Origin: Morinoia aosen
Taxonomy: Eukaryota > Arthropoda > Malacostraca > Amphipoda > Talitridae
Reading direction: 5' to 3'
Assembly (NCBI GenBank): GCA_030386875.1
Contig: CM059575.1
Location: forward strand, 48,328,859 to 48,392,858
Length of the DNA stretch: 64,000 nt
Part shown: positions 1 through 64,000 of the stretch, in pieces
Position numbering within the stretch: position 1 is the first letter of the stretch
How the letters are laid out: each line of letters begins with the position of its first letter
Position numbers and translations under genes: made by a program
The notes under the pieces: generated by a model
The model's input: only the letters and a program-made list of their open reading frames with translations
Told to the model about the DNA's origin: nothing
Database searches by the model: none

Positions 1-117
1 ATGAATAATCACTCTAATTTCGTGTCAATAGCGCTGGTGGTTTTTGAAGTTCCATCAATCTTGGGAATTGTTCCTAGAATTCCTTCCTCATAACTATCTT
101 ATTTCAAAGGCCATTGA

Positions 118-202
118 AAATTCGAATATTTTCGAAGTTTATTATTTATGCATCATTTAAATTCGAATACTTTCGAAGTTGATTATTTTTGCATAATTTA
201 AA
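118..202. repeat. Two-copy AT-rich tandem repeat
   Basis: Two adjacent units of about 41 bp, each starting ATTCGAATA and continuing TTTCGAAGTT, differ at a few positions. They lie next to the arm of the mariner-type element and may belong to its interior. No coding content is visible. Confidence 0.55.
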
Positions 203-204
203 TC

Positions 205-450
205 ACTTAAATATTGAATGGTTTTAAAATCATAAAATTAAAAGTTTGACAAAACTGTGCAAACAGGTTTTCAGTATCAGACACTAGAAATACTGCTCAA
301 ACAAAACAGTCGGATCAATTCTTCTGAAATTTTGTACAGAGATGGAACAAATGTTAGGAAACAAAATTTGACTTTTAATTTTGTGTAGGTTTAATAGTTT
401 CTGAATTACAGCCCTTGAAATTTGTGCATCTTTTTTGGGGGGACACCCGT
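205..450. mobile_element. Partial GGGTGTCCC-ended element (right arm)
   Basis: This segment matches the right arm of the complete element at 29814-30579, including shared blocks around GTTTTCAGTATC, GATGGAACAAATGTTAGG and TAGTTTCTGAATTA. It ends in GGGACACCCG followed by TTA, so read from the other strand it starts TA-AC-GGGTGTCC. That is the same TA-NN-GGGTGTCC boundary as the complete copy and fits a Tc1/mariner-class TA target. The left arm is not in the window. Confidence 0.75.
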
Positions 451-785
451 TACATACTATATAGTCCACCCCTCTGACAATTATTCTAGAGTTGAATTTA
501 ATATTTTCTCCCCTTTTTTGAAATTAGGAAAAAGCAGAATACATTAAAAGCTGAAAGAAATGAAATAATTATTTTCTCTAGGAATTGAAACGGCCGAGCG
601 CACACGACCCGTCAAAAATGTTTAATAATGTTCAACAAGTCACGTGACATGCGTTCCTATTTATACTAACAATACAGGAGATGCTCATTCCGACTCTAAA
701 TCTGTTGGATTGATGTACCGAAAATTGTGGAGTTGATAAAGCTTGTATCACAAATACGCTCATCACATACTTTCTGTTGGTGGGT

Positions 786-808
786 GTGACGGACAGACAG
801 ACGGACGC
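786..808. repeat. GACA/GACG-rich microsatellite
   Basis: A short run of GACGGACAGACAGACGGACG. Like the copy at 1222-1260 it is followed by a TTATTAT(T/A)GTA tract, so the two look like members of one dispersed repeat rather than independent microsatellites. Confidence 0.65.
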
Positions 809-1213
809 AGCTTCTATTATTGTATAGATAATTCGTTTCTATTCATGTTGGCTTTTTTTCCGAATTTATACTCTGAAACATATTCTATTATCTCTTCGAA
901 GCTTTTCGAGAGAGGCACAATTCCGAAAATAATCACTTAATTTCTAAAATCTATGGCCTTATACGTACTAAATGGTGGCCACAGGTTACTGGTCAAACGA
1001 ATTTAAAACTTTTCTTTTCGCATTATCAATTGAAAATATCAAACCATCACGATGAATTTCAATAGAAAAAAATCCAAAGAAAACTTCCATTTGCAGAAAT
1101 AAACTGATTAGGGATTCTGGATACCATAATGTTAGTGAATGGGAATTGATTTGCCACAAAAAATAACGCAATAGATTTATTTCTTGTACTTCTTATAACC
1201 ATCGATCAGAAGA

Positions 1214-1262
1214 GTGAGACACACGGACAGATGGACGGACAGACGGACGGACGGACGCGGTT
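1214..1262. repeat. GACA/GGAC microsatellite
   Basis: An irregular array of GGACAGA and GGACGGAC units is followed by a TTTTTATTATAGTA tract and then by CACGGCCGATCAAAAATG. A similar CGGCCGA...TCAAAAATG block sits at 590-620, which supports a dispersed repeat. Confidence 0.65.
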
Positions 1263-2872
1263 TTTATTATAGTACTAGCGTGCACGGCCGATCAAAAATG
1301 ACGGAATTCAATACCTTTCTTGAACAAACTTTCTAGACGTGGATGACAAAAATATAAATCCATCTTAGAAGTACTCATGATAAAAAATATTACTGTCCTT
1401 GTGCACTGGTGAAATTTATGAAATTTATGGTATTTGGAATGTTTTCAGTAAGAAAATTTGTACTATCGCATAAATGCAACAATCATTACAGCTGAGATAG
1501 TGCATTGCTTTCAGTTACAATATGTGTGTGACTAAGTGAAGTTTTTGCTAGTGTGATGAAATCAGATTCACTGCAGCTCGTTTATATTGTATTCTTTTCA
1601 TGTGTCCTAATATCGATATTGATTACCGTACAACATTTCTAAATCTTCCTTAAGAAAAAGTAATTAATTATATTACGCCGAGAAAAAGATACCATTTCAG
1701 TTTTTACAATTGTAAAAACCTACTTGTAAAAATCTCCATTTCAGCGTATGCTTACTTCGAAACTGGGGAGTGATCAAAAGATAAAAATTGAACTTGAAAA
1801 TGAAATCGTGAAATACAATATAACTTTTAAAGAACCGAACAACAATCGAAGAAAAACTTAATAATAAATGAGCCAAAATTTTCATTATTGATACATGTTA
1901 ACTTGACTTAACAAGGAAGTAAACAAAGTAAAGAGATAAATTTGAAGTACATAGGTAGGCTACTTTATATTGCTGAAAAAATTAACTAATATTCCAGTTA
2001 TTAACATAAGAATAAGCTAATTGTATTTTAATTGTCAATAGTGATAACATAACCTGACAACTAGATGTCTTTTTTCGTCAGGTTTTGGCAAAGACAAGTC
2101 ATTATCATTGTATCATAACTTAAAGACTCAAAATATTTATAATCACAACATAACCTTAAGTTTCTGCAAAGACTAGTTATTGTCAATCAGTACATCAAAG
2201 CAAATCCAAAAGAAAAACAAGAAAAAATCGTTATAAGGAACCTCTGGTATAGAATATGGACACATCAAGAGCGTACAGAGTTACCACTCTTTACGTGAGC
2301 AGAGTGTATTGCATCAACTGAACACTGAACTGCTCTGCAAGTAACTTGCAGCACATTTACAACTAGTAAATGTGCATGACCAGAATGATACTGATGCAAA
2401 GATTAACAGCTCATGAGGTTACTGTGGTAACAGGTTCCATCTTCAATCATTTCCGTGTTGACGATAGTTGCAAACTATCCAATGAAGATCTGTTTCCTAA
2501 CCCCAAAATATTTATAATGCTATTAAAAAAGAAGATATTCCTATAATTGAAGCATTACCCATTCATGCACTTAAACTATCCCTTAATGAAAACACTAATG
2601 ATTTTTTCGCTCTTAAACTGTTTAGCTGAACTTCAGCTTGCTAGGTATGACGAAACTGCTTGATCATTTTGCTCCTGTCTCTCTTGTGTATAAAAATCGA
2701 GGTTTTTGTACAATATATCTAGTCCTAGTATTTCTGTGATAAAAAATTATTGATCCTTTGTCTAATCGTTTTCGTCTGTTATGATTTACGTATCTATAGT
2801 CTATATTACTTAAATGTTAGTTTTTGCGTTTTTCCAATGTGACTAAAATTGTTCTGTATATATATATTTTTT

Positions 2873-2908
2873 CAGCATGAGGATGACGTAAGATACGTCG
2901 AAGCGTTG
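2873..2908 (+). ncRNA. Degenerate hammerhead-ribozyme-like motif
   Basis: The sequence reads TGAGGA, then a perfect 6-bp stem GACGTA/TACGTC with loop AGA, then GAAG. This has the order of a hammerhead core (CUGANGA, stem II, GAAA). The base before UGA is A instead of C and the last A of GAAA is G, so it is probably inactive. Penelope-like retroelements and retrozymes of animals carry such motifs; no associated reverse transcriptase is visible nearby. It could also be chance. Confidence 0.25.
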
Positions 2909-3075
2909 AATTTAAAAGTAGACAGATATCTATATTTTAGTGAATTGCGCTGTATGTTAGTAAAAAAATGCTAGGAGCATTCCTGAACCAGCTTACACGT
3001 CAAGAAATTGGACTGTTTTCAGCAATTATAAATGATTTTTGCATAAATTAGAATAAAAGACCCAAAAAATAGCGA

Positions 3076-3222
3076 CTCCACCCTCGATTCCACCACATCC
3101 GAATGACCGACTCTCACTCCGACTCCGACTCCACCACATTCGGGAAAGCGATTCCGACTTCATCCTAAAACATGCGACTCCGACTCCCGACTCCGACTCC
3201 GACTCTGCAACCCTGCTCTGCA
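3076..3222. repeat. GACTCC hexanucleotide microsatellite
   Basis: An interrupted array of GACTCC and CGACTC units, densest at 3118-3136 and 3174-3206. It ends in CTGCAACCCTGC. Confidence 0.85.
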
Positions 3223-3831
3223 GTCAGCTTTTAGAGATCATTGTCATAGCTCAAACCACCTTTTTAAAAGTTCTAATTTCTAGACGCTTTGCTGAGCTAC
3301 AGATGCATTCGTGCTTAGAGTTTTGGAATCCTTGTTCATTTTTACCCACCCATAGACCTCTTCTAAATCGTGATCAAAGTACAATGTAATTAAACATTGC
3401 CCCAACTGTGTGAATTGACGGGTGTTCGGATGTGTATGAGGATAGATCTGTTTCTTTGCGTTGATGTTATTGTGTGTTTGTTTAATAACTTGAATTCGGG
3501 TATATGTGTACGTATGGCTTCGAAAGTTCAAGGAAATTCAGTTTTTTAATAGTTAGGCGTAGCTACGTATTTTTCGAAATATATATATTGTCATTCGTTT
3601 CTAATAGTTCTTACGATCTGTTCATTATCGTTTTTGTTCTTTGTTTGCCAGCACGGAGGATGGTATCGGAGATTCCGAAACGCTTTCTAGTAAAAGAATG
3701 TTTCCTTTTACATTGGTTCTTTTTTTCATTTTACGCATAAGATTACCGAAAAAATCGCCCTTTCAATTATATGTATTTCAACATCATGAGCAAGCCCAAT
3801 TAATTCATTTATGTCAATGCTAAATATGGAT
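3223..3831. other. Non-coding flank of the foldback
   Basis: This contains small open frames of 60-83 codons with no recognisable domain. If the piggyBac pseudogene at 5329-6560 had simply been split by the foldback, its C-terminal part should lie here on the minus strand. I could not find the expected MGGVD-like or cysteine-rich motifs. Confidence 0.5.
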
Positions 3832-5328
3832 ACTACACCTTTTTCACTTCAAATTAATCTAAGTCAAGTTTAATTTAATCCAAGTCAAGTTCAATTTAAT
3901 CCAAGTCAAGTTCAATTTAATCCAAGTCAAGTTTAAATTAATCCAAGTTAAGTTCAAATTAATCCAAGTTAAGTTCAAATTAATCCAAATCAAGTTCAAT
4001 TTAATCCAAGTCAAGTTCAATTTAATCCAAGTCAAGTTCAAATTAATCAAAATGAAGTTCAAATTAATCCGAGTCAAGTTTAAATTAATCCAACCCTCAG
4101 TCGAATTATAAAATGACATAATAATTTGTTGATTCGAGTTTTTTGTATTAAATATGTATCTATTGGATGTTGTAAGTAAGACTGGTTTCGAGGAATTATT
4201 TACACTCATAGCTATTTATATACGTGAAATTCTACTTTATCATATCTATGAAATCATTTACATGCAAATACAAAAGGTTATAATTGAACGATATGTACAT
4301 TTATTCTTTAAAAGAAATATACAAATGCGATTCACTGAGTACTATTGTACGATTCCGTTTGATCACAATTTATACATGTACGTTACTTTCCAGATGCATT
4401 CTTGCATTAGCAATATAAATATTACCTTCCATTCTAATTCCGTGTTAGTCAATGTGAAGAAATGTAGGATCCACTTACAATACACAATAATAATACAAGA
4501 AACAATGTTTCTAACTTAATACTGATTTTATTTGTGTGTGTTCACAATTCAATATATAATACTTTCATAACTTTAATATTCACAAAATGAGTATTATAAA
4601 AGGTTTTGAAGCCTTAAAAGTATTATATATTGAATTGTAAACACACACAAATAAAATTAGTAGTGAATTAGAAACATTATTTCTTGTATTATAATTATGT
4701 TTATTGTAAATGGATCCAACATTTCTTCACATTGACTAACAGGGAATTAAAATGGATGATAACATTTTTATTGCCAATGCAGGAATGTATCTGAGTAGTA
4801 ATGTACAAATATAAATTTTAACCTAACGGAATCGTACATTAGTACTCAGTGATTCGCACTTGTATGTTTCTTTTCAAGATTAAATCTACATATCGTCCAA
4901 TGATAATATTTGTACATGCATGTATTTGATTTCATAAGTGGAAAAGTGGAATTTCACGTGCATAAATATCTATGAGTGTAAATAAATCCTCGCAACCAGT
5001 CTTGCTTATAACATCCAAAAGATACATATTTAACACAGAAAACTCAAATCAACAAATTATTATGACATTTTATAACTCAGCTGAGGGTTGGATTAATATA
5101 AACCTGACTCGGATTAATTTGAACTTGACTCGTATTAATTTGAACTTGACTTGGATTAATTTGAACTTGACTTGGATTAAATTGAACTTGTCTTGGATTA
5201 ATTTGAACCTGAGTTGGATTAATTTGAACTTGACTCGGATTAATTTGATCTTGACTCGGATTAATTTGAACTTGACTTGGATTAAATTGAACTTGACTTA
5301 GATTAATTTGAAGTGAAATAGGTGTAGT
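3832..5328. mobile_element. 1.5-kb foldback element with tandem-repeat arms
   Basis: The left end ACTACACC (3832-3839) is mirrored by GGTGTAGT at 5321-5328, and the two arms of about 700 bp match in reverse complement almost to the centre near 4580. The outer 250 bp of each arm is a tandem array of an 18-bp unit, AATCCAAGTCAAGTTCAA-like on the left and its complement on the right. The inner part of each arm is unique sequence; for example GGATGTTGTAAGTAAGACTGG on the left has a diverged mirror near 4990-5020. Arms made of short tandem repeats are the hallmark of foldback (FB/Galileo-type) transposons. Open frames of 109-121 codons inside merely translate the repeat (N-L-T-W-I-N). No clear target duplication flanks it. 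Confidence 0.85.
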
Positions 5329-6560
5329 TGCTTTCAATTTTGACGAATTCATTGTCCAGCCACCTGACCATGAAAATCTCATTGGAGGCATCAAATCTGT
5401 AATCATAAGATCCTCGTGGTTCTCTTTTCCTGTTCTTTGATGCTTTCACAGGACATTTTTTCATTCTGTTTTCACTCACGGCTCAGGCTGCTTCAAATAT
5501 TTCATCCCTGAGGTAAATTAGCGGATGAAGACTTGTAAATAAATTATCGAAAATACACAATGCGGCCGAGGATCTGCTACAACTTCCAGCATTTGAAGCA
5601 AAACCCTCCTCCCAAGTGAAAGATTGTCATGAGGCCCTTCCCGATGACTTGCCTCAGTGCAGATCAAAGTTTTGGCAGAATCCTGAGACACGGCACAACG
5701 CCCAAAACTTGTAGCCAAATCTTACGGGCTTTCCTTTTATATGAACTGTTTCAGTCTCTTATGGCCGTAGTTTTTGATAATCATTTCGCCCACGGGAGTT
5801 TTTTTCAAAAATCTAAAACTTATTTATTAATTTTTGCATCATTTGCATGAGGACACATGTTTTGCGTCCCCAGTCAGATTTATTTTCTCGCCATTCTTCG
5901 TTATTACAAAAATTAATATGAATCTTTGGCTGTTGGAAACGGTTCCGCGTCATAACATTTTGATTAGAGACCGGCCCAAATCTTCGTCATTTGACCAGTT
6001 GTTCCTCGAGCCTGGCAACTTGCATTAATTGCTGAAAAACATGATAACAGCAAAAAATGTTTTCAGTTTGTCCACTGAGAGGATACCAAAGCGGTCCTTA
6101 CTTGATCTGAATATCAGATGCTCTCTTTCTTGATGTGATCGTATATTCATGGAGTAATGATTTCATAAAATATTTCCAGTCTGCAATATTACAAAGAGTC
6201 TTTCATTTTTCTGGTGGTTTCCAAATAACTCTCGGTTCTGCTAAGAATCTTTGTAAGATCAGGATTTTTTTTGTCCGTAGATGTTCATAGCTACACAGTT
6301 TCCGCTCTTTTTTGCAGTTTTTTGAGAGCTCTTCTGCCACAACGTAGAATAATTTTCAATTTGATTGTCCGTGACATTCAATTCAAGGGACCAAGAACAT
6401 GGTAAATTTGAGACCAGTTTCATCTTCAGTCGCCTCATATTCATCCGTGAGTGAGGCAGTGTGCGTCGTAAGGAACATTAACTGCATTAGCGGTCTCACT
6501 TTCTTTTTCTTTATCTGATACTTCTTCCAATAATTGAACATTTCCATCCATTGTCAGAGT
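5329..6560 (-). pseudogene. piggyBac-family transposase pseudogene (copy 1)
   Basis: Read on the minus strand through several frameshifts and stops, this follows a piggyBac (DDE_Tnp_1_7) transposase in order. Near 5900-5970 is VMTRNRFQQPKIHINFCNN, the RF...LHF block. Near 5690-5770 are GHKRLKQFI and KPVRFGYKFWALC. At 5560-5600 is GRRVLLQMLEVV. At 5515-5555 is FDNLFTSLHP, with the second catalytic Asp. At 5340-5450 the tail ends in RWLDNEFVKIESN. The MGGVD region and the C-terminal cysteine cluster are missing: homology stops exactly where the foldback begins. It carries many disruptions, so it is an old, inactive copy. Confidence 0.85.
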
Positions 6561-9500
6561 TTTGATACGCTGTCTTGACATCTGTAGGTGAAAGAATAAA
6601 TAGTGATTATCTGATAAAATCTGATGAACTCAGTTATCATCAAAAATATTGCAGCACTGTGAAGTACCCGTTACAAAATATGTTCAACAAAAACGTAAAA
6701 AAAATATCCTCACATCACAGGGAGAGCTGTATTCTAAGCTTCCGTCTCAATTTGAATGCTGGAACTCAAATGATTACCTACACTGCACTCAGCCGTCACT
6801 CAAATTGCAATGTGTCGATGCACGCGTCAGTATGTAGTAGATCTCGAAGTTAAGTTAGCTGCACGTTCGACACACTTAGGCCCAGCGTCATATTTATAGG
6901 AGAGCCATGTTTCGACCTTCATTACGGGAATAATCGGGCAGAGCCGCATGACTTTTGTATTCAGTTGTGTAAACCAACGTGTAACCAAGTAAGGAGCTAT
7001 ATATGCAATGCGTAACCAAGAATAGCAATACATACGTGCCGTTTGATACTATATGTACAAGTTCATTCGCCACCAAATAATTAGCGTTTTATACATTTTC
7101 ACAAGAATTTTTAGGTTGTTTTCAAAAACTCGTGAAAAAAAGTTGATGAGTTTAATGACAATTTATTCCTTCCTAAAGGTAATTATGCTGTTAGAATTGT
7201 CAATGCATGTTATCAAAAACAATTTAAAGCGAACTATGTTAGCGTCCTGTATGTAGGACAACGGGACCTAATGAGTTAAATTGAGCAATGCATAGTGGAC
7301 CGTATGACTGAAAAGTAAATTAGAATGCATGATTTTTGCTCTAGCGTAACTTTTTTACTTCTTGCATAACCTTCAACACTCCTTGCCCTCACGTGAAAAT
7401 TCGCTTCGGACTGTATATTCTGAGCGTCAGAGGGAGCAGGCAAAAACACGGTATTGTAATGATGTTCTTCTTTCGTTGCTGAAGAGTAGAAATCATAAAC
7501 GGCTTGCCATAGATGTTGAGCGGTTTAATATTAAACGTTAATGTCAAATTATTGAATAAACAACTTTCAAACTTAGGGAGAATAGACCAGAGCCGTTCAA
7601 CTTATACGAGAGCAAGATATAGGTGCAATAGTGGAACATCGCGGGAACTGAGGGCACGAGATTTTGGAAGTCTTATAACACATTTTTGACGGTAATACTA
7701 TAACATGAATTAAAGGATATCACGAGCGTTTTTTCTTTTTGGTACGAGTATGCAGTGTTGTAACTCAATTTAATCAGGTATATGTAGCCAATTCTCAAGC
7801 AGCTTCAAAGTGAAAAACATTGAAACCTAATTCGGTGCAAATCGTAGCAAAAGCTTTCTTAAACTTTATAAAGTAAATGCACAGATTTTCAAGAACGTAG
7901 AAATATCTAATTTGCGCTAGCAAAATTGCAGCATGTGTGAGGAAGATTCGTGAATAACAATTAAATTTTTAAACTTTAGAGACTCAGAACATTTTAACGT
8001 AAAATTTCGCTTTTGATTATGAGGTCAAGTTGAATGATCAGTCGCGTTGGGTAAATATGATAATTACATATTGTGTAAAATTTGCTTAGAGATAAACTTA
8101 TAATCCATGGTCACGTTTAGATGGGGAAAAAAGGACGAAAAAGTCACGTTTCTAGCATTCGAACACAACGTGAGTTGGCGAGATATAGTGCCTACATCAG
8201 CGCGTATGCTGCAGGCCGTGTTGACCATGAGCAGACCGTGCTGACAACTTCACTTTACATTGCGACTGTTTATACCTTCAGAGAGCTCCAGGCGGTACAT
8301 GTACAATATATTTATTACTGTCAGAAGGAGTGCAGCGACTGAAGTATATACTGGAACTTCCAGTAATAGTAAGTTATGTCGGCCAAAAAGTCAGGGACTA
8401 AAATTAGATGAAGTATGCAGGTTGTGTTTCGCGACAAAATTATCCTGGAAAAACGGATCCTGGCGCTTCGGATTCTAACATTGTGTGATGTAGATGATTA
8501 AAATCGCTCTGTACTATGCATCTTTCCTTAAGCTTGATATCTTTTAAGTCGAGTTTGTCTGATGAACGACGTTGCTGAGTAACATAATAATTAATTCTAA
8601 TTTTAAAATATATGAAAGGCGTTGCTCAGGCTTTATAAGTTTTTTGAAGAAAAAGTTTTTTACGATGTGCTAAATTACAACACTTACAGATACCTTATTC
8701 TGCAAAAGTGCATGCGCGTATGACTTTAGAGGCGGTTAATTATGTAGCGCTTTTATTTTGCTCAACGTTTGCAATTGCCTTCCGTTTGTTTTTGGACTTT
8801 TGCCCTCATGCCATCTTCAAAGCTTGCTTAACGTGTTGCATTTTTAACGTGTGATTCTTAGAATGAAATATATTACCATTGAAACGTGCCCGTTATTTAC
8901 TAAAATAGGTCACACCTTTTTCTATATCAGTTTGCCTTCACCTATGTACCCTTTCCATTTCCCCCTCGCATTTCCTCTATTGTTCCAAGGAGGGTTTTAA
9001 TTTTTCTCGAGAAACTGTACTCCTTATGTTCTCTATTGAGAGACACTCAAGTCCCGTGGCAGTTTTTCACATTTGTTACAAATTTACGGACAATTTTATG
9101 AGAGCACAAAGAAAGATTATTTATGGACATTTGCTGACAACTGACGCTCCAGATGTTTCCAGAACTGATGCGAATCTTGTTTGAATATGAATTTCTTATT
9201 TAAAACACTGGCCTTCATCCATGGAATGATTTCTGTTTAAAAAGACCTTGCACAAGGATTTGACGTTTGGTTTTTCGTTGTCAAAGCAAAGGCGAGTAAA
9301 GACGTTAAGTCCACCAGAGAAAACGCTGAGGCATGACTCTAGCTCGTTTTTCGTGGTCATAGTGAGTTAAACATCTGTTCTCCAAGAGGCTATTCAGTTA
9401 TCATTACGGCTGTCTCAAGCCCAATCAACTGTGAAAATCTTTTCATGAGGAAAGAACTTGATTGTCTGCCCGCTGGTTCAAAACTTTCTTGCACCTCATT

Positions 9501-12500
9501 TAATGAACTTCTTTCACTTTATTTGTAAGAAGTTTTTTATCTTGCGCATGAGAAGTTAGGCCAAGTCCTTTGATCGCTCTGTGAATTGTCATAATGCTGA
9601 AGAGCCCATTCTTGGCCAATGTCGAACAATGAGACGAGTGCATTGGCATGGAGGCTTCCTTTGAGGCCGGCAGGAAAGGAATTTGCGAATTTTATCTTTT
9701 CTTTGAGTATAGGTGGATCTGAAACCTTGGTTAGATTCATCAAAGCGCTGACTGGTATCGTAAACTGACTGCCTAAACTAGAGGAGGATTTTACAGTGAA
9801 GGCTGAGCTTCGGCCTGCACGATGAAGTTCACTAATAACTGAAGGTCTCGACTGCTCTTAAGTAACAGACTTCAAATGTTTTTGCTGGCTTTAAAGGTAA
9901 CTAACATACCTGTTGAATTTTTTGTTGCCAATTTTCACAGGGATCAGAGTTACCAATTATTTTAATTTGTGGGGATTAATATGAAAAATCTTGCACAATG
10001 GCTGTGGAATTACTGATAGCATGTGCTGGCTCTAATTGCTGTTATTTAGATAACTTTTGTAGAGTCATTCAAGTATTGACAATAAGAGTAACATCTCGAA
10101 ATGCATAGCTGACCCTTTTCCGTGATCTATAATAAATATCTCTCATCTAAGTCTCACAAGTTACTTGAATTAGTGCGATATAGTTGTCGAGGTTTCGTTG
10201 CAAAATTGTTACTGGAATTTTATGATCACTTATTCCGATGTTTCTTTTGAAATAACTGTTTACTGCCCCCGGCGATTGAGAGGCCGTGTAAGATGTGAGC
10301 ATCACTGTTTATTCTATGTCGTAGCGCATCAAAATTCTTCAGGCTATTTGCATAAACAAGGGCGAATGTTGTTCGAAGACTCGGGCTAAACGTAGAAGAA
10401 ACCGGGTAATTTTGAGCGTTTGTAGATTATAGTTTTGGTTGTAGCATGCCATCAAAATGAACTGATGGAATGGTCTATGTAAACTCTTTCTCTACATACT
10501 GAGGCAGAACAGACGAAGAGAATGAGTCCCATGTAAGATTCAGTAAAATGCTAAGAAATGTTGTAAAAAATCAATAGGACTGGAGAATTTAAGTCGATTT
10601 TAATCCGACTTTTATTCAATTTTTTCCCGTTACGGTCGGCGAAAACACAGGAGCATGTTAATACGTGCATCGCTAATTTGATTCTAATGCTAGTAGCATA
10701 GTGTTTAAAAATTAGAGCAAAATTCATTACTAGGGGCACTTTACTTGGTACAAATCATCTGTTACCGATATGCGACTTAATTGCTTCATTCTTGCTAGTG
10801 GAAATAAATAGGATGAATTCAATCAAAACTTTCATGCATCATAGATAAGCAATTACTGTTTCAACTATTTGAGTTTCAAAGGGAATATTAGATATTTTGA
10901 GGATTCGAAAACTTGGACTCAAGTTTTTCCAAATCATCAAAGCGTGGTTCTTTTCAGTTATTGTCTCCAAAACTATTTTGAATTAAATTCATGTAAAACC
11001 TGATCAGGTGATTGTCTGCAGAATTCTTGAGTAGGAAGCCAATGTTTGTTCATGTGACGATTGCGTAAATAACTATCCCCTCTACATGACGCACGTAAGC
11101 TTTTCAACGTTGACGCATCAATAGATGCGAAAAGTGTAGATTAACATTTGAAACATTTTTCCTGTGTTCTTCTATTGATGATGAGTTCTCATCTCTAAAA
11201 GTTATAAGAAATTTAAATATATATTTCGTTATTTTCATAGTTATAAGTTCGATCGATAATTTCATCAGTCAATAAATTCGACTTTTTCCATTTTGCTCAT
11301 ACATATAATCAGTTCTATTTCCCCCATAAAGTGGTAATAGGCAAGCCCTCGATATATCTGCTTTTAAAACTCTCATAATGATGGCTATACCCTTGAAAAT
11401 TTTGTCATTTTTATGTTTCTAACTCCTGCAGAGTAAAAATTTCCGTCGAAAGATTGAAACTACTTATATAACATTCAATCGATCGAGAAAAATGCATCCC
11501 CCAAAAGGGTCTATAGCTTGAGTGGAATCTGGCTTAGTTTAATGCTTCTTATTTGAGTGCTAGAACTTCGATTTCCATCATATTATAAAGGAACTGTGCG
11601 CTTGCAATATCCGGGTGGAAAGCGTTATCATACGCCTTAATTAATTTCCAACCATTCAAAACAGGAGCTTTGAATTAAAAAAAAAATTTCATGTATACCG
11701 TAGCTAAGCAAGATGAACAAACGATTTTCGATTAGTTAATTAAATGAAAACTTACCATTAATCTCTCTGCGGTTCTTCACTGCCATTGACAGAGTGCGTA
11801 AGGCCACCCACATATGATCAGTTAGAAATTTACACTAAATGAAGACATTGCGGCTGAAGCATAATTTGCTGAAGCCACTAAAATATCAACCACATCTGTT
11901 AAAGAACCCTGGAACTGAATTAATACTATGAGAGAACATATTTATCCAGGTACAGGAATGTTGGGGAAAAAATATTGTGATTGTAGTCATTACTGATCAT
12001 GAGATAATGCATTTCAATTCAATAGGTACCTTAAGATTTCCACTTCTAAAGAAACAGTAATAAAAATATCAGATGTATTGCGCTGACTAATTTAGCTAAT
12101 CGTGCGTACATTCCCTTTGTATTCATGAGAAATGCATAGTTGGACTTGGGTGCTTTCATTTCTTATCCATCACAGCTTTTGTTCATTTGTAATTATTTGA
12201 ATACGCTGTAAAAATTGAGGTTTGAATTAGTATATGCTATTACTCCTAATATTCAAAAGATAAAATACTTGATTATGACGAGAGAGACGATAAAATTTGA
12301 AATTAAGGTTGAGATGATGATTAAAAACATTGTAGTGATTCATTAACCTAGATGTTAATTAAGATGATAGAGGGAAAAGGAAAGATGGTCATGTTTGTTT
12401 TGCTGCACAAGGTATATGATCACATAAATCGTATAACTTGACTTCTTATTTACCTCGTTATGTTTCCTAACTATGTTTTATTAAATTGCAAAATAAGGCG

Positions 12501-15500
12501 ACGGAATTCATGTGCAGAAATTGCTTATCTAACTCAGTGAAAGTCATTGGGAAACTATCGATAAGTGAATTACATCTTCATTCGGAGGCAAAAATAACAA
12601 ATAAAAACCACCAATGTTCGATTAACAATTATCTTCCCAACTAATTTAACGTGAAAAATTATTTTCCTCCATTTTAAACGGCAACATTAGAAGAAGAGCG
12701 TGACTAGTTTAGATTTAAATACTTCTCTCTGTTTGCAATAAACCTGTTTCAGAAATAAACGCTAAATGCATTCGGAATATTCTTTTCAATGTTAAAACTT
12801 CTTCAGAAGTTTTCAGCTTATCAGTGTCTCACTGTTCCAATATACTAAGGACCAATTTTTAAAACATTAGATTGTATTGTCAATCTTGTCCTAGGCTCTG
12901 AGCACTGATAGAAATTAGGTGATAATCACCTAGATGATTGTTCAATTATCTCTACATGAAGGTGAAACACTCTTTAAATTTAAAAAAGTTTGTTATCACT
13001 GCTGGAAATAACCTTCATTAGAATAGTTTTACGCGTAACAAAGTTCACATATACACCTATAAATTGGTTTCACTTAGTTGCACAAATCAGTTGCAATTGT
13101 TGTTAATACTACTTCAACAATTATCTCGAACTTTTTATGAAATCGAACCAAATTCTCTTCCGAAATTGTTTAGGTTGTTGCGGCTAATATGATTTAATTA
13201 TCTGATATTTCACCGTATTGATCCAAGGAAGGCAGCACTTTTATTGAATCACAGGTACTCAAATGATAATAAAGGTTTCATCGCAAATTTAATTCAAATG
13301 ATCACGCATCAATAAAACGAAGATCTGAATGAGCAAATATAGTTATATATTAGAGTAAAACCTTAATAATTAAACGAAAATTTGTATAATTATTTTTTTT
13401 AAATTTATTTTTATTTAGAAGATGCAGGAAATACCGAAATTTCGCTATTGAAAAAAATAGGTTAGTTAGTAGTGAAAACCTTTACTTTTTCCCCATAATT
13501 ATTGAGATTTCCAGCACTCGTTTTTATTTTACTCTGTTTTAAATAAAGCACTGATTATCTCTTCCCCAAATCTAGCACTGCCTCCTCCAAGTTAAATAAC
13601 GCTTGCCAATAGTGAAACCAAGAAAGCTGAATACATTCTTATTTTCTGTCGTATCAGAAACAACGTTATTAATCTGATGTCCATACGCATATCACTGGAA
13701 ATCACTCCATATATCCTGAGATTTCCTAATCCCTGGTTAGCCCAGTTCCATGGAAATTCAACGATTTTTTCGGACAGAGCATGCCTTGAGTCATGAGCAT
13801 TGAGGACGTAGTAAGAGGGCACTAATTTGAGAGAAATGTGAAAAAATTGCAGATTTTTGTTCCAATATTATAATTTTTTCAACAAACAAAAACCCCAGTC
13901 AATAATTATCTACAAGTTATGAAGTTATAATAAATACAAAGTAAAGTCAGTGAAAAAGTTAATAACGATTTACATTCAGAAAAAAACCTGTGGTGACCAA
14001 AGGAACAACCAGCAGCTTCAGTTTCAATTAAGTTAGAGCTTGTCCTTGGGGTGCTCACGATCACTGTGGCACGGTTTCTTCAACTTTCTTTGACCAAGCT
14101 ATATCGATTCTCCGTAAAACAAGAACGAACGTGATCGTAACACTTCTCGGTCAATATAAATGATGAAGTAAAGCGAACTTTGGTAAGTCATCGATTGCTG
14201 TATCCCAATTTATATTTTACTTAATCCCTATTGAACAAGTCTGTCTGCAGGTAGCAGATTTGAGCTAGGATTATCCCTGAGGGGCTATTGAGGTCTTGGC
14301 TCAGAGGGATGGAGGCGATTTTAATTTTCTTGTTATGCATTGATTTACATATCTTCCTAATTATTGATTATTCTCTTTTCAGTGTTTGAAGTTCTTTCGT
14401 CGGTATAATTCTGCATTACATGATCGTCCAGGAAAAAAGGCCTTTTTTAGCCATCATCTCTGACACATTATGGTTACCACAGTATTCAATCAATTTACTT
14501 GAATAATTCCTGGTATTCTTGTGTTACTATACTTATATCCTTCATCAATTCGAGAAGAGTAATCGATTGTACGAATTATAACGAAAAGGGAAAATTTCGC
14601 ACAAACATTTTCATGACCGATTTTGGAACCTTTTCAGTTAAATTCTAGTTCACTAAGTTTGAATAATTCTAATTAAGGTGGGGGTACAGATAAGATGTTA
14701 GGTTACTCGGTGTACAAAATTATAAACTAAATTTACACAGAACTGCTAAGTGCTAAGGCATAACCCTCGATCTGCCAATGCTCCCCTGTATGTAAAAGAA
14801 ATGGAAAATGAAAGCATACTTCAAATTGCAATGTTTATTGCGTGTACTACGCCTTTATTTTTTCTTGCTCACATTGAAATTATTTAAGTTCACTGATCAA
14901 AATCGCCCCGTACATTTCAAATTTATATTCTTGCTACAACAGGTCTGAATTGATCAGTCTGTTAGAGTTGAGAGTTATATACTGATGAGCCGATGCTTTA
15001 GATAATTTCTAAATATTTAGAAAAAAAGTAATATATCTGAAAAGACCATGACCCAGAAATATCTAAGATTACAAGAAAAATCAATTATCAGGGCTTTGAT
15101 ATACCAATTTGTAAGCTAAGATTATGAAAAACGAATTGGTTCCAGTACCATTTGCGAATATAATGTATATTAGCGAGAGAAAGAGAATGCACAACAAAAA
15201 GAAATAGAAGAGTCTCCCGCCTAGTTATATGCGCATACTGATAGATTTTTTTTCAAATGTCGATGGATACTAACATGCGGAGGTTGGAAAACTTTGAGGC
15301 TGGGTCCGCAGTTCTTGAGTGACAGCTTTTAAAACTTAGTCCTTAGTGAAAGAGCGTTCCCTATTGGGGGAGTTGAGTGGTCAGATTAGATTACTGTCTT
15401 TGCGAATGGAAACACCTCCTTGCTGTGCGCTCCTAGCGAATTTTTGGAGTGCAGTGCGCCAAAACCTAAGACAGCTCGCACTGCCACGCGTATATTGATG

Positions 15501-15689
15501 CTCTACAGCATAGCATCACGGGGAACGTCCGGCCACAATCAAGGAAATGGCTGTCACGTTTCTTGTATGGGATCTAAATCTTGGAAATTTGGCATACGTA
15601 TGTATTTCTTAAATAAATACGGGACGTATACCCAGACTTTTTCCCATTTTATAAATAAATACTAATATAATGGGAAAAAAAGAGGTATT
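6561..15689. other. 9-kb non-coding block, nothing recognised
   Basis: Open frames reach only about 76 codons, overlap in several frames and show no family motif. I saw no long inverted repeats, no splice-consistent exon chain and no RNA gene. It may hold introns or distal regulatory sequence of a gene outside the window, or heavily decayed transposons. Confidence 0.5.
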
Positions 15690-16000
15690 TTCAGAAGCTA
15701 TCTTTTCCGAAAGTTTTTATCGTAGAACAATGATTTAGGTATCACTGAATGCGCAATCAAATGCAGCGTAGCTGGACGTGGGTTTGTTTTAGAACTCACG
15801 ATAGTTTATTTTTCATGAAATTTCAAGAAATTTTTTGAAAAGTCAAGCATTTTTCCGTAGACTTCTCTATGTGACTAAAAAATGCCATAAATTATAAACC
15901 GAACCCACGCCCAGCTATGCAGCAACTTTTTGCGCATTCAATGAGACCTAAATCATTGATCTACGATAATAACTTTCGAAGGAGATAGCTTTTGAAACAG
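15690..16000. mobile_element. 311-bp hairpin (MITE-like) element
   Basis: The left arm begins TTCAGAAGCTATCTTTTCCG and the right arm ends GGAGATAGCTTTTGAAACAG. The arms pair over about 100 bp, sharing ATCGTAGA.CAATGATTTAGGT, GAATGCGCAA and CTGG.CGTGGGTT on opposite strands. The interior is AT-rich and non-coding. The structure fits a nonautonomous DNA transposon; I could not define a target duplication. Confidence 0.7.
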
Positions 16001-16169
16001 TTCATCTTCAAATGTTCAGGAAGCGCATTTTTCTAATTTTTTTACTTTTTATTTGCAGGCTATATTGCCTGGAAAAATAGACGCAGTTGACGTTCAGAAA
16101 GCCATCAGAAGATATGAATATCATTTCTTGTACGTTTGTTGGTTGTTCCTTGAAAGAACCGGTAGTATG

Positions 16170-16690
16170 ATCACCGCTCCAGGAGTGCACGCTGCGGCGC
16201 CCTCCTCGACGCGCTCCTCCCATTCCTCCTTCGTTTTCCCCTCTAACAGAGCAAAGAACGTTGTATAGCTTTGCTAGATTGTAGACTAAGGAGTTCTGTG
16301 TCGAATAGACCAACAAATCAAAATCTAGATATTTCTGGTTCGTGTAAAATGCGGACTGTCTGACGCTAGCAGCTGCATTCGAATCCACCCCTTCTTTCCC
16401 TCGTTTCCTTTTCTCACGCAGCACAGAACGTTCTGAACCTTCGTTAGCTTGTAAGCTAAAGACTTCTGTATTAAATAGAACAACATAATCCACCAAAATA
16501 AGAATTTTTAGGGGCGTGGCACATGTACTTGCTGGTCAGTGCTGGCTGCTAATTGCCCCCCCCCCTTCCCAACCCCATTGCCCCCCTTACGATGCTCAGA
16601 TCGTTCTACAAATTTGACAGCTTGTGAAGTGGGCATATCTCTAGCGAATAAAGCATTAACAAGAAAACCAGGAATTTTCCTGGATTCTGA
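16170..16690. repeat. Degenerate direct repeat, unit about 190 bp
   Basis: Two diverged units are clear. One runs from 16200 with CAAAGAACGTT, TAGACTAAGGAGTTCTGT and GAATAGACCAACA. The other, from 16385, has CACAGAACGTT, AAGCTAAAGACTTCTGT and AAATAGAACAACA. A third, weaker unit starts near 16590 (GATCGTTCTAC). Each begins with a C-rich tract. The longest minus-strand open frame here (162 codons, 16008-16496) runs through two units and itself looks duplicated, so I do not call it a gene. Confidence 0.6.
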
Positions 16691-17514
16691 GTAGACGTCC
16701 CCATTCAGCAGTCTCCCTTTCTTTGATGCACGAATAAAAAGTTATTTTCATTTTTCAAATTGGACATGGATTTATTGGCGAGAAAGACTTCTTATCTTCC
16801 CTCAATGCTTGATTTTTATCTTTTCCATGCGGGCTCCTAAGAACGTCAGATGTATGTATGTGCGGGCCAAATGCACTGAGAAACATTACTTCCTCGGTAA
16901 ACTTTTTGTTGAAACTTTTCGGTATTCTCCTGAGAAAATATTCTGCGAGTGGTTACGTTACAAGAAAATAACTTACGAAACAGGTAATTTCCTGAAGGAA
17001 TATTTTTTTTACTTTAAATTTTAAAAAGCTTTATGAATTGAAGTTAATATTCATGAGATTTAATTTCCTAAATGATTTTGCTGAAGAAATTCAATCTTAT
17101 CGCAGTGAAAATGTTTTTCCAAAATAGATTGCGATGATTTATTCTCCCTCGTTGAAACCTACACATCTGAAATAAAGAATTCACGATTTATTTGAAAATT
17201 TTGAGCTCATTTTATTTTATGTGAAATTGAGTGGAATATGGTAAAAACTTATTATATATACAGTTATGTATCCCGTGACGTTCTAATTTATTAATCCTAA
17301 TTTTGTACATCCCAAGCTAATGCAATTTAAGGTCAATAATTCTTGTGCATAATAAGGCGAACCTGTTGTGACATGGTTAGACTAGTATCTATATTTTTTC
17401 AAAATGCGCAATTTCATTCCAGATGAGTAGATACACGTATATTGATATTCAACCGTACAAAACTATATATATTAGCTGCTGAAGGAACCGATCTATCATG
17501 TGGATTGGTGAGGA
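16691..17514. other. Non-coding, nothing recognised
   Basis: Only a 71-codon frame without motifs. It may hold the decayed 5' end of the Tc1-like element that follows; no inverted repeat was found to confirm this. Confidence 0.45.
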
Positions 17515-18430
17515 TCTGATAAAAGCTGAGAAGGTTATCGTGAAATTGGCTAAAGAATAAACAGTAAAAGGATACTTAGCCCATCCATCAAGGAGGATAA
17601 CGTATTCTGATGATGTTATGAAGTCTATCAGTGACCGTGATCTACGTTATATAAAAAGGCAACTGTTCCGAAAGCCTTGTTTTACATCCAAAATACTCTT
17701 TTGCAAGCAATTGTTACGTCTTTTTCCAAATTCACGAAATGTAGGTTACTCTATATGGGGAAGAACGACATGCTCGAAAAACGATCTCCCTGGACGCCAC
17801 TACGGGTGTTATTGCGGTTAGAATGGGCTGAAACGTCCATGACGACGAACGTGAAGCGAGGGACATTCGCACATGAGGCGAGAGCAACTCGAGACGGGCC
17901 TAGCTGCCGGTTATGGGAGAGGTTGGGTTAGAAATAATGACGAGCGTCGTTATCGCTTTCGTCGCCAAGAGGGAAGAGGAGGTACTATAATGATTTTGGC
18001 AAGAATAGTTGTCAATGGAATGACTGGACCGTTTATAGCACCGGAAAGAGTAACTGCTAGCCCCTGTTGAATGACGTTGTTGAATGACGGGTCTCTGCAG
18101 AGGCGCAAAAGGCTCATGTTTCAGCATGATAACGCGACGTCTAATAATTCTGCAAAGAACACTCTAGGTTTATTAGTCACTCTCTGGTTCGTTGCAAGGG
18201 TTTAAATGGTCAGCTTACCTTCAAGAATTAAACGCAATCAAGAACTTGTGAATTACAAGGACGGTAGGAACAACACTTCGAAAAAAAGATTTGTGGGGCG
18301 CTATTCAGGTGTCTTCTTGCAATGTGACCCGCGATAAAATAACAAAATTAACTGATCGTGCTCATCGCCGATTGGTAAAGGTTCTTGAGGCGCATGGTTT
18401 TTTGTGCAATATCGGGTATTTATTTTGTTC
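17515..18430 (+). pseudogene. Tc1-like (Tc1/mariner) transposase pseudogene
   Basis: Pieces in all three frames follow a Tc1-type transposase in order. Near 17620-17670 is SDRDLRYIKRQLFRKP, the N-terminal DNA-binding region. At 17985-18045 is GGTIMILARIVVNGMTGPF, matching the family's G-x-x-M-x-W-G...NG-x-GPL block. At 18115-18150 is FQHDNATSNNSAKNTLGLL, the HDNA(T/P) block with the second catalytic Asp. At 18275-18400 is a C-terminal stretch LWGAIQVSSCNVTRDKITKL. The tryptophan of the MVWG motif is lost, and stops and frameshifts are frequent, so it cannot be active. Terminal repeats were not located. Confidence 0.8.
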
Positions 18431-21400
18431 GCTGCAGGATCTACCATAATTTGTTTCATGTTAATCGAACATTATGCAACCATATGTACTCACGTTCGGC
18501 AATACCTTCTGCTGGAAATCTCTTCTTTTTCACGTAAGCGTTAAAATTACGGAATAGCTCAATCTCTCATGTATGGATCATAAGTGATTAAGCTAACCCT
18601 CGCATATATTGAATAGCGGTAAACAAAGTTTAGAATCAATAAAACAGTTGTACGCTAGAAAATATGCTCCGCATCTAACCAGAAAAACAGCTTTTAAATT
18701 CGATGCATAGTTAGCAAGTTGTTTCCATTTAAACATAGGGTTGTTTTTTGTGTAAATATAAGTGCATACACATTATTTTGAACAATACAGCGATCGAAAA
18801 TTTAAGGACGTGATATAAATTTCATTCTTAAACCTGTTATAGATATGTAGATATCGATAGTACGTATGCATAGCCACTACTCGTAGGACTGGATTATTTT
18901 TTGGATCAAAAGGGTGTGATTGCTAACGAAAATTTGCAGCCGAATTTCACAAAAAAATTGGGAAATTCGGCGTAGATGCTGCTGGCTTCTCCTACAACCG
19001 ATGACTGCAGAAAAGTTCGCTGTCGATTACCTCACTCCCGACTGGCGAAAACTTCGTCAGGAGTATCTCTAGTAATAATTTCTGACTGGGAATAAAGTGA
19101 ATAAGATTACTGAATACCAGTTACCATTTTTTCAGTTTGATTTCAAATTTCTCTCTGTGTTTGAAATGACAATTTTCAGAAACTACGATAGACGAACGCA
19201 ACCTTGCTGCCAGGCAATAGTTTACGGTTTCCACTTATAGCGTGTTGTTTACATCGAACGTAATGAGTTTCCGTCTTCTCAATTATCACTCACGCTCGAA
19301 CCAGTGTTTCCACGTTTTACAGTATTTACTCAGCATTTTTTAAGGTGGGTGATCGAACAATGTATTTTTTCCATTTTCTGTAGCAAGGGTTTCAAAATCT
19401 TATGCACATTAATAATTATACTAATCTCGAATGTTTTCATTGCGAGAGTCTCTTGAAAATACGATGGTCTAGAGTTAAAATATTATATTGAAGGCTGTCA
19501 TTTTTATTTAACAGACACTATAGTGGACGTTATGTTTTGTTTTACCTCACTTACAGGATTTGTACAAACTCGGCTGATAGTGCATTATAATTGTTGCACA
19601 ATTAAGTTTACGAGATGATAGTCTTCATTGCAAGTGGTTTTATACAAACGCTACTTGTGAAGTGCTGACGCTCTCCGGTGAAAGTGCAAGTGTAAGACAG
19701 CTGAAATGATTTCTGCGAGAGGGTTTTTAGTTCGGTTACTGGTTAATATTGCTCACAGATGAAACACAAACTCGTACCTGAATCATTTTCGTCAAAGGTT
19801 CAGCGAATTTGAAAATTATTGCAAGTACTCACGTTAACTTCTCTTGATCTATAGCGCAAATTTTCCAAAATCTTCAAAAGCAAATCAATACAAGTTGGGA
19901 GGTTCGTATTGAGCATTGCATAAAATGAGTAATTCATTTAGTACAAAAACATAAACTATGAATATATTCCTGGATTGAAACCAACCTGAAGACTACGCCA
20001 ATGTACTCGCCTCCTGAACAATAGTATTTCACCAACATTATGAACGATGTGTTCCTTTTCGTTGAGCCAAGAGTGGGTGTGAAAACATTCATGTTAAAGT
20101 AGAAAGATATTCCGGGCCACTCTCATACGATAAATTAACGAACAGTTTAATTCAAACGTATTTTTCCAGAGTTTTTACTACGGTCGAAGATTCATGGCCT
20201 GCACATTAATTTCGAGAAACAACTACGGTCATTGCTGTTTTTAAACTGCGAAGTTAGGGTCTTAACGGCCTCGATTGGTGCAGCTCGCTACAACTGTCCA
20301 AAAAGCTTAGGAGGCATCTTGAAGAGAAGAAATGTGAATTGAGGAGTGGACAGAGACTGAATCTCAATCCGATAAGCGTGAGGTCGGTGGGACGAGACAC
20401 GAGGAGGAGCTATTCCCAATCCGAATTTTTCCGTCGGCGAACCGGTATTTATTATCGATTTCCATCGTTTATCGTAAGATTTCCGACAGTAAGTAAATTA
20501 CTGGTGATCACCGGTAATTTAAGACGATATAAATGCCCACCGACAATGATGACCGTTATCTACCGTCGATTTTTGACGGTCATTTCGACCATAGAAAAAC
20601 GCTGGTAAAAATACGATCGTTTTTACGCTATATTTTATAATTTTAAATTAACGGTAATGCTGGATGGCACAAGCCTAAGTTTAATTGATGAAAAGTTACA
20701 CAATATTATGTGATGTATTTTTAAGTCAAATATAATTTAACTTATCCTTTACATGCAACAGTCTGACCCTCAATTCTTCCAACATGAGAGTCAAAATCTT
20801 AAGTTCAAAATTAAGATATTGCAGGAGCAAATTTACATATTTCGCTATTTTTATACGTTCTAATTTTTAAGACGTTGGAATATGAAGTTCATTTTTTCTA
20901 ATTTAAGCTTCAAATGTTGAGCATTTGACATGAAATATCTGAATTTTAGCGTTTGATAATTTCTTTGGAAATAAAAGGATGAATTTTAATAATACAGCAC
21001 GATTATTGTGAAAATATTGAATAGGTGCATTTCATTTAAATAGATTATTTATATTTAAAGGAAAAATCCTGGATGTATAAAATGCATAATTATATTTAGA
21101 TGTCAACTGACAAAATGTACTTCTGACTTTATTCAATATTTAACTCACGCTTCAAAACGTTTCAAAGGATATTAAAGGTTCCAGTTCTTTAAAACGTGAC
21201 CGTTTCGATGAGTTGGAATATCAGTGTTAAGTTCTTTTATACGGTTGAAGAGAACGCGATCTTAAACCAAAAGGACTTATTTTTAAATACATCAATTTTA
21301 TGTGAATTTGTTAAGTTTTACATGTTCAAAAGATGAACGACCTATAACCCTATATACATTCACAGCATCAATTAATGAGAATGTTTTAAAAGTTGTTAAT

Positions 21401-23048
21401 TTTTTCTAATGAAAATATTTCTTTCTCAAATCAGAGAAAAAATACGAGAAAAATTACTCGAACCTTCGCGTACAGAACACGAAGTTCCGAACGTTTATGT
21501 AGGCTCGAGTTCGAAAATTGTGCAAATATTTGCAACTCTAGCTATAAAATAGCTAGATCCAGATAGGTTTCGTTCCATCTAGATATCGACTTGGGTATTC
21601 TTGCTACTAGCTGTAAATCTAGATAGCGTAAAAATATCCTAGATAGTTTCTAGCTAAAAACATCAAAAATGAGTTCGGAGCTGAAATACGTTAAATTTGA
21701 CATCAGTTGAGACAATATATTCCATGTTTGAAAGGTGTTCAAGCGTTGTTTGAGTGTCGATTGTTCCTCGTTCAGTTCAGTCACGTGAGTCTGTGTGAGA
21801 GATTCAGTTTCCGCGAGAAGTTAGTTGTACTTGGGATTAGTCGGGACTCGGTACTCGGAAACATAAGTGATCAGTTTCTCAGTTATCAAATTGTGTGTAT
21901 ACTCGTTTGTGATACTGTGACTCCCTTGAAAATAATGAAATTTAGCCCGTCACAGTATTTAAGCTACGGAAATCTGATCAAACTGTGTATGTTTTAGCTG
22001 TGAAAGTATAGAAATTTCGTAACTATTCATGCTGCATAGCTTTCACTTGCTGACCGTGTGTGACTCATCGGGAATTCAAATTGGTAAATTCAGTTAACGG
22101 GCCTGATTAAACGCTGTAATTCCACAGTTAGCTACTAATTAACTAGGTATGAATAGGCTCTTTATTTGATTATATTTTATATTTCATGATTTATGACCTT
22201 CGTTTTTAAGATAAAATACGTATTATTGAAAAGTATTTTTATTGCATCAAGAAATGAAGTCGAAATCATGAAATAGCTCAGCTGGTAACATGAATGACTA
22301 ACAAGTAGCATGCTATTTGACTTAGTTGCTCGAGTTGGAGCAGTGTTGTGTAACAAATAACTCATTCTCTAGGTTTGAAAATAGTATCTTGAACTGTGAA
22401 AGATTTGATTCTCATTAATTACAAATTTATGCAATACATGACAGAACTAAGATCTAACTCCCGAATACTATTGTTGGTATTTGAATATTTTTTAATTGCT
22501 TCACTGCTGATGTAAGATTTCAAAAATTGATTGAACGGTTTTAATGCTCACCTTTGTGCATTCACATGAGAAATGGATAGGTGTTATAAAGATTTATGTA
22601 TCCATTACAAATAAGACATGACTGTACCATGTTTAACTGTGTACAGTCATGAACAAGGATTTCTGAATATAACAGCTGACTGATGCTAACAAAATCCCAG
22701 TTTGACCAAAAATTATAGTAAAATATCATTTTACACTCATGTTCAATTGTGTTGAGGGGTAATTTCTGAAAATTTAGTTAACTTATCCCTACCAATTTAA
22801 ATAATGTTTGCTTTCAACTTAGTAGAGTAAATTGTTTATGGGATGAAAATGTACTTAAATATGTATGTATAACATTTCAAAATATCAATCTACAATCTGT
22901 CTCTGAAAGATGCTGTCCAGGAAATGAGAAGCATTCAACTCTCATACATTGGATACTATGGCAATGTTTCTCTTTGGATCCTATTATTCGTATAATGTTG
23001 GTATAGAAATTTTTTGATTGGTTTCAGTTCAAAAGTAAAATTTGTTGA
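18431..23048. other. Non-coding, scattered small repeats
   Basis: No gene recognised. It contains AATTTCTGACTGGG (19077-19090), which also occurs at 34487-34500. A CCGGTAATTTA-containing patch at 20400-20600 resembles 34230-34500. A CTAGATA-rich patch lies at 21540-21660. Open frames of 89-96 codons at 20339 and 21707 show no motifs. Confidence 0.45.
20400..20600. repeat. Possible hairpin-type repeat rich in ACCGGTAATT
   Basis: A dense patch of CCGGTA, CCGTCG and GACGGT motifs, with the self-complementary ACTGGTGATCACCGGTAA at 20500-20517. It shares CCGGTAATTTA and the general motif set with 34230-34500, suggesting an old common nonautonomous element. The boundaries are guesses. Confidence 0.3.
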
Positions 23049-23573
23049 TCAATTTCCGGTAAATCTGAAGGATATGTCAGTTACCGATTTTGTAAATTTC
23101 GATGCCTTAGCATAGTTAATTAGATCGAAATAAACAAGTTCGCAAAGGAGGGCTAGGTACGCTTGGCGTTTCTTTATATTTATCACGATGTCTCTAGTAA
23201 TCCAGGGCTTTTGTTTATTTTTCGGTGTAACTGTACGAGTTACAATTGGGCAACACTGGTTGTATGCGTTCATTATAGTTTCAGTCAACTTTACTACTGA
23301 TTCATCAATGCTCCTTGCATTATTTTTTTGTTGGGTGATGTGCAATGTTGGCATTAAATCTTCTAGAACGGTGCGCATTTCTTCTAAATTTGATTCGTTT
23401 ATTTTACGATATGAGTAAGTTTCAGCCCGTGCTTTGGTGCACGCAAGATAGACATTTTTCTTAATAAGAAAAACTGGAAAATGATCTGATAAGTCAGAAG
23501 TAATTATTCCAGCAAGAAAAGATAGACATTGAAATTTATTCCAGATATGTGAGAGGAACCAGTTACCAAACAA
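23049..23573 (-). pseudogene. LINE (non-LTR retrotransposon) ORF2 fragment
   Basis: A 174-codon open frame contains IITSDLSDHFPVFL, the end of an apurinic-type endonuclease domain (SDH-x-P motif with its catalytic His). This is followed by a linker and by KNKQKPWITRDIVINIKKRQ, the usual W-(I/F)-(T/D) linker block before the reverse transcriptase of Jockey-type and related LINEs. The upstream endonuclease motifs and all of the reverse transcriptase are absent. It is a short internal fragment that happens to have stayed open. The first 20 or so residues do not look like the family, so the homologous part probably starts near 23510. Confidence 0.8.
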
Positions 23574-24438
23574 AAAATGATTAAGTTTATAGGACCTGGT
23601 TTTAACCGTGTGGTAACATAATTCCTATTTTGATTTAATCACTGCGTTTAAGCACTGTGTATTTATGAAAAAACTATTGGTAAATGTTAATTGACTCCAG
23701 AAATATTATTTGAGAAAAATGTTATGAAATATTCTCACATTATGACTCATATGTACGGATAGACACTTTCTGTTGAACTTTTGCTATCTTGACTCTACAA
23801 ATCTACAATATCAAAGGAGAGCTTGAGTTTGATGATTGTAAAATGAGTTCATGTAGGAGATTGTTCTCACTCTAATGATAACAGACATGAATTAGTTTTT
23901 CATACTTGCCCAAGCAAACTTGTTTGACTTCAAACTTTGTGTGTACAATAAATTGATCTCAGAGTCGTCCAGTAATGCAAATGAAAGCTTAGTCAGAGAT
24001 ATCCCTCTAGATTTGCTTGAGTTCTGAACCTAAAGATAGAAGTTCATTTCATAGCAATTCTTCCAATGATGCTTCTATTAGTACTTCATATTAAATATTA
24101 ATTCAGGTTTGCACGACCTATCCTGGTGAATTGTGAAGTATTTAGACCTTATTAAGTGAAAGCTAATGCAATACTCATTAGGCAAACCTTTCATTCCAAT
24201 AATTTTAGTATTTGAATTGCTATGATGGCTCAGTGTAAAAAAAACTTCAAAATGATTTTTCTTCTGATTAAAATTATTATCATTATTGTTCAAAACAGGA
24301 AATTGCTTTCCAGGAATATTTTTGTTTGTGAAATATATAAGTTCAAATTCCTTACAATTATAAAGACAGACATAAAACTTATTATAGATATGACATCAAA
24401 AATTTTAGGTTCCAACTACGGTCAATAAGAAGGATTAA
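23574..24438. other. Non-coding, nothing recognised
   Basis: AT-rich sequence between the LINE fragment and the TTAA-flanked element. It has two overlapping frames of about 70 codons without motifs. Confidence 0.5.
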
Positions 24439-24911
24439 GGGGGACAACAAACTAAATTTTAATATGTGGACAGATTGCTCAGAAATATGCCCAGCTTATG
24501 TAATTTTTTAAAAGAATAACATTTTGCTCTATGTAAATTTCGTGATTTTGGCCATAGTTTTTGAGAAAATGAGAAATATTTTTCATAATATATGGGATTT
24601 TTTTGGACACTTCATAGGAATGGAAGTCTGAGTTTTAATATTCTAGAACAAAAACTAAGACAGTTTTAGAATCTTTGTAACATTGCTAGCAAAGTTACAA
24701 AACTGTTTTTTTCATTTTCCTTTCGTTTTCTGATGAAATGTTGGTCAAAAATTCACGGTTTTTTACCCTCACTATCTATCTTGAAACCCCTCTTTCGGGG
24801 GCTGTAGTACCCGTAACCCCAATAAATTTTAGGACACAACAGCCCCTTCGACTTAATGAACCTTTCTCAGCCAAATTTAAAATTTTTGATCAAATCACTC
24901 AGTTGTCCCCC
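24439..24911. mobile_element. TTAA-flanked nonautonomous element, 473 bp
   Basis: It starts GGGGGACAAC right after TTAA (24435-24438) and ends GTTGTCCCCC followed by TCAA, a one-base variant of TTAA. It therefore has 10-bp terminal inverted repeats and a tetranucleotide target typical of piggyBac and Kolobok superfamilies. Inside, at 24659, is a copy of the GACAGTTTTAGAATC motif shared with the other TTAA-flanked elements. It has no coding capacity. Confidence 0.75.
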
Positions 24912-25111
24912 TCAAGTTATTAAGAACTTTTTCAAACATGTGGTAACACTACAAGTTCTATTGTGATTTACTTTAACTGTGTATTTTGATATGAGATGTA
25001 GAGTTTTTGAATCAAACTGATGAACACAAGCAGAATCATTGCCTGTAAAATGATTCAATGTGAATATTTTTTTAACCCTCAGTCATTCAGCTTGAAATTC
25101 ACTTTCAGGAA

Positions 25112-26166
25112 ATGCCTTCACAGAAACGCAAATTATTTTCTGAATTGTCAACGCGGCAGAAGCATCGAAGGATTGTTGAAAGAATTTTTTCAGAAGATGA
25201 TTCAGATGAAGCAGTTTCTCATACTTTCCCAGTTGAAGATTGGTGTGATTCGAAATCTTGTTTTTATGATAAACTTATCCCCAGAATCCTCCAAAAATGC
25301 TATTGAAGCGAACTGCTCAAAATTGTCGAGTGATACTCTTCCTGATAACAGATCAGACATGTTCACTGAAGACATTGCTCCATTGAAAAGTCAAAATTCA
25401 ATAGGTGATGTTCCTAACCGCATAGGGTCAATCAAAGAACCTTCAGAAGAATGTCAGAGCTCAATCAGTGATACTCCTGAGCATAGTGATATCTTCATTT
25501 CATAGCGATTCCTCAAGTGATTGTTCAAGCAATTGTGTCCGAGATTGCAATTTTAGCGTTACTCCACGAACTACATCGGACAATCTTGAAAAAATCCTCT
25601 GAAAAACAATTGTCAAGTGATTGTTTAAGTAGACTGTTATGCGATTAATGTGATTCACCCATCTATTCCGATGACTGCCAAAGCTCTAAAAGAATCGTAT
25701 CAAGGTGTGAACGTTGAAACAATGAGTGAATTTGGAGAGTATGTTCTGTACACAAATTCACGAAAATATTGTGCATATCCAATTTTAATAAAGTTTATGC
25801 ACATTGAAAAGCTTGTGTGTGCAGGTTTGTATTGCACAAACACTCCTGACAAGTTGCTTCCACCACCTGAAACTTTTCTTGACCAGTTCATCAAAGACTC
25901 AATGACATGCTCCGATGAGGAGCTATTTGAAGCAAATGATGGGACAGTCCGGCTACAATAGTTGTGAACGATGTGTGCAAAAAGGAGAGTATTGGGGTGG
26001 GCGTGTTGCTCTCCTTGAAACTGAATGTGATGTAAGAACAAACGACTCATTCAAATCTAACGCTGACCGTGATCATCATCTCAAAGAAAAGACATCTCCT
26101 CTTCTGTCAATATTAGATTTTCCAATGGTTTCACATTTTGTTCTTGATTATATGCACCTTGCATGC
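25112..26166 (+). pseudogene. Transposase-like relic, D-Y-M-H-L family
   Basis: The N-terminus MPSQKRKLFSELSTRQKHRR (25112) is basic and is followed by an acidic Ser-rich stretch that shifts frame near 25270 and ends at 25505. After stops, 25650-25960 encodes a conserved block ending in DKLLPPPETFLDQFIKDS. 25926-26166 encodes GYNSCERCVQKGEY, then the R-x-x-D-x-SF...HH and SPLL blocks, and finally FVLDYMHLAC. I know this order (CxxC knuckle, then D-Y-M-H-L) from a multicopy, transposase-like family of uncharacterised arthropod and cnidarian proteins. The segment normally joining the two blocks and everything after D-Y-M-H-L are missing. It is broken by at least two frameshifts and several stops. 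Confidence 0.7.
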
Positions 26167-26255
26167 TGATGATGTCGATACTCAAAGTGAAAATAATGCA
26201 CAACCTGAAGAGAACTGGGCTACATCTCGAGTGAAGAAAATTCTTGCACAGGCAA
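26167..26255 (+). pseudogene. Possible N-terminal exon of DUF4806-like locus
   Basis: In the frame shifted by one from D-Y-M-H-L, the sequence encodes DDVDTQSENNAQPEENWATS and then RVKKILAQA, ending at a strong donor A|GTAAGT in phase 1. The intact gene at 60308-63441 has an N-terminal exon that also ends in phase 1 after a P-x-x-x-W...K pattern, so this may be the matching exon end of the plus-strand relative. The similarity is short and could be chance. Confidence 0.3.
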
Positions 26256-29200
26256 GTAAGTATTTTCTTACATATCCTTACTTATTTTTTGTGCATTGAT
26301 CGTTCTAAAATTTACATAATTTAAATCTTCAAAAGAAATCCACAGATTTTAGAGGACGTGTCACTTCCTCTAATGTTGAATCTTTTGAATTTTCTAATGA
26401 AATTTATACACGAAAAGTATTTAAATTGATAGCAAATCAAGAATGAGTTGTTGCAATCAACAATTTAAGAAGCAATGACTCAAACTATTTGCTTCTATTA
26501 TGCATGCACTAAGTATTTCATTTCTTTGGATGTTATATTGTATAGCAATGGATTTTATGTGTAGATGAGCAAAAAGCTTACTTGATATAGCTGTGGGCCT
26601 GAGAGAAATTCCGGACTGGGATTATGACCCTATTAAACCTTTTGTCTCCCTTCCTTTGGCACTGATAACCCTTGTTTGACTGGTGCACTGCATCTCACAT
26701 CCCTCAGCAAATGCCACAGTAGGTGAACAGTTTCAATTCATGAAGGTATGACAAATGCATGAGTCAGGTTTAGTTGGCTAACACAACAGCTTCATTTCAA
26801 GTAGTGTTACTTCTATGCATTTTTTATTTTTCTTTCCACTTAAGCTTTTTAAATGCTAAACACACTTCTGTAAATTTACCTAAATGTTCAGTAATAAAAT
26901 TGCATCTGTAATTAATACGATGCCATTTTTTCATTCTTGCATTCAGGTACATTTAGAGGTGCTGAACTGAAGCTGTACACTCCTGGTGGCAATGAGACTG
27001 ACTCAGTTCAGCAACCTGAGTGTTCATCTTTTGTGTCATCGTCTGGAGCTTCAACTCAGTATACTACTTCTTCTCCTGCTGCAACTCGGTCTATTGCTTC
27101 CTCAGCTGCTTCGACTCAGTTGCTTCATCTGCAGCTACCTGTGGGGCACCCTCACAAAGTGCTTTCAAGTTCACATGCACATTGCTCCCACACCCGTTTC
27201 AATTACAAACCCATGCAGGTAATGCTGTTAAATATAGCAGTTAATTATTATGTAATAGAATCCTTGATAACAGGTATTGTCATGAATTGTTACATATCTT
27301 GATGATTGGTCATTTATAGGCAAGAGCATGCATGAACTACATGTTTGGAATGTACAAATTATTCTATTTAATTTCGTCTTGGAATTTGTTTTTTCCCTAC
27401 ACATTTTCACTTATTTTCAGAAACATCTATCAGGCAAAAATGTGTAACATGTATGTGTACTTCTTTTCTCTATATCATATTTTAAAAATGGAAAAAATAA
27501 ACATTCATGTTTCTTGGAGTTTCATGAGTTTCATTTTTAAATCGTGACTTAGACCTTTAACTTTAAAGGGATGTTACCTGGGTTGGTTGCACTCAATTAC
27601 CTGTAATAACTTTGGTTACTCAAGTTAACGTTTACCCTACTTTGAAATGTTAGCTGAAAAATTTTTCTATTACTCCTGTGTCTAACTATATTTTATTCTA
27701 ATCTCCATAATAGACCTATGTTTATTTTTTGACTTTTATTTCAGGAAGGACTGTACTGCGATTGAGAAGATCAACAATAAGATTGAAGTTCTGCTCAACA
27801 CGTCTCGCTCAAACAGACGTGACATCAAGAAAATTTTGGCCATTCTTGAACCTCAGAAGCCTTCTGCCACCTGTGTTCAGCCTGTCTCAACATTTCATCG
27901 AGCAACGTCAATGGAGGAGCTTGACCAAATAGCGACCAATCAAACAGTGGTGAGGAAACCCAATAGCTATTAATAATTCAATACCACAAAAACAATCCTG
28001 AGGTTGAGTAACGCATTCTAATTTTTACGTGGATAAGATTAATCTTCATTATGCATATGCTCCAGGCTGTCACAATACGTACATCCATACCTAGTGATTG
28101 CTCTTACGTTAATAGATGCCCCATAAGCTTTAGGAGTTATCGTAGTGTAGGGCTCAATATCCCGTACAAAGCGGAAGATTAATCTAGACTATCATTTTAT
28201 AGAAGCTAATATAACTGGTATACAAGACTTCAGGACTAAAATGTCTGAGACATATTATTTTCGGTTGGGGATTTAGCAAATCTTGAATCCGTTAATGACG
28301 GTCGTTAACTTTTGATGCCAGTTCAAAATAAAATATTGTTCGAGTAAAATGGCATTTAATAATAAATTATCAGACTGTGCAGATTAATGGATGTTTTATT
28401 CCTGTCATGTACAATGATTATACTTCTAAGTTCCGGATGTTATGTTCTACTGACATGCTAAGTCAAATCTGAAAATGATCTCCGGAAAATTATTATTGGG
28501 TTCAACAGCCGCCCTCCTAATCTTAAGATGCATAAGTATCAAGGTATATAATTTTGACATGAAAAAAACATGAAGTTGGTCAGTGATCGCACACATTAAA
28601 TTGATCATTTTTTGAAAGTAATTCATGTTTTAGGCTATGATTGCTGTCTTTGCAACACCTGCTCGCAGACGTGGTGAATTATCTCAAATAAACTGAACTG
28701 ACAGAGTTATTCATCATTTCTAGAGAAATATCACTCCATAGCAACTCTTCCGAAGGAGGTAGAAACTGTATGAATTTCGATTCTACTTAGTCGTTTAAAT
28801 ATCCAATCATCGAAGTTCCGCAATTGTTTCATTCGCTTCGTTTGTACATCCGGTTAGGTGAATGAAATTTCGTTTTGATGAACTGTCGTTAGTTTAAGAA
28901 CGCTTATGTTTATGGCTTCTTCATTTCTTGTTCTCAAGTGAGCGTTGATTATAAAGGCAAATTCAACTGAATGCGTCCTGGTCATTCAGCATGATACGGT
29001 GTTGATAAGAGATTTAAATGCGATTAGAGTTTCATCCGTACAGTTAGGCCATTCCTCACATGGAGTACGTATTTTATTTCGATACTACACACAATAACAA
29101 TGCATCTTCTATCACTAGAGGACTGAGCTCCAGCGATGCGTTGGCGTCAGTTTGCGGGACACCACGCGGCGAATGATGCAGCGCATCACGACGGCTGATG

Positions 29201-29342
29201 TAGCTAAAGAAATGTTCTACTCGGGATTAAGACAGGCTCTCCAACGGACGAAAATATCTTTCAAGGAGCATCCAGCCTGCCAGTTGATATTAGGTTCGTG
29301 TAAGCTCATACTTTTTTTGGTTCATAGAGAACCAACATGGAA

Positions 29343-29499
29343 GACTGTTGTCTATTGAAATTGCACTACGATCAAATACAGTACGTATAATCGGTAATTT
29401 AATGCTGTAATAAATGAAATAAATGCGCTGTTTTTTCTTTAAAGCATTGTTTATTCTTAAATGTATTTGATCGTAGTGTAATTGCAATAAACAACAGTC
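29343..29499. mobile_element. 157-bp hairpin element
   Basis: The left end GACTGTTGTCTATTG and right end CAATAAACAACAGTC are the tips of arms that pair over about 38 bp with three or so mismatches; both contain CTACGATCAAATACA or its complement. The spacer is about 80 bp and AT-rich. It is a typical miniature inverted-repeat element, lying in the intron after the DUF4806 core exon. Confidence 0.8.
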
Positions 29500-29514
29500 C
29501 TCTAAGTTGCGTTG

Positions 29515-29811
29515 TAATACCAGTTCCCCTCAGGGGAATACAACTTTTATATCTATGGGAATTGGCATTTCCAGGGGAAAATTTGAGAACCGGACCAGAT
29601 AGATAAGTGAGCCTTTTTCTTGAATAAGATATTTTTGTTTGGTCAAGGACCAGCTTTTTTCGGCTCACTTCCGTCCTGTTTTTCAGCATCTCAGACTTTC
29701 TTCAACTTTTATCATTGTTTCATAACCTTCCTACGTGACATTCTGTTTCTGTGTGTGCGGAATCCTATACGGGAACACCTCTTGTGCATAGATTTCACTT
29801 TCCCTTGTCTC
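29515..29811. repeat. Triplicated repeat, copy A (5' part)
   Basis: It shares CAGGGGA.TACAA, ATCTATG.GAATT, TCCTGTTTTTCAGCATCTC and CATAGATT with copies at 31310-31690 and 32880-33155. Copy A is cut by the mariner-type element and resumes at 30582 with ACTTAATGATGCCTTC. Confidence 0.75.
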
Positions 29812-29813
29812 TA

Positions 29814-30579
29814 GAGGGTGTCCCAAATAAACGATACCCAATTTCACGGGCTGTAATTCAAAAACCATTAAGAAATTAGCAAGTAACATTTTGTTTCTTA
29901 GCATTTTTTCCATCTCTGTACAAAATTCCGGGAGAATTGATCCAGCCGTTCTTTGTAAGCAGTATCTTTAGTGACCGATGCTGAAAACCTGTTTACACTT
30001 TTCTGGCAAATTTTGAATGTTATGATATTGAAACCAATGTTTTAAAAGGTATAAACCTTTTATTAAATGGAAAATGCCACTAAAATAAAAAAGATATGTT
30101 ACTCCTATTGTTCGTTTCTTCGGTGTGTCCTGTTTCTCTCAATATACAGTTGCATTCGCCTCCTCATTCTCGCCATCACTCGTCTAAAGTGAGCATCTCC
30201 TTGCAGCAAATTGGCGGGTGATGCAAATTGATGATTGCAGCAAAAGTTCCAAATCTCCTTGCAGCAAACGAACAATTGGAGGAACATTTCGTTGGTGTTC
30301 TTTTTTTTAGTGGTATTTTCCATTTAATAAATGAGTAAAAGTTAATAATAACATGGTTTTAATGTCATAAAATTCTAAGTTTACCAAAAGTGTTAGAACA
30401 GGCTTTCAGTATCGGTCGCTAAACTGCTTAATGAAACGGTTGAAAGAATTTATCTGAAATTTTGAACAGAAATGGAACAAATGTTAGGAAACAAAATGTG
30501 GCTTCCCATTTTTTTCAAGTTCAATAGTTTCTGAATTATAGCCCTGTAAAATTAGGTATAGGTTTTTTGGGACACCCGG
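29814..30579. mobile_element. Mariner-type nonautonomous element, GGGTGTCCC ends
   Basis: The element starts GAGGGTGTCCCAAA and ends GGGACACCCGG, and each end abuts a TA dinucleotide (29812-29813, 30580-30581), as expected for Tc1/mariner-class insertion. Arms of about 270 bp are imperfect inverted repeats, sharing for example GATGGAACAAATGTTAG-like and AAATGGAAAAT.CCACTAAAA blocks. A minus-strand frame of 72 codons in the middle (30105-30323) includes FRRVMARMRRRMQLYIERN. This resembles the extreme C-terminus of mariner-like transposases of the R-V...R...CI type, so the element may be a deletion derivative. That last point is weakly supported. Confidence 0.85.
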
Positions 30580-30581
30580 TA

Positions 30582-30660
30582 AACTTAATGATGCCTTCAT
30601 CCTTTCTCTTTTTGAACATCTTTGGAGTGGTAAGGCAGGCTATGACTAATTTATAAGCAA
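30582..30660. repeat. Triplicated repeat, copy A (3' part)
   Basis: ACTTAATGATGCCTTCATCC through the GGCAGGCT end continues copy A beyond the inserted element. The uninterrupted copies at 31600-31680 and 33090-33155 show the same order without the insertion. Confidence 0.7.
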
Positions 30661-31309
30661 TGTAATGGTTTTTTATCCGTATAAAATAATTTGATTCAGA
30701 TCTGACCGCCTATAGATATAGTCAAAATTACCTTATGAAAAAATTAGCAATAGGGTACAGATATCAAGTGTTGTATTCAGAGTTAAATTAATTGACTTAT
30801 TCTTTGATAGCAGCCAAAGTTCCCAATGTTGCTATCACTAGTGGAGCTAGCCTGGCCTGCTCCAAACACAGTGGTAGCTAAAACAGTCATTGGGCAAACG
30901 TTAATTTAATTTATTTTGTTTTTATTCGCGCAGTTAATATTACTGATGTATTCCAATTTATCAGGTTCTTTAGCTGCAGTCGGGCATAATGAAAATCAGA
31001 GGCTAAAGGCGTCAGCTATTCCAGAGGTCCAGCGTCGCTGCAAAGATTGGGCTGGATCAAAGAGACGACGGATTGAGTCAGAAGTGTCTCAGGCGGAAAC
31101 GAGTACACTTCCACGAAGTCTACTTGCTTCTCCATCTCTTGCTTTGACCGCCTCTCAGACGCCTCATTTGCTTGCTCTGTCGGCATCAGCTGGTCATGCT
31201 CCTCCCTTACCAGGAGTGAATGAAGTTCAAGTTGACTATGAAAATCCTACTAATATTTTTTTTCTACGGGTGATATGAGTGGGGGTGTATAACTTGGCGA
31301 ACGTTGTGC

Positions 31310-31690
31310 CTTTGAAAATCCCTGCAGGGGATACAAATATTGTATCTATGAGAATTAGCACTCCCAGGGGGAAAATAAGAGGGCCCGAGCTGAGAGTCAG
31401 GTAGGCCTACTTTTTTGTTAAAACGATCTGTTATTAGTTTTATGAAAGTCCATCTTTTTTCTTTTTCTTTCCTTACCGGTTCACTGTTATCCTGTTTTTC
31501 AGCATCTCTGACTTTCTTCTTTAAATTTTATCTTGTTTCATAAACTTTTTTTCCAACTCGCTGTTTCTATGCCCCATCTACATAGATTATGCAGTCCCTA
31601 ATAACCATACTACATGGTGCCTTCCTCATTCCTTTCTTCGATACGATCTTTTTCGTAGCGATAAGGGAGGCTCAACCCTCTAACGCCCAT
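31310..31690. repeat. Triplicated repeat, copy B
   Basis: A complete copy from CCTGCAGGGGATACAA to AGGGAGGCT. It starts about 30 bp after the stop codon of the DUF4806 relative, so part may be that gene's 3' UTR. No coding content is evident. Confidence 0.75.
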
Positions 31691-31895
31691 CAGGACTTTT
31701 CGGTCCTCCTTCAAGAATAGCCTCAATATATTATATTTCTTGTAATTTTGTTCTCTAATGTGTACTATGGAATTCACTGCCGAAGGGTAGCTCCATCCTC
31801 GTTCTGAAACCTGTCACTCCCTGATGGCAGAGTAGGTCTTCTGATGGTAGTTATTTTTACGATTATTTGAGGAGTAAAATGCTGACGCTGAAGGG

Positions 31896-32860
31896 TTAAG
31901 GGGGCCCTCCCGTCAAATCTGAGTTTTGATCCGATTGGCCTGAAATTTGGCCAGTATATGTATTTTTGAAAGAAAAACATTTTGTTCGCGTAACTTTTTT
32001 ATTAAGGCCTTAGTTTTTTCGAAAAATTTGAAATATTAGTTTTTCAGTTTTTTATACATATTTCAAAAAGGTAGAAGTTCAAATGTTTTTATGGTGGAAC
32101 AAATTCAAAGACAGTTTTGGAATCCTTGGAACATTTCTAAGAAAGTGATATTCGTTTTTTGTATATGAATTTTGTTTATATATATATATATATATGCGTT
32201 ATGATACCAATGTATGAAATATAGCGAATTTTTTTTTTTGGACTATGATAAAAATAATTAAAATGTACAAATTATAAAAAAGGACTATCAGTTTGTTAGA
32301 AATGTTCCAAGGATTCTAAAACTGTCTTTGTTTTCTTCCTAGCATAGAGAATCAATGACTTCTTTTCTTTTGAATGTTGAAAATAAGTAACTATACAGTA
32401 CAGGCCAAAAACAAAACTTTTTGTTTATGTGTAATTTAATGGGAAATTTATGTAATTGAATGTTGTTTGTATTTCGATAATCTATATTCATTTGTATTTC
32501 GATAATCTATATGCATAACTTCATTTTCCCACTGTGAATATATTATATATATTGTAATTTCCATAAAATATTTTATTCATATTTTTCATAAAAAAATTAT
32601 GAATTTATTTATTTTCAATCTGATTCAAATGAAATTTGAGTGGAATAGGTACCTTTCATAAAGAAACACAATTTCTTTCATACATTTTTCTGATTCAGGC
32701 CTTAGTTTTTGAAAAAAATTGACATATTGGTATTTAGTCCATTGTTATTGATGTTTCAAATGAATAGAACTCATTGAGGTTTTATGCTAGAACAAAAACA
32801 AAGACAGTTTTAGAATCCTTGGAACATATATAACAAAAATATAGTAGCAATTTTTTATTT
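31896..32860. mobile_element. TTAA-flanked element, partial copy
   Basis: TTAA followed by GGGGGCCCTCCCGTC starts this copy. The next 150 bp (TTTTGATCCGATTGGCC, GGCCAGTATATGTATTTT, TTAAGGCCTTAGTTTTT) is the mirror of the right end of the complete element at 58480-59805. The shared 20-base motif occurs at 32110 and 32803 in one orientation and at 32307-32326 in the other. The distal terminus was not found. A TATA microsatellite lies at 32178-32196. Confidence 0.65.
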
Positions 32861-32879
32861 TCTCGTTTTTTTCTTTTTT

Positions 32880-33155
32880 ATATGGGGTCAAAAATTCAAG
32901 ATTTTGGTAGGCTTTCTTTTTGTTGAAATAAAATGTTTTTGTTATGTTAAAGACTAACTTTTTTTGGTTCACTGATGTCCTGTTTTTCAGCACCTACTGC
33001 TTTCTTCTTAAACTTTGGTCTCGTTTCATAATCTTTTTTCACAACTTACTGTTGTTATGCCCTCTCTGCGTAGATTCCGCGTTTCCTTAACTTCATACTA
33101 AATGATGCCTTCCTCCTTCCTCTCTTTGGATCTCATTTATTGCTGCGAGTAGGGA
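32880..33155. repeat. Triplicated repeat, copy C
   Basis: It shares TCCTGTTTTTCAGCA, TTTCATAATCTTTTT, CTAAATGATGCCTTCCTCC and GGGAGGCT with copies A and B. It directly follows the partial TTAA-flanked element. Confidence 0.7.
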
Positions 33156-34229
33156 GGCTGACACTAACAACTAATCTAATTTTATCTTTTATTTTCGTTT
33201 AATCAAACAGGAGGTATTTGCATTACAAAAATTTCTGTGTTGTAGCACCATTTTTATGGGAAAGTTGTATTTGAAATATTTTGAGTTGTATATTTGCTTA
33301 TGATGTGAATATCTGGTAAATTGATAATTCTAAAGAAATTACAAACGTTAGAGCCGCACAAAAGCGGGAGGTGGAGGGCTACTTCTGAAGAGGTGTAGCT
33401 GTGGAGGATAACCTCGCCCTCTGCTACTTGCGACTCGAGTGCATTAGTGCAGGCCCTGTCGTCTCCTCATCCCAATTAATTAAGAGACTAGGATGTGTAG
33501 TGGTTATGAGAGTTTGACATAGTAGATATTTGATGTGTAAGAATGGAAGTGCGCAAATTTAATTTAAAATTGGTAAAATTTTCTTAGTTATCGGTTGCTT
33601 GATGAGACCTTTTGTGGTGGTGGTGGTCAATTTTAAATGAAAGTTACATACGTAGTGTTTGTAGTGATGAATCTTACAAACAACCTGTGATAAAATTCTT
33701 TGCGTGCCGAATATATTTTTGTAAGAATTTATTTCATTAGTTGAATGATGGCTGCTGAAAATGAAATAAAAATATTTGTTGAACATCTGGAATGTTTTAA
33801 CCTATTTATAAATCACTGGCAATTTAAAATGCCTATATTTTTTGTGAGACTTATCGTAATTGTCTCGTGCTCTACGATGAAGATGACAATTTGAGCCTTC
33901 TTACTGTAGCATTCATCAGCATCGCAGCTATTTTTTCTAATAATGCATTGTTACTTGTTACAATAGGCCTCACCCTGTGACACTAATCTGTTCAATTATC
34001 GCAATTTGCAAGAAACTTGCCGAAATATATAGACAGTATTAAACGTATTTGTTGAATTAAAATAAGTAATTTCGGAATTTTTGTGCAGTCTTCAAATTCG
34101 TGGTAATTGGACAGATGCATTTCACGAGGTGTGGCCTATTGTTTTTGGGAGCAATTCGCCATTTTTGGGACAAATCGTTGCACTGCTTATGAAACTCCTG
34201 GAATATAGTGGTTAGAGTAGCCATTTATA
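33156..34229. other. Non-coding, nothing recognised
   Basis: AT-rich sequence with no convincing frame. A GTGGTGGTGGTGG tract lies near 33616. Confidence 0.5.
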
Positions 34230-34500
34230 AGGTTAAATCAACGGTAATTATCGAAAGTTTTGAACGAAGACCGACTATAATAAACGTTTAACTGCCGGTA
34301 ATTGACTGGTTAATATCGTCGGTCTTCGTCCAAAATTCACGATAAAAACCGGTAATTTATCGTAAATCGGACGATAATAGGGGACATTCGCGACACTAAT
34401 TCTGACGATATATCGTCGGTTTATAGGAAGAAGAAAATGATAATTACTGGTAAATTCGGACGTAAATTTTCGTCGGTCAGACGAAAAATTTCTGACTGGG
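34230..34500. mobile_element. Hairpin-rich nonautonomous element
   Basis: TTTTGAACGAAGACCGAC (34258-34275) pairs with GTCGGTCTTCGTCCAAAA (34318-34335) with one mismatch, and several CCGGTAATT and CGTCGG motifs follow. It ends AATTTCTGACTGGG (34487-34500), identical to 19077-19090. CCCAGTCAGAAATT would be a plausible terminal repeat, but the matching left end was not found. Confidence 0.5.
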
Positions 34501-34667
34501 TTTATAGCAAGTAGTTACCATTCAAAATGTAAAAATTCTTGTTAGACGAAATAGTGCATATCGAGCAAATGGGACATGAATAACTTTATTGATAATTACT
34601 TAATAGCATAGATGCCCCTTTGATAAATATTCTTTCACAGTTTTGATGGTAAAAGCGATTTTGTTCG

Positions 34668-34687
34668 ATTTTCCCAAAATGGGAACG
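34668..34687. repeat. piggyBac left subterminal palindrome
   Basis: TTCCCAAAATGGGAACG preceded by CGATT matches, with one mismatch over 22 bases, the reverse complement of the sequence just inside the right end (39946-39967). It lies within about 20 bp of the presumed terminus. Confidence 0.65.
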
Positions 34688-36073
34688 CTGGATACTCCGA
34701 ACTCCGAGGAGCAGTATGTCATGATATTCTGCAGACTTTGATGAGCGAGTGCGAATGTGTTTCTGGCTTTGCTTGCCAACATGTTTATGGTCAAGATACA
34801 GACATCTTCAATTGAAGCTTGTGATGGCGTGGAACAATCACGTTCTCAAAATATAGGTGAATATAGGTGTAGTGCAGCCGCCTCCACCTGCTGGTGATCA
34901 AGTTGTAGAAAATGACGAGGAATTTGAAGACGATGTGCTTGACAAAGATTACCTTCCAGAATAGGTGGGTGGAGAAATTGAAATGCATGATAATGAAGTA
35001 GGTGAAGAAGCGGAAAAGACATTGGCTAAGATATTCACGAAAATGACTGGTGGCGAAGAAGGGAAAATGTGTCATTAGGTCCTCACTCAATTCTCTCAGG
35101 CAACATGGATGAGCATTTAGGCAGAGCTTATTCGAAAATTTTCAGTTGTTCTTCTATTTAAGATATTTTCAACCACGTGACGAAGCAAACTAATTCATAC
35201 TCTAACAAAGATAAGAATGTTCAGAACTTCAGAGTGGTGGAAGATGAGATGAGGAAGTTCTTAGGATTATTGCTCATCAGCAGGTATCACTATATGCCGT
35301 CTGAAAATGATTATTGGTCCACGGCAGAAGATCTTGAGATACCGATTATTCCCCGATCTAAGAGGAGAGATCGATTCAAGCTCATTAATTAGGATTTCCA
35401 TCTGGCGATAGCAGTGCGCAGTATAATTCAAAGATGGTCAAGATCTTACTATTGTTGAACATGCTGGAAGAAAATTAGCAACGATATGGGGTATTCCATG
35501 AGCTTTTGAGCATCGATGAGTCTATGATTCTGTGCCATGGCAACTTTAGCTCGAAACAATAATTGCCGGGAAGATTCAAGATGTGGATGATGTGCAGTGC
35601 TGATGGTTTCCCGGACACCTTCTTAATCTACTGTGGAAAGGATGATAATAGAAACCTGCGGATCCCAAGTGATGAAAAATAAGCATGAGCCCGTGGAAAA
35701 CAAAGAATCTCATGCAGTTTGTTGACAATTTTTTTCAGCAGTACTGCTCTGTTGGAAGAGCTGGGGAAAAATTTATTTGAAGCTAGTGAAACTCTCATAG
35801 ATAACAGTACAGGGAACTGTCCTCTAATAACAATGAAACTTTGCGAGAAAAAACAGAGAGGTTACTATGATTTTAGATCAAACGGCATAGTTTTATTTAC
35901 TCGCTGGAACGACAACAGTGTTGGGATGGTTGCTAGTAACTATTATGGTATTTCACCGATCCCAGAAGTAAAATGGTGGGGAATGATCAAGGGAAAAGAC
36001 CATTCATGGTCCACATGTATAACCGTGTTATGGGTGGAGTAATCATGTGCGACCAAATAATGTCCCCCTACAG

Positions 36074-36082
36074 GCCCAAGCT
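36074..36082. repeat. Target-site duplication (left), GCCCAAGCT
   Basis: Nine bases before the 3.24-kb insertion match GCCCAGGCT at 39322-39330 with one difference. Together with uninterrupted piggyBac coding on both sides, this identifies them as a target-site duplication. Confidence 0.8.
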
Positions 36083-36789
36083 GTGCTCGTGTCAATAGCT
36101 AGCCGCTGTCCCCGTTCTTTCACCGCCACCATTACGCACACCACCACCCCTTCACCTGTAATGCATGCCAGATACCGCCATTCTACAGATCATTCTCTAT
36201 CGATACTTCATGTTTATTTGGATAAGAAGACAAAACTATTACGAATTATACAATTATATATTGCTGTCGTAATTTTCGTCGTGACAAGTTGTGAGAATTT
36301 CATTGGTATTTCATTCATTTGCGGGAACATAAATAATAGATATCAACAGAACACACACATTTGAAGACTGTTGTTGGTTTTGTGCCACAATATTTCGTCG
36401 TCAAGCAAAGTGAACAACATTTATATGTAAGAAGCTGTCGTTACTTAGGTATTACATAATTAAGTTAATAATGCAATGTTCCTATAACTCCTACCGGTTT
36501 CAAAATTTTAGACTCAGCTTCAACCCCGGATGACCTCAGAATTTTAGAGTCTTTGCATATCTTCAAGCGAAACCCTCATTTGAACAATATGGACAGTTCG
36601 TGCCCTTTGCAATTAGTGAATAGGTAGATTCCTCGTCAGAACCAGGCTTATTTCATTTCATACTTATGTGTCACATGTATTCTTTTTGTGCTTCTGTATT
36701 GTATTTGTTGTTTTTGTCCGTCTCATACTTTGTATTTCTACTTTCATGATATATTTATAGTACGTACAATTTATTCTTCTTTGAGGAGA

Positions 36790-38690
36790 TCATCCCAGGC
36801 CCTGCCACGCCCCTGTCGCTACGATGGTCCTAAAATTTTATGGCGCTACGGAGAATAAATCTCCCCAGGGGAGGGGGGGAAGGGGACCCAAATTTTTCAC
36901 TGGTATAGATATTTCAAGATGTATCTCCTGATTCAGTATTGATGCTAGAACAAAAACCAAGACAGTTTTAGAATCCTTGGAACCTGCCTAACAAACTCAA
37001 TTGGGCTTTTTTCCATTTCCCATTTGTTCTCTTTTTATATGGAGTTGAAATGGGCTCGAAAATTAAAAATTTTACTCCCCTTCATTTATCAACCCCATAT
37101 AAGAAGAGAACAAATGGGAAATGGAAAAAAGCCCATTTGAGTTTGCCCATGTGTCACATGTATTCTTTTTGTGCTTCTGTATTATATTTTTTCGTTTTTG
37201 TCCCCGTCTCATACCTTGTATTTTTACTTTCATGATATATTTATAGTACATACCATTCATTTTACTTTGAGGAGATCATCCCAGGCCCCTGCCACGCCCC
37301 TGTCGCTCCGATGGTCATTTCTCATGTTTTTGTTGGAAAAGGACCCTTAGGTGGTGGACTATTCGGTCCTAAAATTTTATGGCGCTAAGGAACAAATGCT
37401 AGATGCTAGAAAGAATAGTCAGGAAAACTTTGTAGTGAATTACGATTTTGTTGCTTTTTTGAGCCATTATCTTATTTACTTATCAAAATGCTCGAATATT
37501 GTGCTATTACATGAGATTCATTAGCTTATTGAGGCTTAGTACTGTCGAATTTGTCAATGTGCCAGAGGATAAGGTTTATATCTGGATATCATATTTTTAT
37601 TATATTCTGTACCCCGAAGTGTTCACATGTTCCCATTTTGGGAACATCATAGAAAACAGTTAAGAAATGGGCTCGAAAATTAAAAAATTTTACTCCCCTT
37701 CATTTTTCAACCCCATATAAAAAGAGAACAAATGGGAAATTAAAAAAAGGCCATTTTCAGTTTGTTAGGAATGTTCCAAGGATTCTAAAACTGTATTGGT
37801 TTTTGTTCTAGCATCAAAACTGAATGAGGAGATACATCTTGAAATATCGATACCAGTGAAATATCAATACCTAAAAACCAATATGTCAATTTTTTTCAAA
37901 AACTATGGCATAAATCAGAAAAAAATGAATGGAATCAATTGTGTTTCTTTTCAAAGGTTACATTTCATATTCAAATTTCATAAGAATCAGACTGCAAATA
38001 GAAAATTTCATTTAAAAACGAAAAAAAAATTTGGGGGCAATCACAATTTACAGTGTGAATATGAAGTTATGTACGGAAATTATCGAAATAAAATTAAAAC
38101 TGCATTCCTTTACATAAATTGTTCATTATATTACACTTCAACCAAAAAATTTGTAATGGCTTGAATCCATAAAAAATAACTTCCAACATTCAAAATGGGA
38201 CTCCTCATTGAGTTTTGATGCTAGAACAAAACCATAGACATTTTTAGAATCCTTAAAACATTTCTAACAAACTCAAATGGGCTTTTTTCAAATTCGAATT
38301 CTTTGATAAAATATATAGCTCTAAACCCAAAAAATTGTTGTTGATTTTAGAAATTTCGAAAAATTTGAAAAAATTGAAAAAATTTGAATTTGAAAAAAAA
38401 ACGACTGGGTTTGTTAGAAATGTTCCTTGGATTCTAAGACTGTCTTTGGTTTGTTCTAGCATCAAAATTCGAGGACGAGTCCCATTTTAAATTATAGATA
38501 AAAATATACCAAAAACTCATTTTATGTTAAAAAAAACTAAGGCCTAAATCGAAAAAATGACATGAGTAAAAAAAGGTTTACCTTCGCAAAATACATATAC
38601 TGGCCAATTTTTAATCGAATCGGACGGAAAAAGTCGAAAGCCGGGATGATCTCCTTGATCATCCCTTGATATAAAACCGGGATGATCTCC
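36790..38690. mobile_element. TTAA-family element, rearranged copy
   Basis: Two left-end-like blocks start TTGAGGAGATCATCCCAGGC (36781 and 37268), each after a duplicated stretch of about 130 bp (36668-36790 and 37150-37270). The far end carries GGGATGATCTCCTTGATC twice (38640-38695). The internal motif occurs at 36961, 37777, 38237 and 38425 in alternating orientation. The sequence TCCTAAAATTTTATGGCGCTA is shared, give or take a base, with 58576-58596. Two end-like tracts at each side suggest nested or tandemly rearranged copies. Confidence 0.65.
37405..37675 (+). repeat. Second copy of the piggyBac 3' end
   Basis: About 265 bp from AGAATAGTCAGGAAAACTTT to GAAAACAGTTAAG is roughly 93-95% identical by eye to 39729-39982, the tail of the piggyBac copy that this very element interrupted. 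It includes the GTTCCCATTTTGGGAAC palindrome and the closing CAGTTAA. Confidence 0.8.
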
Positions 38691-39321
38691 TTGATCTTAT
38701 ATTTCAAACGTAATTCTTTTGTTTTTCGTTTGAACTGATGAAGAAGCTGGACTCCTCTTATCCAAATAAACATGTACTGTAGTTTCGATTGAGAATGATC
38801 TGTAGAATGGCGGTATCTGGCATGCATCACAGGTGCAGGAGTGGTGGTGGTGATAGAATGGGACAGCAACTAGATTTTGCACAAACTAGCATTATCTGCG
38901 TATAGTTATCAGACAGCAGGTATCAATTATATCAACTTAATTATGTAATAACTAGGTAACGACAGCTTTTATATATAAATATTGTTCACTTTGCTTGACG
39001 ACGAACTATTGTGACACAAAACGAGCAACAGTCTTTAAATGTGCGGGTTCAGCTGATATCTATTATTTAAATTCCTGCAAAAGAATGAAATACTAATGAA
39101 ATTCTCACAACTTATCATGATGAAAATTATGACAGCAATATATAATTGTACAATTCGTAACAGTTTTGTCTTCTTATCCAAATTAACATGTAGTTTCGAT
39201 AGAGAATGAACTGTGGAATGGCGGTATCTGGCATGCATCACAGGTGCAAGGGTGTGGTGGTGGTGTGTGTGATGGTGGCGGTGATAGAATGGGGGCAGCG
39301 GCTAGCTATTGACACGAGCGC

Positions 39322-39330
39322 GCCCAGGCT
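39322..39330. repeat. Target-site duplication (right), GCCCAGGCT
   Basis: Matches 36074-36082 at 8 of 9 bases and directly follows the end of the inserted element. Confidence 0.8.
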
Positions 39331-39690
39331 ACGATCCCGAAAGTGGTGGTGGAATATATTTTCGCAGTTATTGAACTTGTCCGTGGTTGCCAGCTCGAGA
39401 TTCTACCGGCATTTTAATCCGAACTCAAAGCAGACTCACAAAAACTTCAGAAGAAACAAAGCTCATACTTGAGTAATGGTAAAACACAAGAGGAATCGCC
39501 ACGGAGGCCCTGCATCATCAGTACCGGAGGCTGTTCGCTATGACGACGTGAACCGTTCCCTCGAGACTTCAAGTTAATTAAGGAAGATGCAACATGTGCG
39601 GCAAGAATACGTGTCTGAAATGCGTCAAATGCGATAAGCGGTTGCACTAGATGTGGTTTGAGAATTATCATAATTGATAACTGTATCAAC
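39331..39690 (+). pseudogene. piggyBac transposase pseudogene (copy 2), C-terminal part
   Basis: Immediately after the duplicated target, the coding sequence resumes with RSRKWWWNIFSQLLNLSVV, the K-W-W...F block that follows MGGVD and Y-R in piggyBac transposases. A basic linker and VRYDDVNRSLE come next. 39590-39665 encodes CNMCGKNTCLKCVKCDKRLH, the C-terminal cysteine-rich zinc-binding domain. A stop and then MWFENYHN follow, matching the usual C-F-x-x-Y-H ending. Frame changes at about 39470 and 39580 and an internal stop make it non-functional. Confidence 0.9.
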
Positions 39691-39981
39691 ATGAAAAGTT
39701 TCTACGATTAGCTGAGTGAGAGGAGGAAAGAATAGTCAGGAAAGCTTTATGGTGAATTACGATTTTGTTGCTTGTTTTGTGCCATAATCTTATTTACTTA
39801 TCAAAATGCTCGAATATTGTGCTATTACATGAGATTCATTAGCTTATAGAGGCTTAGTACTGTTGAATTTGTCAATGTGCCAAAGGATAAGGTTTATATC
39901 TGGATATCATATTTTTGTTATATTCTGTACCCCGAAGTGTTCACACGTTCCCATTTTGGGAACATCGTAGAAAACAGTTAA
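39691..39981 (+). mobile_element. piggyBac copy 2, 3' terminal region
   Basis: The non-coding tail of the element contains GTTCCCATTTTGGGAAC (39947-39963) and ends CAG before TTAA (39978-39981), the target tetranucleotide of piggyBac elements. Removing the 3.24-kb insertion and one target copy leaves an element of about 2.1 kb from 34650, a normal piggyBac size. Confidence 0.7.
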
Positions 39982-42900
39982 GAAAACGGATTTTTTATTC
40001 TGTATGGTTTTATTTGCACTCAGTAGACTCGATACGCATAACTTCTATGAATGTTTTGTTTGAATTCAATTTATTTCTTGGCGCCGTCAACAAAGGTTTT
40101 TATAAAAATCTTACTCCAACGTAAAATACCAACACCAATCTGTGATAAACTTTCAAAGGAAATATTCAAGACACCGTAACCAGGTATATGTCACATTCTA
40201 ACTAATGTTTTGCTGCGAATCCAGGGCCAAGTGATGATGTCTAAGTAAATCGTTCTAGTTTATGAATACATGTCTAAATTTTTACCTCGTGAGGGAAATC
40301 CTGAATCAATAATCAATGTCTATTTTAAGCATTTAAAAAATTGTTCATTTGCCAGGGGGAAGCTCACAAGTCAATTTTCCTGTTCCTTTTGAAAAACCCT
40401 TCTATATACTGCATCATAGGGATACTATTCAGGAATAATAAGTTTGCTGGATGTGCATATGTATGAAGCTTCCCCTGCCCCTAAGCTTAAAAATGTATTA
40501 CCTTCCTCAAATGGAACGAAATAAATGGCAGCTCTGTAAAGACCCTTATCAACGTTGGCTTCCGCGCAATCAAAATCAACTTATTGTATAGTCTTGCTCA
40601 CCCAGAGCCATGCTTCGTGTCTTCGAATTTGCAGGTGCTGTCGAAAATTAATATTATTTCGTGAATAATAAAATTACAGAAATAATATCTTAGTACCTAT
40701 CAAACACTTTCATAACAGCAATGTAATCAATTTAAAATAGAATACGTACGTCACTTGTTTGGCATTGATCATTTGCATTGGTCTTGTAGCGGGGCAAACT
40801 TTCTGCACATTACCTTCTCACATTACCTTCTGCAATAACTGTGAAAATAAATTTATTATTCATGTCATAAGAAAGGTTCTTTGTCTGTGCAGAAGTTGAG
40901 CAGTATAAAAATTTGAATTCCCAGCCCACGAATTGAAGAATAAGGATCATCCTGATGAGTTTTGAAAACCACTAAAGTTACCATTTATCTGAAAGTGGTA
41001 TTTTTTCTCCACGGCAAAAGTAAGCGTGCGATTTATAATTTATTTAACACTATAGTTTAACTCATAACAGCCATTAATCCACCCTTCTTGATGAATTTAC
41101 GCAAGCTCATATCACCTAACAGTTGTGTCTTGAAGAAGATACCTGATTATTAATTATGAATAAGTACACACGCATGCGCTCATGCTGTGAAACGCTTACC
41201 TGATCAAATTTTATTGTGCAACTTTTCATTTCGAGATGTAAAACTTATTGATGAGCATTTTCACAAGTGTATTTTTCTTGAATTGACTTTTGTGGCTTAA
41301 GCACTCAATAGGTAGTGTAGTGAGAAGAAATATTGTTCTCAAAGCAAGTGTTGTCACATTGGTGAGTTCATTGACATTATTTGCAATAAACTAAAATTAT
41401 AACCTGGGTATGCCCATAAAATCGCTCATGGTCGAAAAACGATCAAGGACAATAGTCATGAGTGTATTTTAATCCTCGGATCACGGGCGCGGGCGTCGGA
41501 TCGACGTCGTGTCCACCTCGTTTCGAACGCGGATAAGGTTGACTCAGTCAGTTAAGAGGACCGTACACTTTTGCACTTTTTTCTTTATTTATGAACCAAT
41601 GCTTATCAACTTCGACAGACTGATCAAATGTATGATAAAAATAGGGGTCACCATAAGAGAAATTTTTTATTTGCTTCATAGAAAATGAGTTGTGGCAAAG
41701 AAAGCGGAATACAAGGGGGTACGGAAAACCCTACTCCTACCACAAATTTCAGTCCATAGATATGAAACAAGTGTCATTTGAAAAAAAACACTTGGGCCAT
41801 AGCCCCGAGATGTGAATGTTTGAAACTTGTTTGGTTTTGGAGATATTTTGAATGAAAAAGCCAATTTAGAAAAAATTATAAAACGCTCGATTTATCTCTC
41901 TATGACGGCTTCCCGTTTTTTACCCAATTCGAAAATCTCAAATTCCTACCTCGGGGCTGTGGCCCTATTATTCTTCTGTAAAATACATTATCTCCACTCT
42001 CTACATCAAAATTTGTAAGAGTAGCATTTCGAATGAGGAAAGTTTTCGGTTTCCACAGAAGCAAAAAAACAAAATGACATTTTTACAATAAAACACTTCG
42101 TTTGTTTGTAAAAAAAATTTATGTTGTTGTTTTGTATTTATGATTGGAAAAGTTTTAAAGGATTTGTTATTCAACAAGTAAAAAAGTTTTGTAAAAAAAA
42201 ATTTACGAAAAAACTGCTCCCCCTCACCACCCGTCCACCCCCATTGTGAGCGTTCTATATATTGCGTGCACGCCTGTAAATTTTTTGTGGATGTTCAGCA
42301 CATGTATAACTTCAATTCAAAGCAAATAATTGTTTTAACATTTGGCCAAAAAAAAATGTACGATGCCCTTAACACTTTGGCTGCGACTACTAGATATTAA
42401 GTTCAATGTCAAAATCAAATTTAAAGTCAATTGTAGAAAACTATTTTGAAAATAGCAAGCATGAACTGGAGCGTGCCTTCCTTTACCTTTGATATAGTAT
42501 TAATGCAAATTGAGTGTGCAACTTCTTGTCGGTCAGTAGCATTATGAAAATTGCCTCCGTGCACCACTGGTGGAGCAAGTCGCAGTCAAAGTTTTAGGAG
42601 ACGGTGCTGCTATTAAGTGACGGTGCCTAAATAGTTTACCTTATAAATTCTGCATCCCCTAATTTCAGAAACTCTGCGTCCATTATCATGGTACGATATG
42701 CCTACTAAGCGATGAGGAAACGGAAAAAAAACATTTCACCTGTATTTTAGCAATTGGTGTATAAAAGCCAGAACGGAAACCTGAGAACTGTCCATTTTTG
42801 ACTGATGTTGTCATAAATAAACCTTCCCTAATGGAATTGAAAATACCTATGAATGAGGCACACAATGTGTTCAATTCTTTTTCTTCGCTTCACCTCTTAC

Positions 42901-45900
42901 ACTCATGAGTGAACCGGATATTTTGTACGCAGAAACTTATATAGAAGCAACGAAATTATAAGGCATTAAACTAGTCAACATGTCCAGTAGTTGGTGCACA
43001 CTCACTTTAAGTATTCAACGTGAAGTCATCTTCAACAGAAAGTGAGGCTCTTCGACTTGTTGTGAAGCGGTTCCCTGCAAGTCAGACGCGTTAGATGAAA
43101 CTTTCGTCACCTTTCCACAGAAGTAGAAACTCCCTGGTATAATTAGCAGTTACACCTCCGAAAATAATTCAGCGGATAGTACTTTTCATCATTACAGAAA
43201 AAAAAAAAAAAAATTTCTACTACCATCGTTAATAAATTATTTTACAAGAAAATGGAGCGTATCCCACGTTTTTTTGAAACAGAAAAGTATTTCCCGTTCA
43301 CTATTTCAGAAAGGTTGGCTTTCATCGAGTCCTCCCATGCAAAAAAAACGAGCTTCCTTGATGATGATACTTACTTTATTTTCTTGAAGCTCATGGAAAA
43401 AGGCAAGGTGTTCCAGAAAGCAGCGTCGTTCTACAGATATCCTTAATTTCTCGAGCCCGAATGTAACGTCACCAGAGCCCGCCGCTTGCGTGGCACTTAA
43501 TGTTTTTTGTTAATTGCATTAGCATTTTATTTTAATATATGGGGCACCAAGGAGGACAGCCGGGTCTCTGGAAGTGAGGGAGCAAGATTTCAGCTAATTG
43601 CGAGCTATTTAGACGCTCCGGAGCACTTACGTCTACGGGCCTAAGGAGAAAATTTTAACTCATGTTTTGGAACAACGAATTCTAGGAACATTAGCCGCGT
43701 GTTGGCATAGGCGGAAGAATGCCAGGTCTCCAGAGTCGACGAAAATCATGAAACTTGTACGACTGAACAGAAGGAAACTCCTTACTTTGAACACTGCCAC
43801 GAAACTACTTTGAAGAGATAAACGCAGTCATCTAATTTTTTGCCCTAGCTTTCATAGAACTTTCGGTTCGAAACATGGCACATCAACTCGATCATGAATG
43901 AACTGTTTTGAACAGGCATGAAAGCATCATGATTTCAGGTTGAAAGATTTTTGGATCTGAGCGTTCGAAGTTTCAATGTTATGAACCCTCGAAGTGAAAA
44001 CAGTAAATTTTTAGCTGACATCATTGATGCGATCGGCCGTTGTGGTTTTGGAAAATGTTATTTGAAGAACAGGGAAAACTCGTCAGTAAGATTCATGTTG
44101 CGTGAATAACACCATAAAACAGAACAGAATTTTTTTCAAATTTACTTCAGTATTCGACTTAGATCAATGTTGGGTTTGAATGTTGTTTCAATGTGATGGT
44201 AAATTTTCATTGTTGCTGCAAAATTTGAAACGATCTATAATTTTTTACTCCTTTATCTTTTTTTTGAACTACCAAACACGAAAACTTTTTGTAAGGCATG
44301 TAAGTAAAAACATAACGTTTCATCGAATATTACTTGTAAACCGTAATTTTTAAAGCAATGCTGCTTGAGTTGAGTTGAGTTAGTTCGTCTCTTTGTTACG
44401 AAGAAAGTCGTAGAACATAGGCATTAATTATTAAGGGCGTGCATGAGCCTATATTGCACCGTGTGCTCCTTTCTGAATATGAGAAACATTCACTTGTGGT
44501 AATGAAGTTAAACAACACTTTATCGAGTTTACAAGGTTAGTTACTGTTGTTGGGAATTATTGTAAAGGCTATGAATCTTTAATGGCAATAAAAGCTCACA
44601 AAAAATACGCTCGAATTCAACTATGTGTTATATGATGGTGTGGCAATAGCCTCAGTGACCTTTCGATAGTTAAATGATTTATTTTATTTCCACGTTGAGT
44701 CAATGAACAGGAAAACATCGTTCACGATGTCAATGAAATATTAATGACTCCATTTTCAGGTTGGTTTCAATTTGCAATTTTATTTATTTATGATGATTTT
44801 TGTGAAACATGATTTCGGTATTTTACATAAACTTCAACATGAACTGCCAACTTCTATTGATTTCCAGTAATTTAGAAGATTCAGGCCTATATGCACTACA
44901 TAACTGAGGCAAGCTGTCTGAATAACCTGAGTACTTTAAAGCATTTTTAAATACGATTGATATTTAACATGAATGAATTCTTTCACTAGTTTCTGTTGTT
45001 TCTGTGGAAAATTATGAACTAGGAATTCAACTAGAAACTTTCTTGACGAAATCACTTTGGGTGTGAAGTATTTGAACTTCTACCGGAGATCGTCAGCGCA
45101 TCTCAATCAGCGTTTGTGTAAAAAGGAATTTTACAGAAAAGACTGACATCTGTTGTAACAAGATAATGATGACTCTTACAGAATCTTTATCAGTTTATTA
45201 AGAAGTATTCTTAGGCTATACGGCGCGTAGTCACCAGGAGCGAGAAACGAGAACAAACAACTTGCTAGCGCGAACGCACAACACAACTGTGAAAGAGATT
45301 TATCAATAGATCAAAGATCTAATAAAGAACTAGGTTCATGTAATATGGAACGTATGACAACAGATTATACTCTGTATCTCAAAATTTACCTCTTACCGAG
45401 AAACGAAACGAAGAATTAGACTTTATTTAGGCCTTGCTCTTTCCAACAAGGTGAAGACATTTAAGAAACCAGCAGCATACGCTGAGGCAGCAGAAGCTCA
45501 AATGATGATTTCTTCCTAAGGAAGAGTAAAGAAATTTAGTCCGTAGAAATCATCGACGAGATCACTATTCATCAAGTATTTTTTCGGAGATGAGGCAAAT
45601 TTCGTCACGTACTCACTTTATTTTATGCCGAAGAAGAACCCTAAGGCTTTTAGAGATTTTAAGAGGAAATCAGTATGAGGTGCCAGTCCAGCGTAGACAT
45701 GCGATTAAGGTTACGAATTACCCTAATCAACTCAAGCAGTTAAGTGGCATTGAGGCGCGTTCTAAGGTCAATTAGCCCTTGGGCACGTTAAGGGTTAAGG
45801 TTAATTGGCCCTTGGGCACGTTAAGGTTTAAGGTTAAGGTTAGTACGCCATCAAGGCAAAACCTTGAAGCCCACCAACGGGCTTTACTAGAACTAACCAT

Positions 45901-47490
45901 TGGACTGGTCAGGAGCATGAACATGCATTACGTAAATAATCAAAATGAAATAATAACGGCACCGTTTAAACAAAAAAGTAAGTGAAAGAAAGGAAAAGGA
46001 ACAAAATAATAGAGGAGCACAACGGCACTAGCTGCCGAGATCTCTCTCACTGCCTGACTGCTTTGTTTAGGAAGATCGCGGTCGAAGTGAAAAACTTTGA
46101 CAACGAGAGGTCTTCATAGCGCGTTCTAAATTTTCTCACACATCATCTAAATTTAGTATCAAAATAGAATTCTGCATCACCTGCCAAGTATCCACATGGC
46201 CGAGTGCTGTAGAGAAAAAAAGCCCATGACATAGCGTTCACAAGCATCCGTTTAATGAAATTGGAAGCTGACAAAGTAAATTTTTGACACTGAAGTATTA
46301 TGTGTTAATATGATTTGTTCGGCCAAAACATTGGAGGTTAGGGAAATTAATAGGGTGCAGCGAATTTCCGAACTCCACTTTAAGAAAGTAGCAGAAGCGA
46401 AACGTTTAATCAAACAACTAAATAAATATTGAATATAAATGAAAAGGAAACACATGATCGAGCATCAGTATGAAATGGGCAGAAATAAACTTCTTACTAC
46501 TGCTGCGAACAACGCGCTCTAAGTGAAAACAGTAAGTTTTTACCTGACATCAAGGTTGCATTCAACTATAGTGGTTTTACAATATGTTACTTCAAGAAGA
46601 GGGAAAAATAAAATGCGCAACCGAATAAATTGGTGATTCGCCTGATGACTCAATACTGGTCTTATTTCACTCAAGAGTGGCATACTAGACCACTCAGTAC
46701 TATAGCTTCAAAAAATACTGGCCTTATCTCCATTGCGGTAGTCAATCTATTTTTGCGTTCTTGCAGATGGTAAAACTGGTTTCGAAGATTTCTAAGCCAT
46801 AGCCCACCCATGCCAGCCAAATTGACAATAGTGAGAAATATTACCCTCTTAACTTAGAATTTCAAATTCATCATTAGTGTGTTTCTCGTTCAGCACCATA
46901 AATTTTCAAATACAATATTGATGAAAATATTGGTGCATGGCTAAGGTTGTTTGTCTGTGATCTTTATCTCTGCTCTGCTTGACATTTTAAAAATTTCAGC
47001 AATGCTTCACTACTACGAGTCTCCCATCGGAAGTAATTGATACGCTTACTGTTTTAGGATAATTGCACATGAATTGAAAATAAAAAATGGTTAACTGGTT
47101 GTCGAGAAGTGCGAAACTCGTATTTTTAAACGACCAAGCTGCAGTTACAGAGGTATTTTCAATAATATTTTAGCAAATTTAGATGCACCAATGCAGATAT
47201 TACTGAGCAGCGTAAAAGCAAATCACCTATTCACTAAATTAGCAAAGTGCAAAGAATACAAAAAAATGGCCCACTAGTCCCATTGTATTTCTTTCTGTTC
47301 CACAAATCGTAATTGTCAACTTCGAGCTGTTACGCCTGACACATGAATTAATTTCAATGTCACAACTTTGAAATAGCTGAGCAAGGATTTAGTTATCAGA
47401 ACAAATATTATATTTATGATAAGATAAGATAGCATTTTCACCTTTCATTATATTGCATATATCAGGTTAAGGTATAGCGTGGACCTTTCC
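39982..47490. other. 7.5-kb non-coding block
   Basis: No gene recognised; frames reach 69 codons. Small structures seen: a short inverted pair CTCGGGGCT.TGGCCC at 41793-41812 and 41949-41967; a poly-A run at 43197-43213; and a twice-repeated CCCTTGGGCACGTTAAGG with GGTTAAGG units at 45774-45842. The frame at 43252 (64 codons) has no known motif. Confidence 0.45.
45768..45845. repeat. Short tandem repeat, CCCTTGGGCACGTTAAGG
   Basis: Two copies of CCCTTGGGCACGTTAAGG about 36 bp apart (45774, 45810), each followed by GGTTAAGGTTA-type units. This is a local duplication, not telomeric DNA. Confidence 0.65.
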
Positions 47491-47499
47491 TTATTTGAT

Positions 47500-48400
47500 C
47501 AAATTTCTCTCTCTGCCTTTCTATTGAAATGAGAAAAACGAAAATGCACACAGATATGTAAAATTAAATTCCAAACACATTAGTGTCTATAAAAATTTTC
47601 CGTTTTCGGAATAACAAAAAAGTTATAGCGCGAACATATGAAATAAAATATCTATTAGCGCTAACCGCTACTCGATCCATCCACAATTTTCAACTTAGTA
47701 GCTTGATTTTGCTCTCATTCGACAAGGAAAGACTGTGGTAACTGAAATTTTTTTTTTAAATTTTTAATTAGAAAAAATGTATGAATTTTTTCGTTCAAAG
47801 AATTTCTCAATGTTCAAAATATCAGATTTATTTCCATTTCTATTGCAACGAGGTAAACGAAAATGCATAACGATAGAAAAAAATAATTCTGAACACATCT
47901 GTTTCTACAAAGTTTTTCGATTTTTGCGATAGAAAGCAGGTATTGGGCAAATATACAAACTAAATGAATTAACTCACAACACACTCCTAAATTTTCAACT
48001 TAGAAGCTTGATTTTAGTCTCATTCGACGCTGGAAGACAGTGGGAACAGCGTAGAGAAGCGGAATTCCATTTGAACTCCCAATTACATTTTATGGTGAAA
48101 AATCTCGAATTAAAAAAAATATGGATAAATAAATTCGTTAAATTTTTCCCAATCCGAAATTTAACAAAAAACTTCATTTTTCAGTTGCCGCAGTCATTCC
48201 GCGTCGATTGAGACCAAAATCAAGCTACTATTTTGAAAATTGTAGAAGGAGCAGCGTTTTGAGCTAATTTATTTAGTTTTGTATGTTTGCCCAATAACTT
48301 TTTTCTATTGAGAAAATCGAAAAATGTTATAGTCACAAATGTGTTCATAATTTAATGTTACATACATGTGTGCATTTTCGTTCCCCTACGTAAAATAAAA
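47500..48400. repeat. Three-unit repeat, two direct and one inverted
   Basis: Unit A (about 47500-47735) and unit B (about 47825-48052) are direct copies sharing CTATTG.AA.GAG...AACGAAAATGCA, TTTTCAACTTAG.AGCTTGATTT and CTCATTCGAC. Unit C (about 48190-48400) is the same unit inverted (TGAGACCAAAATCAAGCTAC, then TGTGCATTTTCGTT). B and C therefore form a foldback, with a 130-bp loop holding an unassigned 67-codon frame. Confidence 0.65.
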
Positions 48401-49714
48401 ATGTGAACAGTAGAATTTTAATTTGAAACACACATAGAGTTATTACATAAAATAAAACACACGACATTATTAATGCTCACCAAAAATAAAATAATGGGGA
48501 CATTATGCTCAATTTTATTTTCAGCCACGATGCATATTAACGTGCCTTCCTTTCTTCCATCTCCGACTTGTTTCTATCTATTTCGAATTTTTTTACTCCG
48601 AGAATTTCACATCGTAAAATTTTCCTTGCACTCAATAAGTGAGTCATTTTGTCGCTGAAACTGAGGTTACATTTGTAACGAAGCTAATGCTTGTGAGTCA
48701 CGATAACTGATCTACTTTTTTTAATTTCAGTTACAAATGAAACCATGAGGAATATCGCACAAAACGTTTGCTCGTAAAAGGACGTTTCGTGCGTTTGAAC
48801 ATCAACAGCTAAAAGAAAAAGTCTTCTGTAAAACAATGGAAAATACTAGAATAAGAAATTCAAACATGCTATAATATAGAAGCAATAAAAAGTAAAGTAA
48901 ACTATCCACTGGCTATGGATTACTCAAGAGAGCTAAGTTTGTCATTCAAAACTGGTTTTGTCCTCAGGATGAAAAGAGATCTCAAAGTCTTCTTGAATCG
49001 TTGGAAAAGTTTACCTTACCCAAGGCCTCAAAATCATTGTTGTTAGAGTAAATCAGAAATCATGATCCCGTAAGGCTGAATGTAAACGAGCTGCAATAAT
49101 ATTTGCATTATGATAGCTTCCCATACGATGTTCAGCGATCCAACAACCTATAGAGTACGGGAATTCATACCCGCATACTCAAATGCACTTAGCGAACACT
49201 CGTTTCAAAAATCAAGGATGCTTGCATCGTTGTGGGAAGATTATCTTCACTTATCTCTTACTTTTGTATCTTAAATTTAATAGCAATCTAAAGGTTTTTT
49301 CGAGAATATTTTTCAATTTTCAAATGGTACTTTTGCATACACGAAAATTTTGTCTGATAAGGTACGTGAATTGCAAAAAGCACGCGATCTTCCAAACGAG
49401 ATCTGGGAACTTTTACGTTGCTAGGCTAAAGTTCGTTTTTGTTGACCTCAATAAGTCCAGAAATATTATTAAAATAAACCTGTACATCAAATACTTTTTT
49501 TGAAAGTTACTAAAATTATTTTTCATAAATATTTCATATTCAATTTTTCTACTTTATGTAAATTGGATTCCAAATTCTACATTTCCATCATATTCTATAT
49601 TTGACTGTACATAAATGTTTTTTTTCTAGATTGCTTGTAAGATATCTTAGAAAGAGTTGTAATTATTAGTGTATTCAGCGCTGATGTATTTTAGAGCTAA
49701 TCTAAAAATAAACA

Positions 49715-50060
49715 TTGGGGCCATCACACTCTGTCCCACGAAACGAGGCTTAGGATGAACCCATTTGCCTTCACGACCCATGAGGCCATCAGGCTACTCC
49801 GATGCCCATCAGCGATCGAAAGTTGGGTCACAATCTAGCGAGGGCCTCCTGAAAAGAGAGCTAACTTAGTATTGGCGTCGTGAGACTGCCTCTCTTGTCC
49901 TCCCTCGTCTTGCTCTCCAGCTCCCAAACCCAATTGAGTTTCTTGACAACAGGCCAAAGCCAACAGAAGATTTCACGCACGGTATTGTAACGGCAGCCGC
50001 GTCCTCCTCCTATTAAGGCCAATGGCTTGAAGACTGTGTGTGGAAGAACCTTTCTGAGGT
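49715..50060. other. GC-richer block of unknown origin
   Basis: This patch is visibly richer in G and C than its surroundings. No frame is long or recognisable on either strand. It could be a decayed transposon end or an old gene fragment; I assign nothing. Confidence 0.35.
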
Positions 50061-51191
50061 TCTGGAGTAAATTTGAAAAAAACTTCGAATACTTTTTCGT
50101 TTTTAAATACTATAGTACGAGGAATATTGGCAGGGACGTTACAACCACTTGCATTTTACTTGGTGCTTAAACTTGTGGGTTATGAAAACATACCTCAATA
50201 TCAAATGAAATCAGGCTTTTCATATGATCCTGTAGTATTTATAGGTTCGACTAAAAAATTGAAAATTTAGCGATTAGAAGTGCAACTCAATAGTCTCTAA
50301 AATGCTAATAAAATAAATATTATCTTGGTTTTAAATCAATTTCAGGTGTACTCTATGACAAGATCATCAGCTTGACTTAGAGCTGAGAAATGAGGAGTTT
50401 TTCTTCTTAACGCTATACTACTATCTTATAGCTACCGTTGTAATTTCAAGGTATGAAGTTGAGTGTTATCTTTTTTAGATCATTGAAACTGGTGCTCAGA
50501 GATTTGAACAATAATTCATCTTCAGTCCCACCTCTGTCATGAGCATAGACATAGCAAAAATTTCGTCTAATTACGTTTGATATCAAGCGTCACTTCTGTT
50601 CTAGAAAACCCAACCGCTCACAAAAAGTTCATTAGCAAGGCGAATCAGTTCGCAATGGAAATCAATTTTTAAGTTCAGAAGTAATTACAAAGCCTAAATG
50701 ATTCGCTAACACTTCTTATCTTGCTCTAACTTATGAGGGATTTGAGTACTCAGACTAAGCTTAAATGAAAGAGCGAAAATACTCCCGGTACTTCTATCTT
50801 GAGTGTCCTAGAATGACAAAACAGGCTATAACACAAGTTGGGTTTTCGTGAATCGTTTTATGAAAATGAATGAACTAGTTACGGTGTCGGTCACAATTGT
50901 AAGTACAAATCATAAAGTGTTCTGATGTTCCAAGAAACAACCATTCACCGACTTTTTCGAAATAATTCCCAAATTAATTGACGAAAAATTAGGTTTATTT
51001 AGTAAGGACAGCGTCCCCCATACGAAACTTTTTCTTTATTATTGAACCTAGAGCAATGAAATTTGGTATACTGATAGGAAATGAAAATGAGAATTGATTA
51101 TCATCTATGAAAAAGTACGATTTTCATGAAAAGAAAATGGGAAATCAAAGAAAACGATAATTTCAGGGGGAATTTCAAAATGCTTTTTGTC
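50061..51191. other. Non-coding, nothing recognised
   Basis: Short frames only (up to 65 codons), without known motifs. Confidence 0.5.
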
Positions 51192-51453
51192 CGACAGTTT
51201 TTGAGGTACAGTAATAATTTTGGTATCATTGGATGCGGAAAGACGTGGACATTCCAAAAACGCAAAATGGTTTTCCCAATGTTGAAAAAAATGTGAAAAA
51301 TTAAAAACAAAAACTTCATTGAAAAAATGCGGATTTATGGCGTCATACCTTTTGAACATAAATTTATCGTGAAAAACCATTTAAGTTTTTGGAAAACACT
51401 TGCTTTTCCGCATGCATTGATACCAAATTCCCCACTGTAGCTCAAAAACTGTA
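51192..51453. repeat. Inverted repeat with 50-bp arms
   Basis: The arm at 51192-51241 (ACAGTTTTTGAGGTACAGT, TTGGTATCATTGGATGCGG) is mirrored at 51406-51453 (GCATGCATTGATACCAAAT, ACTGTAGCTCAAAAACTGT). The spacer is about 165 bp and non-coding. It is probably an old hairpin element. Confidence 0.6.
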
Positions 51454-53540
51454 GGAGGAGAAGCATTTTCAAACCAAAAGTCCATTGTTGACTTTACTTT
51501 AAGAAACATAAACAATTGCAATTAAAATTTCTTTTAAATTTTTAGTTCAGGTTAGACCCCTGAAGTCATTATAGAGTAATACAGAGACATAGGAGATGAC
51601 ATAGCGACGTCAAGCCGTGAAGGAACTGCCATGGGAAGGTGTAACATGATAAAATACCCCTTACCCCACCCCTCCCCCCCATTTTTTAAATCCCCGTAGC
51701 GGGCGAACGAGTGAACGTACGAGTCTCACTTTTTCACAGGATGTACCTGACCTCCTACACTTCCTACTGCAGCAATAATCCCAATATCATCTATGATCTC
51801 ATCATAAGGGGGACGGTGTCCTTTAAACAGCTCTAAAAGAAATACAGTTTTAAGCCTGCTCACATGTCAGGTATAAAGTTTTCTTTTTATTTAAATCGAC
51901 TTGTAACTCACGTACAGGGAAATTGAATGACAGTAGCTGTAAAAGTTTATTAATAGAACAATGAGGTTCAGTTTGTAATAGGATAGAAGGCAACATTGAT
52001 GTATATTAAATAAATGCTGAGGCCGTCGTTTGAATTTTGGATGAAAGGTTCATAAAGCCATGTTTCTTGGTTCATTTGTGGCCAAAAATATCAATAGATC
52101 TTTATTCGAATTTAGAGAACAGATAAATAATTGTAATACGAATGAGATTATTTGGCAATTGATGGAAAGTATTTTCTTCAGTTTGGCAAATTTTCTCAGA
52201 AAATGTGCCCGTATTTTATTTGCATAATTAACATACTGAAAAAATGCACTACGGATATACACCGGTGGAAAAGCATATTTCTTTTAGTATAATTAGAAAT
52301 TATTCTTCAATTCATATTGTAATAGGGCTCTAGTTTTTTGTTGAAATATAAAAAAGCAATGAATATTTGAAATATTAATTCGATAATCTCATCTTTTAGA
52401 TTCGGGAAGCATTATATTCATTATTGTTTTTTCTAAGCATGGCATATTATTGACTTTTTATCTTAGGGCAGTGTTGGTTAATGAATGGCCAGTCATGTAG
52501 CTCAAACACTGATTAGTGTAGTCAGAGAATAAAACGATGAATGAGGTATTTCTTAAATAACGTAATCTTGAAAATTGCCCTTACGGAAAGCTCTTCATTT
52601 CAAAAATATTAATATTTCAGCAAAAACTTACTTTACGTTAATGTGCCCACTTATCTATGTTAGAAAAACATGTCACTTGTTCATAAAGTGTAATGTTTGT
52701 AGCACTTGAACATCGAACGTTTCAGTATAGAGCACCTCTTCAATTAATGTGACGTCCCCAAACATCAATTAGTTTCCTTGAAAGCTGCAAATCGTTCAAA
52801 ATAAACAGAGCGCATTGTTTCTAGTTTCATGTTCCTTAACTCTAATGAAAAATGATCACAAACACGGAACTCGCTGTGAATGTTACTCTAATGAGAATAG
52901 TGTAAAAAAAATTAGGAGTAACGAAAAAACAACTCAGGAAAACTAAGTGAGATTGCTCATTCAATAGTGGAAACCACAGTGCTTCAAAAATAATTGATTC
53001 CGTATTAACAATGATATAATGATAATCTATTTCGTTCAATGTAATTTGGAATGCAAGGTGTAGAGTAGCATATTTAAAACCCTGATACATGAAAAACTAA
53101 TTGCTCTCATGTATCTCTCGCAGTCATGTGCACCGCAATTCTGGATTTCATGATAAAATGTTAATGTTGCTTCTTCCAGCCATGCCCTGTTTACTCCGAG
53201 CTTTGTTATGCACAAAATTAGTTGGCAACAAAAAGAAATAAATTCAAGCTCGCTGACAATCCCTGAAGGAAAGAAGAAGTTTGTGAGCGGAAACGAGCCG
53301 TTTGAGCCGTTGTTGGGCAGGCGGCCCTGTAATTAGACCGCCATAAAGAAAACGCTTCATGCGGGTTTCTCAGCTCAAGAACTCAGTTTCTTGAATGTTT
53401 TAAGTAGTTTATCGTTAGAATTACTTAGCGGTCCGACCTCTCTCGCTAAATTCTCTTGTCAACAGTTGAGGTGAAAATTGAAAATAGCTCTGGATGTTGA
53501 ACAAATGGATATCATGTTTTCAAGCATTATCTAAACACAC
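51454..53540. other. Non-coding, nothing recognised
   Basis: Frames up to 82 codons on the minus strand have no motif. A C-rich tract lies at 51657-51682. Confidence 0.5.
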
Positions 53541-53542
53541 AT

Positions 53543-53872
53543 TCTATTTCTACTGAAAAATCTACATCTCAAAAGTAATTGTAATATTTCTACATAAGTA
53601 ATATTTCTACAGAAAAATCTACACCTCAAAAGTAATTGTAATATTTCTACATAAGTAATATTTCTACAGAAAAATCTACATCTCAAAAGTAATTGTAATA
53701 TTTCTACATAAGTAATATATCTACGGAACAATCTACATCTCAAAAGTAATTGTAATATTTCTACATAAGTAATATTTCTACAGAAAAATCTACATCTCAC
53801 AAGTAATTGTAATATTTCTACATAAGTAATATATCTACGGAAAAATCTACATCTCAATTTCTACATCTCAAA
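53543..53872. repeat. 57-bp minisatellite, about 5.5 copies
   Basis: Units of 57 bp contain TCTACATCTCAAAAGTAATT, GTAATATTTCTACATAAGTA and ATATTTCTACAGAAAAA in that order. Two unit variants alternate in part (TTTCTACAGAAAAA and TATCTACGGAA.AA). Because 57 is a multiple of three, the minus strand stays open for 108 codons as 19-residue repeats such as RCRFFCRNITYVEILQLLL. This is a by-product of the array, not evidence for a gene. Confidence 0.9.
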
Positions 53873-56800
53873 AAGTAATTCGGGAAAAAATCGGACTTGT
53901 ATATGGACGCTCATCGCGTGTTAACTATTTACATAGAAGCTCTTTTCGTCAACTCTCTGCCTCGCTGTTTTGAAGAGAGAAGATGTGATCGATAATCAAC
54001 TGGAGGAATCAACGGGCATGGACTTATTCTCGAAACTACGATTTTATTTATGATGCTCAGTATTTGTTGTGACAAATAATTTTTGTATAAATATTTTTCT
54101 TGACGTAAATACTACTACTGCTATTTGAAATAGCATCATTGTGCTAAGTAATATCGCCCTTCGTGATGTACAGTGATAAGTTGTTATCAAGTTGCATATG
54201 ATCAACTAACCTTTTCATCTTATTTTCTAAGATACTACACATGTTTTCAAGTATGATGCGAGAGAGAAACATGAACGGATGGATAACCAGCAAAATCTCC
54301 GAATTCTTGAGATCATGAAGTCATGAGAAAGTTCACCAATGTATCAGTATAACTTCAAAGGAAGTTTAATTCATGGTAAAACTATTTACCAATGTTGGTG
54401 CTACAACTCCCGTGTCAAAATAATCGAAAGAAAACAGAAATCCACTTCGATAAATGAAGTAGCTTAGGCTGAAATAATAAGGAAAACAGCTAAAGTTGAA
54501 CGAAAAGTCAAATATCATTTTAATAAGCCTGGTGGACATAAAAGAGAAGTGAAAAATGTCAAGTTCATTGCATCATGTGTGTCTACAACTCTACATATCC
54601 TATACTCACACACCAATTCTTGATTAAGGATGTATTATTTACCGTTTGTGGACCCTTTGTTTGCATCAAAAGTTGTCAATAACATCTCAATAACAGGTGT
54701 CGTTCAAAGCAATAGCAATGTACTTCGCACCGACTCACTCAGTAATCACATGAAGGTGATCGTAATTTTCCTTTCGTGTTGAAGTCAACAACGAGCTCTG
54801 CAAGAGCGTCGCGTGCGGCTGAACAAGTCGTACTGTTTATTTCGATAGGAGCGAGCAGTGGGATTTCCCTCAAAGAAAGAGAGTCGTGGGAATTCTCTCG
54901 ATGGGAACTAATCGTGGGAATTCTCTAGATGGGAACTCATTGAAGTTGGTAGCGTGGATTTTCTGGTTCTTCGCCCTTGCCTTCGGGCCGCTGATGCGTC
55001 AGGTCATTTATCAGTTTCCACTCCAATGGCTTCGATGGTTTTACTAAAGCCCGAGATTTGCTCCCAGAGGCCACTTTCTAGCCTTATCAACCTTCGTCAG
55101 TATAAAAGGGAAATGATACATCTAATTCTTGCATAAGGCTCTTAATATGCTCTTCTCTTTTCTCTGGAAGACAAGATTTTTTTATGCATGTCATTCAGAA
55201 ATTGATTAGAATACAAATGGTAGATTCAACTTTTATGGCACTTAATCAAAAATTCCTTTCAATGCCGGAAAATAATAAAGGTATAGAATAAAAATCATCT
55301 TTGGATGCCCTGATATTTATGATTAGTTTACTTCTACATTCGCGCATGTGCGAGTTGTCACTCAAGAAAGAGAGAGAGAGAGAGAGCAGCAAGAATCATG
55401 AAATACGCGCCACTTAAAGCGCTAGATATGAAAGCCTCTCACAAAAATTAAAACACCGCCGGTACAACTCATGATCATGAAGAAGAACTTCTACAGATGT
55501 CTAAAAAACTTTTAATTCAAGCAAATTAAATTTTAGTGATGTCAGACGAATTTGAAGTAGCAAGAGAAAAGTACTTATGTATTTATTACATGAAAACAGA
55601 AATTACAAGAGATGCTTCATGCGACTTTTTACAAACTGAAGTACTGTGACCGAAAAATATTGATGGTTTTTATTTCGCTGCAAAATGAAGGTAGGTCAGA
55701 TTAATGCCAAAGTTACAAAATATAATACATCAATGAACTGAGCTGGTAGAATGCGAGTTAAATCAACTGCGTGCACATTTCGCGCATCATAGTTCTTTTC
55801 TAACTTATAACAAACTCCATGATAGTTTACATGACTAGTGAATTTTATAAGACTGCAGATTTCCACCCAGAAGATTTCCTCCACTGATTCTCAGGTTGAT
55901 CAAATCGAAAATCAATGCTTAATATTAAAAGACCAAGTTTTCTTCAAATTAAAGGTTCGTTCGGTGGTGCATGGATTTGGATCGTCTCCAGCTTCATTTG
56001 AATCATTTTTACCGAAGAGAAGAGGTTTCGCTGTCATTATTTTTGGCAGTAATCGCACCCCTAATGTATTCCTAATGTCCTCCAGGAAACTAAGAGCATT
56101 CGGTGCTCTTTTGGACCTCTTAGATGGTCGTGTAACTGTTATGGCGGAAATAGACCTGATGATTGGGCCATCGTGCGGTATTGGGGCGACTCGACTTCAG
56201 ATCTGAGCCCTCCTATGCAATCTTAGACGCGTCAACTATCGTATAATTTCAGGCTGCGTTTTACTAGGAAAACATTCTGTTCTGAAATGGAAACTGGACT
56301 ACTGGCTTCTCCGCAATGAATTCAATTCTGTACTGCTTGAATGTTAGAACACGTGTAGCTCTACGTGCCGAATTTGTTTTGTGCTTTCAAATTAACATCT
56401 CTGTGAAGGAAGGGTATCTTATTGGAAATGATAAAACATGATTCTATCATTTATTTTTTTCTGAAATAATGTTTCAAATTCTTGTGAGTGGCAGTAGAGA
56501 TACAAATTTAGGCTATTTTGATTCGCCGATGATATATATACAAAAGACAAAAAAAGGCCTGTCTAAAAGAACGGAAGTTTTTACATATTTCACTGTGAAT
56601 GCGCTTCTACATGTTGCTCATGCAAACTTTAAAAAATTTCCTGCTCGTGTTATAAGGCATACAAGGGCAGCAGCATTTCACATGTGACCTCGAGTGTAAA
56701 CAAAAAATATAGTATCCACAAATTTCCTTACCATTTCAAAAATTTATTACAAATGAAACTAATGAGATGTTTTCTATTAAGATTTGTTCTATTGCATTTA

Positions 56801-57221
56801 ATATCTATTAAAGTTATTAATCGCATTTTACATTGAGTCTTTCAGGAATCCTGTTTGTGAAAGAGGTGCTGTTAATGAACCCATAACAAATGGCTACTCT
56901 TCAACCCCATTAAAAGTTGAGGCAGTATTATACTCGCGTTACTGGAGAGTGCCACGTAGCGTTCGGTATGCTTATGGGACTCGGAAGTGTAGAATTATGC
57001 GTGGCGAGTCCAAGAAAAAACTAGATAATTGTACCATATAGTCTGACCATGAACCGCATACGCGGTTCACATAAACCTGCCGCTAGCTGCCTACGAAACA
57101 GAAGTCGTCTCTTATCCTGACCGTAAGCCGCACAGGCTTATCGTATGAAACTGCTACAATTGTCCCATCAACTGGCCTATTTCAGACTGTGGCCACATAG
57201 CAGCAATATGCTAAAAATATA
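53873..57221. other. Non-coding, unassigned frame at 55838-56206
   Basis: A 122-codon plus-strand frame at 55838-56206 has no recognisable motif; the opposite strand is also partly open there, so I do not call a gene. A short direct repeat CGTGGGAATTCTCT with GATGGGAACT lies at 54886-54940, and a GA run at 55368-55386. Confidence 0.4.
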
Positions 57222-57318
57222 CCCAGCAAGCAGTTTTCCAACCCATGATTTGACCATAAAACGCTACTATCGGTGGCATTTTATGGTCGGTACAAGAACT
57301 GGAAAACTGCTTGCTGGG
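57222..57318. mobile_element. 97-bp hairpin element, CCCAGCAAGCA ends
   Basis: CCCAGCAAGCAGTTTTCC at 57222-57239 is a perfect inverted match of GGAAAACTGCTTGCTGGG at 57301-57318. Inside, CCATAAAA and TTTTATGG extend the pairing. It is a miniature inverted-repeat element in AT-rich flanks. Confidence 0.85.
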
Positions 57319-57441
57319 GATATTAGCGTACATGTTTTTTGTATGGACAAAATCCAACCTTAAGACACTCAAATAAAAAATAAATTTTCAGGAGTGAAAA
57401 AAATATCATCCCGCTTTCGAGTCATTGGCATCAAAAGAACT

Positions 57442-57529
57442 CCAGCTAATGCTATTCCTACCTGGTATTTTATAGCTATTAGAAAATGTGTTCTATTCAC
57501 AGATACCAGGTAGGAATAGCATTAGTTGG
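57442..57529. mobile_element. 88-bp hairpin element
   Basis: Arms of 27 bp (57442-57468 and 57503-57529) pair with one mismatch; the tips are CCAGCTAATGCTATTC and GAATAGCATTAGTTGG. The loop is 34 bp. It lies only 124 bp from the preceding hairpin and also starts CCAGC. Confidence 0.85.
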
Positions 57530-57657
57530 GCTCATTTGTAGGTTATGATTACTTGCAAACGGTGGAGTTTTAATGTTTTCGCCACTTCTTAAAATCAAAT
57601 TATTTCAAGTTTTTCTATCTATGGTTGAAATTTGTCTCTGCAAAGACGGAAACCGAA

Positions 57658-57692
57658 TATATATAATATATATATATATATATATAATATAT
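57658..57692. repeat. AT dinucleotide microsatellite
   Basis: An interrupted TATATA run. Another lies at 58163-58178. Confidence 0.85.
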
Positions 57693-58479
57693 ACAAATAT
57701 AGATTGCACTGTAGATTGTACGGTACAAATAATGCACATTTTTCCGTTTCAAGAGCACATTCAAATCAAATGTATGACCTACCTATCAATGTATGCACTG
57801 GAGAATCATAAAAGCCACGGCAGATAATGTATGCATCCATTGCATATTTTAACGAGGAAACTAATGAAATAAACTCAAGTAGACTATTTATAAGAGGATA
57901 ATAAGACTTATTCATCAACAAAATTTAATTACAACCTGTTGGGATGCTAGAGATTAATTTCTCTATTATATAGGATCTCGCCTAAATATAGTTCTTAATA
58001 TTCAAATAAGGACATCTATCCAGATAAATAGATGTTGCCTAATAGTAGGTAACTATTCAAAATAAATTTTCCATACAGACACAGGACTCCGCTTATTGAT
58101 TGTTTTTTCTACTCATTTCTATCCAAACAAACACGAAAAGTAGATATGTTACATTGATCATATGTATATATATATATAGCTATACTGATATCATATCTGT
58201 GTGTGAACTGCCATTAGCTAAGTAGCTACAGCGAACCATAAGGCATGAAATATGATACCACTATCCACGCTTGTTATTACCTGTATCTTATCATTTTGGT
58301 AAGGAATCTGTTTCAATTAAAGCACTGTAAGTTAAAGTGCTGAAATGTTAAACACAATATCAGCTCCATAAGTATCTTACATACTGAAATACATGTATAC
58401 ATTTAGCCAGTTTCTTCTCCAATATGGTGTGATACAGCATAGAACAAACATGGATAATGGATGCTTATTTCATGCTTAA
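57693..58479. other. Non-coding flank
   Basis: AT-rich, no gene or long repeat recognised. Confidence 0.5.
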
Positions 58480-59805
58480 GGGGATCATCCGGGGCCCTAT
58501 CCAGATCCTGTCGATGTCACGGTCATTTTGCATGTTTCTGTTGTAGAAGGACCCTTAGTTGGTGGACTATTCGTTCCTAAAATTTTATGGCGCTACGACA
58601 ATGATTCCCCCCCTCCCGGGGGGGTGAAGGGACCAAAATCTTATATTTTCCCGATTTTGACCCCATATAAAAAGAGAACAAATGGGATATGGAAAAAAAG
58701 CTTAATTTTAGTTTGTTAGAAATGTTCCAAGGATTCTAAAACTGTCTTTGCTTTTGTTCTAGCATCAAAACTGAAGGAGGAGTTTCATTTTGAAATACCA
58801 ATATCAATGAAAAGCATCCAAAATTTTTAACTTTTTCCTGATTTTGACCCCATACATAATGAGAACAAATTGGAAATGGAAAAAACACGAATTTGAGTGT
58901 GTTAAAAATGTTTCAATTATTCTAAAACTGTCTTTGCTTTGGTTCTAGCATCAAAACTGAAGGAGGAGTTCCATTTTGGAATATCAATATTAGTGAAATA
59001 TCATTACCTAAAAACCAATATGTCAAATTTTTGCAAAATCTAAGGCCTGAATCAAAAAAATGAATAGAATCAATTGTGTTTCTTTTCAAAGGTTACATAT
59101 CATAGTCAAATTTCATAAGAATCAGACTGAAAATGAAAAGTCATTTTTTTGACAAAAAAAGAAAAATTTTTATTATTTTTTTTTTGAAATCACAATTCAC
59201 AGTTTGAATATGAAGTTATGCATGGAAAATATCGAAATGAAAATTAAAACTGCATTCTATTACATCAATTGTTCATTATATTACACTTCGATAAACAATT
59301 TTGTTTTTTGACCCAACACTTCTAATTTCCAACATTCATCCTGATACTAGTTCTCAAGTTTTGATGCTAGAACAAATCCAAAGACAGTTTTAGAATCCTT
59401 GGAACATTTCTAACAAACTCAAATTCGGCTTTTTTACAAATTCGAATTCTTTGAATATATATATAGCTCTAAACCCCAAAAATTTTGGCTGATTTTTGAA
59501 ATTTCAAAAAAATTTCAATGAATTGAAAAAATTTGAATTTGAAAAAAAAACGAATTTTAGTTTGTTAGAAATGTTTCAAGGGTTCTAAAACTGTCTTTGT
59601 TTTTGTTCTAGCATCAAAACTGAAGGAGGAGTTTCATTTTGAAATTTCAATAAAAACATACCAAAAATACATTTTTCGTCAAAAAAAACTAAGGCCTGAA
59701 TCGAAAAAATGACACAAGCAAAAAGGTTTACTTTCACAAAAGACATATACTGGCCAATTTTCAAACGAATCGGACGAAAAAAGGTCTCAAACCCGGATGA
59801 TCCCC
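58480..59805. mobile_element. Complete TTAA-flanked nonautonomous element, 1326 bp
   Basis: It begins GGGGATCATCCGGG after TTAA (58476-58479) and ends CCCGGATGATCCCC before TTAA (59806-59809): a perfect 14-bp terminal inverted repeat with an exact TTAA target. The TTAA target and G-rich ends are seen in piggyBac and Kolobok superfamilies; without a transposase I cannot decide between them. The interior carries four copies of the shared 20-base motif (58727, about 58913, 59383, about 59577) within inverted sub-blocks, and a GGACCCTTAG.TGGTGGACTA stretch also found at 37340. No coding capacity. Confidence 0.9.
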
Positions 59806-59933
59806 TTAAGGGTTCGCCAATAACTGTACAGCATTAATAGATATGTTTAAATAATTAGCTCAACATTACTTTTTCATGAAATGTTTTTTCAATTTTATAG
59901 CTTTTATAATATATACGCAATAGTAGAGTAAGG

Positions 59934-60032
59934 CAAAATAAAAAGAAGAACCAACGTTATAGAGAACATTTATTTGTAGCAAACGTTTCGGAATAAATGT
60001 TCTCTATAACGTTGGTTCTTCTTTTTATTTTG
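59934..60032. repeat. Perfect 40-bp inverted repeat (hairpin)
   Basis: The arm 59934-59973 is an exact reverse complement of 59993-60032, with a 19-base loop. The arm includes AAGAAGAACCAACGTTATAG. The direct repeat TAGAGTAAGGCA occurs just outside on both sides (59923-59934 and 60070-60081). The hairpin lies about 280 bp downstream of the stop codon of the minus-strand gene and contains AATAAA on that strand. It could therefore be in that gene's 3' UTR, or be a young miniature element. Confidence 0.85.
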
Positions 60033-60307
60033 AAAATAAGATTCCCTAAGAATCGCCCTATAAGTACTACTAGAGTAAGGCATTCCAGTAACTAATGCGA
60101 TATCTGACCGTTGAAACTGATTCATCCTTTCAAGCAAGAGAACAGAACAAAAAAAAAAGTGGACCAATGAAATTACATCCCTTAGAAATGACGCAAGTAA
60201 AATAAGCTGAGAGTCACGCAGATGGAAAACACTGCAATAAAAAAACTATCTGAAAGTGACTCACTCACAGGCTAATATCTTCATACTTTCACTTAAAATA
60301 CCGTTCA

Positions 60308-63300
60308 TTAGACCAAGTTGAGTACTGGGGCCGCCTCTGCAGTAGCAAGAGTTGTAAGTTGGGCCGTGGTGTCCTTTCCCGCTGCATCAGTCGCTGCTAG
60401 GCCTGCAGTGGCATTCGCACCCGAGGCTGCATGAGTGGCGACCGCCCCCGTTACGTAGTCCTTCACCCGGGGCCCACGATGCCCGTCCCAATCAACTGCG
60501 TTCTTTAGGGCCAGAGTGATCGCCTTGTTGATATCCGACAATGACAATGACACCTCTCAAAATAGCCTCTGTAATATACATATATATTTTTATAAATAAA
60601 ATACAATCCTCAATAGGGTGTGGATGTACTCAAACAAATATTAAGCTCATTAAACCAGAAATTATTTTTGCATTTTGATAGTCAGCAATTTATCAGGCTT
60701 CAACGTGCGCCGCTCATTTGCATTTGATCAATAATAATTCTTTTGGGTTAGATAGAGATTAAAACGTGAAGGTAAATGTTGAATTTCAGCTGAAGGAAGA
60801 ATGGAATAATTGCTGCATGCATTACTTTCTATATACAACGATACTTACGTTCGATAAGCTGGTATGCCCTCGTGGTTCTGAAGGCCAGCTTGTCTCTCTT
60901 CCTCGACCTTCCAAGTCCAGTAAGTGAAAACTGTAGTGCTAAACTCCTGGTCATGCACAGCTTCAGCATCTTAGTCACCGTCCTAGTTAGCGTTCCTTCC
61001 CGTGCATGCTGAAGAAGCTTCACCTAAATGAAAATAAGACCCAGAGACAACCTCCCGTCAGACACTTGCACAATTGAAACTTGAGTATTCATTTAGCTAC
61101 ATATATATATCACAATAAAGTACCTATTATTGCATACAGCATAGAAGATACTTTAAGAAAAAAATTAATACACAATATAATGTTGAGTCGTCAGAAATTT
61201 CATAAATATTTTTACACACAAGCTTACCATTTCAGGATTTGATGCTAATTGAAGTAACTCAGTAGAGTTATTCGCGGGAGGTGGACAGAGGATGTCAGCA
61301 CACGATGGCTTACGCAGCATATTTGAAATTTCTGTTAATAGAAGGGGGTTTTCCTTCACAACCATTTCTATTTGAGTGACTCTGGTGTCTAGGGAAGAGA
61401 CCTTTTGCTCAATTCTGGTCCATTCGCCGTTTTTCACGGTGGATTCCTCTGAAGATCGATTTCTGAGAACGTAATTATTTCCATCATATCAGTCAAAATT
61501 GCTTCTTCAGTCAAACTTCAACAAGTCTTATTATCAATGTTCAAATGTTATTTACGATTCACATCGCATATTACCTCCAACTACCAAAAATGAAAATTTT
61601 AAAGTGACTTACTTCAATTGAGGTGTGAATACGGAGGTCTTATGAAGCTGCAGAGGAACTGCCAGAGCGGGATCTGGGTCGTCATTGCTGCAATCAGAAG
61701 AGGACCCATCTGGAGTTGCTGCTTCATCGGAATAAAGAGGATGAGCAAATGGTCTTGAACTATTCAAAATTTATAAAATACAACCTGCAACTAAATTGCA
61801 ACTAGAGAACTATTTTCAATTTGCTTCAAATCTGGTATTGGTCATCAAAATCACACCATAAACCAGTAAAACATGACCTTGGCATGCAATCCCTAAAAAA
61901 GAAACATTGACTGTCAACTCATGGCTATACTCAGTGTGAATAAAGATTTCAAATAAAAGATGCAGATAAGATAGAACTCATGAACTGTGCTTCTGCGTAA
62001 AATTAGTAAAAACAGCACTAGCTTAAAAAACACATGAGACGGCTGGGGTGAATTGCCAAACAGAAAATGTGGGGTGAATAACGTTGATAATTTAATTGTT
62101 TTTGGAAGACATTTTTGGTGCAGCAATTCACCCTGGGTGATTGACTGATGACTCACCACACTTGACTCTACATATTAAAAGCCACAGGTGATATATATGG
62201 TTATAAATTGTAACCTGACATTGCTGAGTGCAAGACTTCTATTTTTAGTTCAAGGACATCACCGAATACTGAGGCAAATTAGAAATAGAGATGTTCATTC
62301 ATAATAAAAAATTGCAACAGTACTATTAACTCCCTAATAGATATCTCAACTGACCTTCATTGGGAGTAAAGCTCAGTTTCCGTTTGCTGTTGACTGTTGT
62401 TCTGGGTAGATTGCTATTTTGTATACGAGGACTTCGTCGGACACCGCAATATTGTAGCTGGCCTTGCGTAACTCTTCTCGGTGATGGCTCAGCCTCAGAA
62501 GAAGTGGAAGCCAAATTGCCTTGTGTCATCTTCTTGTAAGCCCGGTCATAGTCATCTGCTCAGTAAACTAAACATTATCCTCACAAAAAATACATCTCGG
62601 GTTGTGGGAGTGCGACGCTCCATACCAAACGCTAACTCGTGCATCAAACTAGAGAACAGTTTGAGTGTGAGTCCAAGTATAAGCCCAAGCCCCAATGGTT
62701 TGAGTCTAAGTAAAGAGTGTAAAGTTCAAATTGGATTCTAAGTCAAATTAAAGTTCAATTCCAAGTTTAGGTCAAAATCGAATTCCAAGTTTGAGTCTAA
62801 GTCCAATTCCAAGTTTGAGTATAACCTTCCCACTCCAAGTTTGATTCTTAGACCAAGTCCAAGTAAGAGTTCAAATCAAAGTCTCAGTCAGTCTTAAGTC
62901 CTTACTTGAAGACATTTTTGAAAAAATGAAAAAATATTTGGATAGCGGCCCGAAGGCATTATTTATGGAATTTCATCTATCAATGAAAACTTCTTATTTA
63001 TATTCTTTATAACAATTTGTAATTAGGTATAAGTGGGGACAGAAGACAGAAGAAAATGTATTTCTGATTAATATAACTGAAAGATACATTAATATCATCC
63101 CCTTTTTGTTCTTTCATGTAGGTAACTGTATGGAAACATGAAACTCACAAAAGTACAATTAATGCGCAGAAATTGGGAGACAAGTGATTATATTTGAAAA
63201 GTTTTATATATGCATTGAGTTACAAACCTGATGAAACAGCTGTCTTCTTGATGATAAATTCAGTCCAATTTTTTCTTGGTGTCGTGTTTTCCCTGGCCAA

Positions 63301-63441
63301 GCCTTGAATATTTGATCCTTTGTCTGGTGGCCAGTAGCACTTATTAAAGTTTCCAATTTTGGTTGTCCATTTTGATGGAACTATTTCCCACTGACTATCG
63401 TCAAAATAAACTCCTAAATATTTTTTTGCTTCAGTAGTCAT
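60308..63441 (-). CDS. DUF4806-family protein, six exons
   Basis: Exons on the minus strand: 63228-63441, 62351-62555, 61613-61759, 61228-61462, 60849-61023 and 60308-60555. Total 1224 nt, 407 residues plus TAA. Junction phases are 1, 2, 2, 0, 1. Donors include GTAAGT twice and GTAAGC. The N-terminus MTTEAKKYLGVYFDD, then CYWPP...W and SSDDYDRAYKKM (formed across junction 1), is the usual start of this family. Exons 2-3 are Ser/Pro/Asp-rich. Exon 4 encodes a probable coiled coil (IEQKVSSLDTRVTQIEMVV). Exon 5 encodes LTRTVTKMLKLCMTRSLALQ and FSLTGLGRSRKR, the DUF4806 core. Exon 6 has SLSLSDINKAITLALKNA and an Ala/Thr-rich tail. The exon 2/3 junction is the soft point: the in-frame donor is CA|GTTGAG, 4 bp beyond a better-looking GTCAGT. 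The start ATG follows AAAGAT. The function is unknown; such genes are often multicopy. Confidence 0.75.
62640..62905. repeat. Degenerate tandem repeat in intron 1
   Basis: About 20 units of roughly 12 bp built on AAGTTTGAGTCT and AAGTCCAATTCC. It lies wholly within the first intron of the minus-strand gene. Confidence 0.75.
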
Positions 63442-64000
63442 ATCTTTTACTATTCCAATTATGATATGGGTTAATTATTAGTTCGAGAAAATAAACTGCG
63501 GCGTGTTTAGAAAATAACTGCAGGGGCACAAAGATAAGATTTAAAAAAATGACTGCCGCCACACTGCAAACAAGCTAAATAGGTACTCTTAACGTCACAG
63601 AATTGACTGCTTTTACCGTCAGAGGTAAAAGCAGTACTCACGACTGAGTATGATATAATTCTATCAACTGTATTTCAACGCACTATGTAAATTCTTTATA
63701 TTATTTTCAGAGAAGTGGAATTGGTTTCACAATGAGGACGATAACCAAACCGAAACAGCACTGAACTTCAGTTACTGAATATTGTCTGAGGTAACTAACT
63801 AGCTATCGTGCAACGGGGCGGCCGGCTCGCATAAACCGCACCTCGATTGAGGCTACTGTGAACGAGGTTTAAACCTGTGTGAAACTGACCAAAGGAGCGA
63901 ATTGTTTTATTTTCTGTTGAGTTGCGTCAAATTTTGACATAAATATCTTTTATGTGATGACAAAAACCTACCTATGTTGTTTTTTTTATACATAGATCAA
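63442..64000. other. Upstream region of the minus-strand gene
   Basis: This should contain the promoter and 5' UTR. I see no convincing core promoter motif. It holds a 12-bp perfect hairpin, listed separately, and a GC-rich patch, GGGGCGGCCGGCTCG, near 63815. Confidence 0.4.
63606..63635. repeat. Perfect 12-bp hairpin upstream of the gene
   Basis: ACTGCTTTTACC pairs with GGTAAAAGCAGT across a 6-base loop (GTCAGA). It lies about 165 bp upstream of the start codon of the minus-strand gene. It may be a scrap of a miniature element; a regulatory role is speculation. Confidence 0.6.

Follow-up and report, generated by a model that had tools for sequence, protein, structure and literature searches.

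A 3,239-bp inverted-repeat element occupies positions 36083-39321 of the window, the 64-kb stretch of DNA analyzed here (C20:48328859-48392858 of a searched genome of 2.0 Gb in 29 contigs), and very probably belongs, as a non-autonomous copy, to a Mutator-like (MULE) family of DNA transposons. It interrupts a decayed piggyBac gene, a piece of which it appears to have taken up. An arthropod host is indicated by 115 genomic matches to PF00379, a cuticle-protein family characteristic of arthropods; 14 control genomes had none, but as prokaryotes are among them, this control is weak. The features that define the element and its insertion site are as follows:

36083..39321 (no strand assigned), very probable Mutator-like element, non-autonomous, 3,239 bp, identified from its arms, 9-bp duplications, empty site in 7/7 paralogues, related copies and MULE relatives
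36083..36470 (+), left terminal inverted repeat arm, 349/385 aligned bases shared with the right arm
38930..39321 (−), right terminal inverted repeat arm, placed by alignment to the left arm
38753..38862 (−), additional partial right-arm copy on the inner side, seen as direct repeats D5, D16, and D18 and inverted repeats I4 and I14
36074..36082 (+), left target-site duplication GCCCAAGCT, 8/9 identical to the right copy and single in empty paralogues
39322..39330 (+), right target-site duplication GCCCAGGCT, fitting CCNGG at positions 3-7
35719..36073 (+), left-flank remnant of piggyBac transposase, with a PF13843 match below cut-off and 90% identity to the paralogue at C20:48112933-48113298
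39331..40080 (+), piggyBac remnant right of the insertion, 674/744 aligned bases shared with paralogue L035

The outermost bases of the element are GTGCTCGTGTCAATAGC on the left and, read as the reverse complement, GCGCTCGTGTCAATAGC on the right; the two ends therefore differ by one mismatch, at the second base (GT versus GC). The first-pass annotation, made from the window sequence alone, had placed the boundaries correctly to the base, with one mismatch each in the duplication and in the outermost bases. Its estimate of arms of about 390 bp also agrees with the alignment, in which 36085-36470 and 38930-39319 are identical at 349 of 385 aligned bases (90.6%). Chance repeats are ruled out by the 385 aligned arm bases at this identity together with the many genomic copies. 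Inner arm copies like that at 38753-38862 occur in three related loci (L013, L024, and L026) and in a 7,965-bp relative considered below. When 8 of the 19 listed open reading frames were scanned, all of them within or overlapping the element and one starting in the left flank, no Pfam match was obtained at E ≤ 0.1, and the window element is without visible coding function of its own.

A single decayed piggyBac continues on both flanks, and both flanks align to paralogues. On the left, 35719-36039 matches PF13843 (DDE_Tnp_1_7), a part of the piggyBac catalytic domain that adjoins the element, with E 2.1e-4 and 21.1 bits, just below the Pfam cut-off of 22.4. On the right, Pfam gave no match for a 48-residue stretch, although its DNA does align to piggyBac paralogues. 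In the genome, 15 other piggyBac places were found, 7 of which were fetched across the insertion site (L035, L036, L037, L040, L044, L045, and L047). The site was uninterrupted and the element absent in all seven, with both flanks contiguous, which bears out the earlier reading of an insertion within piggyBac. The 9-mer at the empty site is GCCCAAGCT in L036, L040, and L047 and GCCCAGGCT in L035 and L045; it has diverged in L037 and L044. The nearest paralogue, L035, lies on the same contig 250 kb away and has gaps (14 bases) immediately to the left of its 9-mer. A piggyBac-internal MITE was also considered and was rejected on the termini, the 9-bp duplication, and the link to MULEs; piggyBac itself makes TTAA duplications.

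A search with 401 bases of the left arm gave 48 matches at the best 40 of 642 candidate genomic places. The common family ends are GCGCTCGTGTCAATAG, and related copies thus have the same termini as the first-pass annotation had expected. Among the 25 copies first compared with both ends available, the 9 flanking bases agreed at 7 or more positions in 15. Three copies were added later, and of the resulting 28 two-ended copies, 18 have flanks that match at 9 bp (at least 7/9), 8 of them perfectly; the proposed 9-bp duplication, 8/9 in the window, is therefore shared by most of these copies within two mismatches. Duplications of 8 bp, which the first-pass annotation had named as evidence against its reading, were found in only 1/28 copies, and those of 4-7 and 10-13 bp in 0/28 (two mismatches were tolerated from 8 bp up, one at 6-7 bp, and none at 4-5 bp). 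The 9-bp match fails in the other 10/28 copies, some of which may be recombinants. One of the 28, at C21:117.06 Mb, lies within a 31-bp tandem repeat and is uninformative on duplication.

Two controls were applied to these counts. Since L020/L027 and L031/L054-L055 have common flanks and are segmental duplicates, the 25 copies reduce to 23 distinct ones; among these, true pairs of flanks agreed at 7/9 or better in 15 cases and perfectly in 5. When left flanks were paired with right flanks of different copies, agreement at this level was seen in 39/506 pairs and was perfect in 0/506. Shifting the offset gave 0/25 at each of six shifts, a control that is blind to an 8-bp duplication. Both the 25 and the 28 leave out L009, L012, L016, L022, L028, and the pair L062/L063, for which the second end is missing or could not be settled. 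A transposase-bearing copy on C3 was excluded from the duplication counts because its right end is without a matching duplication.

The assignment to Mutator-like elements is further supported by transposase remnants in relatives that carry these arms. In total, 87 matches to PF10551 (MULE) were found in the genome, two of them 3.4 kb inward of arm places detected with the left-arm query. The C11 locus (L029) harbors an element of 7,965 bp whose 346-bp arms are 97% identical and which has the sister end GCGCTAGTGTCAACAGC and a perfect 9-bp duplication, GCCCCGGCT. The left part of the window element is shared with this copy and with that on C3:

36083..36784 (+), left 702 bp common to the window element and the transposase-bearing relatives, 86% over 707 aligned columns to L029 (C11) and L030 (C3)

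The transposase pieces of the C11 and C3 copies, on the minus strand, exceed the PF10551 cut-off. Pfam is silent on their first-aspartate, N-terminal, and zinc-finger pieces. MULE transposases may carry a zinc finger (SWIM, FLYWCH, or other); by eye, CTCPDGSTGRACKHQVA in L030:1452-2141 (minus strand) contains CxC..CxH, which resembles a SWIM-type finger but has no Pfam match. A MULE-encoding relative, which the first-pass annotation had proposed to look for, is thus represented by the C11 copy with PF10551, but both transposase-bearing copies that were read (C11 and C3) are broken, and their ends are sister rather than identical to those of the window element. For the window's own arm subtype (GCTCG), no copy with a transposase was found; the bearing copies have the sister end GCGCTAGTG.

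A 126-residue piece of this transposase, used as a genome query, gave 150 matches among 182 candidates. A search with the C11 arm gave 40 arm rows, of which 10 had a transposase match within 10 kb inward. These rows represent seven loci (C11, C17, C21:117M, C3, and three on C9), which are also the seven best-matching arm loci; since the three C9 loci are possibly copies of one another, the independent number may be five. For the other 30 of the 40 rows, comparison with 45 of the 150 matches showed no transposase within 10 kb. The strongest MULE match in the genome, a 1,039-aa open frame at C21:40584193, was tried as a partner and rejected, as it shows no similarity to the C11 or the window element; no inverted repeats were seen in 7 kb of sequence from this place.

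Duplications of 8-9 bp are not exclusive to MULEs, and the element could in principle belong to another superfamily that makes them (hAT, P, Merlin, or a Foldback of unknown transposase), with MULE genes near the arms by chance or nesting. Its long arms, inner repeats, and internal hairpins are indeed Foldback-like. However, the same transposase lies 2.4-4.3 kb inward in 7/7 closest-arm loci, in the orientation seen in C11, where ~0.03 coincidences are expected (40 arms, 150 matches, 2 Gb, within 10 kb), and perfect 9-bp duplications flank the C11 and C17 copies (that of C17 is AGCCGGGGC). Foldback arms are long and built of short tandem repeats, whereas those of the window element consist of unique sequence, to which the right side adds a single partial copy; no short tandem array is present among the direct and inverted repeats detected in the element. 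Membership in another superfamily is barely credible on these data and can be regarded as largely refuted already. Three features of a Mutator-like element, by comparison, are represented: duplications of 8-11 bp, typically 9 (8/9 in the window itself); long terminal inverted repeats, ~390 bp at 90.6% in the window and 346 bp at 97% in the 7,965-bp relative; and a transposase in members with such ends, sister and not identical to the window's. The Mutator-like class proposed in the first-pass annotation is therefore upheld by duplications, termini, and the MULE transposase remnants. Since the window copy has no transposase and arm-sharing relatives do, it is a non-autonomous relative, and we infer that it is moved by the transposase of a known relative. 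Such a transposase, encoded elsewhere in the genome, would bind the long inverted-repeat ends, cut the element out, and, on insertion, make cuts staggered by 9 bp around a near-palindromic CC(C/G)GG core, which would yield the 9-bp duplication.

This core represents the target preference of the family: CC(C/G)GG at positions 3-7 of the duplication, with the outer positions mixed. In the 25 left flanks, positions 3-7 read C in 24, C in 20, C/G in 22, G in 18, and G in 19 copies; in the 25 right flanks, the corresponding counts are C 22, C 25, C/G 21, G 20, and G 22. A genome-wide scan for exact termini, whose pattern required a non-G base twelve places outward, returned 38 ends with 34 distinct flanks, which overlap in copies with the 25-copy set. 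CCSGG is present at positions 3-7 in 15 of the 34 distinct flanks, compared to 0.02 expected from its frequency of 0.0006 per base (measured in 196 kb from twenty fetched loci, elements included, at 38% GC). CCNGG is present in 17/34, where 10,000 flank shuffles gave a mean of 0.5 and a maximum of 4, and 31/34 flanks fit at least four of the five motif positions. The right duplication of the window, GC-CC-A-GG-CT, conforms to CCNGG and not to CCSGG.

Instead of target choice, CCSGG might reflect the kind of DNA in which copies persist, be it GC-rich, unmethylated, or genic, or it might belong to the element ends themselves, because the motif is GC-rich and palindromic and an extended inverted repeat could mimic it. 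This is highly improbable, given that CCSGG is exact in position (3-7) with mixed outer positions in a sample of 38% GC, that the two words flanking a matching copy are in direct and not inverted orientation, and that five of seven empty piggyBac paralogues carry GCCCAGGCT or GCCCAAGCT without any element. Taking the motif as target choice, we lean slightly toward an arthropod MULE lineage whose transposase reads the center of the target, the palindromic CC(C/G)GG, and cuts two bases beyond either edge of it, giving 9-bp duplications of the form NN-CCSGG-NN, and whose long-armed copies may be break points patched from adjacent DNA.

The preference can be compared with published systems as far as the available portions of the papers go. 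The target consensus of maize Mu, SW::SWNNNNNWS::WS, lies at the edges and leaves the center free (PMC2774946); the window family resembles Mu in its long TIRs, 9-bp duplications, and possession of a target consensus but differs in that positions 3-7 hardly vary and the edges are unconstrained, which, for a center-reading transposase, would be the reverse of Mu. In the available text on Muta1 of Aedes aegypti, insertion sites are without apparent sequence preference (PMC5225508). Muta1 and the other MULEs of this mosquito share with the window family long inverted repeats, 8-9 bp duplications, and many non-autonomous derivatives with varied interiors; unlike them, the family has a sharp CCSGG core, and where they carry 9-15 bp subterminal tandem repeats, the window element carries a whole extra partial arm (PMC5225508, same portions). 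The Tm1 Mutator/Foldback elements of root-knot nematodes are similar in their composite inverted repeats, 9-bp duplications, and rare MULE transposase copy accompanied by non-autonomous copies, but their duplications are without clear consensus in the text available (PMC3169594). MuTAnT of Medicago is, according to the accessible part of its description, another MULE family that combines a real target preference with 9-bp duplications, in this case for TA microsatellites as opposed to CCSGG (PMC4486113).

The remark in the first-pass annotation that Mutator-like elements are less often reported in arthropods is outdated, as can be seen from the accessible part of a 2026 survey that counts 322 MULE types in 222 arthropod species (PMC13359780). 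The surveyed elements resemble the window element in host group, TIRs (13-1193 bp), length (1.4-10 kb), and G/C-rich first bases; no target motif is described for them in that part of the survey, in contrast to the CCSGG seen here. On the evidence of the texts available, the CCSGG preference of the window family is different from those published for maize Mu, Muta1, and Tm1. No MULE with a CCSGG target was found in the accessible portions of the open-licence literature on MULE target preference, which is no proof of absence. A nearly fixed central pentamer offers a natural contrast for how MULE transposases choose targets, and a center-reading lineage, if true, would make this choice testable by transposase swaps.

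That the window copy has no visible transposase had been stated correctly at the outset; its interior, however, is not simple filler but houses a nested repeat of high copy number as well as a piggyBac-derived patch:

36785..38690 (no strand assigned), nested high-copy repeat with ends GGAGATCATCCC and GGGATGATCTCC, itself rearranged; the C11 relative runs straight across
36992..37145 (no strand assigned), hairpin in the nested repeat (I8: 57-bp arms, 40-bp loop, 95% complementary), ending beside the duplication break point
37149..37316 (+), second copy of 36666-36829, spanning the junction of backbone and nested repeat, 154/164 aligned bases (D3, D8, and D12, spacing 483-487)
37409..37667 (+), probable captured piggyBac 3′ fragment, 259 bp, 248/259 identical to 39726-39985 and its sister in the tree
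39726..39985 (+), piggyBac 3′ sequence beyond the element, from which the captured fragment likely derives, from alignment and tree

The nested repeat is flanked by TTGA at 36781-36784 and 38691-38694, and the C11 relative is uninterrupted from the equivalent of 36784 to 38691. Its right part (window 37750-38660) has 7,870 candidate genomic places, the best 40 of which were scored, and its rearrangement was judged against three other copies (L064, L065, and L066). The duplication at 37149-37316 starts beside the foot of the hairpin at 36992-37145.

Most simply, the patch at 37409-37667 would have been captured in place from the piggyBac just outside the element, a reading drawn from sequence comparison. 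The patch is identical to the nearest paralogue at 235 of 258 positions and to the other 11 rows of the alignment at 84-88%; the 12 rows were drawn from the 34 other patch places and include the ten best-scoring, and paralogue L047, which is without a match to the patch region, is absent from the tree. The patch and 39726-39985 are sisters with moderate support (89/88). At 17 sites, they agree against the nearest paralogue: 12 of these are paralogue-only changes, 3 are ambiguous, and the last 2 are cleanly derived in both, one being a single-base insertion found in none of the 12 other rows.

The patch could also have been brought in by the element from elsewhere or represent a simple segmental duplication with no connection to the transposon. 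In support of such an origin, four sites link the patch to L035 against the outer copy; three look like outer-copy-only changes, and the fourth (alignment column 157) is a real conflict. The source may, in addition, be a close paralogue that was lost or unscored (40 of 43 candidates were scored). Against this, the tree pairs the patch with the local copy, two clean derived states are common to both, and no arm place among the 38 located beyond the window comes within 195 kb of any of the 34 other patch places. The patch and the adjoining duplication are also alike in divergence (11/259 compared to 10/164 + 6/95 = 16/259; p 0.43), and pooled (27/518) they are less diverged than the arms (36/385; p 0.018). 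We kept the comparison of the arms at 9.4% with the patch at 4.2% as weak evidence for dating, since the arms may have differed already before insertion and their divergence is no firm clock. Overall, we consider an origin other than capture in place rather unlikely.

Under capture in place, the interior is most simply explained if the element was repaired once or twice after it had inserted and the copying switched template to its own left part and to the flank, a path suggested by the junctions and the tree. The inserted element decayed in place, and the high-copy repeat sits in its interior. A later break, most likely at or beside the hairpin of the nested repeat, would have been mended by copying with template switches; this repair would have duplicated ~480 bp of the left interior of the element and pasted in 259 bp of flanking piggyBac. 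At the right junction of the patch, GTTAAGAAA is joined to TGGGCTCG, and piggyBac GTTAAGAAAACGG and repeat TTGAAATGGGCTCG overlap by GAAA. At the left junction is a short filler, the last bases of which, GATGCTAGAA, form a word found in the nested repeat.

For animal single-copy Pack-TIRs, gap filling with a bias toward nearby sources and microhomology at breakpoints is described in the available portion of a published study (PMC8277862). The window copy is similar in its probable capture between TIRs, after insertion, from a source within a few kilobases and with breakpoint microhomology. It differs from the elements in that portion of the study in that the captured piece is the host piggyBac itself and sits inside a nested repeat (PMC8277862). 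Because the captured DNA is piggyBac and hence TE-derived, the element falls outside the formal definition of a Pack-TIR or Pack-MULE, which calls for “non-TE” DNA, although it would work like a gap-filling Pack-TIR. Uptake from the flank is the pattern predicted by the gap-filling model of Pack-TIR origin, and at this locus, where an element has apparently taken DNA from its own flank, the source, the patch, and the empty site can all be read.

The strongest MULE match in the host genome, as judged by a genome-wide MULE search, was a long open frame at locus L034 on contig C21:

L034:2399-5515 (host genome C21:40583398-40586514), 1,039-residue open frame with domain matches to MULE, Ulp1-type peptidase C48 and a PHD finger

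When the DNA of this locus was compared to that of the MULE family of the window element, no similarity was found. Since a PHD finger is listed for the Rehavkus group of MULEs in a table of PMC6446971, the L034 frame may represent a Rehavkus-type MULE or a tamed gene.

Within the family, 4.3-kb copies are located 0.8 Mb apart on C9, at 12.98 Mb (L031) and 13.80 Mb (L054/L055). Because they share identical 9-mers and near-identical flanks, these copies are, judging from sequence comparison, a segmental duplication. Transposase-bearing copies (L069, L070, and L072; C21:117.06 Mb and C9:81.86 Mb) lie within or at a 31-bp tandem repeat. This repeat includes TACCCGGCA, which agrees with the CCSGG target word; homing of these copies into the minisatellite is therefore possible.

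The window interval 36785-38690 and loci L064, L065, and L066 carry copies of a highly abundant genomic repeat with many hairpins and termini GGAGATCATCCC; the window copy has a TTGA duplication.

A single stretch of C5 (about 8.4-15.9 Mb) holds seven piggyBac relatives. In at least four, the same 3′ region is interrupted by 0.8-1.0 kb, which suggests one common insertion followed by duplication.
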